NCBI GenBank assembly: GCA_021731045.1
Contig: JAKFYE010000002.1
Coordinates: 1-64,000, forward strand
DNA from: Bdellovibrionales bacterium
GTDB taxonomy: Bacteria > Bdellovibrionota > Bdellovibrionia > Bdellovibrionales > JAKFYE01
Direction: 5' to 3'
DNA length: 64,000 nt
Below the pieces are notes generated by a model. It worked only from the letters and a program-made list of their open reading frames with translations. It was not told the DNA's origin and made no database searches. Shown piece after piece: positions 1-64,000 of the stretch. The translations under genes were made by a program, and so were the position numbers. Position 1 is the stretch's first letter, and each line of letters starts with the position of its first letter.

Positions 1-8
1 GATTATTT

Positions 9-26
9 ACCTGTCGTGCGACAGGT
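9..26. repeat. Palindrome ACCTGTCG-TG-CGACAGGT, copy 1
   Basis: Two 8-base arms are perfect inverted complements around a 2-base centre. The flanks extend the symmetry imperfectly (ATTT on the left, GATT on the right). A second, longer copy lies at 126-151 and a degraded one at 4741-4764, so this is a dispersed site rather than a chance palindrome. It could be a protein-binding site or a small mobile hairpin; nothing in the sequence decides which. Confidence 0.7.
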
Positions 27-125
27 GATTTTTAGGTTGTAAAATTCTAGCGGCTTGGAAAATTCAGAAGAGTTGTCGTTGTAAGTGGAGACTCTTTTTT
101 AATTATATATTTTTTTATGATAGAT

Positions 126-151
126 ATTTACCTGTCGCACGACAGGTAAAT
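126..151. repeat. Palindrome, copy 2 (12-bp arms)
   Basis: The same core as at 9-26, with arms extended to 12 bases (ATTTACCTGTCG and its complement) around a CA centre and perfect over all 26 bases. The 8-base core is identical in both copies while the central dinucleotide is TG in one and CA in the other, which are complements of each other. An AT-rich run of about 100 bases separates the two copies. Confidence 0.75.
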
Positions 152-164
152 AATCTTTCCAATA

Positions 165-326
165 CCGAACTTCAAATCTCAACCAATCCCTTTCTAACCC
201 GTTGTCGCTAAAAACACGAAGCAGCTGATCTAAAAAATATTTAACGATAAACATCAGCGGCGGCTGTTGGGGCTCTAACGCCCCCTTGAAGCCGCTACGT
301 AAATTTCTGGCAAATATTTTTCAACG
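165..326 (+). repeat. Composite structured intergenic element, copy 1
   Basis: This stretch is homologous, in reverse orientation, to 61461-61630 and more weakly to 4765-4840. Its core is a 36-nt two-step hairpin at 260-295: outer stem GCGGC/GCCGC, spacer tgtt, inner stem GGGGC/GCCCC, loop tctaac, spacer cttgaa. The other copies keep the spacing, loop and spacers while stem bases change in pairs. AT-rich segments with AAATATTT on both sides of the hairpin also align. No ORF explains the conservation. It could be a structured RNA or a REP/MITE-like DNA element. Confidence 0.65.
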
Positions 327-376
327 CCTCGCAGTTGATCTGAGCCAAGCGGGCTCATACCGTTTGGCACTTAACC

Positions 377-415
377 GAACAGGCGTGCCCCTCTAATGGG
401 GCCATGAGCCTATTC
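377..415 (+). repeat. Two-step hairpin of the same shape, GAACAGGC type
   Basis: Outer arms GAACAGGC/GCCTATTC (7 of 8 pairs), spacer gtg, inner stem CCCC/GGGG, loop tctaat, spacer ccatga. The closest relative is 61353-61391, in the same orientation and with identical spacing, where one outer pair (A-T to T-A) and one inner pair (C-G to A-T) have changed together. The loop and overall plan resemble the hairpin at 260-295, so both probably belong to one superfamily. Confidence 0.65.
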
Positions 416-463
416 TCTCCGCGCCTGGAATGTAGAACTACATCATCCTGCTTGAGGGACTTT

Positions 464-1330
464 TTAGTGGGATTCTTCTTGAATGACTTCTTCAGTGTGG
501 AGCGTTTCGCCGTGACGGTAGCGGTCGACTAAATTTTTATCTTTGGTCGGAAACGAAAACATCACGTAGTGACTTTCAGAGGCGTTGTCTTCAAGGGTAA
601 CAGTGATGTAAGTGACTTCATTCTCTTGTTCATCTTCAAAGCTCTTGATAAAACTGACAAGAACGTTGCCTTGCGAATCCGTACTTCGCCAAATTTCATC
701 GGCAAACTCGACTGTCTCATCACGATACTTCAAGTAGCTTGAAAATTCTCCTTCGGGGATATCCGTCTCTGCCCTTACAGTTAACATCGCTTTATAGAGG
801 CCCACGGCCAGCTCGTCGCCCTCACTGAGAGCATCCCCCTGGCTATTATCCTCTTGGCTAAAGACTTTCTCTTGCGTTCGGTAGTCGTTTAAAAGTGTTT
901 CATCTTGAGTCGCGAAATGTAGAAAAATAAATGTGGGTACAGATTCATCAACATAAGAAACTGCGACGTAATAAAACTTTTTTCCGTCGGAATTAAAATG
1001 GCGAATGTACGTATAGATGTCGATATTTTCAAACTTACCGCGATTGATCCAAACCTCGTCAGGTTGTTCGAACAACGATGCCAAATGCTCTTCGTAATTT
1101 GGGATGTCTTGGTCTTGAATATCCTCAGGCGTGCGCAAAGCTTCATACTCTTCTTCAAGCGTCGCAATTTCAGCACCAAAATATTGGTACACGTCTTCTT
1201 CATTTTGAAAGATAAGGCCTTTGACTTTGTCGATGACAATGGGATCTGTCGAAACCGGAGTGTCTTGCGTTGTACCGTCTGCAGACGCCACTACGTTTTT
1301 TTTATCCTTTTTCTTTAAGGCTTTACCCAT
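464..1330 (-). CDS. Hypothetical protein with two related C-terminal repeats
   Basis: I do not recognise this protein with certainty. The 288-residue product has a lysine-rich start, an acidic middle and two similar units (around residues 90-155 and 205-275). Each unit runs W-I/R, a beta-rich YY.V or YITV segment, then FATQDETLL.DYR or FPTKDKNLVDRYR. This pattern recalls PBECR-type (phage Barnase-EndoU-ColicinE5/D-RelE-like) nuclease-fold domains, a tentative match. I chose the ATG at 1330 because it overlaps the upstream stop as TAATG with GGGAG about 10 bases ahead, indicating translational coupling; an in-frame start at 1354 is possible. It forms a two-gene unit with the barrel-like protein upstream. 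Confidence 0.75.
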   Translation of the reverse strand: MGKALKKKDKKNVVASADGTTQDTPVSTDPIVIDKVKGLIFQNEEDVYQYFGAEIATLEEEYEALRTPEDIQDQDIPNYEEHLASLFEQPDEVWINRGKFENIDIYTYIRHFNSDGKKFYYVAVSYVDESVPTFIFLHFATQDETLLNDYRTQEKVFSQEDNSQGDALSEGDELAVGLYKAMLTVRAETDIPEGEFSSYLKYRDETVEFADEIWRSTDSQGNVLVSFIKSFEDEQENEVTYITVTLEDNASESHYVMFSFPTKDKNLVDRYRHGETLHTEEVIQEESH

Positions 1331-2181
1331 TAAAAGTTCGCTCCCAGTCCCCAAGCCAAAGAGGCTCCTGAAGTTTGCGGATAGTAAATTTCTCCAAATG
1401 CGAGGTCGGTCTCCATCGGTGTTCCGGTTTGTAAAATTGGAAACACAATACTCGTCGAAAAATCAAGTCCGTCAAGAATTCGAAAGGCTAATCCCGGTGC
1501 AAACGAAGCCCAATCCACACCTTTCCCAATTTCTTTTTTTTCAATTTGGGTCGCGCTCACACGGTACCACTGCATCACACCTTGCGCCGTAATCGTCTCG
1601 GTCAGAGCGTAGCGAACAGCCATTTTATAATCAATGATATCGCCGATATCGTAGTCTGGATCTTCTTCTAAAATGCGTGCTTGATACCCGGCTCCGATCG
1701 TCGTGCTAATTTTACCATGGGAGTAATCCGCATCTAAACCCATTCGATAGGTGTCGTGATGTGATGCTATAACATGATTATTTCCACGTAGTCCTAAGCG
1801 CGCCGAAACCGGAATCCAAAACGAAAACTCTGGGGTCATTTGCCATACATTGAATCGTGACTTAAACTGTGGGTTGCCGAGTTCCTCTGTTTGAATGCCG
1901 GTATTCTTTCCCATAATGTAAGGTACATCTAAACCTAGGGCGTATTCACTTCGTTGACTTAAATTAACCGAAGCGGTGTACATTCTTCCGCTCAAGTTGT
2001 ATGCGACGTTATGAAATTCAGTCGACGTCGCACCAAACGCTGCTTTCGGCGATTGAGCTGGTTGAGAGTTTTCCTCGAGATTTGCGACTATATCGTCGTA
2101 GCTATATTCTTGAGCAATACTAGACAAAGGGACTAACAACACTCCCAAAATCAAAATGTAAACTCTGTTTTTTACAGACAT
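1330..2181 (-). CDS. Exported protein, probable outer-membrane beta-barrel
   Basis: The 283-residue protein starts with a signal peptide (MSVKNRVYILILGVLLVPLS, cleavage expected near SIAQ). The rest is rich in short alternating aromatic and polar strands and ends in Gly-Ala-Asn-Phe. A C-terminal phenylalanine is the usual recognition signal for the BAM complex. AGGAG lies 8 bases before the ATG. No family could be named. Its stop codon overlaps the start of the downstream gene, so the two are probably made together. The promoter should lie between 2182 and 2337, shared with the divergent gene at 2338. Confidence 0.75.
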   Translation of the reverse strand: MSVKNRVYILILGVLLVPLSSIAQEYSYDDIVANLEENSQPAQSPKAAFGATSTEFHNVAYNLSGRMYTASVNLSQRSEYALGLDVPYIMGKNTGIQTEELGNPQFKSRFNVWQMTPEFSFWIPVSARLGLRGNNHVIASHHDTYRMGLDADYSHGKISTTIGAGYQARILEEDPDYDIGDIIDYKMAVRYALTETITAQGVMQWYRVSATQIEKKEIGKGVDWASFAPGLAFRILDGLDFSTSIVFPILQTGTPMETDLAFGEIYYPQTSGASLAWGLGANF

Positions 2182-2287
2182 GACTTAGACTCCTCTCTTA
2201 AGAATAGAGAGAGCGACCAGTTATGTCAAATTTCTCGAATATTCATCTTGCTTCATTGGACCATTTGCTCGGACAATTAAACTAACG

Positions 2288-2307
2288 CAATTCAAATATT
2301 TGAATTG
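2288..2307. promoter_or_regulatory. 20-bp perfect palindrome in a divergent promoter region
   Basis: CAATTCAAATATTTGAATTG is perfectly self-complementary over 20 bases. It lies between the divergent genes starting at 2181 and 2338, 30 bases before the second start codon. Size and position suit an operator for a dimeric regulator, but no matching regulator is encoded next to it. Confidence 0.45.
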
Positions 2308-2337
2308 GCGCTTTGGAAAAGCAGGGAGGCTTACCCA

Positions 2338-2670
2338 ATGAACACTATCGACAAAGCTGCCGTCGGCAAAGAAAATTTGCGTCAATTGGAATACCTTTTT
2401 GCGCAATCTGTTCAAGGTGTACACTTACTTTTTGATAACGCCTCCCTAGCAAAAATTTTAAGCAAACCCAGCGAAGAGCTAGACGTATTTAGCTTCGAGA
2501 ATCTTGATCGTGTACAAAATCTTTTTATGGATTTTATCAACCGCGAAACCCTCGAAGAAAAACAAGCGTTCTTAGATTCCTTGAGTTCAGAAACGTATGA
2601 GCTTCTTGTTCGAACTTATTTTAACATCGTCGAAAATGCGGTGTTAGAAGCCACAGATTTAAAACACTAA
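2338..2670 (+). CDS. Small helical hypothetical protein
   Basis: Product of 110 residues, probably cytoplasmic (no signal peptide or membrane segment) and almost entirely predicted helix, with heptad-like leucines. The ATG at 2338 follows GGGAGG at a spacing of 8; an upstream in-frame start at 2305 would lie inside the 20-bp palindrome and lacks a ribosome site. It is divergent from the barrel-like gene and lies 31 bases before the next small exported protein. No known family was recognised. Confidence 0.7.
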   Translation: MNTIDKAAVGKENLRQLEYLFAQSVQGVHLLFDNASLAKILSKPSEELDVFSFENLDRVQNLFMDFINRETLEEKQAFLDSLSSETYELLVRTYFNIVENAVLEATDLKH

Positions 2671-2701
2671 ACCAAGCTTAGATTTTATCCGATAAACCTT
2701 C

Positions 2702-3001
2702 ATGTCGAGATGGTGGATAGGTCTTGTTTTTTTATTTGCAGTAACGGCGCAAGCCGAGTACCGCGTCTTTCGTCTGGTTATTACGGATAGCGCAAGTGGA
2801 ACGCAACGTGAAGTTCTCAGTACTTTAGACCCGTTTCAATATATTGGTTATCACCCACTCAAACTCACCGAAGGTATCAATTATACCGATACTTGGCGCT
2901 GCTTTGAAGACAACAGTGGATTTGAATCTTACTGTCCTAGTCCTAGGACGAAAAAAAACGAAGAATCAACGTCTCTCTCCTCGGAAACTCCTAAATCCTG
3001 A
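2702..3001 (+). CDS. Small exported protein
   Basis: A 99-residue protein with a classical signal peptide (MSRWWIGLVFLFAVTAQA, cleavage after AQA) followed by a short beta-rich segment and a hydrophilic Ser/Thr/Lys tail. Two cysteines near the end of the folded part could form a disulfide. The ribosome site is weak. It lies 31 bases after the preceding gene and 35 bases before the coiled-coil gene, so the three may be cotranscribed. No family recognised. Confidence 0.65.
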   Translation: MSRWWIGLVFLFAVTAQAEYRVFRLVITDSASGTQREVLSTLDPFQYIGYHPLKLTEGINYTDTWRCFEDNSGFESYCPSPRTKKNEESTSLSSETPKS

Positions 3002-3036
3002 TAAACTAAATATGTAATCTTGAGTTAACTCCTAGG

Positions 3037-4584
3037 ATGGGGGTCGTTCCGTTGGTTGATAAAGTCACTTCAGCTGATCAGCAATACGTCGCCGAAATGC
3101 GCGCGCAGTACGATAAGCGACGTAAAGATATTGCCGCGAACGAAGAAGCAAAAATTCAGAACCTTCAAAATAATTATGAAAAAAAACGAGAACAAATCCA
3201 AGAAACCGGCGAAAAATCTATCGCGCAAACTCGCAAAAACACAGTACAAACTATTGAGTCCGCCGAACAACAAGCACAAATTCAAACTGAAAATCGCCGC
3301 GCAGCACTCGGACAGCAGACTGAAAATTTAAAAGACTACGAAAAGCAACAACAAGCATACGTAGAACAAGCTAAAAGTCATCACACGGAATTATCTAAGC
3401 AGCAGATAGCAGAGTCAAAAGAGCGCCTCGCCGCCCTTAAGAATCAAAAAAATAGCGAGTACGAGCAAACCACTAAGGATTATACCGAGCGCATTGCAGG
3501 AGTTCAAAAAGAGGCGAATAAATCTTTAAACGAAATTCAGCAAAAAACAGTCGAGAAGAAATCACAATTGAAAGCCCAAAGTAACGAAGAAATTCGTAAA
3601 ACAAGCGAGCTCACTCAAAAACAATTGAATGAGCAAAAGAACTACAACAAAAAAGTTATCGAAGCTGAACGAGAAAACGTAACAAACCGTATAAAGGATA
3701 TGCACCAGACCAGCAGCAAACGCGAAGAAGACTTTATGAAAGAGCGCACACAAGCACAGCAAAATGTGGATCAAAAATATCAGGCTCAAAAATCTAAAAT
3801 CCAAATGCAAAAAGAAAATGAAATTACCGAACTAAAAAAGAATTATTCAAAAGAATCCGAACAAGAACGACTTCGCTCAAACACACAACTCACCAAACAA
3901 AGAGAACTCTACGCTAAGGAATCTGAAAAATTCGAGAATCAGGGCGAGCACGCCGTGCAGGAGCAAAAAGCAGAGAACGATCAGGTCCTCAATAAGCAAA
4001 AAGAAGAATACAAAAAAGAAATGCATATTATAGAAGCTCAACATTTCGGCAAGAAAAAAGAAATGCTTAATAATTATAAGTCCGAATTGAGTCGCGATGA
4101 GCAGCTTTATCAAAAAGGTCTATCTCAACAAAAATCTGATTTTGACAAAACCTACCAAATAAACAAACGACTCAATGAAGATACGATTGCCAATCAACAA
4201 GCCAACTTTGTTCGTTATTTGCAAAACCAGAAAAAAGAAATGGTGGAAGAAGCCAAAGTTTATGGCGACGTTAAAGAGGACCCTTTTTATAAAATTCACG
4301 ATTTCAAATCTAGAGTTCGCGAAACCTCAGATTCCTATATTTTTGAAAGTCGTATTCCTGAACATGAGCGCGCCAATATCGATGTGAGAGTTAAAAAAGA
4401 CAAAGTGATTTTAACCGGCAATCGATCCTTCCAAGAAAAGATGGAACAAGAAGATAAATCGATTTCAACGTCTAAGTACCAAACGTTCCAAGAAGAATTC
4501 CCGCTTAAGTATCAAGTTCAAGAAAAGAACATTTCTGAGCAATATGAAGACGGCACTCTACGAATCACGATTCCGAAAGTTTAG
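3037..4584 (+). CDS. Long coiled coil with C-terminal Hsp20/alpha-crystallin-like domain
   Basis: The 515-residue product has about 400 residues of uninterrupted charged coiled coil, extremely rich in Gln, Lys and Glu. The last 90 residues (about 425-515) form a beta-rich domain. Its pattern (SYIFESRIPEHERANIDVRV, then DKVILTG, F.EEFPL, and a final DGTLRITIPKV) is that of a small heat-shock protein alpha-crystallin domain. Small heat-shock proteins normally carry only a short N-terminal arm. No signal peptide is present. A scaffold or holdase that self-assembles through the coiled coil is a reasonable inference. The start has only a weak ribosome site (CCTAGG). Glutamine-rich codon runs make coding certain. 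Confidence 0.8.
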   Translation: MGVVPLVDKVTSADQQYVAEMRAQYDKRRKDIAANEEAKIQNLQNNYEKKREQIQETGEKSIAQTRKNTVQTIESAEQQAQIQTENRRAALGQQTENLKDYEKQQQAYVEQAKSHHTELSKQQIAESKERLAALKNQKNSEYEQTTKDYTERIAGVQKEANKSLNEIQQKTVEKKSQLKAQSNEEIRKTSELTQKQLNEQKNYNKKVIEAERENVTNRIKDMHQTSSKREEDFMKERTQAQQNVDQKYQAQKSKIQMQKENEITELKKNYSKESEQERLRSNTQLTKQRELYAKESEKFENQGEHAVQEQKAENDQVLNKQKEEYKKEMHIIEAQHFGKKKEMLNNYKSELSRDEQLYQKGLSQQKSDFDKTYQINKRLNEDTIANQQANFVRYLQNQKKEMVEEAKVYGDVKEDPFYKIHDFKSRVRETSDSYIFESRIPEHERANIDVRVKKDKVILTGNRSFQEKMEQEDKSISTSKYQTFQEEFPLKYQVQEKNISEQYEDGTLRITIPKV

Positions 4585-4641
4585 GTTTTTAGAATTTTCC
4601 CACGACAGCGAGAAAATACTTTGCCGCTCTAATTCACGTGA

Positions 4642-4677
4642 GCGGCTTCAAGGAGACATTAAAGCTCCAACACCCGT
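4642..4677 (-). repeat. Degraded 36-nt hairpin unit
   Basis: Read on the reverse strand this has exactly the same segment lengths as the hairpin at 260-295 and keeps the joining segments (TTCAAG and AACA on the plus strand). The outer stem still makes 4 of 5 pairs, counting a G-T, but the inner stem is mostly broken. This looks like a decayed family member. Confidence 0.5.
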
Positions 4678-4740
4678 TCCTGGAAGTTCGAGGTCCAATA
4701 TTTAGGTCAATATATATACATTATCTTCTATCCCGCAAAG

Positions 4741-4764
4741 TTACCCGTCGCACGACAGACAAAC
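4741..4764. repeat. Degraded copy of the ACCTGTCG palindrome
   Basis: TTACCCGTCGCACGACAG followed by ACAAAC matches the 126-151 palindrome with a few substitutions that spoil the outer symmetry. It again sits upstream of a 36-nt hairpin (4805-4840), the same relative order as at the start of the window. Confidence 0.5.
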
Positions 4765-4840
4765 ATCAATCCTCATAAAAAATATTTTACTTAAAATCCA
4801 AACGGCGTCTGGTGGGCCTCCAATGGCCTCTTGAAGTCGC
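4765..4840 (+). repeat. Composite structured element, copy 2 (shorter)
   Basis: An AT-rich flank containing AAAAAATATTTTAC (4777-4790) leads into a 36-nt hairpin at 4805-4840. The outer stem is GCGTC/GTCGC with one T-T mismatch, the spacer tggt, the inner stem GGGCC/GGCCT with a wobble pair, the loop tccaat and the spacer cttgaa. Relative to copy 1, one inner pair has changed from G-C to C-G on both sides. Confidence 0.55.
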
Positions 4841-5163
4841 GACATCAAACCTAATTAAAAGTTTAAAGCCTGCCTCCGTCCCCCGATTTGAGGTCGTTTT
4901 AAGACAGATTTGGGGCTCGGGTCTGTCTCAATTTTAGACACGTTTAAAAGTTCAATTATTTTGAGGACTTGGCTATGGTTTATTAAAAATATAAGCGACA
5001 ATCCTGCCCCTGCCAAAAAGCGGAAGTCATCTGCACGAGATCCTACGTATTTTTAGACCTTAAAAAATATAATAAATTCAAGTACTTGAGATTTTTTCGT
5101 CGACTTTGTAGTCGGCCCTAAGTTTGCGTTATAGGCCCATGAGAGAACTGTGGAGACGGAAAC

Positions 5164-5775
5164 GTGAAGAGACGAATTGCCCTTATATTGATTAGCATTA
5201 TGACTTTGGCGAGTTGCGGACGCAAACTCGAGCCAGAGGAGAGCTGCAATTTCGTTCAAAATAGCCAAATGCAACGCGTGTCTTGGAAGGGGCAGTTCCC
5301 GATTGAAATCTATATTCATGAGTCCGTCCCTGAGTCTTACTTCAACGCTATAAAGAGCGCGATGGCCCAGTGGGAATACAAACTGAACCGCCCTCTTTTT
5401 AAAATCGTTGGCGTATTGAATGGTCCCAATGACGGGGGACTAAAAGACGGCCGCTCCGTCATATATTATATGACGGAATGGGAAAAAGAGCAGCCGCGCG
5501 AACAAGCCCGCACCACAATACATTGGCTCGGCGATATGATTACTGAAGCAGACATGAAAATCGACGCCTCTAATTTTAAGTTTTTTAGTGGAGATGAACC
5601 CGAGAATAGCAAAGTGGATATGGAAAGCCTGATCGTTCATGAATTAGGTCACGTATTAGGACTTCAACACAATGATGAAGCACCAAGTGTCATGGCGACG
5701 ACTTTAGCAAATGCTATGATTCGCAGAACTCCGAAAGCGGCGGATGTCGCCTCGGTTCAATGCGAATATAACTAG
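5164..5775 (+). CDS. Matrixin-like zinc metalloprotease lipoprotein
   Basis: The 203-residue protein has a lipoprotein signal (MKRRIALILISIMTLASC, lipobox L-A-S-C) and so is expected on the periplasmic face of a membrane. The C-terminal half carries HELGHVLGLQH, the HExxHxxGxxH zinc motif of metzincins. A methionine (SVMATTL) 9 residues later is the Met-turn. This is the layout of small bacterial matrixin (M10A-like) proteases. The start is GTG at 5164 with GGAG upstream. A strong hairpin follows the stop, so it is probably transcribed alone. The substrate is unknown; extracellular or prey-protein digestion would be a guess. Confidence 0.88.
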   Translation: MKRRIALILISIMTLASCGRKLEPEESCNFVQNSQMQRVSWKGQFPIEIYIHESVPESYFNAIKSAMAQWEYKLNRPLFKIVGVLNGPNDGGLKDGRSVIYYMTEWEKEQPREQARTTIHWLGDMITEADMKIDASNFKFFSGDEPENSKVDMESLIVHELGHVLGLQHNDEAPSVMATTLANAMIRRTPKAADVASVQCEYN

Positions 5776-5784
5776 GAGCCGCAG

Positions 5785-5810
5785 TCTAGTTCCAATGTGG
5801 AACTAGATTT
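5785..5810 (+). terminator. Intrinsic terminator after the metalloprotease
   Basis: TCTAGTTCC and GGAACTAGA pair over 9 bases around a 5-base loop and are followed by TTTAT. It begins 10 bases after the stop codon at 5775. The U-run is short, so termination may be partial. Confidence 0.6.
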
Positions 5811-5892
5811 ATGAAGAAATTGTAAGAATATTTAAGTTGTTAGTATGAGTGGAAGTTGAATAGCATAATTTGAGAGTTACGAGGAGAGTAGT

Positions 5893-6129
5893 ATGTTTTC
5901 AAATGTAAATGATCAAAAAAAATTAGTCGATTCTCAAGAGATTATCAAACGCATTTCTACAAAAGTGTTTGGTCATTTTTCTGAGCTGACATCAGAAGAC
6001 ACTCACTCAAAAATTATGATGGATGACTCTTTGTCAGAATTAAAATCCAACATCGCCGAACTCGAAGACGTTTCAAATCGTCTCCGCTTTATGATGCGCG
6101 AAGTTTCCTACCTAATTCGCAAAAACTAG
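5893..6129 (+). CDS. Small helical hypothetical protein
   Basis: A 78-residue, probably cytoplasmic protein with GAGGAG before the ATG. Residues 40-75 form a likely coiled coil (SELKSNIAELEDVSNRLRFM). It stands alone between two terminators, so it probably has its own promoter in 5811-5892, where weak matches (TTGTTA and CATAAT) occur at non-ideal spacing. No family recognised. Confidence 0.7.
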   Translation: MFSNVNDQKKLVDSQEIIKRISTKVFGHFSELTSEDTHSKIMMDDSLSELKSNIAELEDVSNRLRFMMREVSYLIRKN

Positions 6130-6167
6130 TTTCCTCTCGGCAAATACCAGTCAATCAAACACATTCT

Positions 6168-6230
6168 AAAAAGGTGCCTACCACCTTTTGTGGATTCGCT
6201 GCATCCACAAAAGGTGGTAGGCACCTTTTT
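6168..6230. terminator. Very long bidirectional hairpin terminator
   Basis: Two 28-base arms (6168-6195 and 6203-6230) pair perfectly around a 7-base loop. The ends are A-rich and T-rich so that U-tracts form on both strands. It separates the convergent genes ending at 6129 (plus) and 6245 (minus). A 28-bp perfect stem is far longer than termination needs; compare the hairpin at 30220-30288. Confidence 0.85.
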
Positions 6231-6244
6231 TTCGGAGTCAGTTC

Positions 6245-7426
6245 TTAGTAAAGGGCGTTAAATGTTTCGGCGGACATTTTGACGGACGTGAGAATCGGAT
6301 AATAGTAAATTCCTGTCGCGATAAAAATAAGACTTAAAATGATCATCGCTCTGTTTTTTTGCAAGACTGAGTATTTTGAAAAAATGAGTTCGCAACTTTT
6401 CGCGGTAAAAACGGCAAGAAAAACGGCCGTCAGAAAAAAGTAGTAGAGATATAAATTGCTTCTGGGGATGATCGCCCAAATCAAATAATAAAATGACGTT
6501 ACCGCCGCAAGATAGAGCCAGACGCGATCTCGCCGTTTTGCACTAATGTAAACAATAAACGCAAAACTTAAATACCCAACGAGCTGATACAAAATATTTT
6601 GCGCGAGAACGGTAGGCGTGACGAACTCTGCTGGGCTTTGCAAATTTAACGAAAATTTTTGAAAGTAAAATGGCCACTCACTCCAGTGCACGTAAGCCGA
6701 GTTTTGAGCTCGCGCAATCGTGTGTGTTTGCCACATCGCGAACTGCAAACCCGGCCAATCTTTAAAAGCGAATCCCGGTAAGCCCGAAAAAAATTGCGCG
6801 ATATACGTAAAAGTATAAATGGCGAAGACTGCCGCACTCCCCTTTAGAATTTGTAAGGCTCGAAATAAAAAAGGTCTCGTAGAAAAAATTAAAACAAAAA
6901 GCCCCACGATAAAAAGGGCAAATGCGGCCTGCCACTTAATGGCAACGGCGACTCCTAAAAAAGCGAACGTCAGCCAAAGATTTTTTTGTACACTTTGATT
7001 TTTTATCCATCTCACAAAGTAAAACGAAGCCCAAACCGTCGGCGCTAAATGAAAAATTTCGAGCATGGCCATTCGAGAAAAAACCAAAAGCCAATTCGAC
7101 GACAATAATAAAATCACTCCAAACCAACGCCAACGATTTTCATTCAGGATTTCTGAGAATAAAAACCAAAAGCCCAGTACCGTTAGTGCCCCAAATACGC
7201 ACGACATCACTCGCCAACCAAACACATTGTCTCCGAAGATCAAACTCCCGAGTACCATTATGTATTTACCTAATGGCGGATGTTCATAATTCTGTGGAAA
7301 ACCGGTATTTAAAGTATCGTGAATCGCCGGAACGTAATGTTGCTCATCAAAGTAGGCATGATCCATTCGCGAAATTCCGAATAGAAAAAATCCAAAACTC
7401 AAAATAAAAACAAATAACCCACGCAT
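6245..7426 (-). CDS. PMT/GT39-like membrane glycosyltransferase
   Basis: The 393-residue inner-membrane protein has about 9-10 hydrophobic segments. Its first periplasmic loop carries DHAYFDEQHY, and EHPPLGKYIM follows about 20 residues later. The acidic pair plus HPPLGK is the signature of the dolichyl-phosphate-mannose protein mannosyltransferase/ArnT superfamily, which transfers sugars from polyprenyl-phosphate donors in the periplasm. The acceptor (protein or lipid) cannot be read from sequence. It is shorter than typical PMTs (over 500 residues) and has no soluble C-terminal domain. TTTTAGG precedes the ATG. It is transcribed alone, ending at the shared terminator. Confidence 0.82.
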   Translation of the reverse strand: MRGLFVFILSFGFFLFGISRMDHAYFDEQHYVPAIHDTLNTGFPQNYEHPPLGKYIMVLGSLIFGDNVFGWRVMSCVFGALTVLGFWFLFSEILNENRWRWFGVILLLSSNWLLVFSRMAMLEIFHLAPTVWASFYFVRWIKNQSVQKNLWLTFAFLGVAVAIKWQAAFALFIVGLFVLIFSTRPFLFRALQILKGSAAVFAIYTFTYIAQFFSGLPGFAFKDWPGLQFAMWQTHTIARAQNSAYVHWSEWPFYFQKFSLNLQSPAEFVTPTVLAQNILYQLVGYLSFAFIVYISAKRRDRVWLYLAAVTSFYYLIWAIIPRSNLYLYYFFLTAVFLAVFTAKSCELIFSKYSVLQKNRAMIILSLIFIATGIYYYPILTSVKMSAETFNALY

Positions 7427-8188
7427 ACCTAAAAGATTAAAGGACCCTAAAGTGAAGCGCTAGAACAAAAGACGCCAAGCCGTCCCATCACAAGGTTAAA
7501 TGCAAGTGTTTGAGTTGGTCACGACAGTCAATACATTCGCAGAATCATCAATATGAAAATGATTAATCGGAGTTACCCTACGGATACCCACGCCTCCCAT
7601 GAACGTCATCACGTTATTAGCTGACATGTTTATAATGAAGTTGGCCCCCATAATAATTCCAAGTGATTATGCACATGAAACCCTAGGATTATTAACAAGT
7701 CCTACTCAGAAGCTACCCAATCCTATTGCCGAAGAGTTTTTTACCATTGAGTAGCAAGAAAGAAGGCCTGGCACCTTAATACCCAGCAGGTGTGCCGTTC
7801 CTCTTACAGCGATATAGGGTCGGAATGGGAACACGGCGTATCTGCCAAAAAGTCTCAAAACGATAGCGGACATAGATGGCAAAAATACCCCTATTAATAA
7901 GAATTGCTTATGCTAATGAGCATATGTGCATAATGGCAACGGTGTCAGAGTGCCGTTCTTGAGAGTGAAAATTGAAAATCTTGGATTACGACCAACGTAT
8001 AGGACCCCTACAAATGCTTATACAGGACAAGGTGACACCAAAGGGACTGGCATTGGCCTTGCTCTTGTAATGTCTTGTAAAGCGCCCGGTCATCCGTGAT
8101 CGCGGAGTCCTAAGAGCCGGCGTATAAATATCAAAAAACCTATCTTGGCGGCGGGGTGAATAACCCCCCGACCTCCCTTGCCTAACAA
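7427..8188. other. Gene-poor 760-bp interval with decayed sequence
   Basis: No intact ORF fits. The composition looks like eroded coding DNA: a recognisable histidine-kinase G2-box fragment survives at 7983-8099 (listed separately). A fragment near 7772-7786 (AAGGCCTGGCACCTT) resembles one arm of the 6168-6230 hairpin. A TATAAA at 8123-8128 could serve as a -10 box for the gene at 8189. A CGGGG/CCCCG hairpin at about 8152-8169 precedes that gene. Confidence 0.5.
7983..8099 (+). pseudogene. Remnant of a histidine-kinase ATPase domain (G2 box)
   Basis: One frame reads TNAYTGQGDTKGTGIGLALV (8010-8069) before a stop at 8097-8099. GDTKGTGIGLALV is a close match to the G2 box of HATPase_c domains in sensor kinases. 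No start codon, H box, N box or G1 box is found nearby, and the downstream reading frame closes quickly. I read it as the tail of a kinase gene otherwise erased. Chance similarity is not fully excluded because only about 13 residues carry the signal. Confidence 0.5.
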
Positions 8189-9928
8189 ATGTCTGACAAG
8201 GCAAATCACGACGTTCGTAGCGAGAGAAATTCTCAAAATAAACCGAAAAACATAATGATGAATACCCCCATCAGGGAGCTTGGTTTTTATTTTAAACGAA
8301 TGGCAAGTTTTGCGTCCTTGCTCGCACTTCTATTTTTGCCACTGAGCTTCATCGTTTCGAGTTGGATCGGAAACCTCTCACACAACGTGAAAGTCAATTC
8401 GTGCGATGCAGAGAATCGCACCGTTCATGACCAGCTCATCACCTACACCGAACAACTTAAAATGTGGGCGACGACCGAACACGAAAATAGTTTTTCTACA
8501 TTTGCCGATGAAATTTTAGTGACGATTTCGTACCAAATAAAAAATAAAAATCTGCAACCTCAGGCTCTTCATTTTAACAAAAATCTTATAGCTGAATTAC
8601 GACTGAGCCCTGCAAGTCTTATGCAGTCCCTACAACCCGCCAGAAATGAACTTCAAAAATCGCTTCATGAACCTATGGCTATTCAAGCAACGCAAACGCG
8701 AGACCTTCCCGTTTGGTCATTTAATTTTCGTCTCTCACCCACAGATTCAATAATGGTTACAACTTACCCAAGACGTTTTTTAAAACACATCGAAAAATTT
8801 AAGTGCGGAATGGTTCTATTTAATTCTGCTGGCCAAATTTTGTATAAAAAAACAGAGACTCTAATTGATGAATCTGAACTTTATAATTTTGCCCTTCAAA
8901 ACCCCCTAAGCTCCGAAAACGAAGCTTTGTACATGAATGTAGATACAAATTTAGAATCCCAAATTCGATTGGCCGTAGGCAACACGCTCATCGCCACGAT
9001 TGCCGACACATCTACAGCAAAAGGAATTACCCGGAACGTATTTATTTTGTTTTTAGCAATGGGCGGATTTACTTTTCTAATTGGCCTTATTATTCTGTCG
9101 CGCTACTGGTTTATTGAATTTCAAACATCTAAACTTATGACGGCGACGATCAAGTCTTTTGTAAACGGAAATTTTTCCGCCCGTCCACGATTATTTCTTA
9201 CAAATCATTTTTCAATGCTCGAGCACTACTTCGACAAATTAGGATTTTTTCTAAGCGAATTAAAAGTGTTAGGCTCTTCGCTCGTAAAATCCGGCCTGAC
9301 CCCCGTACAGTTGCGCGAATACAGTAAGAAAGCGCAAAACCGCGAAGTCGTAGTTTTAAGTTTATACCTTCCACCGCTAGATGTTCACACATCGAATGGT
9401 GAAGACGCTTTGAGTTTGTATAACGAAGTTGCCGACGTGTTTTCAAAAGTAACGCGAAAAAATAGTGGCGCCGTAGACTTCGCAACACCTCAGCACTTTC
9501 AATCTGTTTGGAATCTTGTTGAAGAATCACAGTTTGATACGGCCAACGCCGCAATGACAGCCTTAGAACTCAAGGTGGCGTTTTCAAATATTAATACGCG
9601 TCTCATCTTAGGCAATAAAAAGCCGATTCCGTATGGCGTCGGCATTCATCGTTCGTATTCCCAAGTTTCCATTATGGGTTCCGAACACGTACGCGCGCTG
9701 AGCGCTCTCGGCGATGCCAACTATGAGTCTCTATTTTTAGCGCAACAGTCGTCGCAAACAAATACAGAAATTTTAATTTCGGAGATTATCGCAACGCTTA
9801 TCGAACCCTATTTTATTTTAGGGGATTCTAAAGAGACCACTTCAAAAAAATTAAAAACGTACACGATTGAGGGGTATGTCGATAATCAAGAAAATCCAAT
9901 TTTAATTCGCTCAAAAAAGTTTAATTAA
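8189..9928 (+). CDS. Membrane protein with degenerate class III nucleotide-cyclase domain
   Basis: The 579-residue protein has a hydrophobic segment near residues 37-58, a periplasmic region of about 230 residues, a second segment near 286-307, a linker, and a C-terminal domain (about 385-570). That domain follows the class III adenylate/guanylate cyclase fold: NREVVVLSLYLPP (usually VLF.DI.GFT), LYNEVADVFSKVTRKNSGAV, YGVGIHRSYSQVSIMGSEH and ALGDANYESLFLA. The first metal-binding aspartate is missing (S-L-Y where F-x-D-I is normal) and other catalytic positions differ, so activity is doubtful. It may be a receptor-like pseudo-cyclase. It lies tail to tail with a FecR-type protein, a partnership often seen for membrane cyclases. 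No ribosome site is clear; ATGs at 8255/8258 are alternative starts. Confidence 0.75.
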   Translation: MSDKANHDVRSERNSQNKPKNIMMNTPIRELGFYFKRMASFASLLALLFLPLSFIVSSWIGNLSHNVKVNSCDAENRTVHDQLITYTEQLKMWATTEHENSFSTFADEILVTISYQIKNKNLQPQALHFNKNLIAELRLSPASLMQSLQPARNELQKSLHEPMAIQATQTRDLPVWSFNFRLSPTDSIMVTTYPRRFLKHIEKFKCGMVLFNSAGQILYKKTETLIDESELYNFALQNPLSSENEALYMNVDTNLESQIRLAVGNTLIATIADTSTAKGITRNVFILFLAMGGFTFLIGLIILSRYWFIEFQTSKLMTATIKSFVNGNFSARPRLFLTNHFSMLEHYFDKLGFFLSELKVLGSSLVKSGLTPVQLREYSKKAQNREVVVLSLYLPPLDVHTSNGEDALSLYNEVADVFSKVTRKNSGAVDFATPQHFQSVWNLVEESQFDTANAAMTALELKVAFSNINTRLILGNKKPIPYGVGIHRSYSQVSIMGSEHVRALSALGDANYESLFLAQQSSQTNTEILISEIIATLIEPYFILGDSKETTSKKLKTYTIEGYVDNQENPILIRSKKFN

Positions 9929-9941
9929 AAGTTTAAAGTCG

Positions 9942-11753
9942 CTAATCTTTCCATCTAAAAATTAATGGATCTGACTCTGCCAAAACCTTCGATTTCGCAT
10001 CTAGGCCTTGCACGACGACACTATAGAGCCCCTCCTCAGGTAAGTCTGGAGTAAATTCAGTCTTGCTAGTGGTGTATTCTTTAAAAGGTGTTTTTGATTC
10101 TTGAACAGGAAAGAACGAAGAAATTCTCAGCCGATACTTGGGAATACCTTTTGCGGAAGACTCCCACACTAACTTCGCAACCGTTTTAATTTCGCCTGCA
10201 TCTTTCGATCCGTTTTTTTGAGTTTCCCTTCCGAACCTCCAAGAAAGCTCAGCCGCATTCACAATTTCAAAATCTCGAGTCACCGCCGCTTCGCCGCTAA
10301 TTCGAAAATGCGCTTTGTAACTTCCTACTGGCAATGGAGGAACGGCCATTTGCGAAGCGCCTACGGTCTTAGAATACACCGTTTTATTTTGCTTGTCCGA
10401 AATCGCCACTTCGTATTGATTAAGGCCAACTGTTTTCCAACTAAAAAACACAAGCCCGAGTCTTAAACTTCGCTGGGTAATCACCTGACCCGGAGACGGA
10501 AACAAAACCTCTGGCTCTTCTGAGTTTTCACTTTCAATTTCAAATAAACTCGGAGCACTCGAAATTAAATCCGAAGTGTCGTGCCGAAACCCATTCACTC
10601 TCCAAAAAAGTTCGTCACCTTCGACATTTTCTATTTTTGCAATTAATTGTTCGGTTCCATCCGCAACCGGTTGACGTAAGATCGGCGAAGTAAAGTCTTT
10701 ATTCGTCGAAACTTCTAGAAGAAGTCGTTCTAATTTTGACGGATTAGACCAACGAAATAAGACGCCGCCGAGTCGATTCATTGTTGTTTGCGAATACGCG
10801 CCCATAGGCTCAATAAGCTGCACCGGTTTTTCAGTCTCGACAAAAATTTTATATACGGGCCCCAATAAGGTTTTCGAACTTTCGGTCAAGGCTTTTAACT
10901 GCCAGTAGTAAATACCCTCTGGCATCGTGACCGTCGTCTCGCCTTTTTTCACGATGGGATCAAGCGTGAGGGGCGACATTTTTTCAATCTGCGAACCAAG
11001 CCAAACCTCTACTCTTTTTAAATCTTCAGTCGCGGTCCAGGCAAAACGAGTTCGCACACCAGAAGGCGAAACGGCGTTCGCGTCATTCGCATCTGTAGTA
11101 TTTTTATGTATGCGGTCGTGCGAGAGTGGAGTGAGAATAGAAAGGCCCTGCTTGGCAATTTTTAAATCATTGGCTTTAGTTGAAATGACGTATTGATCTT
11201 TTTCGAGCTCTACCGTTTTAGCACCCATTTCAACTTTAACATTTCCGCGATAGACCTCAATTCTCTGCATACCGGCTTCCAAAATTCGAAACATGACATC
11301 GGCATTTTCTGCTTTAGCTTTGAAACGAGTGTTTGAAAACTCATATTTAAAATTATGCGTTTCATTATGAAACGAGCCAAAGACTTCGCCACGAAACACG
11401 CTTATCAAAACGGTTTGCTCCCGGATCAAAATTAAAATTTCAGATTCAGGCCCAATTTCAAGTCGATCTTGCAAACTGCCTATTGCTAAAACCAAATGTG
11501 TATTTTCGAAAGTGCGTAGAGATGTGCCTGCAGTTAATCGCACCCCATCTGTTACCGCACTGACCACCCCGGTGTTGGTTCTTTGGTAGACGGCCTCGCC
11601 ATTTAGCGAGTACACGCTCGCAATATAAACTTCGCTCTCATCGTTTACAGAATTTGGCGAAATTGATTTTGGTAGCATCGCGGACCACCACCAAAATATC
11701 ATTGCGATCACCACGCCTAAAAATGTGTACAGCGCAATCGATGTCGCTTTCAT
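9942..11753 (-). CDS. FecR-domain protein with Fn3/Ig-like repeats
   Basis: The 603-residue protein is anchored by one N-terminal membrane segment (residues 5-23). A FecR-like domain follows (about 45-200: SLNGEAVYQR, LTAGTSLRT, RGEVFG, EVYRGNVKVEMG). The remainder is a string of about four beta-sandwich repeats, each with a W or F..W core motif (FAWTATED, FRWSNPSKLE, FSWKTVGLNQYE, LVWESSAK). It should face the periplasm. GGAG lies 5 bases before the ATG, and only 7 bases separate it from the hslO stop, so it is likely coexpressed with Hsp33. It converges on the pseudo-cyclase gene with 13 bases between. A sensing or scaffolding role is inferred. Confidence 0.8.
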   Translation of the reverse strand: MKATSIALYTFLGVVIAMIFWWWSAMLPKSISPNSVNDESEVYIASVYSLNGEAVYQRTNTGVVSAVTDGVRLTAGTSLRTFENTHLVLAIGSLQDRLEIGPESEILILIREQTVLISVFRGEVFGSFHNETHNFKYEFSNTRFKAKAENADVMFRILEAGMQRIEVYRGNVKVEMGAKTVELEKDQYVISTKANDLKIAKQGLSILTPLSHDRIHKNTTDANDANAVSPSGVRTRFAWTATEDLKRVEVWLGSQIEKMSPLTLDPIVKKGETTVTMPEGIYYWQLKALTESSKTLLGPVYKIFVETEKPVQLIEPMGAYSQTTMNRLGGVLFRWSNPSKLERLLLEVSTNKDFTSPILRQPVADGTEQLIAKIENVEGDELFWRVNGFRHDTSDLISSAPSLFEIESENSEEPEVLFPSPGQVITQRSLRLGLVFFSWKTVGLNQYEVAISDKQNKTVYSKTVGASQMAVPPLPVGSYKAHFRISGEAAVTRDFEIVNAAELSWRFGRETQKNGSKDAGEIKTVAKLVWESSAKGIPKYRLRISSFFPVQESKTPFKEYTTSKTEFTPDLPEEGLYSVVVQGLDAKSKVLAESDPLIFRWKD

Positions 11754-11760
11754 GGAACTC

Positions 11761-12678
11761 CTAATTTAAGGATCGTTTATGACTCTCTTGTTGCAACTCA
11801 CGAACTTCAGCTAACGGAATCACATAAATTCGTCCGCAAAAATCGCACGAAGCTTCGATATCTTCGTTATCTTGAACCATGCTCTGAAGTTCGTCTGGCC
11901 CCAAAAGTAAAAGTGCGTTTTTTACTTTTTCGTTACTACAACGACACTCATAACGAATGCTGTAGTCGTGCGGAAGTTTTTCTAAATCAAAACCTTTAAT
12001 AAATTCGTGCACGATATCTTCAGCGGTCCCACCACCCGAAACCAATTTTGAAAGGCTTCCCGCTGACTTCACGCTCGCTTCAATTTTTTCGATGACGTTG
12101 TCTTTGGCTCCCGGAAACAACTCTACCAACAAACCACCGGCTCCACGCACTAAGCCGTATTGATCGATTTCGACCCCGGCCGCAACCACAGCGGGAATTT
12201 GTTGCGATTGTTGCAAATAAAACGCGATGTCCTCTGCAATTTCACCTGATTTTATAATCACCGTGCCCGAATGAAGTTGGTTAGCGTAAGACACTCCCCG
12301 CACAACCTCTAGTAATCCATGTCCAACGGCCCCACTGATATCTAACAGCCCATTGCGCGGTGGAAGTTCGAGCTGAGGATTTGCCGTGTAGGCGCGGCAG
12401 GCCCCATCATAAGTGCCCTCGGCAAAAATAAGTCCGAGTGGCCCACTCCCCCGAAAATACAAACCGACAGAATGTCCTTCTTTTTGATGGGCCGCCATTA
12501 ATAGACATCCAATCATAGATCGTCCTAGAGCTACGGTTGCGATGGGATATGTGTTGAGAATAGAACGCATCTCGTCAACAACATGAGTCGCCACGACAGT
12601 TGAAACACGAAAAGAGCTGTCCTTGCTAATAAATTTGTGAACCTTCTCTTGTCGACGAGACGATACTTTAAACGTCAT
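11761..12678 (-). CDS. hslO: Redox-regulated holdase chaperone Hsp33
   Basis: The 305-residue cytoplasmic protein matches Hsp33 over its length. Signature segments include LGRSMIGCLLMAA, RGSGPLG, GTYDGACRAY and VSYANQLHSGTV. The C-terminal zinc switch is present as YECRCS (CxC) and CDFCGR (CxxC). Hsp33 binds unfolding proteins when oxidation releases zinc and forms disulfides. The start at 12678 faces the divergent FAH-family gene. The gene leads into the FecR-type gene 7 bases downstream. Confidence 0.95.
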   Translation of the reverse strand: MTFKVSSRRQEKVHKFISKDSSFRVSTVVATHVVDEMRSILNTYPIATVALGRSMIGCLLMAAHQKEGHSVGLYFRGSGPLGLIFAEGTYDGACRAYTANPQLELPPRNGLLDISGAVGHGLLEVVRGVSYANQLHSGTVIIKSGEIAEDIAFYLQQSQQIPAVVAAGVEIDQYGLVRGAGGLLVELFPGAKDNVIEKIEASVKSAGSLSKLVSGGGTAEDIVHEFIKGFDLEKLPHDYSIRYECRCSNEKVKNALLLLGPDELQSMVQDNEDIEASCDFCGRIYVIPLAEVRELQQESHKRSLN

Positions 12679-12695
12679 AATTAACTGTATTCAGT

Positions 12696-12724
12696 TTGAT
12701 TATTCCACACAACGAAAATATAGT
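12696..12724 (+). promoter_or_regulatory. Sigma-70-type promoter of the FAH-family gene
   Basis: TTGATT (12696-12701) and TATAGT (12719-12724) are separated by 17 bases. Transcription would begin near 12731, about 5 bases before the ATG at 12736. The gene has no Shine-Dalgarno sequence, consistent with a nearly leaderless mRNA. Confidence 0.6.
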
Positions 12725-12735
12725 CGCATTTACTT

Positions 12736-13323
12736 ATGGAAATTCGAAATATTTGGGCGGTCGGACGCAATTATCAAGAACACGCTAAAGAATTAGGAAA
12801 CAGCGTCCCGAAAGATCCTATGATTTTTCTAAAAGCCGGCTCTTGCATTACTCTTGAAGACAGCGAAATCGAATTGCCTTCGTTTTCAAAAGATATCCAT
12901 CACGAAATTGAAGTCGCCGTTCAATTAGATCAAAGACTTCAAGCTTCTCGAATGACGCTTGCGATCGATTTTACCGCTCGCGATATTCAAAACCAATTAA
13001 AAGCCGCGGGTCATCCATGGACGCTAGCAAAGTCCTTCAAACATGCATGCGCCCTCGGAAAATGGGTAGAACACTCTGAATTTGGAAACCTCAACTTTTC
13101 TTTAAAGGTGAACGGCGAAGTTCGCCAACGCGGCAACACCAAAGATATGGTTTTTAACGTTGAGACACTCGTGGAGTACATCAAAAAACATTTTCCAGTT
13201 GTTCCTGGCGATATCATTTTGACAGGTACGCCAAGCGGCGTAGCCCGCGTGCAACCAGGTGATGTTCTCGAAGCCGAAATACCCGGCAAAATCAACGCCA
13301 AGTGGTCCATAAAAAGAGCTTGA
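12736..13323 (+). CDS. Fumarylacetoacetate hydrolase (FAH) family protein
   Basis: The 195-residue protein resembles the short FAHD1/YcgM-type members: GRNYQEHAKELGN near the N-terminus, HHEIEVAVQL with the ligand glutamates, AIDFTARDIQ with the usual aspartate, SFKHACALG, and ILTGTPSGV near the end. Family members hydrolyse or decarboxylate beta-diketo acids such as acylpyruvates or oxaloacetate with Mg2+; the substrate here cannot be fixed. It lies 59 bases upstream of putA on the same strand, so both may serve carbon use from amino acids. Confidence 0.88.
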   Translation: MEIRNIWAVGRNYQEHAKELGNSVPKDPMIFLKAGSCITLEDSEIELPSFSKDIHHEIEVAVQLDQRLQASRMTLAIDFTARDIQNQLKAAGHPWTLAKSFKHACALGKWVEHSEFGNLNFSLKVNGEVRQRGNTKDMVFNVETLVEYIKKHFPVVPGDIILTGTPSGVARVQPGDVLEAEIPGKINAKWSIKRA

Positions 13324-13382
13324 AAATGAGTCTTCAAAGCGCGATCCTCCTTTCATAAAATCAGACATAAGGACGATCCTGT

Positions 13383-16343
13383 ATGGACGAAATCTTTCAA
13401 AAAGAAGTTCGAGCAAAAGGCGAAGATATCTTTCGTCGCATGGAAAACGACAACGTTTCTATTTTCAATAAAGATTGGTGGTACGGTCGTATCATGGAAT
13501 GGAGTATGAAGAACGAACACTTCAAAACTCAAATGTTCCGGTTTGTAGACGTTCTCCCTTATTTAAACTCTGGGAGCGAAGTCGCTCGCCACTTAAAAGA
13601 ATATTTTGCCGAAGGCGGCGAAGACTTGCCGTCTATTTTTAATATTGGGGCTGGCATTGGCTCATTGGCTCCCGGTTTAATGGCAGGCGCCGTTCGCAAA
13701 AACGTTACTCAAATGGCTAAAATGTTTATCGTCGGAGAAAATCCTAAAGAAGCTTTGCCGGTCTTAACGAAATCGCGTGCAAAAGGTTTGGGCTTTACCG
13801 TAGATATTTTAGGTGAAGCCACACTCAGCGAAAAAGAGGCTCTCGAATATCAAGCGCGGTATATCGAACTCGTCAATTGGCTTTCGAAAGATGCTGAAGC
13901 TTGGGCGCCTCATACCACTTTAGATTCCGATCATCGCGGTACAATTCCGCGCGTGAACGTATCTGTAAAATTAAGCTCACTCTATTCGCAAATAAAACCT
14001 CAAGCTTGGGAAAAATCAAAAACGATTTTAAAAGAACGATTGCGACCTATATTTCAAATTGCAAAAGAGCGTAAGGCGTTTATTAATTTGGATATGGAGC
14101 ACTACGCTCTTAAAGATCTCACACTCGAAGTCTATTCTGAAATTATTATGGAGCCCGCATTCCGAGATTATCCGCACTGGGGTATCGTACTCCAAGCTTA
14201 TTTGCGGGATTCTTTTGCCGACACTGAGCGCATGATTAAGCTTGCAAAGTCTCGAGGCGTTCCTTTTACGATTCGATTGGTAAAAGGTGCCTACTGGGAT
14301 TACGAAACTGTGCATGCGCAACAAGAAGGTTGGCCGATTCCGGTTTATACAAATAAGCAAGAGTCCGACGCCAACTATGAACGCTGTGCTTTTGCTTTAT
14401 TAGATAATTACAAAGATATTTCTCTTGCGATGGGTTCGCACAATGTGCGCTCAATTGCGGCCTGTCTCGTGTATGCGAATAGCAAGGGCGTTCCTAAAAA
14501 TGCGTTCGAAGTGCAAATGCTTTTTGGTATGGCCGACCCCATAAAAAAATCTTTGGTCGATCTTGGTTACCGCTTGCGCGAATACGCTCCGGTGGGAGAG
14601 CTCATTCCAGGTATGGCGTATTTGGTTCGCCGACTTTTAGAAAATACTTCGAATGAATCCTTCTTGCGATCTAAATTTGCCGAAAACGTTTCAACAGAAA
14701 ATTTATTAAAAGATCCGAGCCATAACTTAACGCCGTCGTCAGCTAAAACAACCCAAAACGATCGCTTTGAAAATTATCCGCTAGCAGATTTTACGCTCGC
14801 AAAAACCCGTCAAGACATGCAGCAAGCACTTGAAAAAACAAAAAAGAATTTTGGCAAAACCTACCCATTGTACATCGGCAAAAAAGATGTCAAAACTGAA
14901 CGTACTCTAGAAAGCGTGAGTCCTAATGATCCAGCCATGATTCTTGGCAAAATTCATATAGCAAGCGCGGTTGAAGCTGAACATGCAGTCGAATCCGCGC
15001 AAATTGCATTTAAAGATTGGCGACACACAAAGGTTGAAACTCGTGCCTCCATTTTAGAAAAATTAGCCGATTACCTTGCTGCAAATAAATTTGAACTTTC
15101 AGCAACGCAAGTTTTTGAAGTTGGAAAGCAATGGCGTGAGGCCGATGGCGATGTTGCCGAGGCTATTGATTTTTGTCGTTACTACGCACGAGAGATGCGC
15201 CAACTTGCAAAGCCAAAACGCGTAGGTCACGCGAGTGGCGAAACCAGTTTTTATCAGTACCAACCTCGTGGGGTTGTTCTCGTTATTGCCCCTTGGAACT
15301 TTCCGCTCGCCATTTTGACGGGCATGGTGACGGCCGCAATGGTAAGCGGCAATACGGTTATTATGAAGCCTGCCGAGCAAAGCTCGATCGTCGCGGCTCA
15401 ACTGATGGAAGCCCTGAGAGCTGTGGGTTGCCCTCCTGGGGTAGTTAATTTCTTACCCGGTTATGGCGAAGAAATTGGTGAATACCTCGTCAGTCATAAA
15501 AACGTTTCGATGATTGCGTTTACCGGTTCTAAAGAAGTCGGCTTACATATTTTAGAAAAATCCGCCAAAACAGTCCCTGGTCAAACATTTGTAAAAAAAT
15601 GTGTGATCGAAATGGGCGGAAAAAATGCGATCATTATTGATTCTGATGCCGACTTAGACGAAGCCGTCTTAGGTGTGTTGTACTCGGCATTTGGATTTCA
15701 AGGGCAAAAATGTTCTGCTTGCTCTCGTGTCATTGTGCTCGAAGATATTTATCAACGTTTTGAAGAACGCCTCGTTGAAGCCGCAAAAAGTATGATCGTG
15801 GCGCCAAGCGATGACCCACAATCTTTAATCGGTGCCGTCATTGATCAAGACGCGCAAAAAAGAATGTTGGCAACAATTGAATCCGCCAAGAAAACATTTA
15901 AAGTTGTGTACCAAGGAGATGTTCCTAGTAAGGGCTACTTTGTACCACCCACCATTTTTGGCGAGGTCACACCGCAGTCTTCGCTCGCGCAGAATGAAAT
16001 ATTTGGACCTGTTTTAGCTTTGATGAAAGCCACGACACTAGATCAAGCAATCGAAATGGCCAACGGAACGCCATACGCCTTAACCGGAGGACTTTACTCC
16101 CGTAGTCCTTCGAATATCGAAAAAGTGAAACGTCATTTCGAAGTCGGAAACTTGTACGTGAATCGCCAAATTACCGGCGCCTTAGTAGAAAGACATCCGT
16201 TTGGTGGTTTTAAATTATCAGGAGTTGGCAGTAAAGCCGGCGGACCAGATTATTTATTGCAGTTTTTAGAACCGCGCTGTGTGACCGAAAACACGATGCG
16301 CAGAGGCTTTACCCCAAATGCGGAAGAAACACCCGAGTACTAA
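13383..16343 (+). CDS. putA: Bifunctional proline dehydrogenase / P5C dehydrogenase PutA
   Basis: The 986-residue protein oxidises proline to glutamate in two steps. The FAD-binding PRODH barrel occupies about 90-440 (DMEHYALKDLTLE, RLVKGAYWDYE, ESDANYERC). The aldehyde dehydrogenase domain follows (about 490-970), with APWNFPLA near 635, the catalytic glutamate in EMGGKNA near 743 and the catalytic cysteine in GQKCSACSR near 777. There is no N-terminal ribbon-helix-helix domain, so it is a minimalist, non-DNA-binding PutA. AAGGA precedes the ATG. Its 3' end overlaps the convergent rhomboid gene by 78 bases. Confidence 0.96.
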   Translation: MDEIFQKEVRAKGEDIFRRMENDNVSIFNKDWWYGRIMEWSMKNEHFKTQMFRFVDVLPYLNSGSEVARHLKEYFAEGGEDLPSIFNIGAGIGSLAPGLMAGAVRKNVTQMAKMFIVGENPKEALPVLTKSRAKGLGFTVDILGEATLSEKEALEYQARYIELVNWLSKDAEAWAPHTTLDSDHRGTIPRVNVSVKLSSLYSQIKPQAWEKSKTILKERLRPIFQIAKERKAFINLDMEHYALKDLTLEVYSEIIMEPAFRDYPHWGIVLQAYLRDSFADTERMIKLAKSRGVPFTIRLVKGAYWDYETVHAQQEGWPIPVYTNKQESDANYERCAFALLDNYKDISLAMGSHNVRSIAACLVYANSKGVPKNAFEVQMLFGMADPIKKSLVDLGYRLREYAPVGELIPGMAYLVRRLLENTSNESFLRSKFAENVSTENLLKDPSHNLTPSSAKTTQNDRFENYPLADFTLAKTRQDMQQALEKTKKNFGKTYPLYIGKKDVKTERTLESVSPNDPAMILGKIHIASAVEAEHAVESAQIAFKDWRHTKVETRASILEKLADYLAANKFELSATQVFEVGKQWREADGDVAEAIDFCRYYAREMRQLAKPKRVGHASGETSFYQYQPRGVVLVIAPWNFPLAILTGMVTAAMVSGNTVIMKPAEQSSIVAAQLMEALRAVGCPPGVVNFLPGYGEEIGEYLVSHKNVSMIAFTGSKEVGLHILEKSAKTVPGQTFVKKCVIEMGGKNAIIIDSDADLDEAVLGVLYSAFGFQGQKCSACSRVIVLEDIYQRFEERLVEAAKSMIVAPSDDPQSLIGAVIDQDAQKRMLATIESAKKTFKVVYQGDVPSKGYFVPPTIFGEVTPQSSLAQNEIFGPVLALMKATTLDQAIEMANGTPYALTGGLYSRSPSNIEKVKRHFEVGNLYVNRQITGALVERHPFGGFKLSGVGSKAGGPDYLLQFLEPRCVTENTMRRGFTPNAEETPEY

Positions 16344-17261
16344 TCCGTGAAGCGCGCCGCCGATATGTGCGGCGTGAGCAATTCCCCCTAATTCGCGGAT
16401 CGTGCTCAAATAACCCGCTAAATCTGAAGCGCCCCAAATAATTAAAAGCACCCACGCAGGTAAACTAATTAAACCGGTGTAGCCTTTCATCGGGAGTATC
16501 CAATAAACATAGTCTAAATCTTCATTCCAATACATCGCGACGATAATTCCCATCAGTCCACTGATTGCGCCGCTAGCGCCAACAAGAGGTACGCCCGAAA
16601 TTCCTGAGAGTTGAATGAACGCTCCCGCGGCAAAAAATCCTGAAATTAAATATGAAATCAAAAAAATAAGACTTCCTAGCACGGGCTCTAATAATGAACC
16701 AAAAATCATAAGAAACACCAAGTTACTTAAAAGGTGCAAATATCCTCCGTGCAAAAATTGATACGAGAACCATTTGAGCCACCCGTTCCCATTCATTCCT
16801 AATCCCCATTTATTTACGGGGTCTTTATCTAAAACGGTGCGAACTTTTTCGTACTCGCCCTTCCAATATGCGATTTGCACCTGATCGCCCTGACTTTCAA
16901 AATCTTTGGCGTTTCTAATAAAATTGGGATCGCGCAAAGCGAGTCGCCCCAACATATCTCTTTGATTGCGATTTCCCTGTCGGGTTAAATCTGACATTTT
17001 AATAAATAGATCGTTGTACTGGCTTGGGTGTTGATTAATATATTCCGCAAAAATTTCACCTTGAGCACTGACCAAGGTATCATGCTCGTAAAAATCTTGA
17101 ATATCTTTATGAGTTTTATTTTGAATTCCTGTGGTGTATAGACAAATCACGGTATTTATAATTATAAGTAACCAGGTGACAGGTGCTGTCGAAAACGAAA
17201 ACAGCTTTAAAGATTCCGGGTAATGAGGAAACATTGTTCGCAAGAAAAATGGCAGAATCAT
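16266..17261 (-). CDS. Rhomboid family intramembrane serine protease
   Basis: The 331-residue membrane protein has the catalytic serine in VGASGAISG and the catalytic histidine in AAHIGGALHG, with HGGYLHLLSNL before them, as in rhomboid proteases. A soluble insertion of about 100 residues follows the first membrane segment. The start ATG overlaps the stop of the upstream RDD/TPR gene as ATGA, so the two are translationally coupled. Its last 25 codons overlap the end of putA on the other strand; both readings look genuine because each completes its domain there. Substrates are unknown. Confidence 0.92.
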   Translation of the reverse strand: MILPFFLRTMFPHYPESLKLFSFSTAPVTWLLIIINTVICLYTTGIQNKTHKDIQDFYEHDTLVSAQGEIFAEYINQHPSQYNDLFIKMSDLTRQGNRNQRDMLGRLALRDPNFIRNAKDFESQGDQVQIAYWKGEYEKVRTVLDKDPVNKWGLGMNGNGWLKWFSYQFLHGGYLHLLSNLVFLMIFGSLLEPVLGSLIFLISYLISGFFAAGAFIQLSGISGVPLVGASGAISGLMGIIVAMYWNEDLDYVYWILPMKGYTGLISLPAWVLLIIWGASDLAGYLSTIRELGGIAHAAHIGGALHGLVLGCFFRIWGKASAHRVFGHTARF

Positions 17262-19201
17262 TTTGCCAACCTGCCCATATTTTCACGAATTCTTTTAATT
17301 GTGTCGATACTCGCGGGCATACGTTGATTTTCGTTTTCTACATCTAGGCTTTTTAAATATCGAGCTGTTTGTCGATAATCTTTATTCTTATACGACGCCA
17401 CGACCATTTGTTTTTTGATTTCAGAATTGTAAGGATCTTTTAAAAGTATTTGCTTACCAATGCCTAAAGCATCTTGATAGTGACCATTTTCAATAAGAGC
17501 TTCCGAAAGATTTTCACCAAACACATACCAGTTCCAAAAATCAGGTGTATTGGATTTTTCCCAATCGTTTAAGGCTATGTCAAAAAAGTCTTCGCGGTTT
17601 TGATCACTTACGATTTTGAAAACTCGTTTGAACGTATCCTGATAGATCGGACTTGTCGCTTCGGTGTTGTCTACGAGATCACGATAGATCGCGATGGCCG
17701 CCTCAATCTTTCCGTCGTGTTCGTTTTCTATGGCTTCGATAAGTTTTAAAACTCGAGGCTCTTCAATTTGCGTTTTTAGAATTGAAAGTCGATCAAAATC
17801 TTTGCAGGAAGCAATCCGCACGAGCGTTAATGCGTATAAATCATGTGAAAAAACCGAACTACTTTCTTCAGAAAGCTTTTCAAAATGTTCACAACTAGGA
17901 GGAAGTTCAGCCGCACAAGTAGACTCGAGTTCGTTAAAACACATCCAACTTGAAAGTCCTAGTTGTTTAGACTTTGGCAAAAGCTCTATGGCAGATTGTA
18001 ACGACACTCGCGCTTCGGCTTTTCGGTGCATTCCCCACAACGCCACGGTTCTATGAGATGCCAAAAATTCGTTAAGGCCTTGTAAGGGCCACAAGTTTTC
18101 AATGACCTTCATTTCTTGTGCGTAATCTTTTACTTTCTCAAAATGTTTGATCGCCCATGTTTTTACAAAAACACTCGACTCTGGTAGTGACGACATAAAT
18201 CCTTCAGTCGCTTTATCCCAATCACGCTCGGTCCAAAACGAAATGAGCTCACTTAACGTGCAGGCTTCTGAATTTTTTGTTTTCTCACATACGCGCTCTA
18301 AATATTTATCAGAAAGTGAACTGTCGTCACTTGTAGCAAATGCACGCGCTAAATATGCAAGATCATGCTGATCACCATTTTGAAACTCAAGGTAAGCCTC
18401 TTGATCTAAACATTCCTCTTCAATCTGACCGGCTGCAAATAAAGCTAAAGCGATACTCACCCGATTAGCCGGTTGATTGTGTTCTAGGGGCCATTGCGCC
18501 TGTGCGTTTGATACCGAATCACAATAGACAGGCGAAGCTAAGCTTAATAAGTCTGCATTCTCATCGGCGTTGATAAGCGAATAAGACTGTTTTACTTGGA
18601 TCGCAACCAAAATAAAAACTAGAAAATACATCGCGACAAAAAGTGACTTCATCACCGACATTTCTGATAACTCAGGAGCAAAACCTTTGCGGCTCGAAAC
18701 CGAAATCACCACCGTATTCGCTACGCGATCATGAAAAGGTCTACGCAGTGGATCCGAATACATTCCGAAGTGGGGAACACACACTAGAAGCGTATCGATC
18801 CACCAAACAACCGAGCGAACAAAAATATCTGTAAGTTTCGCAGGACGACCCGTCCAAACATCTACGACTCGAGTTCCAAAAGCAATTTTACCAAGCGTTC
18901 CCCCTTTCCAGGAGGTCATTAAAAATTGATACGCGATGGCCAATACACTTAAAACTAAAAGCGCAAGAACTGCAGCCACGATAATTTGATCGGTTTCGTT
19001 CACCATTTGCGCCATACGGATTTTTTTTTGAAAAGGAGCAATGGCTAATGAAGCGATGATAAATAAAACAGCGCCGTCTAAAACAAAAGACGCAAGGCGG
19101 TCTAACGGATGCGCTATACGATGATCAGGAATCGAATTTTGATTTTCAAAATCAAAACTTTTAGGGGGCGGATGCGAATGACGGTTGTCGTCGATAACCA
19201 T
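17258..19201 (-). CDS. RDD-domain membrane protein with TPR-like C-terminal region
   Basis: Residues about 25-165 form an RDD domain of three membrane segments (PLDRLASFVLDGAVLFI, a long aliphatic helix, then GKIAFGTRVVDVWTGRP and RPFHDRVANTVV). A further hydrophobic helix near 190-210 precedes about 430 residues of paired helices resembling tetratricopeptide repeats (for example ALIENGHYQDALGIGKQILL). The protein is inner-membrane, with the repeat domain probably on the side opposite the RDD loops. It is coupled to the rhomboid gene downstream (4-base overlap). The ribosome site is weak. The role is unknown; a scaffold or adaptor for the protease is an inference. Confidence 0.82.
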   Translation of the reverse strand: MVIDDNRHSHPPPKSFDFENQNSIPDHRIAHPLDRLASFVLDGAVLFIIASLAIAPFQKKIRMAQMVNETDQIIVAAVLALLVLSVLAIAYQFLMTSWKGGTLGKIAFGTRVVDVWTGRPAKLTDIFVRSVVWWIDTLLVCVPHFGMYSDPLRRPFHDRVANTVVISVSSRKGFAPELSEMSVMKSLFVAMYFLVFILVAIQVKQSYSLINADENADLLSLASPVYCDSVSNAQAQWPLEHNQPANRVSIALALFAAGQIEEECLDQEAYLEFQNGDQHDLAYLARAFATSDDSSLSDKYLERVCEKTKNSEACTLSELISFWTERDWDKATEGFMSSLPESSVFVKTWAIKHFEKVKDYAQEMKVIENLWPLQGLNEFLASHRTVALWGMHRKAEARVSLQSAIELLPKSKQLGLSSWMCFNELESTCAAELPPSCEHFEKLSEESSSVFSHDLYALTLVRIASCKDFDRLSILKTQIEEPRVLKLIEAIENEHDGKIEAAIAIYRDLVDNTEATSPIYQDTFKRVFKIVSDQNREDFFDIALNDWEKSNTPDFWNWYVFGENLSEALIENGHYQDALGIGKQILLKDPYNSEIKKQMVVASYKNKDYRQTARYLKSLDVENENQRMPASIDTIKRIRENMGRLAK

Positions 19202-19228
19202 ACAAACGCATCGGTATTTTTTAACAGT

Positions 19229-19876
19229 TTATTGACGTTCGACCTTAAAACTTATGAGTCGACCATATTGGTCTGAGGTAAACTTTGCGATCGCGATTGG
19301 ACTCGACTCAGGTCCTAGAAGCTGAAAGCTTTCTACGATTTGACCGTTGTCAATTTGCTCGCCCATACTACTCGCGGCGGTAAAGTCCCCTTTTATGAGA
19401 GGTTGGTACTGTGTTAAAAAGTCGTTCTTAGAATTGATGTACTTTGGTCTTTCAGAAGACTCCTCGCTATCGTGGTAAACGATTTCGCTGATTTTACCTT
19501 CTTCCATTTTTACGGCGTATTTTCCTTCAAGCAACCCGAAACGGAGTTGATCGACATCCGTAGCCTTAGAAGAAATACTGGCGATTTTTCGCTCTGCTTG
19601 TTGGGCAATTCGTTTTAAGACATTTTTGTTCCAACTCGAAACTTCGCCATCAATTAGCGTTGCGGTCGAAGCTATCGCACGGCCTTCAGTTTTTGTCTCA
19701 TTTTGAGACGTGAGGGTAAAGTTAATAACGGTCACAAGAAATAGCATAGTAGCCAAGGCCCCAGATGCGACGATATTTTGAAACCTATTAGATTGAGTGG
19801 CGAGACTCACCCTATTGTTTATTAGGTTTGTACGCAAATTAAGTATTACGACGTTATCTTTATCGATCGTTTCCAT
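19229..19876 (-). CDS. Single-pass membrane protein of unknown function
   Basis: The 215-residue protein has a short basic cytoplasmic start, one membrane helix (about residues 38-55, ATMLFLVTVINFTL) and a mostly hydrophilic periplasmic domain of 150 residues. I placed the start at the ATG at 19876, because GGAGGGG lies directly upstream; a GTG at 19894 would put that sequence inside the coding region. It is 27 bases upstream of the RDD gene on the same strand and may be the first gene of that operon. No family recognised. Confidence 0.7.
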   Translation of the reverse strand: METIDKDNVVILNLRTNLINNRVSLATQSNRFQNIVASGALATMLFLVTVINFTLTSQNETKTEGRAIASTATLIDGEVSSWNKNVLKRIAQQAERKIASISSKATDVDQLRFGLLEGKYAVKMEEGKISEIVYHDSEESSERPKYINSKNDFLTQYQPLIKGDFTAASSMGEQIDNGQIVESFQLLGPESSPIAIAKFTSDQYGRLISFKVERQ

Positions 19877-20004
19877 TATCCCCTCCGTATTCACTTATAG
19901 AGGAGTGCGAAGTTCATGCCCCTATTAACGATTTTACCATCATGATTTCGCATCGAAGTTTGACAGGTGTCTATTCGTTGAATAACGGGTCTTTTTGGCT
20001 TCGT

Positions 20005-21294
20005 CTATAGAGAGTCAAGCAGCCAGGAGTCAATTCCGTCTCGGGCAAGGTCCAAATTATACTCTAAAATTTTCGTAGGGCGAACTCCTACGCCCTCGAG
20101 GTTTTGTCCCTCAATGGTGGTGTACATTGAATCGGGAATCGAGAGCGCAAACCCAGAGCCTAAAGGTAAAGGATGCCATACGGCCTGCACAACTTCTCCT
20201 GCAGAAAAATTACCCATGATTTTTGAACGCGGGCGTAGAGTAAAAGCTTGGGCAAAAACTTCGGCTGTTGAGGCCGATTCATGATCAATTAAAACCACAA
20301 CATCCCCTTTGTAACAGGGATACCCCTCAAATGTTTTTAAATTAATTTGGTAGGCACGATCGATGAGCTGCGTTTGATATTCAACGTCGACATTATCTTC
20401 GAGCTCTTCGGAACTTCCATTTGCATGGCGTGGTTTGATCAACTGACCCACAACCGTAGGGGTGCAAAAAAATGGTGAAAGCGCCCGTAACATCGCCGCA
20501 AAATTTCCGCCCGAATTTTCGCGCAAATCCACGATGAGCTTATCCGTTAGTAATGATTGTTGAATGGTCTCATTCCAATACGAAGGTTCAAAATAATTTG
20601 AGACAAAACTGGGAATCGTTAAAACCCCGGTTTTTTTATTTTTGCTATTCGGGATAATTTCTAGTGTTGGGTGCGAATCTGTTTTTATGTCGAGGGTCGC
20701 AACATCTTTTTCAAGTTCGATTAAGCCTTCGTTGATGGGAACCTGATTTTGATCGCCGCCATCACGTCGCAAAATGAGATAACGTCCCGCTAAGCTTCGA
20801 ACATCCCAAAGAGTCTGTAGAGGTTTGTTGTTGATTGATACAATCTCATCACCCACCATCAAACCGGCAAGTTGCCCAGGTCCGTTATCAATAAGTTTTG
20901 TAATAATAAAGTGACCTTTAATAAGTCGCACGCGTATTCCGGTTTCTCGAGCTTCACCAAACCATTGCGAACGCATGGACGTAGGATCCCAAATAGATAA
21001 ATGCGAAACCGCCAGACGATCTAAAAAACCATTTATACTTCTAATAAGTTGCGAGAGCGTGTTCGGAGTATTAATTTGGTCAGCTCCAAAATGTTGGGCG
21101 CGCGTAAAACAAGCTGCGACCCAAGCATCTAATTTATTTGAAGGCTCGTAGTAATTATCTCGAACAAGTTCACAAACGCGGGAATACGTTTTAGAGTAAA
21201 GCCCGCTCTTAAGAGAGGCAGCTCCGATATCCAAGCTTAACCAACCTCCTAATGTCATTGCGGCTAAAATGCTAAAGTACTTTGATAATGTCAT
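20005..21294 (-). CDS. S41-family peptidase with PDZ domain
   Basis: The 429-residue protein has an N-terminal hydrophobic export segment. A PDZ domain lies around 110-160 (IDNGPGQLAGLMVGDEIVSI). An S41 catalytic core follows around 220-385, with LIVDLRENSGGNF and the nucleophile region DHESASTAEVFAQAF. The lysine that acts as base in CtpA-type enzymes (T-x-G-K-G) is not seen; the corresponding stretch reads FSAGEVV, as in the T-A-G subgroup of S41 proteins. Activity is therefore uncertain. It is expected in the periplasm. No Shine-Dalgarno sequence is seen, and a 10-bp hairpin lies 17 bases before the start codon. Confidence 0.85.
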   Translation of the reverse strand: MTLSKYFSILAAMTLGGWLSLDIGAASLKSGLYSKTYSRVCELVRDNYYEPSNKLDAWVAACFTRAQHFGADQINTPNTLSQLIRSINGFLDRLAVSHLSIWDPTSMRSQWFGEARETGIRVRLIKGHFIITKLIDNGPGQLAGLMVGDEIVSINNKPLQTLWDVRSLAGRYLILRRDGGDQNQVPINEGLIELEKDVATLDIKTDSHPTLEIIPNSKNKKTGVLTIPSFVSNYFEPSYWNETIQQSLLTDKLIVDLRENSGGNFAAMLRALSPFFCTPTVVGQLIKPRHANGSSEELEDNVDVEYQTQLIDRAYQINLKTFEGYPCYKGDVVVLIDHESASTAEVFAQAFTLRPRSKIMGNFSAGEVVQAVWHPLPLGSGFALSIPDSMYTTIEGQNLEGVGVRPTKILEYNLDLARDGIDSWLLDSL

Positions 21295-21310
21295 AAGCTT
21301 TAAAAATTAA

Positions 21311-21339
21311 GGAGGTCATAAGTAATACCTATGACCTCC
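21311..21339 (-). promoter_or_regulatory. Perfect 10-bp hairpin in the leader of the S41 peptidase gene
   Basis: GGAGGTCATA and TATGACCTCC pair perfectly around a 9-base loop. On the coding (minus) strand the stem is followed by TTAATTTTT, so it could terminate transcription from the Fis-like gene or act in the peptidase leader, whose ATG is at 21294. The stem also buries an AGGAGG sequence. Confidence 0.55.
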
Positions 21340-21342
21340 CTT

Positions 21343-21380
21343 AACAAAAAAGGACGGTCCCTCCGACTTCCCTTTTTGTT
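21343..21380 (-). terminator. Terminator of the Fis-like regulator gene
   Basis: On the minus strand AACAAAAAGG pairs with CCTTTTTTGTT around a roughly 17-base loop, giving a U-rich 3' arm. It lies 28 bases past the stop at 21408. A second hairpin follows at 21311-21339. Confidence 0.6.
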
Positions 21381-21407
21381 TTTTATTTACGTGAATAACA
21401 TTTACGA

Positions 21408-21848
21408 CTAAGCAGCCTTCGTGCCAGTCGATTTGTTTCGAGCGGTAGAAGGATCAATATTATATTGCTTCACTTTGCGGTACAAAGTGGCGCGACCAAT
21501 ACCTAAAGCTTTTGCTGCTTCAGTCAAATTACCTTTGAATTCGGCAATTGCATTTTGAATCGCTTGGCTTTCGATTTCATTCATTGAAGATACACGCTTG
21601 CTATTCGTGTTGCCTGCGGTAACTGGAAAGTTTAAAACTTTTCCGCCACTATTGAGGCCACCGTGACCACCTGAGAGTACAACTCCATCAGTGCGAAGGC
21701 TTGAAGCCGTCGTTAAGTCTTTAAATGTGTTATTCCATTGGGTTGTAGCAAATACTTTTACTTCAATTCCGTTTGCTTGACCCCATTCACGTGCTTTTTG
21801 TGATTGAACAAAGTCATCACAAATTAGATACATCGTAGTAGATGCCAT
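21408..21848 (-). CDS. Fis-type helix-turn-helix DNA-binding protein
   Basis: The 146-residue protein ends in a Fis/NtrC-type helix-turn-helix (about residues 98-137: ESQAIQNAIAEFKGN, then LTEAAKALGIGRATLYRKVK). The N-terminal 80 residues (MYLICDDFVQSQKAREWG) look like a receiver- or nucleotide-binding-like alpha/beta fold without clear catalytic residues. I chose the ATG at 21848, which follows AGGAGG at 6 bases; a longer frame start at 21884 would translate that site. Probably a transcription factor; targets unknown. It is followed by its own terminator. Confidence 0.85.
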   Translation of the reverse strand: MASTTMYLICDDFVQSQKAREWGQANGIEVKVFATTQWNNTFKDLTTASSLRTDGVVLSGGHGGLNSGGKVLNFPVTAGNTNSKRVSSMNEIESQAIQNAIAEFKGNLTEAAKALGIGRATLYRKVKQYNIDPSTARNKSTGTKAA

Positions 21849-22012
21849 TAATTCCTCCTCGCAGGATAGTGTTTCAAATATCAACGTTATTCACGTTACA
21901 TACCCTTATCGGCGGATCAAAGTGAGAAGCTTGAGGAAAATTTTTCCCATTTTGTAACAATCTGAATTTGCAGAGCTTTTCAAAATGAGACAATCGGCAT
22001 TAGGACGTCCGT

Positions 22013-22717
22013 CTAGAACCTTTTTACCCATTTCACGCCTAAGCCGTCGTCTATAAACCACGGCTCGAGCGCAGATGTACTTGTAATCTGATGATGATCG
22101 CTCGCGGCTCGTCCCCAAAAAATTCCAATCGTAGCGCCCGCAATCGTATCACTTAGCCAATGAGCATCGTCGCTCACACGCGTAAGCGCAACGAACGTTG
22201 CAAGGACGTACGCCGGCACCGCCACCTTCCACCCGTAAGCATACGCAAGAGATGTCGCCGTCGTGAAAATTGTCGATGTGTGACCCGAAGGCATCGAATG
22301 ACGATTCAAACCATTTGGACGCTGACGTTGATTTCCAAGTTTTAAAACCGAAGTGGTCGCAAAGCTCCATACGAGAGCTTCCGAATGAGCCGCTCCGTTT
22401 TCTTTATCCACAAAAAGTTGCGTGACCGCGATCGTAACACCCGGCACGCCCGTGCCTAAGAGATCTCCGACACGCGATTGGTCTTCTGGAATTTTTTGAT
22501 TATGGCCCCAGGTCTCTTTCATTTGCTCATCGTACGTAGGTTGGGCCGCAAATGTGGCAAAACTGCCCGCCCCTATAACTATAAACCCGCGCTGATCAAA
22601 ACCATGTTGCAGTGTTGGTTTTACGTGGCCTTGCCAAATATCAGCTTGTAGATGTGGAGACACAAAAAATAAAATCAAAAATAAAATCTTCGCGGTCATT
22701 TTTAAAAACAGTAACAT
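22013..22717 (-). CDS. PAP2-family lipid phosphatase
   Basis: The 234-residue membrane protein has the three phosphatase motifs: KLGNQRQRP (KX6RP), MPSGHTS (PSGH), and TRVSDDAHWLSD (RX5HX3D; the first serine is threonine). Such enzymes dephosphorylate phosphatidic acid, undecaprenyl pyrophosphate or lipid A phosphates at the outer face of the inner membrane. A signal-like N-terminal segment precedes the domain. The gene stands alone on the minus strand, with a weak ribosome site. Confidence 0.88.
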   Translation of the reverse strand: MLLFLKMTAKILFLILFFVSPHLQADIWQGHVKPTLQHGFDQRGFIVIGAGSFATFAAQPTYDEQMKETWGHNQKIPEDQSRVGDLLGTGVPGVTIAVTQLFVDKENGAAHSEALVWSFATTSVLKLGNQRQRPNGLNRHSMPSGHTSTIFTTATSLAYAYGWKVAVPAYVLATFVALTRVSDDAHWLSDTIAGATIGIFWGRAASDHHQITSTSALEPWFIDDGLGVKWVKRF

Positions 22718-22887
22718 TAGAAACTCACTCTGTCGGCAAATTTAATATTCGAGCTCTTTCAAAATCTTGAATCTGTACTCATTTAAAAATGAATAAAACT
22801 GTTAAACTTTTAGACACAATTCGCCGCATTAAAGACCTTGGTCTAGTGTGCCGATGAGTCTTTTAGATATTTACAAGGAGTCTTAAG

Positions 22888-23394
22888 GTGACAGCATTAC
22901 ATGCCTTCAAGAACGCTAAACTAGCGCCTCGTTTTAAGTTTCGAAATCGTGAGTCTTGCGAATCGAAATTAATTGATAAATCCAATTTTAGCGAAAGCGT
23001 GATTTCAACTGTCGACCTTTCTCCGAGTGGTATTGCATTTTTAAACTCCACCAAACATCCTTTAAAAATTGGCGAGACAGCAATGGTAGAACTTGCCCCT
23101 TTTGGCGCCCAACCAATTCGCTCTTATGTTCGCATTATTCGTTCTAAAATAGTGACCGACGAAACCGTACTGTACGGAGCCCAATTTATTGCATTGCCAC
23201 TTTTGCACCAAGAGCGTTTAGATAAAATGATCCGCTCAGCCCATACGGTTGAGCAAATCGATAACTACGTTGAAAATCGCCATTTGAACATGCGCATGGA
23301 CCCTATCGAGCTTGCGCACAAGTTGACCTGGATTGCATTGATTTTGACAGCGACGTTTACCGCCTCAAGACTACTCGATATGTTTGTTTTCTAA
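22888..23394 (+). CDS. PilZ-like domain protein with C-terminal membrane anchor
   Basis: The 168-residue product begins at GTG (22888) with AAGGAG 8 bases upstream. Residues 10-110 match a PilZ domain: a basic RxxxR motif (PRFKFR) and DLSPSGIAF (D-x-S-x-x-G), the two c-di-GMP contact regions, followed by a beta-rich core (YVRIIRSKIV, YGAQF). The last 20 residues form a hydrophobic helix, so the domain would be tethered to the membrane by its tail. c-di-GMP binding is inferred from the motifs. It is convergent with the next gene. Confidence 0.72.
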   Translation: MTALHAFKNAKLAPRFKFRNRESCESKLIDKSNFSESVISTVDLSPSGIAFLNSTKHPLKIGETAMVELAPFGAQPIRSYVRIIRSKIVTDETVLYGAQFIALPLLHQERLDKMIRSAHTVEQIDNYVENRHLNMRMDPIELAHKLTWIALILTATFTASRLLDMFVF

Positions 23395-23397
23395 AAA

Positions 23398-23838
23398 CTA
23401 TCGACGGCCCGATTTAATCTTCATTTGCATACGAGAGATTAAGCTAACAGCCATGCGCTCATGAACTTCACACATTTTCAGTTCATCACGACGGTAAGAC
23501 TGTTGACTTGGGGTGAGCGTGCCCATTTCTAATTCCATTTCGTAATCCATCTTAGAGGCGCGGATGGTTTCTAATTCTTTAGTTTGTTGCTTAAAGAGTT
23601 TCGAAACAGCGCTGATAGGGGCGACTTCAAGCCAATCATGCTTTGATTTATACCAACCTACCATTCTTAAAAAGCGAGCTTTGTTTTTTGCGAGCGTAAA
23701 CTTAGGATATGCCTCTTCATCAAGAGTCAGAATGTTTTCGGTTTCCCAAAGCTCTCCCCATTTACCAGATAGTTGGCCGGCGATTTGATTTGAGATTCTC
23801 TTTTGTACTTCTGGATTGATAGATAACATTTCTGACAC
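23398..23838 (-). CDS. Hypothetical helical protein
   Basis: A 146-residue soluble protein, predicted helical, with a lysine/arginine-rich end and no membrane segment or known motif. GTG at 23838 follows AGGAGG at 10 bases; the ATG three codons later is possible. It is convergent with the PilZ-like gene, with only 3 bases between the stops. The 377 bases upstream contain its promoter. Function unknown. Confidence 0.68.
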   Translation of the reverse strand: MSEMLSINPEVQKRISNQIAGQLSGKWGELWETENILTLDEEAYPKFTLAKNKARFLRMVGWYKSKHDWLEVAPISAVSKLFKQQTKELETIRASKMDYEMELEMGTLTPSQQSYRRDELKMCEVHERMAVSLISRMQMKIKSGRR

Positions 23839-24215
23839 GGTAGGGATTCCTCCTAAGTTGCAACGCCTGAGATGTTCTCGCGACGCTCCTAATATCTTAC
23901 TTCTTCAACTCTTCACAATTTCTAGCACATCTGTTTCTAACACAACTGGGCATCAAAAGTGCGAATGATTCGCTTTTATTTTTTATGACTTCAAACTCTT
24001 ATAGCACACGATATTTTTTTTTGAAAGACGCGCCTTAATCCGAATTCAAATTCGCCCGTCTGGTCCTTACGTGCGTCTTTCCTTAAATTTCAAATATTTT
24101 CAAAAAAACCGAGTCTAATTAGGAGGTTAAGGAATTGTTAAGTACGGTTTAGGGCCGTTTCCTTACATTTGAACGTCCAAACAGGTCTAAATTCTTTGCA
24201 CCATCGTATGGTTTT
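23839..24215. other. Intergenic interval with a nested stem structure
   Basis: GAAAGACGC (24023-24031) pairs with GCGTCTTTC (24073-24081). Inside this 9-bp stem is a small hairpin CGAATT/AATTCG near 24041-24054. An AGGAGG at 24121-24126 is not followed by an ORF. No gene of protein-like composition was found on either strand. It could hold the 3' untranslated region of the ABC operon or a small RNA; nothing decides this. Confidence 0.45.
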
Positions 24216-25004
24216 TTACGAAGACGCTGAGGAATAAATTTTAAGTCCTCGATTCCAAATGAACAAAACAAACAAGAAAAGGCCGACCGTGACAAGAAAA
24301 ACATGAAGCAAAAGTTCGAAGTTTAAACCCGTAAAAAAAACTTCGGCCGGAAATGACGTCATTAATGAATAAGGTAAGATGGTGACCAAAACTTTGCGCA
24401 TCCATCCATCAAAAATATGATGAGGTCGTTCCATAAACGAATGAAAATTCATAAAAATTTCGACAAAGCCTTGGGACGATTGGGTCCAAAAAATCGGAAG
24501 AACTCCAAACATTTGCGTGCAGTAATAGAGAAACGTGCCGTTTATTAAAAGAAGGACATAAACGAATAACTGGAGGAAGCCCCAAGAGCCCGTATAGTGA
24601 ACGATTGTCCATACCCAAAAACTAATCGCGATGATTAAATTTAAAAATGAATTAGCCGCAAATTCCCGCACACTTAAAAAGAACAACGAAGACACTGGTC
24701 GTACCAAATAGTAATCGAGATCGCCCTTATTAATATATGTCGAAAACATCCACATGTTATTTGAGATTACGGTCATCATAAGTGCATCCACTACAAAAAC
24801 GCCGCCTACAAAAACGTAAATCTGATCTAAATTCCAATTGCCGATAAGACTCGTATGTCGAAACAGCACCGTATAAAAGCCAATATTCACGGCGTAGTAG
24901 ATACAATCCATGACAATACGAAAAAAGAAATCCAGTCGAAATTCCATCGACTTTGAAAATGAAAATCGCACAAAGTACGCGTACAGTCGCAAGTACCGAA
25001 TCAT
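24216..25004 (-). CDS. ABC-2 type exporter permease (distal)
   Basis: The 262-residue inner-membrane protein has six hydrophobic segments and belongs to the ABC-2 permease group that occurs as two adjacent paralogues with one ATPase. Typical traits are KSMEFRLDFFFRIVMD near the start and INKGDLDYYLVRPV in the first cytoplasmic loop. It overlaps the preceding permease gene by 4 bases. Transported substrate unknown. Confidence 0.88.
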   Translation of the reverse strand: MIRYLRLYAYFVRFSFSKSMEFRLDFFFRIVMDCIYYAVNIGFYTVLFRHTSLIGNWNLDQIYVFVGGVFVVDALMMTVISNNMWMFSTYINKGDLDYYLVRPVSSLFFLSVREFAANSFLNLIIAISFWVWTIVHYTGSWGFLQLFVYVLLLINGTFLYYCTQMFGVLPIFWTQSSQGFVEIFMNFHSFMERPHHIFDGWMRKVLVTILPYSLMTSFPAEVFFTGLNFELLLHVFLVTVGLFLFVLFIWNRGLKIYSSASS

Positions 25005-25819
25005 ATTCCGACTCCTGAAAACTTACGAACGCCCCGACGCCAAACGAAACTGAGAGACACGTAGAAAACCAATCCCCAAATAAAACTAATGGTGATCGAT
25101 TCCAGAACAGACGTTACCGGTACACGACCCATAAAGACGCCAACGGGAACACCGATCATGTGGTAGAAAGGTAACCAAACAAAGATGTCATGAATTTTTT
25201 GAGGGAACAAACTCAACGGCAGAAACGCGCCTCCAAAAAAAGCAGAAATAAACCTGAGCATAACGAGGAGGCTCCACACGTTATCTGCCCAAAATGCGGT
25301 GAGTTCTACTAAAAATGCGACTAAAAAAAATGTGATCATGGCTGGAATCAAGCACACCATACCAAATATTACAGAGGTCAATGACAGGGCGGGACTTTGG
25401 GGCCAACCAAAGATCAAAGCGTAAAAAGCAATTCCGATAATAAATTGCGAACCACCCGCCACGGCTTGAGCAAAACTGATTGAAAATTTATATTTAAAGA
25501 CACTTATTGGATAAAGCAAATAGCGCGTTAGCGTTCCGTCATAGATTTCACGCGAAATAATGCCCGTCTTAAATGAAGACGCCCGTACAATTTGATCTAC
25601 GAGAAAGGCCAAAATGGAATAAAGAATCATCTCAGAAAAAGTAAATCCGCCTATGCGCTCAGCTTGGCTATATTCAAAAATAGCGCGCCATAAAAAATAC
25701 GCCATTCCGACTCGGGCAAGAGTCCCCGCGAAAAATCCAATCCAAAAATCGGCACGATAAGAAAACGCGCGACGTAACTCCATGGACATGACTTCGCCCA
25801 TTAACCTCAAACCCGTCAT
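25001..25819 (-). CDS. ABC-2 type exporter permease (proximal)
   Basis: The 272-residue protein has six membrane segments. It carries YDGTLTRYLLYPISVFKYKF after the second, the counterpart of the DLDYYLVRP loop in the next gene, so the two are divergent paralogues that would form a heterodimeric channel. It overlaps both neighbours by 4 bases, giving strict translational coupling ATPase-permease-permease. Confidence 0.88.
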   Translation of the reverse strand: MTGLRLMGEVMSMELRRAFSYRADFWIGFFAGTLARVGMAYFLWRAIFEYSQAERIGGFTFSEMILYSILAFLVDQIVRASSFKTGIISREIYDGTLTRYLLYPISVFKYKFSISFAQAVAGGSQFIIGIAFYALIFGWPQSPALSLTSVIFGMVCLIPAMITFFLVAFLVELTAFWADNVWSLLVMLRFISAFFGGAFLPLSLFPQKIHDIFVWLPFYHMIGVPVGVFMGRVPVTSVLESITISFIWGLVFYVSLSFVWRRGVRKFSGVGI

Positions 25820-26808
25820 AGCGAGAGGCCTTTTTCGCGAATAATACCTTCAATAATGTCTGAAATGTCGATTTCTTCAATCGTGAGGTCCACAACGTTT
25901 AGCTCTTTTAGCAAAAGCGAGGCGACTTCTGAAACGCGAGGGCGTTCAACTTTAAGTTTTATATTTTCTTTATTGATTTCGACAATCTCACCTAAAGATT
26001 TAAAGGAAGATTCGGATTTACCCGCAAGCCCCTCTTGTCCCGTAGTAATGGAAAGCACTTTATGATTTGCGAACCTCTCCACCACCTTGGCTAAAGGACC
26101 ATCGTACACGAGACTCCCCTCACGTACGACGATGATACGTTTACAGAGTTGTTCGATGTCTTCCATGTAGTGCGAAGTTAAAATCATCGCGGGTCTATGT
26201 TCTATTTGATATTCGCGAATAAATTTTCGAATCGCTCTTTGGGCTGTGAGATCTAAACCGATTGTCGGCTCATCTAAAAAAACCACTTGGGGATTATGCA
26301 AAAGAGCCGACATCAGCTCCATTTTCATTCTTTCGCCAAGACTCAGTTTACGAATTTGGATGTTCATTAATTTTTCAACGCCCAAAATGGACGCGAGATT
26401 GCGCTTACGATCCTCAAATTCTGCATGGGGAACTTCGTAAATCTCTCGCAGTAAGAGCAAACAGTCGTCGGCTGGCAAATCCCACCAAAGTTGCGCTTTT
26501 TGTCCCATGATCAGGGAAATCTGACGACGAAATTGATTGTGTCGCTCCCAAGGCGTGTAGCCTAAAACTTTGGCCTCCCCGCTGGTTGGATGAATAATTC
26601 CCGCAAGCAATTTTACCAAAGTCGTTTTGCCGGCGCCATTCGCGCCGACCATCCCGACAATTTCTCCCGGACCAATTTTAAGCGAGACATTATTTAACGC
26701 GGTTCTTTCAATCACCTCGCGTTTAACTAAAGATTTGAGCGATCCTTTTAATCCAGGTTGTTTTTTATGAACGCTAAATTTTTTAGTGAGACCAGTGACT
26801 TCAATCAT
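25816..26808 (-). CDS. ABC exporter ATP-binding protein
   Basis: The 330-residue ATPase has Walker A GANGAGKT, the signature LSLGERMK (variant of LSGGQ), Walker B VVFLDEPTIGLD and the H-loop LTSH. Residues about 20-35 (KQPGLKGSLKSLVKRE) and a C-terminal extension of about 90 residues fit the subfamily that works with paired ABC-2 permeases of the ABC-2/DUF990 type. First gene of the exporter operon. The divergent small gene at 26982 shares the 173-base promoter interval. Confidence 0.93.
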   Translation of the reverse strand: MIEVTGLTKKFSVHKKQPGLKGSLKSLVKREVIERTALNNVSLKIGPGEIVGMVGANGAGKTTLVKLLAGIIHPTSGEAKVLGYTPWERHNQFRRQISLIMGQKAQLWWDLPADDCLLLLREIYEVPHAEFEDRKRNLASILGVEKLMNIQIRKLSLGERMKMELMSALLHNPQVVFLDEPTIGLDLTAQRAIRKFIREYQIEHRPAMILTSHYMEDIEQLCKRIIVVREGSLVYDGPLAKVVERFANHKVLSITTGQEGLAGKSESSFKSLGEIVEINKENIKLKVERPRVSEVASLLLKELNVVDLTIEEIDISDIIEGIIREKGLSL

Positions 26809-26981
26809 TTTTTTCTCTTAGGAACACTAGTATTAAAGGATTCTTAGCTAAAAGCTAGCAACAAGCCGAGATGACAAGAGGCGAAGTTAAAATGTTTTAT
26901 TTTGAGACGACGATAAAGCTAAATTCAAATTAAGCTTGGCTTTGCACTAAGGTTTGATCAACCCTCAACCCAAGCCCTGTA

Positions 26982-27260
26982 ATGACCGATAAAGGTCCTG
27001 TGAACCAGCACGAAAGAACGTTGTTCAAATACGTAGGTTTTATACTTGGTTTAAATGCCTTGTTGGCCGTCGCTTATCTTTCGCTCACGGGCCATTTGAA
27101 CTTTGGCACGTTGGCCAACTCCCTTCATTTAGTGCCTCACGAAGAATTAGCTCAGTCTTCTTATGTCGCCGAAATGTACGATGAAACGTCTGAAGATAAA
27201 GGCGAAAGCACGTTTGCCGAAATCGTAGAACCCGAACATGCACCTTCCAAAAATCACTAA
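26982..27260 (+). CDS. Small single-pass membrane protein
   Basis: A 92-residue protein with a short hydrophilic start, one membrane helix (about residues 17-36, VGFILGLNALLAVAYLSL) and an acidic tail (EMYDETSEDKGESTFAEIVE). No ribosome site precedes the ATG. Length, codon use and the clean helix argue for a real gene. It is divergent from the ABC operon. Function unknown. Confidence 0.6.
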   Translation: MTDKGPVNQHERTLFKYVGFILGLNALLAVAYLSLTGHLNFGTLANSLHLVPHEELAQSSYVAEMYDETSEDKGESTFAEIVEPEHAPSKNH

Positions 27261-27443
27261 AACTTATTCGACCTAATATTTTAAAATAGAAAAAATACGG
27301 AAGACGAGAGGACAGCCGTTAGCAGTAAACTGGAAATTCAGTATTCAGTTCAGTAATGGACCACCCAAATCAATTTTTTTTCCATCTCGTCCTCCAAGCC
27401 CTATATATCAAAAATAATCGATTCAGAAAAGGAACGGCGTACC

Positions 27444-28358
27444 TTAATTATTGAGCGCGCCGGAATTGATCCAGACTTTTATGGCATCTTTGTTTGCGTT
27501 TGAAAGTGCGGGAGCACGTTTGGGCATCGAATTATTTAGAACTGCCGAATACAGCTTACTAGATGAAGCATTATTTGCTTTTACGTATTTCATCGTTCCC
27601 GAGTATGTATCGACACTATAATTACCATCGGGAGACGATCCTCCATGACAACTAGCACATTTGGGTCCGAGAACATTTTGAGACAGCCATTGATAAGTCA
27701 CCGGCTTCACAACCACCGTCACACTATCAAGACCGATGGCACCTTTTTTATCAGTGGCACTGAGTTGAAAAACGTAAGTGCCTGCGACTAATAAAGATGC
27801 ATTCAGAGTTGTTGTTGTCGTGTCTACTAGCTTGGCAAGCGTAGGACCACTGACTTGACTCCATAAGTAGCTAGCAATGCCGTCACTGTCAGAGGCATTG
27901 CCGGTCAAAGAAATTGTGTCCTCTGGAAAATTTAAGGTTTGATTTGAGCCCGCATCGACAACCGGAGGATTATTGCCAGCAGCATTTACAATGATGTCCA
28001 CAACATCTGCCGCTTGGGCGCCACTATTATCTTCTGCTATTACTTGAAACGTATAGTTCCCAGGGATTAACCCACTCACTTCGAGAGTCGTCGTGTTCTG
28101 ACCACTCATAACTGCAGAGTTAGGACCCGACACCTGTGACCAAACTACAAAGGCAATCGTACCATCAGAATCAGTTGCAGCTGCCGTCAATTTGACGACA
28201 CTCTGTAAAATACTTTGATCGACTCCTGCATCGACGACGGGCGGCTTGTTCTCCGCTTTTTCTAATTTTGTTGCAGTAGGTGTAGCAAACTCTAACGGAC
28301 TTTGTTTTGCGCATCCTAAGAGTGAAAATAAAATGGCAACCGCGACATAAATGTGCAT
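27444..28358 (-). CDS. Lipoprotein with two PKD-like domains and a c-type heme site
   Basis: The 304-residue protein has a lipoprotein signal (lipobox SLLGC). Two homologous Ig-like domains of the PKD/K319L type follow, each starting PPVVDAG.(D/N)Q and containing VWSQVSGP or LWSQVSGP (about residues 38-130 and 133-218). The C-terminal 80 residues contain CASCHGG, a CxxCH heme c attachment motif, in a context (LGPKCASCHG...YSVDTYSGTMKYV...PKRAP) like planctomycete-type cytochrome domains, with a possible distal methionine in NSMPKRAP. AAGGAG precedes the ATG. Probably periplasmic or surface-exposed; role in electron transfer or ligand binding is unknown. Confidence 0.85.
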   Translation of the reverse strand: MHIYVAVAILFSLLGCAKQSPLEFATPTATKLEKAENKPPVVDAGVDQSILQSVVKLTAAATDSDGTIAFVVWSQVSGPNSAVMSGQNTTTLEVSGLIPGNYTFQVIAEDNSGAQAADVVDIIVNAAGNNPPVVDAGSNQTLNFPEDTISLTGNASDSDGIASYLWSQVSGPTLAKLVDTTTTTLNASLLVAGTYVFQLSATDKKGAIGLDSVTVVVKPVTYQWLSQNVLGPKCASCHGGSSPDGNYSVDTYSGTMKYVKANNASSSKLYSAVLNNSMPKRAPALSNANKDAIKVWINSGALNN

Positions 28359-28603
28359 TGCGCTCTCCTTAAAAAACTATAATACAAAAAAACAAAAATC
28401 GCCATCGTCTCTAAACAAATAATCAAAATATTAATCGTGTAACAAAGGTGATCTAAAAAATAATTTTTTAATAAAAACAAGGTCCACCGCTGTTACCCCC
28501 ATTTCAATATCAACATGGGCTTTTATATCGCATCGCGTTTGACGTAACAACACCTGGAGGGAAAATTTCAACCTCAAGAGATTTGAAAATTCGTAGAAGG
28601 ATA

Positions 28604-29410
28604 TTATGAAAATTTAATGTCGACGGAATACGTACTTGTGGACCACAGTGGGAATCGAACCACTGGATCTGCGTCCTCTTCCATGAGCGTAAAATTCAGG
28701 TTGCTTTCAAAAATTAAAGAGTTTGAATCTACGTGTTGTTCACCACGCGTAAAGGTGTTGGTCTGCCCATTTTCCAAATTCGTTACATGATAGTAGAATT
28801 GCTCGATTTTGTGGGTATGAGAGTTTTCGGTGAAAGAAATTGATAAAACATACTTTAGATCTTTTGAGAGATGAGCATTCACTATTCGCTCAAAGGGACA
28901 AGTAAAGATAAGCCGAGTCTTTCCACTTGGGGTGGCAACACTATAAATTTCATTTGCAGAAACTATGATGCTCTCATTTTTTATCGTGGATCCAATCAGA
29001 ACTCCCGTTGGTATTTTTGCATCCGAACGAATCCACGCTGTATCGAAATTGAAAAGAGAAAAATATATCTCGTTTGCGTAACCGTGATAAATAAATGCAG
29101 ACGTTAAGTCGTGATTGAATAATGAATGTTTGTAACAACCGCGATATGTGAAGTGCCCTTTTGGAAGCACCACATCTTGCACTTTGTTATTTCGATTGAC
29201 CTGAAGGGTATAGAACACCTCGTGATCCATCCGAATTTCTTGCATGTCTCGTAGGATTAAGTATCCAACCGAATCCAAACCAGGCTCCAAATATTTCGTT
29301 TCGCTGTCGATGAGACTGACCATGTGCCGATCACAACAGAGGCTATTCTGCTTCGTTTCACTTTCCGAAACGAGGATCTTCTCTTGGTCGCCTGTTGTCC
29401 TTTTATCCAT
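28604..29410 (-). CDS. Hypothetical protein
   Basis: I do not recognise this 268-residue protein. It has no signal peptide or membrane helix. The middle and C-terminal parts are beta-rich with repeated short strands (YFSLFNFDTAWIRSD, SIIVSANEIYSVATPSGKTR, LKYVLSISF), as in a beta-propeller-like fold. The ATG at 29410 has no clear ribosome site. Coding statistics are reasonable, but support rests on the long open frame alone. The 245-base interval downstream holds nothing recognisable. Confidence 0.6.
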   Translation of the reverse strand: MDKRTTGDQEKILVSESETKQNSLCCDRHMVSLIDSETKYLEPGLDSVGYLILRDMQEIRMDHEVFYTLQVNRNNKVQDVVLPKGHFTYRGCYKHSLFNHDLTSAFIYHGYANEIYFSLFNFDTAWIRSDAKIPTGVLIGSTIKNESIIVSANEIYSVATPSGKTRLIFTCPFERIVNAHLSKDLKYVLSISFTENSHTHKIEQFYYHVTNLENGQTNTFTRGEQHVDSNSLIFESNLNFTLMEEDADPVVRFPLWSTSTYSVDIKFS

Positions 29411-29749
29411 AATCAGATTAAGTCTAGAGCTAATTATTCAAAAATGCTACTATCATTATTGATGAAGGGGCCACGTCGTACGAATGAAAACTAAACAATA
29501 GAAAGAAAATTTTTTAAGTATCTGCATAAGTGTTCTTATCTTAAAAAGTACCACATATACTGACATGGAGAAAAAAAGGAATAGTGGTGTTGGTTCTAAC
29601 AATTTCACTATCGTTGCGAAAGCCCCTGCTCCTATCAACATTGATTCAAATCAAAGTAATCGAAGTTAACCTCACCAATTTAATTTTATTTGAGTAAAAA
29701 AACGTAGAAAATAAATTTGCAATTAAGTTAAGATAATTATGAGGCTAAA

Positions 29750-30112
29750 ATGAAGAAAACGACACGAATGACTCAGCATCAAACGGAAGCAGTGGAAAAC
29801 ATCGAGCGAGCTATAAATGAACTTCCAACACTGCTGTTAGAGGTGTGTCGGGATAAAAGACTGGAACAATGGGCGCAATTACAAACTGAAAAAGCACTTA
29901 AGATATTTCAGATTTGGGGATTCGAATCCAAGTTAACCTTAGAAAAAGGTCAAGTAAGTGAAGAATTTTTGAGCCAACTACAACTAATGCGCGGATTGCC
30001 CAAGATACTTGAAGAGGATTTCGAGTGGTACAGTCATTCGCAAGAAATTATTGAAGCTAAAAATACCATCACCCTTAGTTCTATTAATCTTTACCAAGAT
30101 CTTAGTTCTTAA
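29750..30112 (+). CDS. Hypothetical helical protein
   Basis: A 120-residue soluble protein, predicted helical (AVENIERAINELPTLLLEVC, then RLEQWAQLQTEKALKIFQIW), with GAGG 6 bases before the ATG. It is followed by the hairpin-rich interval at 30113-30539 and has no same-strand partner nearby. No family recognised. Confidence 0.65.
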   Translation: MKKTTRMTQHQTEAVENIERAINELPTLLLEVCRDKRLEQWAQLQTEKALKIFQIWGFESKLTLEKGQVSEEFLSQLQLMRGLPKILEEDFEWYSHSQEIIEAKNTITLSSINLYQDLSS

Positions 30113-30219
30113 CGGACAAGCTAACTCCGTACTAGTCACTATCTTCGAAACAATTCCGAGTCTCCTTAGACAAAGTCAGTAACTCCATAGTCCGCATAAG
30201 CGACAATCTCTCCCCAAGG

Positions 30220-30288
30220 AGCAAAAGGTACGGACATCCTTTTTGCGACCAACTGAGTCGCAAAAAGGATGTCGCCGTACCTTTTGCT
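30220..30288. repeat. Long hairpin repeat (30-bp stem)
   Basis: AGCAAAAGGTACGG plus ACATCCTTTTTGCGAC (30220-30249) pairs with 30257-30288 across a 7-base loop. The pairing is perfect except for a 2-base bulge (CG on the right arm). The first 30 bases from 30221 recur at 61137-61166 with a single difference. Together with 6168-6230 this suggests a class of oversized AAAGG..CCTTT hairpins. It lies between the gene ending at 30112 and the tRNA on the other strand, so it could also terminate transcription from both sides. Confidence 0.75.
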
Positions 30289-30415
30289 CGTGAATCGCCA
30301 AACTTTCAGAAATGCCTCAGATTTGTGAGCCCCGACCGAGAACGGCACGAAGGCGTGTGACTGCACGACGTAGTGACGTTCGACCGAGGCAGAATGCTTT
30401 AGTAGAATAATGTCG

Positions 30416-30540
30416 AAATTTCCCCTTTTAAAACCTCTAGGCGTTTCAAAGTCGAGGCGGAAGGAGGGAGTGTGCTCTTGCACTCGACCGACTGACAACG
30501 AAGGATTTGAAAGGCCTAGAGGTTTTAAAAGGGGAAATTT
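30416..30540. repeat. 35-bp inverted repeat abutting tRNA-Arg
   Basis: Arms 30416-30450 and 30506-30540 are inverted complements over 35 bases with one mismatch, enclosing 55 bases. The right arm ends exactly at the CCA end of tRNA-Arg. In the tRNA's direction its 3' trailer is therefore one arm of a giant stem, which could terminate the tRNA transcript or mark an old insertion. The enclosed bases contain no ORF of note. Confidence 0.75.
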
Positions 30541-30616
30541 GGTGCGGCCGGCATGACTCGAACATGCAACCCCCTGGTTCGAAGCCAGGTGCTCTATCCA
30601 ATTGAACTACGGCCGC
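30540..30616 (-). tRNA. tRNA-Arg (anticodon TCG)
   Basis: The minus strand folds as a 77-nt cloverleaf. The acceptor stem is GCGGCCG/CGGCCGC with discriminator A, and the CCA end is encoded. The D arm contains AGTTCAATTGGATAGA. The anticodon stem CCTGG/CCAGG holds the loop CTTCGAA (anticodon TCG, reading CGA). The T arm is GCATGTTCGAGTCATGC. The trailer runs straight into the 35-bp inverted repeat. Confidence 0.95.
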
Positions 30617-30725
30617 GTCTTAAAAATTTCTCGAAGAGTACTGAGACCTCGTTCTACGTTCAAGCATTGAATTTGCCAGCTAATAACGCATCAAGCTATG
30701 CCGCATTTGAAAGCTCTTAACAGAT

Positions 30726-30744
30726 GATATTGAGAATCATTATT
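30726..30744. promoter_or_regulatory. Fur box upstream of fur
   Basis: GATATTGAGAATCATTATT matches the classical 19-base Fur consensus (GATAATGATAATCATTATC) at 16 positions. It ends 29 bases before the fur start codon, overlapping the expected promoter, so Fur probably represses its own operon when iron is plentiful. Confidence 0.75.
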
Positions 30745-30773
30745 GATAGGCTCGCGACTTTACTGAGGTGCTC

Positions 30774-31337
30774 ATGGAAAAAACCGTCGAAAACTCCCCT
30801 CGCAAAGCCACAAAACTTTCTCTCGTCGAAAGAGAGAGTTTCACCATTGTGCAGTACAAGCAGATCATTCGAGATTTAGGCCTTAAAGTCACCCATCAAC
30901 GACTCGTGATTTTAGAAAAAATTCTTCGCGGTCGAGATCACGTCACGGCTCAAGAAGTTTTTGAATCCGTCTGCGAAATATCACCTGCAATTGGATTTGC
31001 AACCGTCTACCGATTTTTACGTTCACTTTCAGAAAATGGATTTATCACAGAACTACGCATGAAGGGTTTACCCGCCCGCTACGAATGGGCCGATAAAAAG
31101 CATCATGACCACATGACGTGTGTCGAATGTAGCGCCATCCGTGAGTTTACAAGTCAAGAAATCGAAGTGCTGCAAGTTAAAATTGCCGAAGAATTAGATT
31201 TTATTTTAACGGATCACGTTTTGGAACTCTACGGGGTTTGCACCGATTGCCAAAAAAAGAAATTCGCAGCCCAAGCTAAGAATGGCGAAATTCTTTTACC
31301 TCGAAAATCCAAACATGCGCTTGCAAAATCGCAATGA
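30774..31337 (+). CDS. fur: Ferric uptake regulator (Fur family)
   Basis: The 187-residue DNA-binding protein has the Fur winged helix (KVTHQRLVILEKIL, FATVYRFLRSLSENG). The metal-site core is KHHDHMTCVECSAIREF with CVEC, and a second CTDC pair lies near the C-terminus. I start it at the ATG at 30774, with GAGG 5 bases upstream, rather than the GTG two codons earlier. About 35 extra residues at the ends make it longer than typical Fur (about 150). It overlaps the methyltransferase gene by 4 bases. The Fur box upstream argues for Fur rather than PerR or Zur, though specificity is an inference. Confidence 0.9.
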   Translation: MEKTVENSPRKATKLSLVERESFTIVQYKQIIRDLGLKVTHQRLVILEKILRGRDHVTAQEVFESVCEISPAIGFATVYRFLRSLSENGFITELRMKGLPARYEWADKKHHDHMTCVECSAIREFTSQEIEVLQVKIAEELDFILTDHVLELYGVCTDCQKKKFAAQAKNGEILLPRKSKHALAKSQ

Positions 31338-32254
31338 ATTCACCCGTTGAGTTGTGGCTCCGAGAAACTAACAAGCGCAAATCCCTCGCATCGAAATCAG
31401 AGTGCTATCGAATTGTTGATAAACTCAATTTGCCCGTAGACATTCGCATCGACCGATTGGGCGAAGTGTTATCCTTTCATTATTTTAATGAGTCCCCGCC
31501 CGAAAGCGAAATTTTTGAATTTGCAGAAACATTTGCAAAACAGTTGAATCAACCTCATTGGTTTTTAAGACAGATGATCAATCGAGGCAAAGATCCCAAT
31601 CAAAAAGTATTATGGAAAAGCCCAGAGTGTCCCGAACTTTGGAGCGCCATCGAAAACGAAATTACGTACATATTTAAACTTAACGAGGGAACCTCTCCCG
31701 GATTATTTTTAGATCAACGAATGCGTCGCGAGTGGGTTAAACACCATTCAAAAGATCGCAAAGTTTTAAATCTCTTCGGTTACACAGGTGGATTTAGTTT
31801 AGCGGCGGTTTTCGGTGGAGCAAAAAAGACCGTTACGGTTGATGCCGGTGCACGATACGTGGAATGGACGAAACAAAACTTTGAGGCTAACGCCTTCGAT
31901 ACCGCTGAGCATGAGTTTTGGACCGCGGACGTCTTAGATTATCTGGAAGGCGCTCAAAAAAGAGAACATAAATTCGATCTCATCATCTGTGATCCTCCGT
32001 CTTTCGGTCGCTCTAAACGCGGCACTTTTAAGATAGAAAAAGACTATGAAATTCTTGTCGATTTATGCAGTAAAGTGATGAACTCAAAGGCCCAATTAGT
32101 TTTTTCCACCAACTTTGAGTCTTGGAAGCAAAAAGATTTTGAAAAAAAATGCCAGGTTCTTGCAAAAAACTTGGGACTACACGTGAAGGAGTTTCCTTCT
32201 GCTCCGACCGACTTTAATCCTAGTCTTTTAAAAACTTGTTTGTTTCAGAGCTAG
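31334..32254 (+). CDS. SAM-dependent (rRNA-type) methyltransferase
   Basis: The 306-residue protein has a class I methyltransferase domain in its C-terminal two thirds. Motif GLFLDQRMRR precedes it, motif I is VLNLFGYTGGFSLAA, the acidic SAM-ribose residue lies in VTVDAG, and the catalytic motif IV is CDPPSFGRSKR. This combination is typical of the RlmI/RlmK family of rRNA cytosine or guanine methyltransferases. No PUA domain is present, so the exact target is open. Translation is coupled to fur (ATGA overlap). Confidence 0.85.
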   Translation: MNSPVELWLRETNKRKSLASKSECYRIVDKLNLPVDIRIDRLGEVLSFHYFNESPPESEIFEFAETFAKQLNQPHWFLRQMINRGKDPNQKVLWKSPECPELWSAIENEITYIFKLNEGTSPGLFLDQRMRREWVKHHSKDRKVLNLFGYTGGFSLAAVFGGAKKTVTVDAGARYVEWTKQNFEANAFDTAEHEFWTADVLDYLEGAQKREHKFDLIICDPPSFGRSKRGTFKIEKDYEILVDLCSKVMNSKAQLVFSTNFESWKQKDFEKKCQVLAKNLGLHVKEFPSAPTDFNPSLLKTCLFQS

Positions 32255-32322
32255 GTATGAATACGAATATTTGTTTATTTATAATCACATTTCTAGTATT
32301 AAAGATCTAAAGCGAGGTTCTT

Positions 32323-32712
32323 ATGAACATAACTAAAAAATGGGTAAGACCAACAAAATCTCCGATTGCGGGTGTGTGTGGAGCATTTGCCAACGCTCTA
32401 GAGATTAACGTGACCCTTATCCGACTTCTTTGGTTAGGTGCGGGCTTAATTTTTGGAACTGGATTTTGTCTTTACCTTATTTGTTGGTGGTTTTTGCCGA
32501 CAGAGGCAAAACAATTTGATCCTGATAAGCCAGTATTTTTAGGTGTGTGTCTACGGCTCGCACAAAAAAGCGAAGTTGAAGTTTCGGTGATTCGTATTGC
32601 GGTCTTTATTTCATTTTTTGCGTCAATGAGTTTAACTTTTTGGGGATACTTTATTGCGCACCTACTGTTACCTAAAACAACTCCGTCATCGCCTACCACG
32701 ACACCCAACTAA
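32323..32712 (+). CDS. Tandem PspC-domain membrane protein
   Basis: The 129-residue protein contains two PspC-like units (residues 8-65 and 70-125). The first is the full pattern SPIAGVCGAFANALEINVTLIR followed by a membrane helix ending YLICWWFLPTE (quoted in parts); the second is GVCLRLAQKSEVEVSVIRI with a similar helix. PspC proteins sit in the inner membrane and relate to envelope stress. GCGAGG precedes the ATG. It stands 68 bases after the methyltransferase and ends before a hairpin shared with pyrE. Confidence 0.85.
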   Translation: MNITKKWVRPTKSPIAGVCGAFANALEINVTLIRLLWLGAGLIFGTGFCLYLICWWFLPTEAKQFDPDKPVFLGVCLRLAQKSEVEVSVIRIAVFISFFASMSLTFWGYFIAHLLLPKTTPSSPTTTPN

Positions 32713-32723
32713 AAATCATACCT

Positions 32724-32748
32724 CTCCAGAGGCGATTCTCCTCTGGAG
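32724..32748. terminator. Hairpin between convergent pspC-like gene and pyrE
   Basis: CTCCAGAGG and CCTCTGGAG pair over 9 bases around a 7-base loop, midway between the stops at 32712 and 32774. No adjacent U-run is present on the plus strand, so it may act weakly or need a factor. Confidence 0.5.
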
Positions 32749-32773
32749 GCAACCCGATATTTACTATTTAAAT

Positions 32774-33385
32774 TTAAAGTTGCGTTTTAGCTTTGCCGAC
32801 ATTGGTGTTTAAAGGCACGCCCTGCTGACACAACGGACATTGGCTGGGGTCCCAGGCCTCAAGCTCAATATTGACGAGCGAGTAAAGTTCAGGGACTTGA
32901 TCGAGATCATGTGCGGTCACTCCACCGCGATTGCAAAGCGCACCGGCTCCTATGACGTTTCCGCCAAGTTCACGGACTTTGCGAATCACTTTAAGAATAG
33001 AACCCCCTGTATTGATGACATCTTCGACAACAAGACAGTTTTTATTTTTTAGTAGTAAATCGTATCCTCGCTTAATCACGAAATCAGAACCGTTATCTGT
33101 TTTTTCAGCGTACACAGAAAAAACGGCACGGTCTTCAAGCTCTGAAAGATGAAAAGCCACCCACTGACACAGAATGACGGCGCCAATAGCGGGAGCAACC
33201 ACGATGTCGATCTCTTTACCTTCATAGTGTTTGGCAATTTCAAAACAGAGCTCGGAGGTGAGTTTGGTGTAAGGATAAATGGCATCTTTATTAACGTAGG
33301 AAGACCCATGCTTTCCAGACGTATAAACAATATGAGAATCCTTAATCAGAGCGTTAACTTCGCTCAATTTTTTTAGTAAGTCCAT
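32774..33385 (-). CDS. pyrE: Orotate phosphoribosyltransferase (PyrE)
   Basis: The 203-residue enzyme makes orotidine 5'-phosphate from orotate and PRPP in pyrimidine synthesis. The PRPP-binding loop is CLVVEDVINTGGSI, with the preceding catalytic loop region YDLLLKNKN and substrate contacts HIVYTSGKHG and NKDAIYP. A C-terminal CPLCQQG adds a cysteine pair seen in some thermophile-like PyrE proteins. I start it at the ATG at 33385, since the longer frame would run through the divergent kinase promoter. A -35/-10 pair ends 6 bases before this ATG, so the mRNA may be leaderless. Confidence 0.92.
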   Translation of the reverse strand: MDLLKKLSEVNALIKDSHIVYTSGKHGSSYVNKDAIYPYTKLTSELCFEIAKHYEGKEIDIVVAPAIGAVILCQWVAFHLSELEDRAVFSVYAEKTDNGSDFVIKRGYDLLLKNKNCLVVEDVINTGGSILKVIRKVRELGGNVIGAGALCNRGGVTAHDLDQVPELYSLVNIELEAWDPSQCPLCQQGVPLNTNVGKAKTQL

Positions 33386-33391
33386 AAAGAG

Positions 33392-33420
33392 ACTATTCAA
33401 TTTGACGCTGGCGAGGTCAA
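33392..33420 (-). promoter_or_regulatory. Promoter of pyrE (leaderless start)
   Basis: On the minus strand TTGACC (33420-33415) and AATAGT (33397-33392) are 17 bases apart. The -10 ends 6 bases before the pyrE ATG at 33385, placing the transcript start at or next to the start codon. It overlaps the divergent kinase promoter. Confidence 0.6.
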
Positions 33421-33430
33421 CCATTATTAG
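33402..33430 (+). promoter_or_regulatory. Promoter of the GHMP kinase gene (leaderless start)
   Basis: TTGACG (33402-33407), 17 bases, TATTAG (33425-33430), then 7 bases to the ATG at 33438. No ribosome site exists. The -35 regions of this promoter and of the pyrE promoter interleave, so RNA polymerase cannot occupy both at once. Confidence 0.65.
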
Positions 33431-33437
33431 TAGCCGC

Positions 33438-34415
33438 ATGATCATCTCGAGAACACCATTTCGAATCAGTTTTATGGGAGGCGGCACAGATTTGCCCTCT
33501 TTTTACTGTGAAGAAGAAGGCATGGTTCTTTCAGCAACGATAAACAAATACATGTACATTACGGTTAATAATCGGTTTGATTCTACGTACCGCCTTTCCT
33601 ATAGCCGCACCGAAATCGTTGAATCTTTCGATGAAATTGAACATCCTATTTTTCGCACTGTTTTAAAAAAACATGTCGTGCCGAAGAGTTTGGGGCTTGA
33701 GATTCTTTCGATGGCCGACATTCCTTCAGGCACGGGTTTGGGTAGTAGCAGCAGTTTTACGGTCGGACTGCTGCATGCACTGAAAGCTCACCAAGGCATT
33801 TTTCAATCGGCGGATGATTTAGCAAATGAAGCTTCGCAAATTGAAATTTTCGATTTAGGAGAACCCATCGGTAAGCAAGATCAATATGCGGCCGCTTTTG
33901 GTGGACTCCAAACAATTCGTTTTTTGCCTACGGGCGAAGTGAGCACCGAACCCGTCGTGTGTTCGGCTGCGACTTATAAAGAACTCGAATCTTCGATCAT
34001 ATTATTTTACACCGGAATCACGCGCTCGGCTTCAGAAGTTATGATCGAGCGTAACGAGAGTATTTCGTCTCGACGAGATGCTCTTCGTGAAACACGTGAG
34101 TTTGCAAAACACATGGCTCGCATTTTAGAACAAGGTAAAGGAATGAAAGAGTTCGGTGCCGTTTTGCAAGAGGGCTGGCGAATAAAGAAAATCATGGGCT
34201 CGCGAATTTCAAATCCTAAAATTGATGAGTGGTACGAATGCGGTATGAAAGCAGGAGCGTTTGGTGGCAAAATTATTGGCGCTGGCGGTGGTGGTTTTTT
34301 AATGTTTGTTTGCCCCGCACATAAACAAGAACAGTTGAGAACAGATCTTAAAGAATTACGAGAGGTCCCAGTTTTATTTGAACATGTGGGCAGTAAAATT
34401 ATTTTTGTCGGATAG
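33438..34415 (+). CDS. GHMP-family sugar kinase
   Basis: The 325-residue kinase begins MIISRTPFRISFMGGGTDLP, the N-terminal strand of the heptose/fucose-type GHMP kinases, and carries the ATP loop IPSGTGLGSSSSFTVG near residue 105 and the C-terminal GGKIIGAGGGGFLMF. Relatives include D-glycero-D-manno-heptose 7-phosphate kinase (HddA). That would place it in nucleotide-heptose or surface-sugar synthesis, but the sugar is not certain. The start is set by the leaderless promoter; upstream in-frame codons lie in the promoter itself. queF follows 8 bases later. Confidence 0.88.
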   Translation: MIISRTPFRISFMGGGTDLPSFYCEEEGMVLSATINKYMYITVNNRFDSTYRLSYSRTEIVESFDEIEHPIFRTVLKKHVVPKSLGLEILSMADIPSGTGLGSSSSFTVGLLHALKAHQGIFQSADDLANEASQIEIFDLGEPIGKQDQYAAAFGGLQTIRFLPTGEVSTEPVVCSAATYKELESSIILFYTGITRSASEVMIERNESISSRRDALRETREFAKHMARILEQGKGMKEFGAVLQEGWRIKKIMGSRISNPKIDEWYECGMKAGAFGGKIIGAGGGGFLMFVCPAHKQEQLRTDLKELREVPVLFEHVGSKIIFVG

Positions 34416-34423
34416 AGGATACC

Positions 34424-34843
34424 ATGGCTAAAGCAAAAAAACGTTACGGTGAAATCGCCATCGAAAACAATAAACTTGAATCATTTGATAACAGAACACT
34501 TGAGCGACGCTACACCGTCGAGTTCAGCTGCCCCGAGTTTACCTGCATTTGTCCTCGCAGTGGCTTTCCTGACTTTGCCACGATTAAAATAAAGTATGTT
34601 CCTCATAAAAAGTGTGTCGAGTTAAAGTCGCTTAAACTTTATATCAATAGCTTTCGCAACGAGTACGTTTTTCACGAAGACGTAACCAATCGTATTTTAA
34701 GTGACCTAGTGAAACTTTTGGATCCTTGGTTTATCGAAGTGATCGGAGACTTTAGCGTGCGTGGAAATATCCATACTGTGATTACGGCTCAGCACGAAAA
34801 GAAAAGTAAGGAAAAATCTAAGAACGCGAAAGCCCTAAAGTAA
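34424..34843 (+). CDS. queF: NADPH-dependent preQ0 reductase QueF
   Basis: The 139-residue enzyme reduces preQ0 to preQ1 in queuosine biosynthesis. FTCICPRSGFPDFA contains the nucleophilic cysteine (the one before proline) and the catalytic aspartate. ELKSLKLYINSFRNEYVFHE contains the NADPH-loop and the substrate glutamate. The length suits the short, single-domain QueF type. AGAGGA precedes the ATG. It is likely cotranscribed with the kinase. Other queuosine genes are not in the window, so preQ0 must come from elsewhere. Confidence 0.95.
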   Translation: MAKAKKRYGEIAIENNKLESFDNRTLERRYTVEFSCPEFTCICPRSGFPDFATIKIKYVPHKKCVELKSLKLYINSFRNEYVFHEDVTNRILSDLVKLLDPWFIEVIGDFSVRGNIHTVITAQHEKKSKEKSKNAKALK

Positions 34844-34845
34844 GA

Positions 34846-35469
34846 CTATTCAAGTTGAAAAAGTCCAAAAAGACCTGTTCTTAAAGTCGCTAGGGCACTT
34901 GTTAAAATATTACCTGGAGCGTCGGCTTCGTCTCCGACCCCGCCGTAGGCTTCACCTCCGGCACCGTACATAGTTAGGGTCGAACCACTCGAAATACCGC
35001 CAACAGATAAAATTGCAAATCCCGATAATTCCGGAACCGGAGGAGCGTAGTTTACCGAACGAATGGCCCAATCTAAACTTGAGCGCCCGTCATTTAAACG
35101 AGCTTTAACTTTAAACGTGATGGTGCGCTTAACCATCGGATTTGGAACAGGATAATCTATAGAGAGCACACCATTCGCACATGTCCCCACAGGAACACCT
35201 GAATTTTCGACGATAGCCAGAGACGATTGCCCAACGCTATATTCACTATTATTCACAAAAACCCGCATAATGTAGGTAGAAACAGGACACGAACCCGTTA
35301 AGGCGATTCTCATTTCGGTTGCACGGTTTCCGTTGATGGCGTGACTTTTAATAACCACGGTCGGAATAACTTCGTCTTCTTCGACCTTAGGCATACACGC
35401 AGTCGCGGCCACAGCTAAAAAGCATAGTAATAGAGGTCGGAATATTGTTTCAATTCGCACACGTCCCAT
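34846..35469 (-). CDS. Lipoprotein of unknown function
   Basis: The 207-residue protein has a lipoprotein signal ending VAATACMP (lipobox A-T-A-C). The middle is a beta-rich domain of about 120 residues. A glycine-rich tail (YGAGGEAYGGVGDEADAPG) follows. The stop is 2 bases from the convergent queF stop. No known family recognised. It probably sits on the periplasmic side of a membrane. Confidence 0.75.
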   Translation of the reverse strand: MGRVRIETIFRPLLLCFLAVAATACMPKVEEDEVIPTVVIKSHAINGNRATEMRIALTGSCPVSTYIMRVFVNNSEYSVGQSSLAIVENSGVPVGTCANGVLSIDYPVPNPMVKRTITFKVKARLNDGRSSLDWAIRSVNYAPPVPELSGFAILSVGGISSGSTLTMYGAGGEAYGGVGDEADAPGNILTSALATLRTGLFGLFQLE

Positions 35470-35554
35470 GCAGGACTTATCGGCTTAACAAACACTCGAC
35501 TTAAGTTTTTGTCTCTCAGAATGAAACACAAAATATCCCATTTTGAGATGAGTT

Positions 35555-36574
35555 TTAGTCACCCTTCTGCCAACTGAGACCGAGTGAAATAATGCGATTT
35601 AAAAGTTCTCCATACTTCAAACCTCTCTTATAAGCGCTTTCAACAAACTCTTCGTCAAATGCGATATCGGGATTAGGATTTGCTTCGATCACAAAAATCT
35701 CTTCGTTCTCGGTCACACGCAAATCAATGCGCGCATATCCAGACAACTTTAGGGCGCGGTAAACTCTCTTACACGTATTCGAAATATCTGTCTCAAGATG
35801 AGACGGCAAATTTTGGGCGGCCCCGTAACTAATTTTATTTTCGTCTCGATACGATTGATTAAACTTTACCCGACTTGTCGCAAATCGGACTTGTGCGCCT
35901 GCACCTGTCGAAAATCGAAGTTCCCAAATTGGTAGAGTTTCTAGTCGGTAATTTCCCATAACCCCAACGTAGAACTCTCGACCCGTAATGTAACTTTCAA
36001 CGATGACATCTGTGCCGTATGTTTTATGCAGAAACTCGACTCGCTCCTTAAGCTTCGCATCTGTATCTACGAGCGAAGCTTGAGAGATGCCCAGAGAGGC
36101 TTCTTCGTTAAGACATTTTACAATTAAAGGAAACGGCAAATCTTTAGGTCGACGAATCGGCCGATATCTTGGAAAAACTGCAAATTTAGGAACCTTAATT
36201 CGGTGATAAGACAAGATTTCTTTGGTCAGAGCTTTATCGCGGGCCAAGATAAGGCCGCGCGGGTTACAACCAGTATAAGGCGTACGCATAAGTTCTAAAA
36301 AACTCACCACATTTTGATCGTAAATGGCTTCTCCTGCAAATTCTTCGAGTAAATTAAATACAATGTGCGGTTGAAATTCATTAATTGCAGATTTAATTTT
36401 TTTTAAGTCATCATAGACACCCACAACTCGAACGTCGTGACCGAGAGCATGTAAATTATGGTAAATATCATATTCGGTTTTTGCAGGAGAATTTAGACGC
36501 TTCTCAGGAGTAAGCAACTCTTCCGTCGGCATTAAACTTTCGTGGACGAGTTGCAGAACTTTTAAACGTTTCAA
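35555..36574 (-). CDS. ATP-grasp ligase of the D-Ala-D-Ala ligase type
   Basis: The 339-residue protein has the three-part ATP-grasp layout. The N-terminal fold runs KVLQLVHESLMP then IVFNLLEEFAGE, a motif like FNLLHG in Ddl. The central grasp segment is PLIVKCLNEEASLGISQ then DVIVESYITGREFYVGV. The C-terminal metal site is ARIDLRVTENEEIFVIEANPNPD, quoted in parts. It differs from true Ddl in key substrate loops, so the joined substrates may not be D-alanines. I favour the TTG at 36574, directly after the upstream stop, giving the natural strand MKRLKVLQL; an ATG at 36619 would overlap the PpiD gene by 41 bases. Confidence 0.8.
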   Translation of the reverse strand: MKRLKVLQLVHESLMPTEELLTPEKRLNSPAKTEYDIYHNLHALGHDVRVVGVYDDLKKIKSAINEFQPHIVFNLLEEFAGEAIYDQNVVSFLELMRTPYTGCNPRGLILARDKALTKEILSYHRIKVPKFAVFPRYRPIRRPKDLPFPLIVKCLNEEASLGISQASLVDTDAKLKERVEFLHKTYGTDVIVESYITGREFYVGVMGNYRLETLPIWELRFSTGAGAQVRFATSRVKFNQSYRDENKISYGAAQNLPSHLETDISNTCKRVYRALKLSGYARIDLRVTENEEIFVIEANPNPDIAFDEEFVESAYKRGLKYGELLNRIISLGLSWQKGD

Positions 36575-36578
36575 ACAG

Positions 36579-38093
36579 TTACTCGATCTCGCCTTCCAAG
36601 AGCTGCGTATTGCGATCAATCTTTGCCGACTTCACTACTGTCTCATTCCACTTAGCAAACATATCGCGAACTCGCGCCGCCGTTATTTTTTGACGTAACT
36701 CTTCATGTGAGGCCGTCGTTGTCGGTTTCGCATTTGAAACAGTTTTCGATTTTAAGCGAAGAACATACTGTTCACCACCGTTGCTGATGAGTTTGCTGTA
36801 GAGAGGCGCCTCCTTAGTGAGTGCCGGTAAAGCAGAACGCACCTCTTCCAAATCGCCTATTTTAGGAATTGGTCCTTCCATTTCAGAAAACTCTCCGGTC
36901 TCCTCCCACTTTAGCGACGCTTGCCCCGCAATTTTATTAACTTCGGCTAGCGACCCTTTGGTCAGAGCGCCTTGCATTTGATTAGTAATTTGCTCTCGTT
37001 TTTTACGAGTCACTATGTTCTGCGCTATTTCAGTTTTGGCTGTTTCAAAGTTCGCTTCAACTTTTGGAGTCTTACCTTCAACTTTAATTAGATGATATCC
37101 GTACGCTGTTTTTAATGGCTCACCCACAACACCCAGTGGCTGCGAAAAAGCGGCGTCTTCAAATTCTTTAGCCATTCGGCCTCGACTAAAAAACCCAAGA
37201 TCTCCCCCTTTTTCTTTACTTCCGGGGTCATCGCTCATCTCTTTTGCAACGGCATCAAAGGTGCGCGTTTTTACTAGCTCTTGCGCTTTTTTTATTTTTT
37301 CTAAAGCAAGACGGTCACTATCAGGCTTGGTAGGATCTACACTCACCAAAATATGTCGCGCTCGTACCTGCTCCGCCTTTTCATAATTTGATTTGTTAGC
37401 ATTAAACGCATCTTGTGCTTCTTTTAAACCTTCCGGAGTCGACAGAATTTGCTTTGTTTCTTCCGAAGTGGGCTTCATTCCTGCGGCTAGTCTTGCAGCG
37501 TCAAGCCTTAAAAATTCAACATTGTATTTATAGAGCAACGCTTTTGCGATTTTATCTAATTCTATATGAGAAGGTATCACTCCCTTCTCAAAGGTTTCCC
37601 GCACTTTTCCTAATAAAACGCTGCGCTTAACGTCATCTTCAAATTGTGCAGCAGATAATCTTTGGCTAGCTAAATAATTATCATAAAATTCGCGGCGAAA
37701 CTTTCCTTCCTGCTGAAAAGCTGGAATAGACGTAACAATATCTCTCACTTCTTCAGCCGATACGTGAAAGCCTGAATGATCGGCAACCTGTAGTATGGCT
37801 GTGCGCGCAATTAGTTGATCTAGGGCCGCACCTCGAAGCTGCATACGTTTTTGCGCCTCAGCGTCAAACTGGCCTCCAAACATTTGAGAGTAAAATTGTA
37901 CCATTTGATCAAGGGACGTTCGAAATTCTCGGATCGAAATGACCTGTCCATTTACTTGAGCCGCATAACCTGGACCTGCATTGTCTCGAGGGTTTGAACC
38001 CAAGAAAATAAACACAAGAACGATCATACCAAACAAAACAGCCGCAACATATTTTTTGATTCCACGACTATGGACATCTTCAAGCATTGACAT
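36579..38093 (-). CDS. PpiD/SurA-like periplasmic peptidyl-prolyl isomerase
   Basis: The 504-residue protein has one N-terminal membrane helix (KYVAAVLFGMIVLVFIFLG) that anchors a periplasmic chaperone, as in PpiD. A SurA-type N-terminal domain follows (VNGQVISIREFR and helices to about 260). A parvulin domain (about 270-360) carries VRARHILVS, AKEMSDDPGSKEKGGDLGFF and YGYHLIKVEG, and a C-terminal helical region ends the protein. The ATG at 38093 has AGGGGG 8 bases ahead; a longer frame would overlap mreC. It likely helps outer-membrane protein folding and is cotranscribed with the ATP-grasp gene. Confidence 0.9.
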   Translation of the reverse strand: MSMLEDVHSRGIKKYVAAVLFGMIVLVFIFLGSNPRDNAGPGYAAQVNGQVISIREFRTSLDQMVQFYSQMFGGQFDAEAQKRMQLRGAALDQLIARTAILQVADHSGFHVSAEEVRDIVTSIPAFQQEGKFRREFYDNYLASQRLSAAQFEDDVKRSVLLGKVRETFEKGVIPSHIELDKIAKALLYKYNVEFLRLDAARLAAGMKPTSEETKQILSTPEGLKEAQDAFNANKSNYEKAEQVRARHILVSVDPTKPDSDRLALEKIKKAQELVKTRTFDAVAKEMSDDPGSKEKGGDLGFFSRGRMAKEFEDAAFSQPLGVVGEPLKTAYGYHLIKVEGKTPKVEANFETAKTEIAQNIVTRKKREQITNQMQGALTKGSLAEVNKIAGQASLKWEETGEFSEMEGPIPKIGDLEEVRSALPALTKEAPLYSKLISNGGEQYVLRLKSKTVSNAKPTTTASHEELRQKITAARVRDMFAKWNETVVKSAKIDRNTQLLEGEIE

Positions 38094-38226
38094 GAATGAA
38101 CCCCCTAAAATGGATTCAATCATTTGATCTATTTTCATCAAATGAATCAAGGAGATTTCTTGGAAATCGCTCGTGGTTTTGCTAGCGTTATAGCTGATAT
38201 TTTTAATTTTCAAGAAAGGTCCCTTC

Positions 38227-39102
38227 GTGTTTGGCCTATTTCCACTCGATTTTCGTAAAATTTTACTTATTATTTTTGTTTTTGCGCTTCCGTTGATCTC
38301 TGTTAACATTCAGCGTAAGGCCGGCGAAGCACCTTGGTACTTTATGCCATTTACTGTGGCGACTGAAGTTGTTCAGAATGGCTACTCAAAACTTGTCTAC
38401 ATCGTAAAAGACACCACTCGCGAATATTTAAATTTAATTGATATCAAAAAAGAAAATCGTGATCTGAAAGAGAAACTGGCGCGACTCGAGGCACAGCTCG
38501 CCATTCATGATGAAGTCGTAAACGAAAATACACGCTTACTAGGACTTGTTGATTTCAAACAACGTGAGCCCATGGATCTTGTTGCCGCTAAAGTTATTGG
38601 GTTTGATCTTTTCTCTCAATATGCAACGGTACGAATCAATCGTGGCTCTGACAGTGGGATTGTTCCAGGTCAAGCCGTCGTGACTCCAGTAGGTGTTGTG
38701 GGGTCTATTCTGTCCGCAAATAATAACACGTCGCAAGTTCTCGTCCTCACAGATCGTTACTCCGTTATCGATGCAATCGTTCAACGCTCGCGTGCACGTG
38801 GTGTCGTCGAAGGAAAAACACAAACCTCCGCACAACTTAAATATCTTCAGAGAACAGATGATGTTTTGGTTGGTGATCTTATCGTCACGAGCGGCTTAGA
38901 CCCCGCTCTTCCTCAGGGTTTTCCAGTAGGCAAAGTGATCAGTGCCGTTAAGAAAACGTACGGCATTACTCAAGCTGTTGAACTTGAGCCCATGATCGAC
39001 GCGTCTCAATTAGAAGAAGTTTTTATCGTTAGAAAAATTGTCGGAAAGTCTGATGCACCAAAAAACGTGAGCAGTTTAGATTCAGAGAAGATTAAAAAAT
39101 GA
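38227..39102 (+). CDS. mreC: Rod-shape protein MreC
   Basis: The 291-residue protein has one N-terminal membrane helix, a coiled coil (ENRDLKEKLARLEAQLAIHD, about 75-100) and the two beta-barrel domains of MreC (VINRGSDSGIVPGQAVVTP and the later LIVTSGLDPALPQGFPVG). It links the cytoskeleton to PBP2 in side-wall synthesis. The start is GTG at 38227 with AAAGG 9 bases ahead. It is first in the mreC-mreD-mrdA-rodA operon and divergent from the PpiD gene. mreB is not adjacent within the window. Confidence 0.94.
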   Translation: MFGLFPLDFRKILLIIFVFALPLISVNIQRKAGEAPWYFMPFTVATEVVQNGYSKLVYIVKDTTREYLNLIDIKKENRDLKEKLARLEAQLAIHDEVVNENTRLLGLVDFKQREPMDLVAAKVIGFDLFSQYATVRINRGSDSGIVPGQAVVTPVGVVGSILSANNNTSQVLVLTDRYSVIDAIVQRSRARGVVEGKTQTSAQLKYLQRTDDVLVGDLIVTSGLDPALPQGFPVGKVISAVKKTYGITQAVELEPMIDASQLEEVFIVRKIVGKSDAPKNVSSLDSEKIKK

Positions 39103-39629
39103 AAGATCGAAACATTTTAATTTGGAACTCGCTTGTTTTTATACTGCTTTCAGTATTAATTGCCGGGTTTCAAACTTCTTTTTGGCCATCTATATTACGA
39201 GTTCTAAGTGGCGCGAATCTTTGGCTCTTTTTAACTGTATATATCTGTATCTATAGAAATTTTGATCAAGGTTTAATTTTTGTTTACTTAAATACGATGG
39301 CGGTTCACGCTTTCACCTCACTTCCAATCGGGATTCTCCTCTCGTTACAAATTATTGTTTTAATCATGTGTAATTTTCTAAGATCTCGGATTTTTTGGAA
39401 TACAGCCTCTTATTATTTAATTATTAGCATCGCGAGCATTGTTTTAATGGAAGTGTCCTTTATGTTGTTGTCGTACTTTTTTGAAAACTCGCCCGCGCAG
39501 AGTTTTGCATGGAAAGAAACTTTAATTACGATTGTACTAACACCTGCATTGGGATTTTTATTTTATTCTCTAGGTCGATTTGTAGATTCACTTTTGCCGC
39601 CACCGCAGATTGGGGCCACTAAAACATGA
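39099..39629 (+). CDS. mreD: Rod-shape protein MreD
   Basis: A 176-residue, very hydrophobic protein with about five membrane helices, in the position and size of MreD. MreD sequences are poorly conserved, so the call rests on topology and gene order. It overlaps mreC by 4 bases (ATGA) and mrdA by 4 bases, showing tight translational coupling in the elongasome operon. Confidence 0.88.
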   Translation: MKDRNILIWNSLVFILLSVLIAGFQTSFWPSILRVLSGANLWLFLTVYICIYRNFDQGLIFVYLNTMAVHAFTSLPIGILLSLQIIVLIMCNFLRSRIFWNTASYYLIISIASIVLMEVSFMLLSYFFENSPAQSFAWKETLITIVLTPALGFLFYSLGRFVDSLLPPPQIGATKT

Positions 39630-41599
39630 GTGATTATCTAAATGACCCCGAAGCCGTCAAAGATTTTTATCCGCGCTATCGTCTTCTTTACTTAGCTGTC
39701 GGAGTGACCTTTGCAATTTTCTTTTTAAGACTTTGGTTTTTACAAGTGATTCAGGGAAGCGAGTTACGCGAGTTCTCAGAGAGAAACCGACTTAAACACG
39801 AAAAAATTGTCGCTCCTCGTGGAATCATGTTTGATCGCAATGGCGAAATCCTCGTGGATAATCTACCCGGCTTTGATGTGACCGTCACACCTCAGTATGT
39901 AACAAATTTAGATTCACTAACAGAGGACTTATCTAAAATTTTTAAACTCAATCCGAAAAATATCGTAAATGACATTAAAAAAAGTCGTTTTCAAAATGGT
40001 ACTTTCAGACCCGTTCGTATCGTCGACAATATTTCTCGTGATGATGTTATAAAAGTTGAAAAACTACGACTCATTCATCCTGGACTTGAGGTAAAAGTTT
40101 CTGTTAAACGCAGCTATCTTGATGGCCAAATCGGAGCACAGCTTTTTGGGTATGTGGGTGAGATATCAAAAGAGGAACTACCACGATTAAATGCAAATCG
40201 AAAAATCGATGACCGTTTTGAACAAGGCGATCTCGTAGGTAAGAGTGGTTTAGAACAGGTCTATGACGACAAAGCTCGCGGAACCGACGGCGCAAGTTTT
40301 GTGCAGGTAGATGCACACGGGCGTGAAATCGCCACTCAAGCTTCGAGCATTTTAAGCGGATTTACCCGCACGCAAGAACCAGCTCCCGGAAATAGCATGA
40401 TGCTCACTATTGATAAAGATGTGCAAGAAGCAGCATGGAATGCGCTAGCAGGGACCGGTCGAATCGGGGCTGTTGTTGCACTTGATCCTCACAACGGCGA
40501 AGTTTTAGCTTGGGTCGTGGCGCCCTCTTACGATCCAGGAGAATTCTCAACGGGTATTTCATCAAAACTCTGGTCAAAACTGATCAACGACCCATATAAA
40601 CCTTTGCGAAATAAAGTGGTGCAAGATCACAATGCTCCTGGCTCAACTTTCAAGGCCATCGTAGCCTTAGCAGCGTTGCAAGAAAAAATAGTGACCACTC
40701 AAACAACTCATTTTTGCCCTGGCTTTATTAAATTTGGTCGCAAGGTTTACCATTGTCATTTAAAGCAGGGACACGGCTCGGTGAATATTACGATGGCGCT
40801 CGAGCGTTCTTGCAATGTATTCTTTTATAAAATGGGCATGGCTCTTGGTATTGATCGAATTTCCAAATACGCTAAAGCTTTAGGCTTAGGTGCGCGCACG
40901 GACGTCACCGTACCGAATGAAGTGCCAGGCTTAGTTCCAAACTCTGAATGGAAATTAAAAGCCTTGGGTGAAGAATGGCAACCTGGCGAAAATTTAAGTA
41001 ATGCCATTGGGCAAGGCTTCGTGTTGACCACTCCGATTCAAATGGCGATGGCTTATTCCGGTATCGCTATGGGTGGCCCCGTGTATCAACCTCACGTGCT
41101 TAGAAAAATCGTAGATGTTTCCGGCAATATCATTCAAGAAATTGAACCTAAACTTAAATTTGATCCGTCCGTGGGATTTAATACGAATAACGTAGTCATC
41201 GATAAAAAAAATTATGAGATTGTACGCGAAGGCTTGCGTCTAGTTTCAAACGGCGCAGCGGGAACTGCCCGTGGACAAAAAATTGCCGGCATCGAAATTG
41301 CCGGCAAATCTGGCACAAGCCAACTTTTTAATCTTAATACCGATCAAGTTTATGCAAAATGTGCGAACCGTCCTTTAGATCAACGGCATCATGGTTGGTT
41401 CGTGGGCTATGCTCCAGCAAACAATCCACAAATTGCCGTAGCCGTGTTAGCCGAGCATTCGTGTTCTGGATCTGGAGGCGCTGCACCCGTCGTAAAAGAT
41501 GTGATTAAAACCTATATGGTAAAATATCATCCGGAACTCATTAAAGACAAAGATGACCTAAAAGATATTAAACTTCCGGCTCCCGAAGTAGAGGACTAA
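39626..41599 (+). CDS. mrdA: Penicillin-binding protein 2 (cell elongation transpeptidase)
   Basis: The 657-residue protein has an N-terminal membrane anchor (residues 20-40). A PBP dimer domain follows (RNRLKHEKIVAPRGIMFDRN). The transpeptidase domain carries the active-site serine in APGSTFK (about residue 340), the SxN motif SCN and the KSGTS motif near 560. It cross-links peptidoglycan during elongation with RodA. It overlaps mreD by 4 bases and is 4 bases from rodA. Confidence 0.95.
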   Translation: MSDYLNDPEAVKDFYPRYRLLYLAVGVTFAIFFLRLWFLQVIQGSELREFSERNRLKHEKIVAPRGIMFDRNGEILVDNLPGFDVTVTPQYVTNLDSLTEDLSKIFKLNPKNIVNDIKKSRFQNGTFRPVRIVDNISRDDVIKVEKLRLIHPGLEVKVSVKRSYLDGQIGAQLFGYVGEISKEELPRLNANRKIDDRFEQGDLVGKSGLEQVYDDKARGTDGASFVQVDAHGREIATQASSILSGFTRTQEPAPGNSMMLTIDKDVQEAAWNALAGTGRIGAVVALDPHNGEVLAWVVAPSYDPGEFSTGISSKLWSKLINDPYKPLRNKVVQDHNAPGSTFKAIVALAALQEKIVTTQTTHFCPGFIKFGRKVYHCHLKQGHGSVNITMALERSCNVFFYKMGMALGIDRISKYAKALGLGARTDVTVPNEVPGLVPNSEWKLKALGEEWQPGENLSNAIGQGFVLTTPIQMAMAYSGIAMGGPVYQPHVLRKIVDVSGNIIQEIEPKLKFDPSVGFNTNNVVIDKKNYEIVREGLRLVSNGAAGTARGQKIAGIEIAGKSGTSQLFNLNTDQVYAKCANRPLDQRHHGWFVGYAPANNPQIAVAVLAEHSCSGSGGAAPVVKDVIKTYMVKYHPELIKDKDDLKDIKLPAPEVED

Positions 41600-41603
41600 A
41601 TAG

Positions 41604-42719
41604 ATGCAGTTGCAAGTTGAACATCGATCCCGCTTACGAAAATTTGATTTTAATTTTGCACTCGTCATTTTGGCATTAAATGTGATTGGCTTAATCAATC
41701 TTTACAGTGCCACTCATGGTGCTAATAGCACCGAGATGAATCGACTTTTTATTTCACAACTATTTTGGTTGGGGGGAGGATGGTCCTGCTATATTATTAG
41801 TACGTTTATCGACTATAAATTTTTTATTCGCGTGGCGTTTATTATTTACGGCATCAACTTACTTTTACTTATCGCGGTAAAATTTTTTGGAAAGGTCGCC
41901 CTAGGAGCTCAACGTTGGCTAGACCTTGGATTCTTCTTTTTTCAACCTTCAGAAACCATGAAAGTGGCATTGGTGTTAATCCTAACTCCCATTTTGGCAC
42001 GGCATTCATCATCTCGCGGGCTTGGCCTTAAAGAGTTGCTACTTCCGATTCTTATTCTATCTGTGCCGTTTGTTTTGACGGTTAAACAACCGGATTTGGG
42101 AACCGCGCTCACTTTAGGTGCCATTGCGAGCTCTATGATTTTATTTGTCGGTGTTCGCCGTAATATTTTGATTCCGGTGATCGTGGCGATGAGCTTGCTG
42201 ATTCCAATAGCGTGGAACTACTCCCTGAAAGATTATCAACGAGAACGTATCCATACGTTTTTAGATCCAGGTCGTGACCCGAAAGGATCTGGATATAATA
42301 GCATTCAATCTAAAATTGCCGTCGGAAGCGGAAAAATTTTAGGTAAAGGCTTTAGAAAAGGAACTCAATCACAACTTGAATTTTTACCTGAACGTCACAC
42401 CGATTTTATTTTTTCAGTTTTAAGTGAGGAACATGGTTTTGTGGGTAGCATCACCACGCTTGGACTCTTTTGCATGTTGCTACTCTTAGGTGTACGAATT
42501 GCCTCTCAAGCGCGTGACAAAGCCGGAGCCCTTTTGACCGTCGGCATTCTTTCAATTTTATTTTGTCATATGTTTGTTAATATCGGTATGGTGATTGGGC
42601 TCTTGCCTATTGTGGGTATTCCGCTACCGCTCGTCTCATATGGTGGTTCGAGTTTACTTACCACGCTCTTCGGCCTTGGACTTATTTCCAGCGTCAGCCT
42701 TAGAAAATTCTTATTTTAA
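41604..42719 (+). CDS. rodA: Peptidoglycan glycosyltransferase RodA
   Basis: The 371-residue SEDS-family polymerase has about 10 membrane helices, with SEDS signatures GAQRWLDLG near the start, PSETMKVALVL, KQPDLGTAL, and FLPERHTDFIFSVLSEEHGF followed by GIPLPLVSYGGSSLLT. It makes glycan strands for the side wall with PBP2. GAGGAC precedes the ATG. It is the last gene of the operon; a hairpin follows. Confidence 0.95.
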   Translation: MQLQVEHRSRLRKFDFNFALVILALNVIGLINLYSATHGANSTEMNRLFISQLFWLGGGWSCYIISTFIDYKFFIRVAFIIYGINLLLLIAVKFFGKVALGAQRWLDLGFFFFQPSETMKVALVLILTPILARHSSSRGLGLKELLLPILILSVPFVLTVKQPDLGTALTLGAIASSMILFVGVRRNILIPVIVAMSLLIPIAWNYSLKDYQRERIHTFLDPGRDPKGSGYNSIQSKIAVGSGKILGKGFRKGTQSQLEFLPERHTDFIFSVLSEEHGFVGSITTLGLFCMLLLLGVRIASQARDKAGALLTVGILSILFCHMFVNIGMVIGLLPIVGIPLPLVSYGGSSLLTTLFGLGLISSVSLRKFLF

Positions 42720-42737
42720 TTATTGTTTTTTGGAAGC

Positions 42738-42770
42738 GAAGGTCCCCGTGTAGAGACCTTCAAAGATTTT
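42738..42770 (+). terminator. Terminator after rodA
   Basis: GAAGGTC and GACCTTC pair over 7 bases around 10 bases of loop, followed after a short gap by ATTTTTA. It lies between the stops of rodA (42719) and the convergent trxA (42770). Confidence 0.55.
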
Positions 42771-43096
42771 TAGATGTGTTTATTAAGCATCGCGAGAATA
42801 TTTTCTTTAGGATGGTTTCCTGTGATTTGGTCAACTTGCTTTCCATTTTTAAATAAAATTAAAGTTGGAATTCCACGAATTCCAAATTGTGGAGGAATAC
42901 CAGGATTTTCATCAACATTCAGCTTCGCAATGGTAATTTTGGCTCCCAATTCACCCGCAATTTCTTCTAACTTTGGTGCTAGTGCACGACAAGGGCCACA
43001 CCATTCCGCCCAAAAATCTACCAGCACCGGAGTGCCTGATTTTAAAACATCCGCATCAAAACTTCCATCAGTGACCGGTCTAATATTTTGTGACAT
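42770..43096 (-). CDS. trxA: Thioredoxin
   Basis: The 108-residue thioredoxin has the WCGPC active site in FWAEWCGPCRALAPKLEEIA, the cis-proline in IRGIPTLILFKNG, and the usual length. It is a cytoplasmic disulfide reductase. I start it at the ATG at 43096 with GAGGAG about 9 bases upstream; the frame extends further without need. It has its own promoter region (43097-43327, shared with the divergent gene). Confidence 0.95.
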   Translation of the reverse strand: MSQNIRPVTDGSFDADVLKSGTPVLVDFWAEWCGPCRALAPKLEEIAGELGAKITIAKLNVDENPGIPPQFGIRGIPTLILFKNGKQVDQITGNHPKENILAMLNKHI

Positions 43097-43327
43097 TTCG
43101 TACGACTCCTCGTTAATTTGCCTTATAAAGATCATGTTTTTTCCTCAATGGTCAACCCCCCAAAAGATTCAGTAGGTGAAATTGTTCTTTTGGTCAGTTG
43201 ACCAACCGCACAACCCTAGTTAAGTCGTTTATAAATCACATTTCGTAGTGCAACGGAATGAAATACTCCACTCAACTATCGTCGAGCCATTCCGGTATTT
43301 ATCCTTAAATAGTGCTATTATTTAAGT

Positions 43328-45262
43328 GTGGAAAAGGGTGATCTTAAAGTTCTTATTGTCGAAGACGATCAAACACTCGGTAAGGGTTTGGTTGAAGCTT
43401 TCAAAAAAGCGGGCTTCGGCGCGCTCCTCGCGAGCAAACCTGACGAAGCTTTAGCATTAACACAAATGCAGGTTTTTAATGCCTATGTTATTGACTGCCT
43501 TCTGCCTAAAATTTCAGGCTTAGATCTTATTAAAAAACTTCGCGAACAAATAGGGGCCGGCACGGCGGTCATACTCACGAGCGGAATTTACAAAGATAAA
43601 AACTTTGTTAAAGATGCCCTCGCACAAACTGGAGCTATTGCTTTTTTTGAAAAACCATTTAACCTTCCCGCGCTTATCGAAAGCGTTGAAAAATCTCTTA
43701 AAGATTTAATTGATGACCCTGTCGAACCTTTTCAAGAAATACTTTATAAAACAAGCAGCACTCCTGGAGAAAAAACAAAAGCCATTTCAAAAACTAAAAG
43801 CCTACACGGCTTTGATGTTATGCGCGCAATCTCTTATCTTATGGGTCCTTCAATTTCAGGAACCTTAACACTCAAAGACCGCGCTGACGGCAATGAGTCT
43901 TCGATTAGCTTTTCTGAAGGAAAAATTGTGAAAGCTATCGTTAAAGATCCACTTTCCTTTTTTGGGGCGCTGTTAGTAGAAAAAAACTTTATTTCAGCTG
44001 AAGAACTCGAGATGGCTTTAGCCACGCCTAATCCCAAAAAAGTCGGCGAACGTCTTGTCGACGCCAACGTGATTAGTCCGCATGTGATTTTTATCGTACA
44101 AGCAGAGCAAATGGCCATCCGTCTTTCTTTGCTTATCAAAGATACTTCTTACGAAATTTCTTGGAAAGACGAACTTATTCCACCCGGTGACTCAAGTATC
44201 GATCACGCATTATTTTATTCTTTTTGCAGCGCCTGGATTACGTCAAAATTAAATTTACAATGGTTAAAAGTTTTTTATCTTCCCTTGATGGAAAACAAAA
44301 TTTTGCGCAATCCTGGCTTTAATGAAACCCATCTTATTACCCGATTAGCTCCACTATCGAACATGCAAGGTTTCTCGAACCGTGCTGTTTCGGGCGTCAA
44401 TTTACAACAGTTGGTGAGCGATCACCCTCAAGAGGAAGAACGAATTTTAAGTGCTATTCATCTTATGGTCGTAACCGCACAAATTAGCTTTGATAAAACT
44501 ACAAAAGTTGTCGATATCGTATCTCAGATCGCGCGATTTAAACGCATTCGACATGACTTAGAAAATAAAAACTTTTTCGATATTTTAGGTGTCAGCACAA
44601 AGTCAAAAGCAAATGAAATTAAAAGAGCCTACCATGAGTTAGCCAAAGTCTTTCATCCGGATAAACTGAGTGCGACGACACCTGAAGAATTAAGGTCTTT
44701 AACCCGAGATATTTTTTCAAAAATGACCGTAGCTTATGAAACACTGAGTAACGAAACGTCTCGTGCGAATTATTTGAAGGAGCTCGAACAAGGACGGGCC
44801 GAAACAATTCTTCAATCAGAGGCTTTGTTTGAAGAGGCCAAAGCCTTTATTAAAGCCAGCCAAGCCACTAAGGCTTTAGAAAAAATTCGCGCGGCCATGG
44901 CCATACGACGACCGACCTCTGATCTTATTCTGCATTATCTATGGGCCCGTCTAATGACTCTCAGTGCGCATCAAGATCAACAACGTGAACTCTTGGACAT
45001 CGAAGCCGGCCTAGGTAAAATTCCACCAGAGGATCGTCACAGCGCTATATATTATTTTGTGAAAGGCTTATTCCAGAAATACTTAGGTGATTTTGATATG
45101 GCCAAGCGCAACCTGCAACACGCCCTTTCTCTAATGCCTAATTTTATTGAAGCCCAAAGAGAATTAAACGTTATGAAATCCAGTGAAAAAAACAAGCCCG
45201 TCGATATCTTCAAAGACGATCTCAGTTCTGTCGTTTCCTCACTATTTAAAAAGAAAAAATGA
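43328..45262 (+). CDS. REC - DUF4388 (PATAN) - DnaJ - TPR protein
   Basis: The 644-residue cytoplasmic protein joins four modules. Residues 1-130 are a receiver domain (VLIVEDDQ, acceptor aspartate in YVIDCLLPK near 55, FFEKPFN). Residues about 155-275 resemble a DUF4388/PATAN module (SISGTLTLKDR, SISFSEGKIVKAI, GALLVEKNFISAEEL). Residues about 416-480 are a J-domain with HPD (FHPDKL near 441). The rest is helical with a TPR-like end (YYFVKGLFQKYLGDFDMAKR). A J-domain would recruit DnaK, so phospho-signalling may be tied to chaperone action. It starts at GTG without a ribosome site; TATTAT ends 6 bases upstream. A clear terminator follows. Confidence 0.85.
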   Translation: MEKGDLKVLIVEDDQTLGKGLVEAFKKAGFGALLASKPDEALALTQMQVFNAYVIDCLLPKISGLDLIKKLREQIGAGTAVILTSGIYKDKNFVKDALAQTGAIAFFEKPFNLPALIESVEKSLKDLIDDPVEPFQEILYKTSSTPGEKTKAISKTKSLHGFDVMRAISYLMGPSISGTLTLKDRADGNESSISFSEGKIVKAIVKDPLSFFGALLVEKNFISAEELEMALATPNPKKVGERLVDANVISPHVIFIVQAEQMAIRLSLLIKDTSYEISWKDELIPPGDSSIDHALFYSFCSAWITSKLNLQWLKVFYLPLMENKILRNPGFNETHLITRLAPLSNMQGFSNRAVSGVNLQQLVSDHPQEEERILSAIHLMVVTAQISFDKTTKVVDIVSQIARFKRIRHDLENKNFFDILGVSTKSKANEIKRAYHELAKVFHPDKLSATTPEELRSLTRDIFSKMTVAYETLSNETSRANYLKELEQGRAETILQSEALFEEAKAFIKASQATKALEKIRAAMAIRRPTSDLILHYLWARLMTLSAHQDQQRELLDIEAGLGKIPPEDRHSAIYYFVKGLFQKYLGDFDMAKRNLQHALSLMPNFIEAQRELNVMKSSEKNKPVDIFKDDLSSVVSSLFKKKK

Positions 45263-45286
45263 TTGAGTAGAAAAACTTGAAAAGTC

Positions 45287-45324
45287 CCCGATCATTAAAA
45301 GCAATCGAGGACTCATTTTTCAGA
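45287..45324. terminator. Bidirectional terminator
   Basis: AGTCCCCGAT and ATCGAGGACT pair with one mismatch around an 11-base loop. The plus strand continues CATTTTT, and the minus strand gives GGGGACTTTTTC. It serves both the gene ending at 45262 and the minus-strand gene ending at 45326. Confidence 0.75.
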
Positions 45325-45325
45325 A

Positions 45326-45694
45326 TTAACGACAGATATAGCTGCCTAGATCTTTTCCGTTTACCTCTAAGCTAGATTCGTTGAGTTCATCAAGAAAAAT
45401 ACCAAAAGTAACCTTTAGATCATTCGACGAAAAATCAAATGAAACATCTTCTGTATTTACGACGCCATCAACCTCGAATTCTGCAGTTACATTTGCACCT
45501 TCAAAAAGTTCAAGACGATAAGATGCCGGCACACCCTCTATGACTTCACCCTGAATGAGAGGTGATAATACGACTGTTTTTTGACCTAATTTTTGAGTCG
45601 TACGGTTGTACTCTGTGCAAACAAATTTTTCGGCGGCCAAAGCAGGAACCGTCATCGCACAAAAGATCGCAACATAAATTAAATTCACTTTCAT
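45326..45694 (-). CDS. Small exported protein
   Basis: The 122-residue protein has a signal peptide (MKVNLIYVAIFCAMTVPALA, then AEKF). The mature part is a short beta-rich domain with one cysteine near each end (FVCTEY and the final YICR), which probably form a disulfide joining the two edges. AGGAG precedes the ATG at 10 bases. It has its own terminator and stands alone. No family recognised. Confidence 0.75.
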   Translation of the reverse strand: MKVNLIYVAIFCAMTVPALAAEKFVCTEYNRTTQKLGQKTVVLSPLIQGEVIEGVPASYRLELFEGANVTAEFEVDGVVNTEDVSFDFSSNDLKVTFGIFLDELNESSLEVNGKDLGSYICR

Positions 45695-45881
45695 AATAAT
45701 TTTCTCCTATTATTTTTATTTGAGTTGCGTGGGTCTACCATAAGTTCTCAATACGTCAGTCCAAAAATAAAATTGTGTAAAAGAATCACGGTAGACGGTT
45801 TTATCTCTTCGTAAAGGATGGAGGTCGTGATGCTGTTTTATAGGAAGACTGTAGAGATATTATGAGAGCGTATTAAGAGAA

Positions 45882-46979
45882 TTAATCCCAAACGCGTTTG
45901 ACGCTCCAAACGCTGATACCGAGAAATGTAATGGCGACGCCCCAGATACTCAGCCAAGGGGCAACCGTGCCTTGACGCGCTAGACTCTCACTTAAAACAT
46001 AGAAAGCCCAATAAAGTACGATAATGCCAATACATAAAACCAAACCGCTCGATTTGACTGCTCGTCGGTTAGTCACCGTGCCGAGTCCTACGCCGATCAA
46101 AGAAAATGTGAGACATGTGAGTGACAACGCCCAACGTTTGTGAAACTCCGTTTTTAACAGACGTAGACGTTCGGGCGTCAGATTGGTTTGTTTAAGACCA
46201 TCTTGAATATCTTGATATGTTAATGATTGCGGAGATTTTTCTCGCGTAAAATCTGTAGTGGGAGACGTCATCCGAATGTCGTATCCCACAAAATCCACCT
46301 TTGTATAATTGTCGGTCAGATTTCGGTGAATGTTACCATCTTTAAGATGTAATGTGGTTTTACCTTCAAAATCACTAGCGACTTGAACAAGCTGTCCTTC
46401 TTTGGCGATAATCGTTACTGGCATTTTTTCATCGCGTTCATTATAAATAAAAACTTTATTCATGTGGCCCGTTTTAGAATCAATCTGATCGGCATAAACG
46501 ACCAAATCAAAAAAGCCTTCAGAAAATGTACCCTCTCGTAACGTCGCCGTCACTTTTGAATTCGCAAGTTTAGAAATCAGCAGTTCAAATTGCCGATTGC
46601 CCCAGGGCCCTACTTGAAATGACGTATGTGCCGAAACCAGCGCTAACATAGTTCCTAAAATGACCGCCGGTAATGTGAGCGTCGACATACTAAGCCCTAC
46701 CGATCGCATGGCGATAATTTCTGAGTCTGAGCTTAAGCGTCCGTACGTCATTAAGACCGCAAACAATAAGCTCATTGGCAAAATGGCGGGTAAAAAACTG
46801 ATGGACATAAACCCCATCATTTCCACAATAGTTTTAATACTTAAACCATGAACTAAAACAAACTCTGTTAAACGTAACGCTTGAAACATGAGAAGAATAA
46901 AAATAAAAACCATAACTCCCAGAATTAAACCCGGAAGCATCTCAATAAAAATATATCGAGCGGCTTGTCGTCCTCTCAT
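45882..46979 (-). CDS. lptF: LptF/LptG family LPS-export permease
   Basis: The 365-residue inner-membrane protein has six helices, three at each end, around a beta-rich periplasmic domain. The N-terminal features are GLILGVMVFIFILLMFQALR and then LPMSLLFAVLMTYGRLSSDSE, both quoted in parts. This is the YjgP/YjgQ fold that moves LPS from the inner membrane with LptB. Whether it is F or G cannot be settled from one copy. It starts 2 bases after the kdsA stop, in a GT2-kdsA-permease operon. Confidence 0.85.
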   Translation of the reverse strand: MRGRQAARYIFIEMLPGLILGVMVFIFILLMFQALRLTEFVLVHGLSIKTIVEMMGFMSISFLPAILPMSLLFAVLMTYGRLSSDSEIIAMRSVGLSMSTLTLPAVILGTMLALVSAHTSFQVGPWGNRQFELLISKLANSKVTATLREGTFSEGFFDLVVYADQIDSKTGHMNKVFIYNERDEKMPVTIIAKEGQLVQVASDFEGKTTLHLKDGNIHRNLTDNYTKVDFVGYDIRMTSPTTDFTREKSPQSLTYQDIQDGLKQTNLTPERLRLLKTEFHKRWALSLTCLTFSLIGVGLGTVTNRRAVKSSGLVLCIGIIVLYWAFYVLSESLARQGTVAPWLSIWGVAITFLGISVWSVKRVWD

Positions 46980-46981
46980 GA

Positions 46982-47884
46982 TTATTGAACTGGAGACATC
47001 ATACCCACATTTTCGGGCGTACCAACGGCCTTTCTTACGGCGATGGCCATCTTCATTAGATTTTCAAAATTTGAAAGCGCAAGTTGAGAGGCTGCATCGC
47101 ACTTAGCCGACATCGGATCAGGATGAGTCTCTAAGAAGAGCGCATCGGCGCCTGCCGCGACGGCCGCGAGAGTTAGGTGTGGTACAAAACGTGGCTCACC
47201 ACCGGCAGGATCAGCACTTGAAATTCCGTATAAACGAACGACGTGAGTCGCATCAAAAACAACCGGAGCTCCCAGCTGTTGCATGACCGGAATCGAACGC
47301 ATATCCGCGACGAGGCGATTGTAACCAAAACACGCGCCGCGCTCGGTAAGCAAAACATTTTTATTTCCAACTGATGACAACTTACTGACAGCGCTATCCA
47401 TGTTTTCAGGAGCTAAGAACTGTCCTTTTTTTACGTTCACAGTTTTGCCCGTTTGTCCGCACGCGAGTACGAGTGATGTTTGTTGGCACATGTACGCAGG
47501 AATTTGCAACACATCTAAGTACTCGGCAGCTTTGTTTACATCTTCCGTACGATGAATATCGCTTAGTACAGGAATCCCAAACTCTTTACGAACTTTTGCT
47601 AAAATTTTAAGTCCTTCTTCGGCCATAGGACCACGCCAATTTTTTTCGCTTCCACGATTGTCTTTTTCGTACGAGCTTTTAAAAATTAAACCTACACCTA
47701 ATCGTTGCGTAATTTCTGTTAACGCGCGCGCCGTTCGCATAATAAGATCTTCGCTATCGATTACACACGGACCCGCAATGACTGAAAGTCCTTCGCCCGA
47801 GCCAATACGAATCTCACCACGTGCTGTTTTAATAACGCATTTTCTTTGCGGAAGTTCGACCGTTTCAATTCTTTTCTTTTCCAT
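46982..47884 (-). CDS. kdsA: 3-deoxy-8-phosphooctulonate (KDO8P) synthase
   Basis: The 300-residue barrel enzyme condenses PEP with arabinose 5-phosphate to make KDO 8-phosphate for LPS inner core. Diagnostic segments are VIAGPCVIDSE, FKSSYEKDNRGS, IQIPAYMCQQTSLVLAC (as QIPAYMCQQT), NVKKGQFLAP, LTERGACFGYN, DATHVV and FLETHPDP. The cysteine in AGPC marks the metal-dependent class, as in Aquifex. AGGAG lies 5 bases before the ATG. It is cotranscribed with a glycosyltransferase and the LPS permease. Confidence 0.95.
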   Translation of the reverse strand: MEKKRIETVELPQRKCVIKTARGEIRIGSGEGLSVIAGPCVIDSEDLIMRTARALTEITQRLGVGLIFKSSYEKDNRGSEKNWRGPMAEEGLKILAKVRKEFGIPVLSDIHRTEDVNKAAEYLDVLQIPAYMCQQTSLVLACGQTGKTVNVKKGQFLAPENMDSAVSKLSSVGNKNVLLTERGACFGYNRLVADMRSIPVMQQLGAPVVFDATHVVRLYGISSADPAGGEPRFVPHLTLAAVAAGADALFLETHPDPMSAKCDAASQLALSNFENLMKMAIAVRKAVGTPENVGMMSPVQ

Positions 47885-47910
47885 GAATTCTCCTGCCCAG
47901 GCTTTTCGCC

Positions 47911-48774
47911 TTACTTTAATAGCCGATAATTTTTGTATTCGCCTATACGAAACTTAAAGACTCGTTCAAAAACATCACTGGCGAAATAATTTAAATTCGT
48001 GAGGTTCCAATCATTTAAACTCATTTTATGTGAGAACGTCCAACCTTGTTTGATAATTCGCGTGGCCATAACTTGAGGATGTGCACCTTTGAATTTCCTC
48101 AAGCCGTATGATTTTTTAAATTCAAAGTTTTTATTCTCTTCATCCTTCTTAGTGCCATGCCACCAACGATCCAAAAGTTTTTTCTTCGTGCGCATGTTTT
48201 CTGGAGGTTTGACCCATCCATAGTGGAATACCCGAGCACCGGAATCGCGCACGTACGCTTTTTGAGCGTTCACGCGAAAACCTTGCGCGTCACCTACACT
48301 CTGAATGCCCGTATGCTTTTTTATAGCACGTATTTCAGAACGATACCAATTTCTAGATGTCGCGATCACTTCGTAACTGCCGTAAAAATGAAGATATTTA
48401 AAAAGCAAACCCTGAACCTGTTTGTCGTTCTCATATTTGATTAAATTTTGGCGCAAGCTATTTAAATCTGCTTCATGAAGGACTTCATCGCCTTGCAAAT
48501 ACACACACCAGTCATTGGCGCAATGCGCTAGCGCCTCGTTGGTTTTTTCGCTCAAAATAAGGCCACCTTGGGTCTTATTCGTGTCCCAATAAGAATCAAA
48601 GATTTTTATTTTAGAATCACCGATAGACGCGATTAACTCACGCGTCCCGTCCTCGGATTGTCCTACGCCCACGATCATTTCGTCTACAAGTGGTAATAAA
48701 CTCTTGATGGACTCTACCACAGGGTAATCCATAATTACGGCGTTTCTTATGATGGTAAAACCGCTTACTTTCAC
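47911..48774 (-). CDS. Family 2 glycosyltransferase
   Basis: The 287-residue protein starts with the GT-A nucleotide-sugar fold KVSGFTIIRNAVIMDYPVVE, then SEDGTRELI, and has the acidic QGDEVLHE at the position of the DxD-like metal site. It resembles single-domain GT2 enzymes for surface polysaccharide or LPS. It lies 26 bases upstream of kdsA on the same strand, supporting a role in LPS assembly. Sugar and acceptor unknown. Confidence 0.85.
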   Translation of the reverse strand: MKVSGFTIIRNAVIMDYPVVESIKSLLPLVDEMIVGVGQSEDGTRELIASIGDSKIKIFDSYWDTNKTQGGLILSEKTNEALAHCANDWCVYLQGDEVLHEADLNSLRQNLIKYENDKQVQGLLFKYLHFYGSYEVIATSRNWYRSEIRAIKKHTGIQSVGDAQGFRVNAQKAYVRDSGARVFHYGWVKPPENMRTKKKLLDRWWHGTKKDEENKNFEFKKSYGLRKFKGAHPQVMATRIIKQGWTFSHKMSLNDWNLTNLNYFASDVFERVFKFRIGEYKNYRLLK

Positions 48775-48867
48775 TCACAAAACAGATACCTCTAGACCCA
48801 GGTCGAGTCAAAAAGAATGGCGAAATGCGACTGGCGTAAACGAAAAGATTTTTAGTATTATATAAGA

Positions 48868-49545
48868 ATGAAGAAGATCATGTTTGTGATCGAAGATTAC
48901 AATGAAATGTTATTCGTCGAGACGGTTCTTAAGAAAATCGGGTTTGATTGTCTAGGTGTGCAAAATGACATGGGCATTGGAGACAAAGTCTTAAGTTTTT
49001 CACCCGCCATGATTCTCGTGGATGGATACGGAAGAAAAATTAATGGCCTTCAACTTTCGCAAAAGCTGAATCGTCCAAAAGGCGAACCCAAAATTGTATT
49101 GATTATGACTCCCCCAGAAACTGTCAGCGATCAGCTTCTAGCAAAACATAAAATCAGCGGACTCATCAATCGTCCCATTCATCCGGTTCAACTTATTGAA
49201 GAGTTAGCAAGAGTCTTAGAGCTCGACATTAAAGTACTTCGTGCGAAATTAGATCGACTCGGTCTTTTTCAAGATGGCCTTAAAGAAAAACTACAAATTG
49301 TAAAAGAAAGAAACAAAAAAGGAGCCGAAGAAGCGGCACCGGTCGACAATAAACTAAATATAGAAGATCGTATTAAAAGTTATCAAAAACATTTAGATGA
49401 ACTTCCCCCTCCTGAGGTTGATGGAGTCGCCCATAACAAAGTGGTCGATCAAGTTCGAGATTTTCGAGCACGTGAAAACGATCCTGAGCTCCGTCAAATA
49501 GACGAAGAACGTTCAGAATTTGTAAAAGCTTTATTTAAAAGATAA
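48868..49545 (+). CDS. Receiver-domain protein with altered conserved lysine
   Basis: The 225-residue protein has an N-terminal receiver fold (KIMFVIEDYNE; acceptor aspartate in ILVDGYGRK; IVLIMTPPETV). At the usual K-P site it reads NRPIHP, with the conserved lysine replaced by arginine, so phospho-signalling may be changed or absent. The C-terminal 100 residues are charged and helical with no output domain. There is no ribosome site; TATTAT ends 6 bases before the ATG, so the mRNA may be leaderless. Confidence 0.75.
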   Translation: MKKIMFVIEDYNEMLFVETVLKKIGFDCLGVQNDMGIGDKVLSFSPAMILVDGYGRKINGLQLSQKLNRPKGEPKIVLIMTPPETVSDQLLAKHKISGLINRPIHPVQLIEELARVLELDIKVLRAKLDRLGLFQDGLKEKLQIVKERNKKGAEEAAPVDNKLNIEDRIKSYQKHLDELPPPEVDGVAHNKVVDQVRDFRARENDPELRQIDEERSEFVKALFKR

Positions 49546-49612
49546 TTATCTAACCGCATTTACTTACGACCACCTAAAAGTATTTACTAAAATTTAAACA
49601 TTAAGCTCTTGC

Positions 49613-50521
49613 TTACTCAAGATTTAGCTTACGCTGAACCCCTAAGCTTTTAATTTCGCCTGCGAGTTCGAGCTCTATAAGTGTCGCAAGGTCATCCGCA
49701 TTGCGAATCATTTGTGCTCCATCAAAGAGCAATTGATTCGTTCCTAAAGCTTTAGGCTCCAAAGGATGCCAAGGTACGGCGGCCACAGGCTTACCCGATT
49801 GTAAAGCGTAACGCGCTGTTAGCAATGAACCACTTTTTATTTTAGCTTGAACTACAAGAAGCAAACGGCCCAAAGAGGCAATCAAACGATTGCGTTCGTG
49901 AAAATGATGTTTTTGAATGACCGCACTTGGCAAATATTCACTCATCACAGCTCCTCCACAAGCCACTATGTCAGGAATGTAAGAAGAAAAATCTTTAGGA
50001 TAAATATATTTTAATCCTGTTGGTAAAAAGGCAATGGTCTTTTGTTGATTTTGAATGCAAATCCGATGTGCAACTTGATCGATTCCACGTGCAGCTCCAC
50101 TAATCAAACCAAAACCAGATTTTAACAGCGACGCTAATTCGTTCTCCATCCATTCGACTGCGTCGTAAGTTGGCTCTCGACTCCCAACTATTGAAATAAA
50201 ATTATGAGTATTCCAATCGGCCGCGCCCATGTAACTTAAAAAAATTGGAGGCCATGGAAGATGCAAAAACTCGTCTGGATAGTAAACATCGCCCGGATAC
50301 GTGACTTTCCAACCTTTTTTATGCAAATACTCCAATTCGTCTTCAAGATAATCCAAAGTTCTCTGAATATCGACCCGATCAAGAGCTGCTAACCGAGGAT
50401 GAAATAAAAAGTGTTCGCGAACGTCTTTTAAGTCGCGTAAATGTGTTTGTGATTCAATAAACTCAAAATCAACTGGCCATTTATAATGACGATAGATCGC
50501 AGATAAAAAATAATTTTTCAT
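49613..50521 (-). CDS. dprA: DNA-processing protein DprA
   Basis: The 302-residue protein has the Rossmann core of DprA (Smf): SIVGSREPTYDAVEWM, GLISGAARGIDQVAH, VMSEYLPS and FHERNRLIASL. It loads RecA on incoming single strands in natural transformation. The N-terminal 90 residues replace the usual SAM-like region; no C-terminal winged helix is clear. I chose the ATG at 50521; a TTG at 50551 is in frame. With the split ComEC at 53.5-55.1 kb it suggests a competence system. Confidence 0.9.
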   Translation of the reverse strand: MKNYFLSAIYRHYKWPVDFEFIESQTHLRDLKDVREHFLFHPRLAALDRVDIQRTLDYLEDELEYLHKKGWKVTYPGDVYYPDEFLHLPWPPIFLSYMGAADWNTHNFISIVGSREPTYDAVEWMENELASLLKSGFGLISGAARGIDQVAHRICIQNQQKTIAFLPTGLKYIYPKDFSSYIPDIVACGGAVMSEYLPSAVIQKHHFHERNRLIASLGRLLLVVQAKIKSGSLLTARYALQSGKPVAAVPWHPLEPKALGTNQLLFDGAQMIRNADDLATLIELELAGEIKSLGVQRKLNLE

Positions 50522-50606
50522 AGTGCCTGACACGGTTGCAATCTGCGCCAAAACACGAAACGATATTGAATTCTTTTTTAATTAATAAAATCCGATGACC
50601 GATTTT

Positions 50607-52421
50607 CTATTCGGCCTCAAGTTCATCTTCAGTCACATCAGATGTTTCACCAGAAACATCATTCGACAACTCATCAGAGGTTGCGCCGCTGTCTATAGAA
50701 TCCTCGCCAGAATCGTAATAGATAAGTTCTCGGGAATTACCATCAGATGCCAACAAGCCAACGTTGTCGCCCGGCACAATTTCATCTGAAGATTGAAGTA
50801 CAATTGCGGTTGCAAAGCTTGGCGTGACTTTAGCAATTTTAATTGAACCAATTTTTTTGGCATTCATTGTCACTAAGCTCTTCGAATTTCTAGCTTTATC
50901 ATTCCGTATAACCGCCATCACATCGCCAACCGAAATTCCGGCATTCGCACCCACATCCAAATAAAGGACTGAGCTATCCGCCATTAGTTTTTGCTTAGGA
51001 TCATAAACACCACCAATAACTTCACCGTGCGTGCTATTTTCTTTACCATCCTTACTAAATGAAACTTTAGGAATGGCTTCACGAGTGAGCTTAGCCCCTA
51101 CCGACACTTGTCCGATCGAAGACATAACGATAGCTTTGTAAAGCGGCTCGACATCACTTGCTTGTTCCGTGATTTTTATGGTTCCCAGATACTCAATTTG
51201 ATGGCCTTCATTTTTTTTAAAATCAGATTTTTTTCCAATTCCAATGACTGTGTAGACTTCTCCAACTTGAGCATTGGGTACTTTTGCATACACGTATTGA
51301 TATGTAGAAGCCGTTTTCGCGTCCGTTTGCTCCATACTCATAATTTCGCCGTCAGAGTCTGGAACATACTCTGATAAATATCCCGTCAACGGAACAACTG
51401 GGGTACTAATTTGAGCTTTCTGTTTTGAAATAGAAAAACCTTCTTTATCATACGCGTCTTCATCTAAAGAAATGATGAACGGCAAACTCGGAGGAAGGTT
51501 CTTTAATACCGGACGTGATTTAGGACCAGGTGGAATTTCGGGAACTTCTTCCGCTAGGACTGGAGGAGCCGCTCCAATTTGGGCAACCGTCTGTTCAGAA
51601 GGCGGTTCAGTCTCACCATCGGTGACATTGATTCGTGGGGCTTGTTCAAGAGTGCCCGGCGTGAAACGAATGACTTTTCCCGGACTGATATTATGGGGAT
51701 TCGTAATGTCTTCGTTGAGCTGCCAAATTTTTGGCCAAAAGTAGCCCGTACCAAAGAATGTAACGCTAATGTCCCAAAGCGTATCGCCGTTTTGTACGGT
51801 GTAGTTCTCCGTCGCACGCTCACCCGCGCCTTGAACTTTCTGCAACCACTCATCATCAGAGGTTTTCTCTCTCATAAATTTTTCATAAATACGATTCAAG
51901 CGCGCCTCAAGTCTCGCATTAGGCTCGTCTTCTAATTGTGGCACCATTGATTGTTCGGCCACTTGCTCTTGCGGAGCAGGAGCTTCTTCGGCTACGTTTT
52001 CTTCTGTCGGAGGTGGAGTTGGACTCTCCTCTGGTGGAGGAACGCTCTCAGCTTGTTCCTGAGGTGTAGTGAGAGGAGGAGGTGGTTCTGGTTGTGTTAC
52101 TTTTTGTTCAGGCTCTTCGATTTCTAATTCTTTATTTAAATCAACCGTCTCTGAGCCTGACTTCGGACTTTCCATTTCTTCTAATTCTTTATCAAAAGTA
52201 TCGAGCTCACTTTGAGTTGTGGCATCATCTTTTTTAGGCTCGGCATTAAGGTCAAACTCTTCGCCATCTTTGACCGAGTTATCGCTACCAAACTCTTCTT
52301 TTTCAACTTGATCAAGTTCAGAAAAATCCAAATCATCTTGGTTCTGAGCAAATACACTTTGCTGATTGACTAAAATCAAAAGCAGCGCAAGGGCCAGCGC
52401 ACGAGAGCCTGTGATCTTCAC
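50607..52421 (-). CDS. Exported LysM-domain protein with Pro/Glu-rich stalk
   Basis: The 604-residue protein has a signal peptide (MKITGSRALALALLLILVNQ). About 130 residues of acidic and proline-rich repeats (EEPEQKVTQPEPPPPLTTP) follow, then a LysM domain near residues 205-260 (YTVQNGDTLWDISVTFFGTG, then NPHNISPGKVIRFTPG). A C-terminal region of about 320 residues contains two beta-rich units (VGEVYTVIGIGKKSDF; ISVGDVMAVIRNDKAR). LysM binds peptidoglycan. The start is GTG, overlapping the upstream lipoprotein gene by 4 bases. It probably works with that TPR lipoprotein at the wall. Confidence 0.86.
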   Translation of the reverse strand: MKITGSRALALALLLILVNQQSVFAQNQDDLDFSELDQVEKEEFGSDNSVKDGEEFDLNAEPKKDDATTQSELDTFDKELEEMESPKSGSETVDLNKELEIEEPEQKVTQPEPPPPLTTPQEQAESVPPPEESPTPPPTEENVAEEAPAPQEQVAEQSMVPQLEDEPNARLEARLNRIYEKFMREKTSDDEWLQKVQGAGERATENYTVQNGDTLWDISVTFFGTGYFWPKIWQLNEDITNPHNISPGKVIRFTPGTLEQAPRINVTDGETEPPSEQTVAQIGAAPPVLAEEVPEIPPGPKSRPVLKNLPPSLPFIISLDEDAYDKEGFSISKQKAQISTPVVPLTGYLSEYVPDSDGEIMSMEQTDAKTASTYQYVYAKVPNAQVGEVYTVIGIGKKSDFKKNEGHQIEYLGTIKITEQASDVEPLYKAIVMSSIGQVSVGAKLTREAIPKVSFSKDGKENSTHGEVIGGVYDPKQKLMADSSVLYLDVGANAGISVGDVMAVIRNDKARNSKSLVTMNAKKIGSIKIAKVTPSFATAIVLQSSDEIVPGDNVGLLASDGNSRELIYYDSGEDSIDSGATSDELSNDVSGETSDVTEDELEAE

Positions 52422-53092
52422 TTCACAGTCCTTTTCGAAGACGTCGCTTTACTAATTTTAGGCATTACAATACTTGCAGATTTTTTTTCGGTGATTTGCA
52501 AAGCGGCTTGGCGTGCCTCTGTACTACCGGGATATTGTTTAACGATACGTTTATAAATTTCATTCGATTGTTCGGCTAAATTGAGACGTGAGTAAATAGT
52601 CGCCTTCATTAATTCAGCAGAAACAACTTTATTCGAATGAGGATAGCTTTTTACGATACGGTCAAGCGTCTGCAAGCTCTCGCCTAAAGCTCCATTATTA
52701 TAGAGTAACGATGCCTGTAAGAAGAGGGAGTTATCTGCATGCACACTTTTAGGAAACGTTTTTAGTAGCATGCTATTCAGTCTTTTTAACTTTTCAATAT
52801 CGCGAATCCAATAGGCCTCTAGCGCCGCAGTATAAAGAGAGTGTTCACTGCTGGTTTCTTTGGGACTTAGGACCACTGTTGAAGTCTCAGCCGCCTTAGG
52901 TTTTTTAAGTGCCGTCTTTAATACTGTGTTTTGAGTTGCAAGATCTCGAACTTCTTTTTCTAGTTTACTGACATGCTCTATATATTTAGAGTTCGTCGCA
53001 GGCTTCTTTTTACCAAAATTAGCACAGCCTAAAGTAGAAAGAAGAATGGCAATCGCAATCGGAAATGTGAGTTTAAAAACTTTTTCTGACAT
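52418..53092 (-). CDS. TPR-containing lipoprotein (YbgF/BamD-like)
   Basis: The 224-residue protein has a lipoprotein signal (lipobox LSTLGC), a coiled coil (YIEHVSKLEKEVRDLATQN) and a C-terminal TPR domain (about residues 95-200: YTAALEAYWIRDIEKLKRL, HADNSLFLQASLLYNNGALG, AELMKATIYSRLNLAEQSNE). This is the layout of YbgF/CpoB-type proteins. I chose the ATG at 53092, preceded by AAGGA at 10 bases. It overlaps the LysM gene as GTGA, so the two are coupled. Confidence 0.82.
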   Translation of the reverse strand: MSEKVFKLTFPIAIAILLSTLGCANFGKKKPATNSKYIEHVSKLEKEVRDLATQNTVLKTALKKPKAAETSTVVLSPKETSSEHSLYTAALEAYWIRDIEKLKRLNSMLLKTFPKSVHADNSLFLQASLLYNNGALGESLQTLDRIVKSYPHSNKVVSAELMKATIYSRLNLAEQSNEIYKRIVKQYPGSTEARQAALQITEKKSASIVMPKISKATSSKRTVK

Positions 53093-53473
53093 GAAGATCA
53101 CATCCTTGTTACCTTCTGCGTTAATAATATTACCTAAAGATAGGGTATCTAAACATACGGGATCGAGCAAGATATCTGGGCAATTAAATTCAGATTTAAT
53201 TTAGCAAAAACAGTGAGTTCCTCCACATATCCACAATATATGTGGAACTTGTCAGGAACTGGACCTTAGAAAGTTGAGTTGACAAGGGTTTCAGCGGATT
53301 GCTCGCTTTTTAATCAGGATTTAATTTATTGAAATTACTTAACAAAGTACTGTTTTACTCAGTTTTACTTTTAGTTTTTTCGGTATTCTTAAATCCGGTA
53401 TAGGGAATATGTCGACTTCTTGCCTGCTTAATGTGCATTTTAAATAGGATTTCTGTTTGCATAAGGTCAAAAC
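53093..53473. other. Divergent intergenic interval
   Basis: Upstream regions of the TPR lipoprotein (minus) and of the comEC pair (plus). A 12-bp stem with a 3-base bulge (AGTTCC and ACATAT arms) lies near 53216-53249. A perfect TTGACA at 53279-53284 has no -10 partner at the right distance. The sequence is AT-rich, with runs such as TTTACTTTTAGTTTTTTC. No ORF found. Confidence 0.45.
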
Positions 53474-54367
53474 ATGAAATCAGTTTCATTATGTTTTATT
53501 AGCTTCTTAATCCTTTTCAACGTAGGGCTGCCCAATAATCTTGCAAATTTAAGTGTCTTTTTAAGAAATCGGTGTGAGAAATCTCTACCCACCACTTTAT
53601 ATCACGATTTAAATTCGGCTCTTATTTGTGGAACCCATCTTGAAAACCCACATACTAAAGGGATTTTTCAATCTACAGGACTAATTCACTTAATTGTAGT
53701 CTCCGGAAGCCACCTGCTATTTCTTCAATCCATGATTGCTATTTTTTTAAGCAAACTGTTTAAGCAGCAACCTCCATTTGTGCTTGTAGCCGGGATTTTA
53801 TTCTTTTTTACAATAATGACGGGGCTTCAAGCACCATGCGTACGCGCACTTATTCAACTTCTACTTACAAGACTGAGTACAAATCGAAAACTTTTTTGGC
53901 GTCCTTGGCAGGTAGCTTTGTTTTCAGGCATTATTTGCCTCGCGCTATTTCCAGAATGGCTAAGTTCTTTATCTCTATTAATGAGCTGGGCATGCGCTTT
54001 GGCGCTCTCATTAACTGAATTCTCAAATTCAAAATTAAAACAACATACCCTCATTTACTTTGTACTTTTGCCTATCATATCATCATTAGCGATTCCTCAT
54101 CCCCTTACCATTTTCATTAACTTTGTTTTTGTTCCCGTCTTTGGAGTTCTCGTATTTCCAATGTCTTTGCTTGTGCTGTTTTTGCCATTTCTTGCATTTA
54201 TGACCGACAGACTGTGGGAGTTTTTGATTGAGGTTTTAAGTCGGCTCGAAAGTTTTACTCCTAGCCTCGGGACTTTTAAGATTTTCATTTTCTATCAATG
54301 GCTATTTCTTTTGCTCTCGCACCTCTTCGTTCATATATATTTTGTTAGAAGATCCCAACGTGTCTAA
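53474..54367 (+). CDS. comEC: ComEC N-terminal channel portion (split gene)
   Basis: The 297-residue membrane protein carries the ComEC/Rec2 competence domain: FQSTGLIHLIVVSGSHL, IMTGLQAPCVRALIQL and then a chain of hydrophobic helices. ComEC forms the inner-membrane channel for transforming DNA. A usual ComEC of about 700 residues has this domain together with an OB-fold domain before it and a beta-lactamase domain after it; here the OB-fold is absent and the lactamase domain is in the next ORF. The stop overlaps the next start by 8 bases. Confidence 0.85.
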   Translation: MKSVSLCFISFLILFNVGLPNNLANLSVFLRNRCEKSLPTTLYHDLNSALICGTHLENPHTKGIFQSTGLIHLIVVSGSHLLFLQSMIAIFLSKLFKQQPPFVLVAGILFFFTIMTGLQAPCVRALIQLLLTRLSTNRKLFWRPWQVALFSGIICLALFPEWLSSLSLLMSWACALALSLTEFSNSKLKQHTLIYFVLLPIISSLAIPHPLTIFINFVFVPVFGVLVFPMSLLVLFLPFLAFMTDRLWEFLIEVLSRLESFTPSLGTFKIFIFYQWLFLLLSHLFVHIYFVRRSQRV

Positions 54368-55094
54368 ATTTTTATTTTTTATTATTTTTATTTTAAGCCC
54401 AACGTTGAATGAAGGTCGGCTAAATCGTTTTGTTGTATGGAACGTAGGACAAGGACTCACGACGACTTTGGTGACTTCGAGTGCCTGCTTACATTTTGAC
54501 ATGGGTGGAGAAATCTCTCCGCTGATAAACATTTATACTGTTTGTCGTCACTTAAAAAATCGTGTGTATTTTAGTCATTGGGATTGGGATCATATTGGAT
54601 TTTCAAAAATGGCGTTTCAAAAACTCCCATCGCTTTGCGTGGCGAAATTACCCGGTGGTCTGCCCAGTCGATCTAAAGAGGCTTTAATGTCACGATTTCC
54701 ACTCTGTACGGGCGCAGATCTTAACTTAATCCAGGAGCTGACAAATCCAAAACTTTTGGCAACCGCCAAGAACTCAAATAATGCGAGTCGGGTATTGACC
54801 GCTTTTAGTAAAATTATTCTTCCAGGAGATTCCACAAACTCTCAAGAAAAAATATGGAGTGCGCGATTGCCCCTTTATATGACATCCGCAGTTTTAGTTT
54901 TAGGTCATCACGGGAGCAAAACGAGTACATCTGAAACTTTATTGAATCGTCTTCATCATGTGCGCATGGCCATCGCAAGTGCGCGAAAAAACCGGTACGG
55001 ACATCCTCATCAAGAAACTTTATTACGTCTGAAACTTCACAAGGTCCCGACCCTTTCAACTGAAAACTGGGGATCAATTTCATTAGAGTTATAA
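54360..55094 (+). CDS. ComEC C-terminal metallo-beta-lactamase portion (split gene)
   Basis: The 244-residue protein has a hydrophobic start (FLFFIIFILSPTLN) that could target it to the membrane, then the beta-lactamase fold of ComEC: VVWNVGQGLTTTLV, the metal site SHWDWDHIG (HxDxDH), ILPGDST and LGHHGSKTSTSE. In complete ComEC this domain acts as the nuclease-like periplasmic end. The start codon is uncertain: GTG at 54360 overlaps the upstream stop, and TTG at 54342 is also possible. Both halves are intact, so this is either a functional split or an old frameshift in one ORF. Confidence 0.82.
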   Translation: MSKFLFFIIFILSPTLNEGRLNRFVVWNVGQGLTTTLVTSSACLHFDMGGEISPLINIYTVCRHLKNRVYFSHWDWDHIGFSKMAFQKLPSLCVAKLPGGLPSRSKEALMSRFPLCTGADLNLIQELTNPKLLATAKNSNNASRVLTAFSKIILPGDSTNSQEKIWSARLPLYMTSAVLVLGHHGSKTSTSETLLNRLHHVRMAIASARKNRYGHPHQETLLRLKLHKVPTLSTENWGSISLEL

Positions 55095-55095
55095 T

Positions 55096-55127
55096 AAAAA
55101 GGGGGGACGACAACGTCCCCCCTTTTT
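55096..55127. terminator. Strong bidirectional terminator
   Basis: AAAAAGGGGGGAC and its complement pair over 13 bases around a 6-base loop, with T-runs on both strands. It closes the comEC pair on the plus strand (stop 55094) and ald on the minus strand (stop 55147). Confidence 0.9.
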
Positions 55128-55146
55128 ATTTAAATTTTAGATAGAT

Positions 55147-56256
55147 TTAAGACAAACGGAAAGGTTTGTATTCCATTCCGAGATCACGCGCGACGGGCTC
55201 GTAGCAAACGTATCCGCCGTACACGTTCAAACCTTTTAGCAATGCTGGGTAACGACTTACGGCTTCTTCTACTCCGAGAGCTGCCAAAATTGAAGCATAC
55301 TTAAAGGTCACATTCGTTAAGGCGTAAGTTGAAGTTCTCGAAACCACACCCGGCATATTTGGTACGCAATAATGAATCACGCCATCAATTTCATATACTG
55401 GATTCACGTGTGAAGTTGGGCGGCAAGTTTCAATACAACCCCCTTGATCCACCGCTACGTCCACAACAACGGAACCTTTAGACATCGTCGAAATCATTGA
55501 ACGGGTGACCAAACATGGAGCTTTTGCACCTGTAACTAAGACACCACCAATCAAAAGGTCCGACTTGGCGACGCATTCCTCGATATTTTTGACGTTAGAA
55601 TAAAGAGTTGAAACACGCCCTTGAAAAATATCATCCAAATATTCTAGTCGTGACGTATTCACATCGAGAATCGTAACTTCGGCCCCTAGACCAATCGCCA
55701 TCTTTGCTGCATTTGTTCCAACGACACCGCCGCCAATAATCGTGACTTTAGCGCGATGAACTCCAGTTACGCCTCCAAGCAAAATGCCTTTTCCACCATT
55801 ATTTTTTTGTAAGTAAAATGCACCGACTTGGGTTGCCATTCTACCCGCAACCTCACTCATCGGGACTAACAAAGGCAAAGAACGATCTGGATTTTCTATG
55901 GTTTCGTAGCCAATTGCTTTAACTTTACGTTCACACAAAACTTTTGTGAGTTTTGGTTCTGCCGCTAAATGAAGGTATGTGTATAAAATTTGATTAGAAC
56001 GTAAAAGTTCATATTCGTCTGGCAATGGTTCTTTTACTTTTACAATCATATCGGCGCGATCATAAACCTCTTTTTTAGTTTCTATGACTTTAGCTCCGAC
56101 CGATGTGTATGTATCGTTAGAAATGCCGCTGCCTAGTCCGGCATCTTTCTCGACCAAAACGGTGTGTCCTTCTAGGACGAGTTGACGAACCCCGCTTTCT
56201 GTCATCCCGACACGGTTCTCACTGATCTTAATTTCCTTTGGCACACCGATTATCAT
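55147..56256 (-). CDS. ald: Alanine dehydrogenase
   Basis: The 369-residue enzyme converts L-alanine and NAD to pyruvate, ammonium and NADH. Diagnostic segments are GVPKEIKISENRVGMT, VKVKEPLPDEYELL, TYLHLAAEPKLT, the NAD-binding GGGVVGTNAAKMAIGLGAEV, VDVAVDQGGCIET and PNMPGVVSRTSTYALTN. GAGGAG precedes the ATG. It is transcribed alone and ends at the bidirectional terminator. Together with PutA it supports growth on amino acids. Confidence 0.96.
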   Translation of the reverse strand: MIIGVPKEIKISENRVGMTESGVRQLVLEGHTVLVEKDAGLGSGISNDTYTSVGAKVIETKKEVYDRADMIVKVKEPLPDEYELLRSNQILYTYLHLAAEPKLTKVLCERKVKAIGYETIENPDRSLPLLVPMSEVAGRMATQVGAFYLQKNNGGKGILLGGVTGVHRAKVTIIGGGVVGTNAAKMAIGLGAEVTILDVNTSRLEYLDDIFQGRVSTLYSNVKNIEECVAKSDLLIGGVLVTGAKAPCLVTRSMISTMSKGSVVVDVAVDQGGCIETCRPTSHVNPVYEIDGVIHYCVPNMPGVVSRTSTYALTNVTFKYASILAALGVEEAVSRYPALLKGLNVYGGYVCYEPVARDLGMEYKPFRLS

Positions 56257-56338
56257 TTGGAAGTCTCCTCTTTTTTTGGAATACTAATTAAGTTTTAAGA
56301 TGAAGTTTTGTTCTATCCCAGCGGTAGTAGGGCGTCAA

Positions 56339-57112
56339 ATGAGAGCTCCTTACATTCGAATCGTGACGTCTTTCTTCCTAGCCCTCTCGATGCCTTGCGT
56401 TGTGTTGGCAAATCCCCCAGAGGGTTTGGATAACTTTGCGATCCACAATAAAGGTAAAACGAGCTCTTCGCTCTCTCCATTAGTGTCGTATGCAAAGTCG
56501 GCATGGATTTCTCCTTACTCGACACTCGAGGCCGTCGCGTCGACTCCTCTCGCGAAGAATTTATTAACTTACGGTGCAAAAGTAAATGTGGGCGGCGCGT
56601 ACGGAGATCGCAGTTCTTATTTATTACGATACGATTGGATTTTTACTCCAACGTCTTCTTTGAGTCTTAAATGGTCTCACGAAGATTGGAAATATATTTC
56701 AACTGCAAAAGATTCTTATGGAGTCGAATACAATTATTTTATAGCCGTAGGAGACCGCAGCGGTTTATACGGATCAATTGGTGGCTATTATCGTTTTTTA
56801 AAACAAAGATGGAACAAGCCGTGGTGGTCTCCATTTAATTTTAATACCAAAGATCAAGAATATTATTTTACGGGAGCCCTGGGCTGGAAAGGCTCTTTAA
56901 GCGAAACAAGTTATTTCACGTTTGATATGAACGTACGAGACACTTGGAGCTATTATAATTTTGATAACGTCGCTTTTGATTTTAATTTTTATCTCGGGAC
57001 CGGAAAAAACTTTGTTTGGAGAATCAATGGTGGTGTTAGGACTTCTGCAATATGGTCGGGTACAATGTACCCGTCTCAATACTATGGCGGATTGGGTTTC
57101 GTCGTATTTTAA
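56339..57112 (+). CDS. Exported protein, probable outer-membrane barrel
   Basis: The 257-residue protein begins with a signal peptide (MRAPYIRIVTSFFLALSM, cleavage near VVLA). About ten alternating strands rich in Tyr, Trp and Gly follow, ending in GLGFVVF. A terminal phenylalanine is typical of BAM substrates. I use the ATG at 56339, with AGGG 6 bases upstream; an in-frame ATG at 56300 lacks a site. No known family recognised. It is divergent from ald. Confidence 0.7.
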   Translation: MRAPYIRIVTSFFLALSMPCVVLANPPEGLDNFAIHNKGKTSSSLSPLVSYAKSAWISPYSTLEAVASTPLAKNLLTYGAKVNVGGAYGDRSSYLLRYDWIFTPTSSLSLKWSHEDWKYISTAKDSYGVEYNYFIAVGDRSGLYGSIGGYYRFLKQRWNKPWWSPFNFNTKDQEYYFTGALGWKGSLSETSYFTFDMNVRDTWSYYNFDNVAFDFNFYLGTGKNFVWRINGGVRTSAIWSGTMYPSQYYGGLGFVVF

Positions 57113-57119
57113 TGAGTGA

Positions 57120-57950
57120 TTACGGAAATGCGACTTTTCGCGTGTCGAGAGAATTTCCATTTACGGTGACTTCGACGTAGTTTTGATGGTTCCCAGGATC
57201 AATCAAATCATTGGCTCCACCTGTTACAATATATTTTACGCCACCCAATTCTATTTCGTTATACCCATGATAATGACCGGCAAACATAATGTTGACGGAG
57301 TAACGACTGAGCATATCCTTAACTATAGCGGCTTCCTCTTCACTCGCAAGCTTGAAGACACTAGTGAAGTTTCCGTTCCAAATAGGATAGTGAGTCAGCA
57401 CAATCTTATGGGTTTGGGTTGCCGCCTTTAAATCCTCTTCGAGCCAACTCAATTGTTTTTCACCAAACACACCATTTGCTGAATCTAAAACAGTAATATG
57501 CACGTTATCGGCATTGAACGAATACATGCTGCGACCTAAAAACTTTTTAAAATTCTTCCAGCCTTCAAAAAAAATATCATGGTTCCCGATCGCAGAGCGA
57601 TACGCCATATTAAATTTTCCGAATAAAGCTTGGTAGGCTAAGTACTGTCCTTCTTCTCCGTTATCGGTATTGTCTCCGCAAGAAATTACGAATGCGTCGC
57701 CATTTGATTGAATGCGAGCAAGCATCGACTCCAAAACATTTCCGCCGGGACTTCCCATATGCGTATCCGAAAGCACTACAAATTTAAAATTATTTGTTCC
57801 CACCGGATCGATGTCTGCTACAGGCGCAATTTCCCCAGAAAAATTATCGTTAAATCGACCCGTCACTGGATCGGTTTCGAAGGTCGTGCAAGAAAGTAAA
57901 AAACCAACGCTAAAAAAAAGCAGAATGGTCGCAACTAATACGTATCGCAT
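57120..57950 (-). CDS. Metallophosphoesterase lipoprotein
   Basis: The 276-residue protein has a lipoprotein signal (lipobox FLLSC). The calcineurin-like phosphoesterase motifs follow in order: LSDTHMG (DxH), GDNTDN, GNHD, LTHYP and GHYHG. These bind two metals and hydrolyse phosphate esters. The substrate is unknown (cyclic nucleotide, nucleotide or phospholipid are possible). AAGGA precedes the ATG. It is convergent with the barrel-like gene. Confidence 0.9.
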   Translation of the reverse strand: MRYVLVATILLFFSVGFLLSCTTFETDPVTGRFNDNFSGEIAPVADIDPVGTNNFKFVVLSDTHMGSPGGNVLESMLARIQSNGDAFVISCGDNTDNGEEGQYLAYQALFGKFNMAYRSAIGNHDIFFEGWKNFKKFLGRSMYSFNADNVHITVLDSANGVFGEKQLSWLEEDLKAATQTHKIVLTHYPIWNGNFTSVFKLASEEEAAIVKDMLSRYSVNIMFAGHYHGYNEIELGGVKYIVTGGANDLIDPGNHQNYVEVTVNGNSLDTRKVAFP

Positions 57951-58223
57951 GAAAGTCCTTTTTTCGCAGATAAAGACAACTCACATTTACTAAAGTCGTA
58001 TCAGGTTATTATATATTTGCAGCTTTTCAATAAACGTTGCGCTTCTGCTGAGCTTCCCCCTGCTTTCGTCCAGGCTCGCGTGAATGCGAGTCAAATTGAA
58101 CACTCCTGCAGTTTTTTCGCTACACTTGAGAGAACTTTGAGCTCTTAGTCCTTCGTATATTGGATATGGATTGTGTTTACATATGGTCCATTCATTGCTT
58201 TAAATGAAGGCACGAGGTCCACA

Positions 58224-59132
58224 ATGTTTTTACAAAGAACGATTCGCAATCGAACCCAAGTTCACGGTGTTGGCCTTCATACGGGAAAACCTGCAAGTTT
58301 AACGTTTTGCCCAGCCCCCCCCTCTTCGGGAATTCACTTTGTTCGCCACGATTTGCCTCAGAGTCCGTCTTTATACGTACATGTGAAAAATGTGACTTCG
58401 ACAAACAATGCCACAACTTTAGGAAACTCGGCTTTTTCGATTTCGACCGTTGAGCATTGTCTCTCTGCTATGTCGGCACTGCGAATCGACAATTTATCTA
58501 TCGAATTAGATGGACCCGAAATTCCGATCGTAGATGGGAGCGCAAAGCCCTACCTCGAAGCTTTGTTAAAAGTCGGGTTAGCCGATCAAGATGAGCCGCG
58601 AAAGTATGCTTACGTCACTAAGCCTATTTATTTTGGAGACGATGATAAGTACGCGTTCGTACAACCTTACAATGGGCTTCGCATCACCTGCACCATTGAG
58701 TTTCCGCATGCTAAAATTGGCCGACAAACTATGGACGTTGATGTCAATATGCACACATTTAAAAATGATATTTCAGGTGCACGCACGTTTGGATTTCTTA
58801 AGGATGTTGAATTTTTGCATTCTAAAGGTTTAGCACTTGGAGGAAGTTTGCAGAACGCGATTGTTCTCGATCATGATAATGTCATGAACCCTGAAGGCTT
58901 ACGTTTTGCCGATGAGTTTGTTCGACATAAAGTATTAGATGCACTCGGAGATTTAACAACTTTAGGTGTTCCACTACTTGGCCATTTAACTTTATTTCGA
59001 CCAGGGCATGACATTATGAACAAACTTATAAATAAAATTTTAGACACGCCCAACTCGTGTCGCATAATGGAGCTCGCCGCTCCGATCGATGAGTCAGACC
59101 CTCGCAACGATTTTCGCTGGATGACCGAATAA
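58224..59132 (+). CDS. lpxC: UDP-3-O-acyl-N-acetylglucosamine deacetylase LpxC
   Basis: The 302-residue zinc enzyme makes the first committed step of lipid A synthesis. It opens with LQRTIRNRTQVHGVGLHTG. The zinc histidine lies in STVEHCLSAM, followed by GPEIPIVDGSA. The second zinc site and catalytic residues lie in FVRHKVLDALGDL and LFRPGH. GAGG lies 7 bases before the ATG at 58224; the longer frame from 58173 has no site. It confirms a Gram-negative LPS-bearing host. Confidence 0.95.
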   Translation: MFLQRTIRNRTQVHGVGLHTGKPASLTFCPAPPSSGIHFVRHDLPQSPSLYVHVKNVTSTNNATTLGNSAFSISTVEHCLSAMSALRIDNLSIELDGPEIPIVDGSAKPYLEALLKVGLADQDEPRKYAYVTKPIYFGDDDKYAFVQPYNGLRITCTIEFPHAKIGRQTMDVDVNMHTFKNDISGARTFGFLKDVEFLHSKGLALGGSLQNAIVLDHDNVMNPEGLRFADEFVRHKVLDALGDLTTLGVPLLGHLTLFRPGHDIMNKLINKILDTPNSCRIMELAAPIDESDPRNDFRWMTE

Positions 59133-59205
59133 ATATATTCTGTTGGCGACAGGCCTTTTGTCGGGAATTGCTTGTGTCTGTCTCAAAATATACCGAAACA
59201 TAGTC

Positions 59206-59487
59206 GTGCGCCTTTATCCGATTTATAAAATTCTAATTTTTACTTTTTTGGTCAGTCTTGTATCGGCTTGCGCCTCAACGAGCGATCGCGACCCAAGCAG
59301 TGATTCGGGCGAATACTCTTCAAACGCTCATCCGTCTGCCTACGGAATGGACGGATTTTTTCTTAAAAAGCAAAGCCCCGAACATGAAACCTCAGGACAA
59401 GCTCTCGATTTTTTCTATAAACATTGCAACGGAAGCTCGAATCGCGCCTGGTATTCAAAAACCGCTTATGAGTGTGAAGGTCGGTAA
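59206..59487 (+). CDS. Small lipoprotein
   Basis: The 93-residue protein has a lipoprotein signal (YKILIFTFLVSLVSAC, lipobox V-S-A-C). A short mature region follows with serine-rich linker and two cysteines at the end (HCNG and YECEG). I use the GTG at 59206, which gives a normal signal peptide; a TTG at 59143 would add an unlikely leader. It lies 73 bases after lpxC on the same strand. No family recognised. Confidence 0.6.
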   Translation: MRLYPIYKILIFTFLVSLVSACASTSDRDPSSDSGEYSSNAHPSAYGMDGFFLKKQSPEHETSGQALDFFYKHCNGSSNRAWYSKTAYECEGR

Positions 59488-59568
59488 AGCTCCGTCCCTA
59501 TTTTCATATTCACTCTAGCGAAAACGCCATCTTTAAAGTTCAAGAACATGATGGTTGGAGAAGAGGCT

Positions 59569-60969
59569 TTAAAGTGTAATGGCACTAAAGTAAGTTTTTA
59601 TTTCCATTAAAAGAGATTTTAAAGTTAAACCATCTTTCACATTCTGCCAGGTAATGGAGTCGTCATTTAAGAGTTTAGCAATGTCGGATGGTTTAATCGC
59701 ACACCATTGCGGATTTAAAATGTTGTGGTCCATAAGTGCGGCTTGCAGGGCTCCTATCCCTTTGCATAAATCTTGAACAGACGCGTGGGCCGACATATTC
59801 CCTCCCGTTTTGAAGGTACAGGATAAATTATTAATGCGGGTTGCGAAGATGGTGGCGTCGATTTCAATTTGTTTTGGATCAGGCGTTCCGATCAAGGTTA
59901 CCGGCTCTCCCCAAATAGTTATAAAAACCAAAGCTTGCGCTAAGGAATTGGCCTCAATTTCCCGCCATTGATAGTTTTGGACACCGTAAGTTTTTAGACG
60001 ATAGCCGATGACATTCAGAGATGATGAAGGATTTATTTTTAAGGTTTTTTCGAAACTATCAAACAATCCGTCAGAGTCTTTGTAGCGAACGGTTTGGTTT
60101 TTTATATTTGATGAATATGAAATTTCAAAGCTCGTCATGCGCTGTTGAACCGAATCCATCGCGGCACTAAGGATTAAATGTCCTGTTCCTACAACTTCAT
60201 TGACCTTCGCGTTCGAGGATGCAAACTCTTCAAAATTCCATAAATCTGATTGGCCTCCAGCAAGAACCTCTTCAATAACGTTTTTGATTTCAACACCGGG
60301 CACGACAATCGTGTAATCACCATTGAGAATTGTCCCTGGGCTGATTTCATCTATTTTATCCTGACCGGGCTTATAAATTTGGTAGGAGAGCAATCCTAAA
60401 AGCTTCGCGCCCGAGGGCAAGTCTTCAAAGACCGGACCTCCGCTCATACCAAACTCTGCTAACGTATTTTTAGACATGAGGTAACTGCTATACCCAAATG
60501 AAATAAGAGTACTCATCGTGATCTGCATCCACGTTCCCACGTTAGATTCTTGAAGGGACTGAGAATTAGCAGGGTAACCTATCAAGACATACTTACTAGA
60601 ACCGTTGTAGGGTGTGATAAGGTTTTGAAGGTCAGAAATACGAAGATCATTCAAAGTTTGAATCGGTACGTTTTTGAGTTTAAGAATAGCAAATCGACGT
60701 GCCCAGTCCGACATAATGTAGTCAGCAGCAAATAATCCACCGTCAAATTTTACGGCATGCTTAGACATTTTAGAGTTGTCACGAATCAAAACATGATCAG
60801 AGGTCAAAACATAGAGTTCGTTATTAAATCGAAAAATAATTCCGGAGCCAAACATGGAGGGCGGAGCCGACGCAATTCCTGAGGATATCTTCGCTACCGG
60901 GTAACTGTCGATGGATCCCCAACATATTGAACAAACTAGAAAGAAGAGGACGAAGATTAAACTTTTCAT
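59569..60969 (-). CDS. Trypsin-like serine-protease fold protein, exported
   Basis: The 466-residue protein has a signal peptide (MKSLIFVLFFLVCSICWG). A trypsin-like domain follows: FGSGIIFRFNN with YVLTSDHVL (catalytic histidine), and the nucleophile FGMSGGPVF. The usual Asp-Ile-Ala-Val-Leu segment reads RRFAILKL, so the catalytic aspartate is not in its normal place; a nearby aspartate in SDWARR may not replace it. The C-terminal 230 residues are a separate beta-rich domain. It could be a weak or inactive protease. Confidence 0.78.
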   Translation of the reverse strand: MKSLIFVLFFLVCSICWGSIDSYPVAKISSGIASAPPSMFGSGIIFRFNNELYVLTSDHVLIRDNSKMSKHAVKFDGGLFAADYIMSDWARRFAILKLKNVPIQTLNDLRISDLQNLITPYNGSSKYVLIGYPANSQSLQESNVGTWMQITMSTLISFGYSSYLMSKNTLAEFGMSGGPVFEDLPSGAKLLGLLSYQIYKPGQDKIDEISPGTILNGDYTIVVPGVEIKNVIEEVLAGGQSDLWNFEEFASSNAKVNEVVGTGHLILSAAMDSVQQRMTSFEISYSSNIKNQTVRYKDSDGLFDSFEKTLKINPSSSLNVIGYRLKTYGVQNYQWREIEANSLAQALVFITIWGEPVTLIGTPDPKQIEIDATIFATRINNLSCTFKTGGNMSAHASVQDLCKGIGALQAALMDHNILNPQWCAIKPSDIAKLLNDDSITWQNVKDGLTLKSLLMEIKTYFSAITL

Positions 60970-61136
60970 ATTGTATTAACTCCTAGAGCCACGGAGCCGA
61001 TTTTTCAAATGCTTTTACAGCTCTTGCCGCAGATAACCTAAACGAAGCTGGGCATTTTGAACTTTGGTCTATAAACGAGAGAGGGGAACGTCAATGCTCT
61101 CTTGTGATTAAACTTATTTTTGAAAAGTACTTGGGT

Positions 61137-61166
61137 GCAAAAGGTACGGACATCTTTTTTGCGACC
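61137..61166 (+). repeat. Copy of one arm of the 30220 hairpin
   Basis: This 30-base stretch, from GCAAAAGGTACGGACATC to TTGCGACC, matches 30221-30250 at 29 positions. The second arm is absent here: it continues GAACGTGTCG rather than the paired arm. It is a truncated copy, so these hairpins move or are copied. Confidence 0.7.
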
Positions 61167-61352
61167 GAACGTGTCGACAGAATTGGGTAACTCGCGCTTG
61201 AATCTTTGTGTTTGTTTGAAGATTAAAAAGTTCTAGTGCTGGGAAAACATGTGTAGTTTTTAGTTAGTTTTTTATCAAAGGCGGCATTCTCCTTTTCGCC
61301 ACGAAATACATCTGCGGAATATCGTTTGGTTTTTCTATGTGAGAGATTAGAC

Positions 61353-61391
61353 GAACTGGCGTGACCCTTTAATGGGTCTTTTAGCCAGTTC
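61353..61391 (+). repeat. Two-step hairpin, GAACTGGC type
   Basis: Outer arms GAACTGGC/GCCAGTTC pair perfectly over 8 bases, with spacer gtg, inner stem ACCC/GGGT, loop tttaat and spacer ctttta. Spacing is identical to 377-415, with matched changes in both stems. It precedes the composite element, as its relative follows one at the window start. Confidence 0.7.
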
Positions 61392-61460
61392 TGTGCCTGA
61401 TGTTTGAAATTTATCTGTCGTAGTTATACTAGAGTTTTCTATTACGGCCGACGTTAAGCG

Positions 61461-61630
61461 GGAAAAATATTTTACATTGAATTTGGCGTGGCGTCTTCAA
61501 GGGGGCGTTGGAGCCCCAACAGACGCTGCTGGGATTTTACGGTAAAATATTTATTCGATGAGTATGCGTGTTTGGTGACGGAGGGTTAGAGAAGTGGGTT
61601 GTGTTTTTATTTTTGAGATTTAAAGTTTTT
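61461..61630 (-). repeat. Composite structured element, copy 3
   Basis: In reverse orientation this aligns with 165-326. The 36-nt hairpin at 61491-61526 has outer stem GCGTC/GACGC and inner stem GGGGC/GCCCC; relative to copy 1 one outer pair is changed from G-C to T-A. Flanking AAATATTT segments and the distal region (near GGGTTAGAGAAGTGG) also correspond. It lies about 380 bases before the HNH gene. Confidence 0.65.
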
Positions 61631-61662
61631 AGTAAATCGAGGCAAGAGACTTTCGTAGAATT

Positions 61663-61686
61663 AGTTCCAGCGCTGGAACTTTTTTG
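61663..61686. terminator. 18-bp palindrome followed by T-run
   Basis: AGTTCCAGCGCTGGAACT is perfectly self-complementary and is followed by TTTTTT. This is terminator-like for the plus strand if the stem folds with a GCGC loop. The core GTTCCAGCGCTGG recurs inside the HNH gene (62681-62693), so it may instead be a protein-binding site. Confidence 0.55.
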
Positions 61687-61959
61687 ATATTCTGAGATTT
61701 GAGAAATTTGATTGGTTGAAATAATATTTTTATTTTCTTAGTAATTATTTGTTGACAGGCTTTTTCAATTTTTCAGAGAAGAATCTTGGTTTTCTTGCGA
61801 ATGTCGTTAAAGTGTTTTTGTTGCTTCATAAATGGGTTACGTTTGGTTTATTTTTACTATTTAAGATGCGTCTTTCATTCAATGTTTATTCTTTGTGGGG
61901 TTTATATTAGCACTTAATTTTTTGATTTTTAAACATGGTGTAGAGTCTTTTTGTTTTAG

Positions 61960-61988
61960 AAAGCTTAGGTGTCTTCTGAGCTTTTTTT
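61960..61988 (+). terminator. Terminator-like hairpin in the HNH leader
   Basis: AAAGCTTAG pairs with CTGAGCTTT (one G-T pair) around 7 bases, followed by TTTTG. It ends 7 bases before the AAGGAG of the HNH gene. A transcript from upstream would end here, before the gene, or could be attenuated. Confidence 0.6.
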
Positions 61989-62008
61989 GACTTTAAGGAG
62001 AATATTTC

Positions 62009-62962
62009 ATGAAAGATCAAACTGAGATTTTACGACTTAAGGAACTTTGTAATACCGAATTGTTTAAAGAAGCTAAAGATTCTGTTCAAGCTGAGACCAA
62101 CGCCACACTTAGAGTTTTATATATTCTTAAAGAAATTGAACGACGTAGGGCTTTTGCGGAGAAGAATTATCCAAGTCTTTATGAGTTTTGCATAGAGTAC
62201 TTAGGTTACAAAAAGGGTGCTGCTTATCGACGTATCGCAGCGCTTAAAGCCCTAAAGGATCTTCCTGAGATTGAAGACAAGATTAAATCTGGCCGTCTTG
62301 ATCTTATGACCTTAACTCAGGCGCAAAGTTATTTTTCGCAAAAACAAAGACATCATGAACCTTTAGCAAAAGAGCAGAAGCTTGAGATTTTAAATACTTT
62401 AGAAAATAAGTCCTCTCGTGAGAGTGAAGAGTTCTTTTTAAAACTTTCGCCTCAAGAGATTCCTCAAGAAAAATTAAGACCCATTAATTCGGAGACCTTT
62501 GAACTTAGGATTGCTCTTCCTAAAGTTGTTCAACAAAAGATTGAAAAACTTAAAATGCTAATGGGCGCTAACAAATCTCATCTTGAAACTATTGACGCTC
62601 TAAACGAGGCATTAGATATCGCCATTCAAAGCTATGAGAAAAAATATAAAGCTTCCGAGTTAAAAGTATCGGCCACAAAAGTTCCAGCGCTGGGAAAAAT
62701 ATTAAAAACTCATTCTCAATATATTTCTGTTCATACTAAACGGCGGATTTGGAGGAGAGATCAAGGGCAATGCTCATTTATTGATCCTTTAAATAATCAC
62801 CAGTGTGGCTCTCGATTTAGGCTTGAGATTGACCACATTACGCCCAAAGCTTTGGGTGGGACTAATGATTTCACAAATTTACGACTTGTCTGTCGCGCGC
62901 ACAATCAATTTGCCGCCATCAAAGAGTTTGGGATGCAGAAAATGGAGAGGTTTATCAATTAA
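62009..62962 (+). CDS. HNH endonuclease with helical N-terminal domain
   Basis: The 317-residue protein has a helical N-terminal region (about 1-120) of the type shared by delta-proteobacterial HNH proteins (YPSLYEFCIEYLGYKKGAAYRR). A middle coiled part follows, and a C-terminal HNH domain (about 235-310): RDQGQCSFIDPLNNHQCGS, LEIDHITPKALGG, NLRLVCRAHNQFAA. The paired C-x-C and DHI.P residues suit a metal-dependent nuclease. AAGGAG lies 8 bases before the ATG. The upstream kilobase is dense in structured repeats. Target and role (mobile element, defence, repair) unknown. Confidence 0.85.
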   Translation: MKDQTEILRLKELCNTELFKEAKDSVQAETNATLRVLYILKEIERRRAFAEKNYPSLYEFCIEYLGYKKGAAYRRIAALKALKDLPEIEDKIKSGRLDLMTLTQAQSYFSQKQRHHEPLAKEQKLEILNTLENKSSRESEEFFLKLSPQEIPQEKLRPINSETFELRIALPKVVQQKIEKLKMLMGANKSHLETIDALNEALDIAIQSYEKKYKASELKVSATKVPALGKILKTHSQYISVHTKRRIWRRDQGQCSFIDPLNNHQCGSRFRLEIDHITPKALGGTNDFTNLRLVCRAHNQFAAIKEFGMQKMERFIN

Positions 62963-63063
62963 CATGATTACAAAAAATGTAAATTTATAAACTCAATTTT
63001 TTATCAATGAGCGAATCATGAACTCAGTGGGATTCGTGACACATAATGAATAAGAAATTAGTG

Positions 63064-63435
63064 TTATTGTTCAATCTTGAAGTTTGGATTTTCAATTATA
63101 CCTAAGATACTTCCAAATGGATCACGGACCGTCGCGACTTTAATATCCCCACCAACATTTTGAATATCAGAATTTATTGAAGCTTCGAGTTTTAAGCAAT
63201 TTTGTAAGGCAGCTTTAATGTCTGAAACTCCCCAATAAGCTTGAACGTTTGTTCCCAAAATAAATTTCTCTTCCGATGGATTGAGCCCAAATTCAAAACC
63301 ACCAACATTGAAACCCACATAAAACGACTCGTCGAAATATGGCTCTTTATTAAACAATTTTGAATACCATTGTTTCGCACTATTAAGGTCTTTAGGATTG
63401 ACCAAATAAATAACGGTTCTTAAGCCTTGAAACAT
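63064..63435 (-). CDS. VOC-family (glyoxalase-like) protein
   Basis: The 123-residue protein has the VOC fold: TVIYLVNPKDLNSAKQWYSK at the start, a central segment VGGFEFGLNP, and ATVRDPFGSILGIIENPNF near the end, where the E in IIENPN is at a usual metal-ligand position. Members include glyoxalase, dioxygenase and resistance proteins; function cannot be assigned. The start is directly after the stop of the preceding gene (TGAATG). Confidence 0.85.
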   Translation of the reverse strand: MFQGLRTVIYLVNPKDLNSAKQWYSKLFNKEPYFDESFYVGFNVGGFEFGLNPSEEKFILGTNVQAYWGVSDIKAALQNCLKLEASINSDIQNVGGDIKVATVRDPFGSILGIIENPNFKIEQ

Positions 63436-63711
63436 TCAAATCTCCCCTTGCTTTCGAAGTTGACTCCAATACCACCATTGTCTCTTTTTAGGGGGAAGCT
63501 TGGGATTTTTGGCCTGGGCAACTGCTGCTGAGAAAACATCCAGAGCACAAATGTCGTGTTGTCTGTTTGTCCTTTTGCAAAGTTGATCATACAGTTCTTG
63601 TGGCTTGCATCCGGCAAGTTGCCTCACTGTCTTAATCCCAAGTACTTCAAAATCTTTTAATGTTGCTAGGCCAACCCCCGTTAAATCTGACAGGTCTCTT
63701 GTATCTTTCAT
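63436..63711 (-). CDS. Cdd1-like helix-hairpin-helix protein
   Basis: The 91-residue protein starts with a helix-hairpin-helix (LTGVGLATLKDFEVLGIKTV, then QLAGCKPQELYDQLCKR) and ends with KKRQWWYWSQLRK. This is the pattern of Cdd1-type 'pathogenicity locus' or mitomycin-resistance proteins. It probably binds DNA. It is coupled to the VOC gene by a TGAATG junction. Confidence 0.82.
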   Translation of the reverse strand: MKDTRDLSDLTGVGLATLKDFEVLGIKTVRQLAGCKPQELYDQLCKRTNRQHDICALDVFSAAVAQAKNPKLPPKKRQWWYWSQLRKQGEI

Positions 63712-63858
63712 ATCAATTGGATTACTTTGATTCTCATAGTTTGTCTATTTGAGTAATATTATTAATCCAAATATTGATCTAAAAGGTCCAACTTTATGAT
63801 CAATCTATATTATAACTCGAGTTTCGGAAGTTTAATTTTTTAGATGGGCTCTGTCGGT

Positions 63859-63942
63859 TATAATCTCGGCCTCTAACTTGAAAAGAAAAAGGCCGCGGTT
63901 ACGCGGCCCGAAGCTTTAGTCCCCTCCTGAGAAGGAGGTTTT
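63859..63942 (+). promoter_or_regulatory. Promoter and hairpin-rich leader of the terminal gene
   Basis: A perfect TATAAT lies at 63859-63864 (the -35 is poor). The leader holds a hairpin GGCCGCG/CGCGGCC (63891-63908) and a second one, CCTCCT/AGGAGG (about 63923-63938). The 3' arm of the second is the ribosome site of the gene starting at 63943, so folding would hide the start region. Confidence 0.6.
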
Positions 63943-64000
63943 ATGTCTAGTCGACATAAGAAATATCGGTTCCGATTGCGGCAAACTTTAGAGGAGATTG
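63943..64000 (+). CDS. Start of an unidentified gene, cut by the window end
   Basis: The ATG at 63943 follows AAGGAGG at 4 bases. Nineteen codons (MSSRHKKYRFRLRQTLEEI) remain open to the window end. The start is basic and helix-prone, but too short to name. The hairpin on the ribosome site suggests controlled translation, as in some transposase or autoregulated genes. Confidence 0.5.
   Translation, partial: MSSRHKKYRFRLRQTLEEI

Follow-up and report, generated by a model that had tools for sequence, protein, structure and literature searches.

A predicted hendecad rod of conserved length with a C-terminal alpha-crystallin domain in the Bdellovibrio phylum is more likely a spacer or tether than a typical heat-shock chaperone

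The alpha-crystallin domain is best known from chaperones that assemble into cages, and the locus described here raises the question of what such a domain does at the end of a predicted helix of some 400 residues. The window, a stretch of 64,000 nucleotides from a Bdellovibrionales genome (contig JAKFYE010000002.1, positions 1 to 64,000), contains an open reading frame (3037-4584, + strand) that starts with ATG and encodes 515 amino acids. Together with the matches of its relatives, this frame defines a protein, here called the long Hsp20, which consists of a predicted rod with an 11-residue (hendecad) repeat and a C-terminal alpha-crystallin domain. The unusual constancy of its length and of its neighboring genes suggests a spacer or tether that has not been described before, and not a typical heat-shock chaperone. 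Four observations extend an earlier reading that was made from the sequence alone: the rod repeats every 11 residues, its length is conserved, the I-x-I tail is missing, and the protein belongs to a phylum-wide family with a conserved neighborhood.

That reading had placed a small heat-shock (Hsp20) domain at the C terminus, and this is borne out. Pfam HSP20 (PF00011) matches residues 428-514 (4318-4578, + strand) with an E value of 9e-9 for the full protein and 1.5e-10 for the tail only, exceeding the curated cut-off. The top sequence match among solved structures is HspA (6ewn; E value, 1.3e-10), in a gap-free alignment that preserves the length of the dimer loop. Structure prediction of the C-terminal part, proposed earlier as a check, returned an alpha-crystallin sandwich: the AlphaFold model of the tail (21 sequences) has a mean pLDDT of 80 and the alpha-crystallin strand pattern, and its top Foldseek matches in the PDB are alphaA- and alphaB-crystallin, Hsp16.0, plant small heat shock proteins (sHsps), and Xanthomonas HspA. 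The window protein thus carries the beta-sandwich of approximately 90 residues that characterizes the sHsp family. In contrast, both of its ends differ from those of ordinary sHsps. The sHsp N-terminal region averages approximately 53 residues (PMC2850924), whereas about 410 residues precede the domain in the window protein and are predicted to form a helical rod of approximately 400 residues. An I-x-I-type motif is found in 96% of sHsps (PMC2850924), whereas the window protein has a single residue after its final PK and lacks the C-terminal I/V/L-x-I/V/L anchor. No family in Pfam or NCBIfam matches the layout of rod plus Hsp20 domain, and our literature search for a long coiled-coil Hsp20 family, or for one in Bdellovibrio, found no paper describing it, which agrees with the earlier remark that the layout belongs to no standard family; the hendecad survey of Martinez-Goikoetxea and Lupas (2023) might already list it.

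In the full-length AlphaFold prediction, computed like our other models for a single chain, residues 6-407 (3052-4257, + strand) form one helix that is followed by the domain. The pTM of this model is low (0.34), as expected for a long rod, and the placement of the domain relative to the rod is therefore unreliable. Residues 11-410 are 36% charged, 22% Q/N, and 20% apolar, with no Pro, Cys, or Trp, and are close to neutral overall (75 K+R against 69 D+E). Their apolar residues recur with a spectral peak at 3.66 (11/3) and a harmonic at 2.75 (11/4), a signal exceeding that of all 1,000 of 1,000 shuffled sequences, and the same 11/3 peak is seen in most orthologues. Spectral power in the window protein is 3.74 at a period of 3.67 and 0.03 at a period of 3.5. 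The rod is thus a hendecad, with the sustained apolar 11-residue periodicity of hendecad coiled coils, and not the usual heptad on which the rods of intermediate-filament-like proteins are based. The long charged coiled coil of the sequence-only reading accordingly stands as a long helix of coiled-coil type, with the correction that its repeat is a hendecad. When 20 ungapped orthologues are stacked, one position in every 11 is strongly apolar (70% ILVMFYW, chiefly Leu and Ile), and the hendecad core positions +3 and +7 are weaker (approximately 30% ILVMFYW each). The coiled coil may therefore be weak, because only one of its three core positions is strongly apolar. We also observe a marginal charge repeat of 8.55 residues (permutation P value, 0.034).

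Among known rod proteins, Ccrp (which we take to be Bd2697), FilP, and crescentin share a long helical rod with the long Hsp20, and Bdellovibrio Ccrp comes from a bacterium of the same group; however, these proteins are heptad based, whereas the long Hsp20 combines an 11-residue repeat with a folded C-terminal domain. Identity of Ccrp with the long Hsp20 was set aside by genome position, the B. bacteriovorus HD100 orthologue lying at 1.20 Mb and Bd2697 near 2.62 Mb, the latter value being interpolated between the bd0881 and bd3314 primer sites (primers from PMC3464611). Hendecad proteins such as the tetrabrachion stalk, the MACH family, and others (PMC11676326) have the 11-residue repeat, the 11/3 period, and the 11/4 harmonic in common with the long Hsp20, yet none of those named in that source is described with an alpha-crystallin domain.

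We measured rod length as the spacing between two conserved anchors. The N-terminal anchor lies at residues 58-67 (3208-3237, + strand), which read GEKSIAQTRK here and GxAAVNHIR in most orthologues, so that the spacing is counted from GEKSIAQT in the window protein and mostly from GxAAVNHI elsewhere. The second anchor is the DPFY motif at the junction of rod and domain (residues 415-418; 4279-4290, + strand), whose D, F, and Y are invariant across the broad alignment A1. Twenty orthologues, which represent no fewer than six families of the order, have a spacing of exactly 351 residues without a gap, at a mean pairwise identity of 18% in the coil. Other spacings are 256 in Bdellovibrio and close relatives, 340 in family f2, 307 in family f4, and 245 in one genus of family f8. 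The values 340, 307, and 245 are whole-hendecad steps away from 351 or 256, whereas spacings of 253, 273, 237, 102, and 79 to 91 are not, and 351 and 256 themselves differ by eight hendecads plus seven residues. In members of Pseudobdellovibrio the coil is short and its repeat weak. Judging from these alignments, rod length is constrained strongly but not universally. In the 351 class, the phase of the repeat stays within a few degrees across approximately 290 residues; in the 256 class it keeps to within about 12 degrees throughout, and relative to DPFY it takes the same value in both classes. The 351 class shows a phase shift over its first 66 residues, which suggests that the repeat is locally altered there.

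The architecture is no one-off, as a search of other genomes, likewise proposed with the sequence-only reading, finds the layout recurring across the order and the phylum. Full-length searches returned matches in 56 of 60 relatives, most of them across most of the length and the weakest covering the domain alone. Frames for a long Hsp20 are found throughout much of the Bdellovibrio phylum, the scope of our family search, including B. bacteriovorus kdesi and a genome that we identify as HD100, which matches two published primers exactly (PMC3464611); the pattern search used a closer alignment, A1 being too divergent. By sequence comparison, then, the long Hsp20 is an old, phylum-wide family. 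Annotation may miss the kdesi copy, because its domain scores below the Pfam cut-off. Phylogenetic analysis of 35 long and 28 ordinary Hsp20 domains of the phylum placed a single branch between the two sets (support, 100/99). An I/V/L-x-I/V/L motif follows the domain in all 28 ordinary Hsp20s versus 9 of the 67 long ones; the remaining 58 lack the I-x-I tail that is usual in sHsps, and 26 of the 67 end no more than five residues past the domain. Most relatives also retain at least one ordinary Hsp20. In the window genome (84% complete) the long protein is the sole Hsp20 match, and it may therefore carry the sHsp role there. A Pseudobdellovibrio-type version of 134 amino acids (L136:2241-2645, + strand) has kept the NHI motif and N-terminal part and lost the alpha-crystallin domain, and the N-terminal end may thus have a role of its own. 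Within 1.5 kb upstream, no CIRCE-like heat-shock element was found at 40 long Hsp20 loci, nor was one found for 29 ordinary Hsp20 ORFs.

Because rod length is fixed, its ends are conserved, the tail is missing, and the family is separate, we argue for a length-set spacer or tether whose alpha-crystallin head is free, rather than a cage-forming sHsp, a reading to which we give an even chance. The suggestion that the protein could tether damaged proteins to a scaffold, made by the sequence-only reading, fits the fixed rod length. From the computed domain fold, single helix, hendecad repeat, fixed length, missing motif, family, and neighborhood, we infer a parallel oligomer, a free groove, docking, and a tether role. 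The protein would be cytoplasmic, since it has no signal peptide, and at least two chains, parallel and in register, would associate by way of the hendecad repeat. They would form a straight rod of approximately 60 nm (402 residues x 0.15 nm) bearing alpha-crystallin heads at its C-terminal end. The heads would pair with one another, and the groove that is filled by I-x-I in ordinary sHsps would stay free for a partner or an unfolded client, since the tail lacks this motif. The rod would fix the spacing between the head and the N-terminal end, and this end probably docks elsewhere, perhaps on a co-encoded small protein. The head might bind unfolded clients, one constant partner, or other heads of its type.

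A true chaperone on a stalk is the first competitor of this spacer or tether: an ATP-independent holdase whose rod separates damaged proteins or carries them to a disposal site. The intact alpha-crystallin fold, the dimer loop of HspA-like length, and the standing of the long protein as the only Hsp20 found in the window genome speak for such a holdase, which we nonetheless consider unlikely. Most relatives have ordinary Hsp20s as well, and the head is without the I-x-I tail and divergent enough to put the B. bacteriovorus copy under the Pfam cut-off. The upstream regions show no CIRCE (as is also the case for the ordinary Hsp20s), and one Pseudobdellovibrio genome, L136, dispensed with the domain and kept the N-terminal part. 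The rods might instead associate, through their ends or laterally, into a cytoskeletal, intermediate-filament-like filament with the alpha-crystallin domain as a polymerization contact. A long rod with conserved ends would suit this arrangement, as would the 8.55-residue charge repeat, and some sHsps, such as tardigrade HSP20-3, form filament-like structures, as one account has it (PMC10939073). However, the repeat is a hendecad and not the heptad of intermediate-filament-like proteins, and the charge signal is marginal, so that we regard a filament as quite improbable.

Two further alternatives take the rod to be something other than a coiled coil. Eleven-residue repeats are also those of amphipathic helices that lie on membranes or lipid, like those of apolipoproteins, perilipins, and alpha-synuclein, and the shared repeat length is what recommends this possibility. 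The apolar face of the rod, however, is confined to a single narrow stripe (20% apolar residues, with one strong position per 11), its net charge is near neutral, and exact conservation of length is unexpected in a helix that coats lipid; a lipid-bound helix is therefore very unlikely. A monomeric single alpha-helix serving as a spacer, rigid through salt bridges alone, would match the prediction of one long helix rich in charged residues. Such helices lack a strong, phase-locked apolar stripe of the kind seen here, and the rod is merely 36% charged, with 22% Q/N, which leaves this the least probable of the alternatives. The spacer or tether remains our preferred reading. It would place an alpha-crystallin domain on a rod of fixed length, with the assembly tail lost and the arrangement kept phylum-wide, including in the predator B. 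bacteriovorus HD100, and would thus show a different use of this domain. The family also offers a natural rod in which insertions and deletions would test how hendecad coiled coils hold their register.

The genes around the long Hsp20 were compared across 41 loci, the window included. A divergent gene for a duplicated PBECR2-domain (PF18810) protein, identified by Pfam (464-1330, - strand), is present at 37 of the 41. A protein of approximately 105 to 121 amino acids that ends in (K/R)H and belongs to no Pfam family (2305-2670, + strand) occurs at 25 loci, and a protein of approximately 99 amino acids with a signal peptide (2702-3001, + strand) occurs at 24. The gene for this secreted protein usually shares a strand with the long Hsp20 and precedes it by 14 to 123 nucleotides; in the window, where both genes are on the + strand, the distance is 35 nucleotides. 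Downstream, a matrixin (M10)-like putative lipoprotein recognized by Pfam (5164-5775, + strand) is a looser member of the neighborhood (18 of 41 loci). In a hand tally of 144 genomes, 94 have both the long Hsp20 and PBECR2, 7 PBECR2 only, 2 the long Hsp20 only, and 41 neither. This co-occurrence (Fisher P value, 3e-26, with shared ancestry ignored) is partly due to shared ancestry, and a conserved neighborhood is no proof of physical contact. Against the PADLOC defense families, the neighbors gave weak matches only. The conserved neighbors suggest an unstudied cell-biology system. More tentatively, and on balance improbably, the long Hsp20 could serve the Bdellovibrio phylum as a molecular ruler, whose fixed rod would hold the head approximately 50 to 60 nm from a docking site within a single undescribed cell-structure system that also includes the PBECR2, (K/R)H-ending, and secreted proteins.

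Several of these neighbors have features of their own. The PBECR2 protein (464-1330, - strand) is nuclease-like, and some of its distant members have a four-cysteine, zinc-finger-like N terminus. The small protein encoded at 2305-2670 almost always has a C-terminal His (KH or RH), and some of the genomes that carry it have no long Hsp20. Two genomes of family f17 (L137:3282-3566 and L139:1083-1367) have the PBECR2 gene and a small H-ending protein, with the long Hsp20 absent from the stretch examined. Finally, a small helical ORF downstream in the window (5893-6129, + strand) seems to recur in other genomes with the cluster (for example, L134:2389-2595 and L136:2963-3187).
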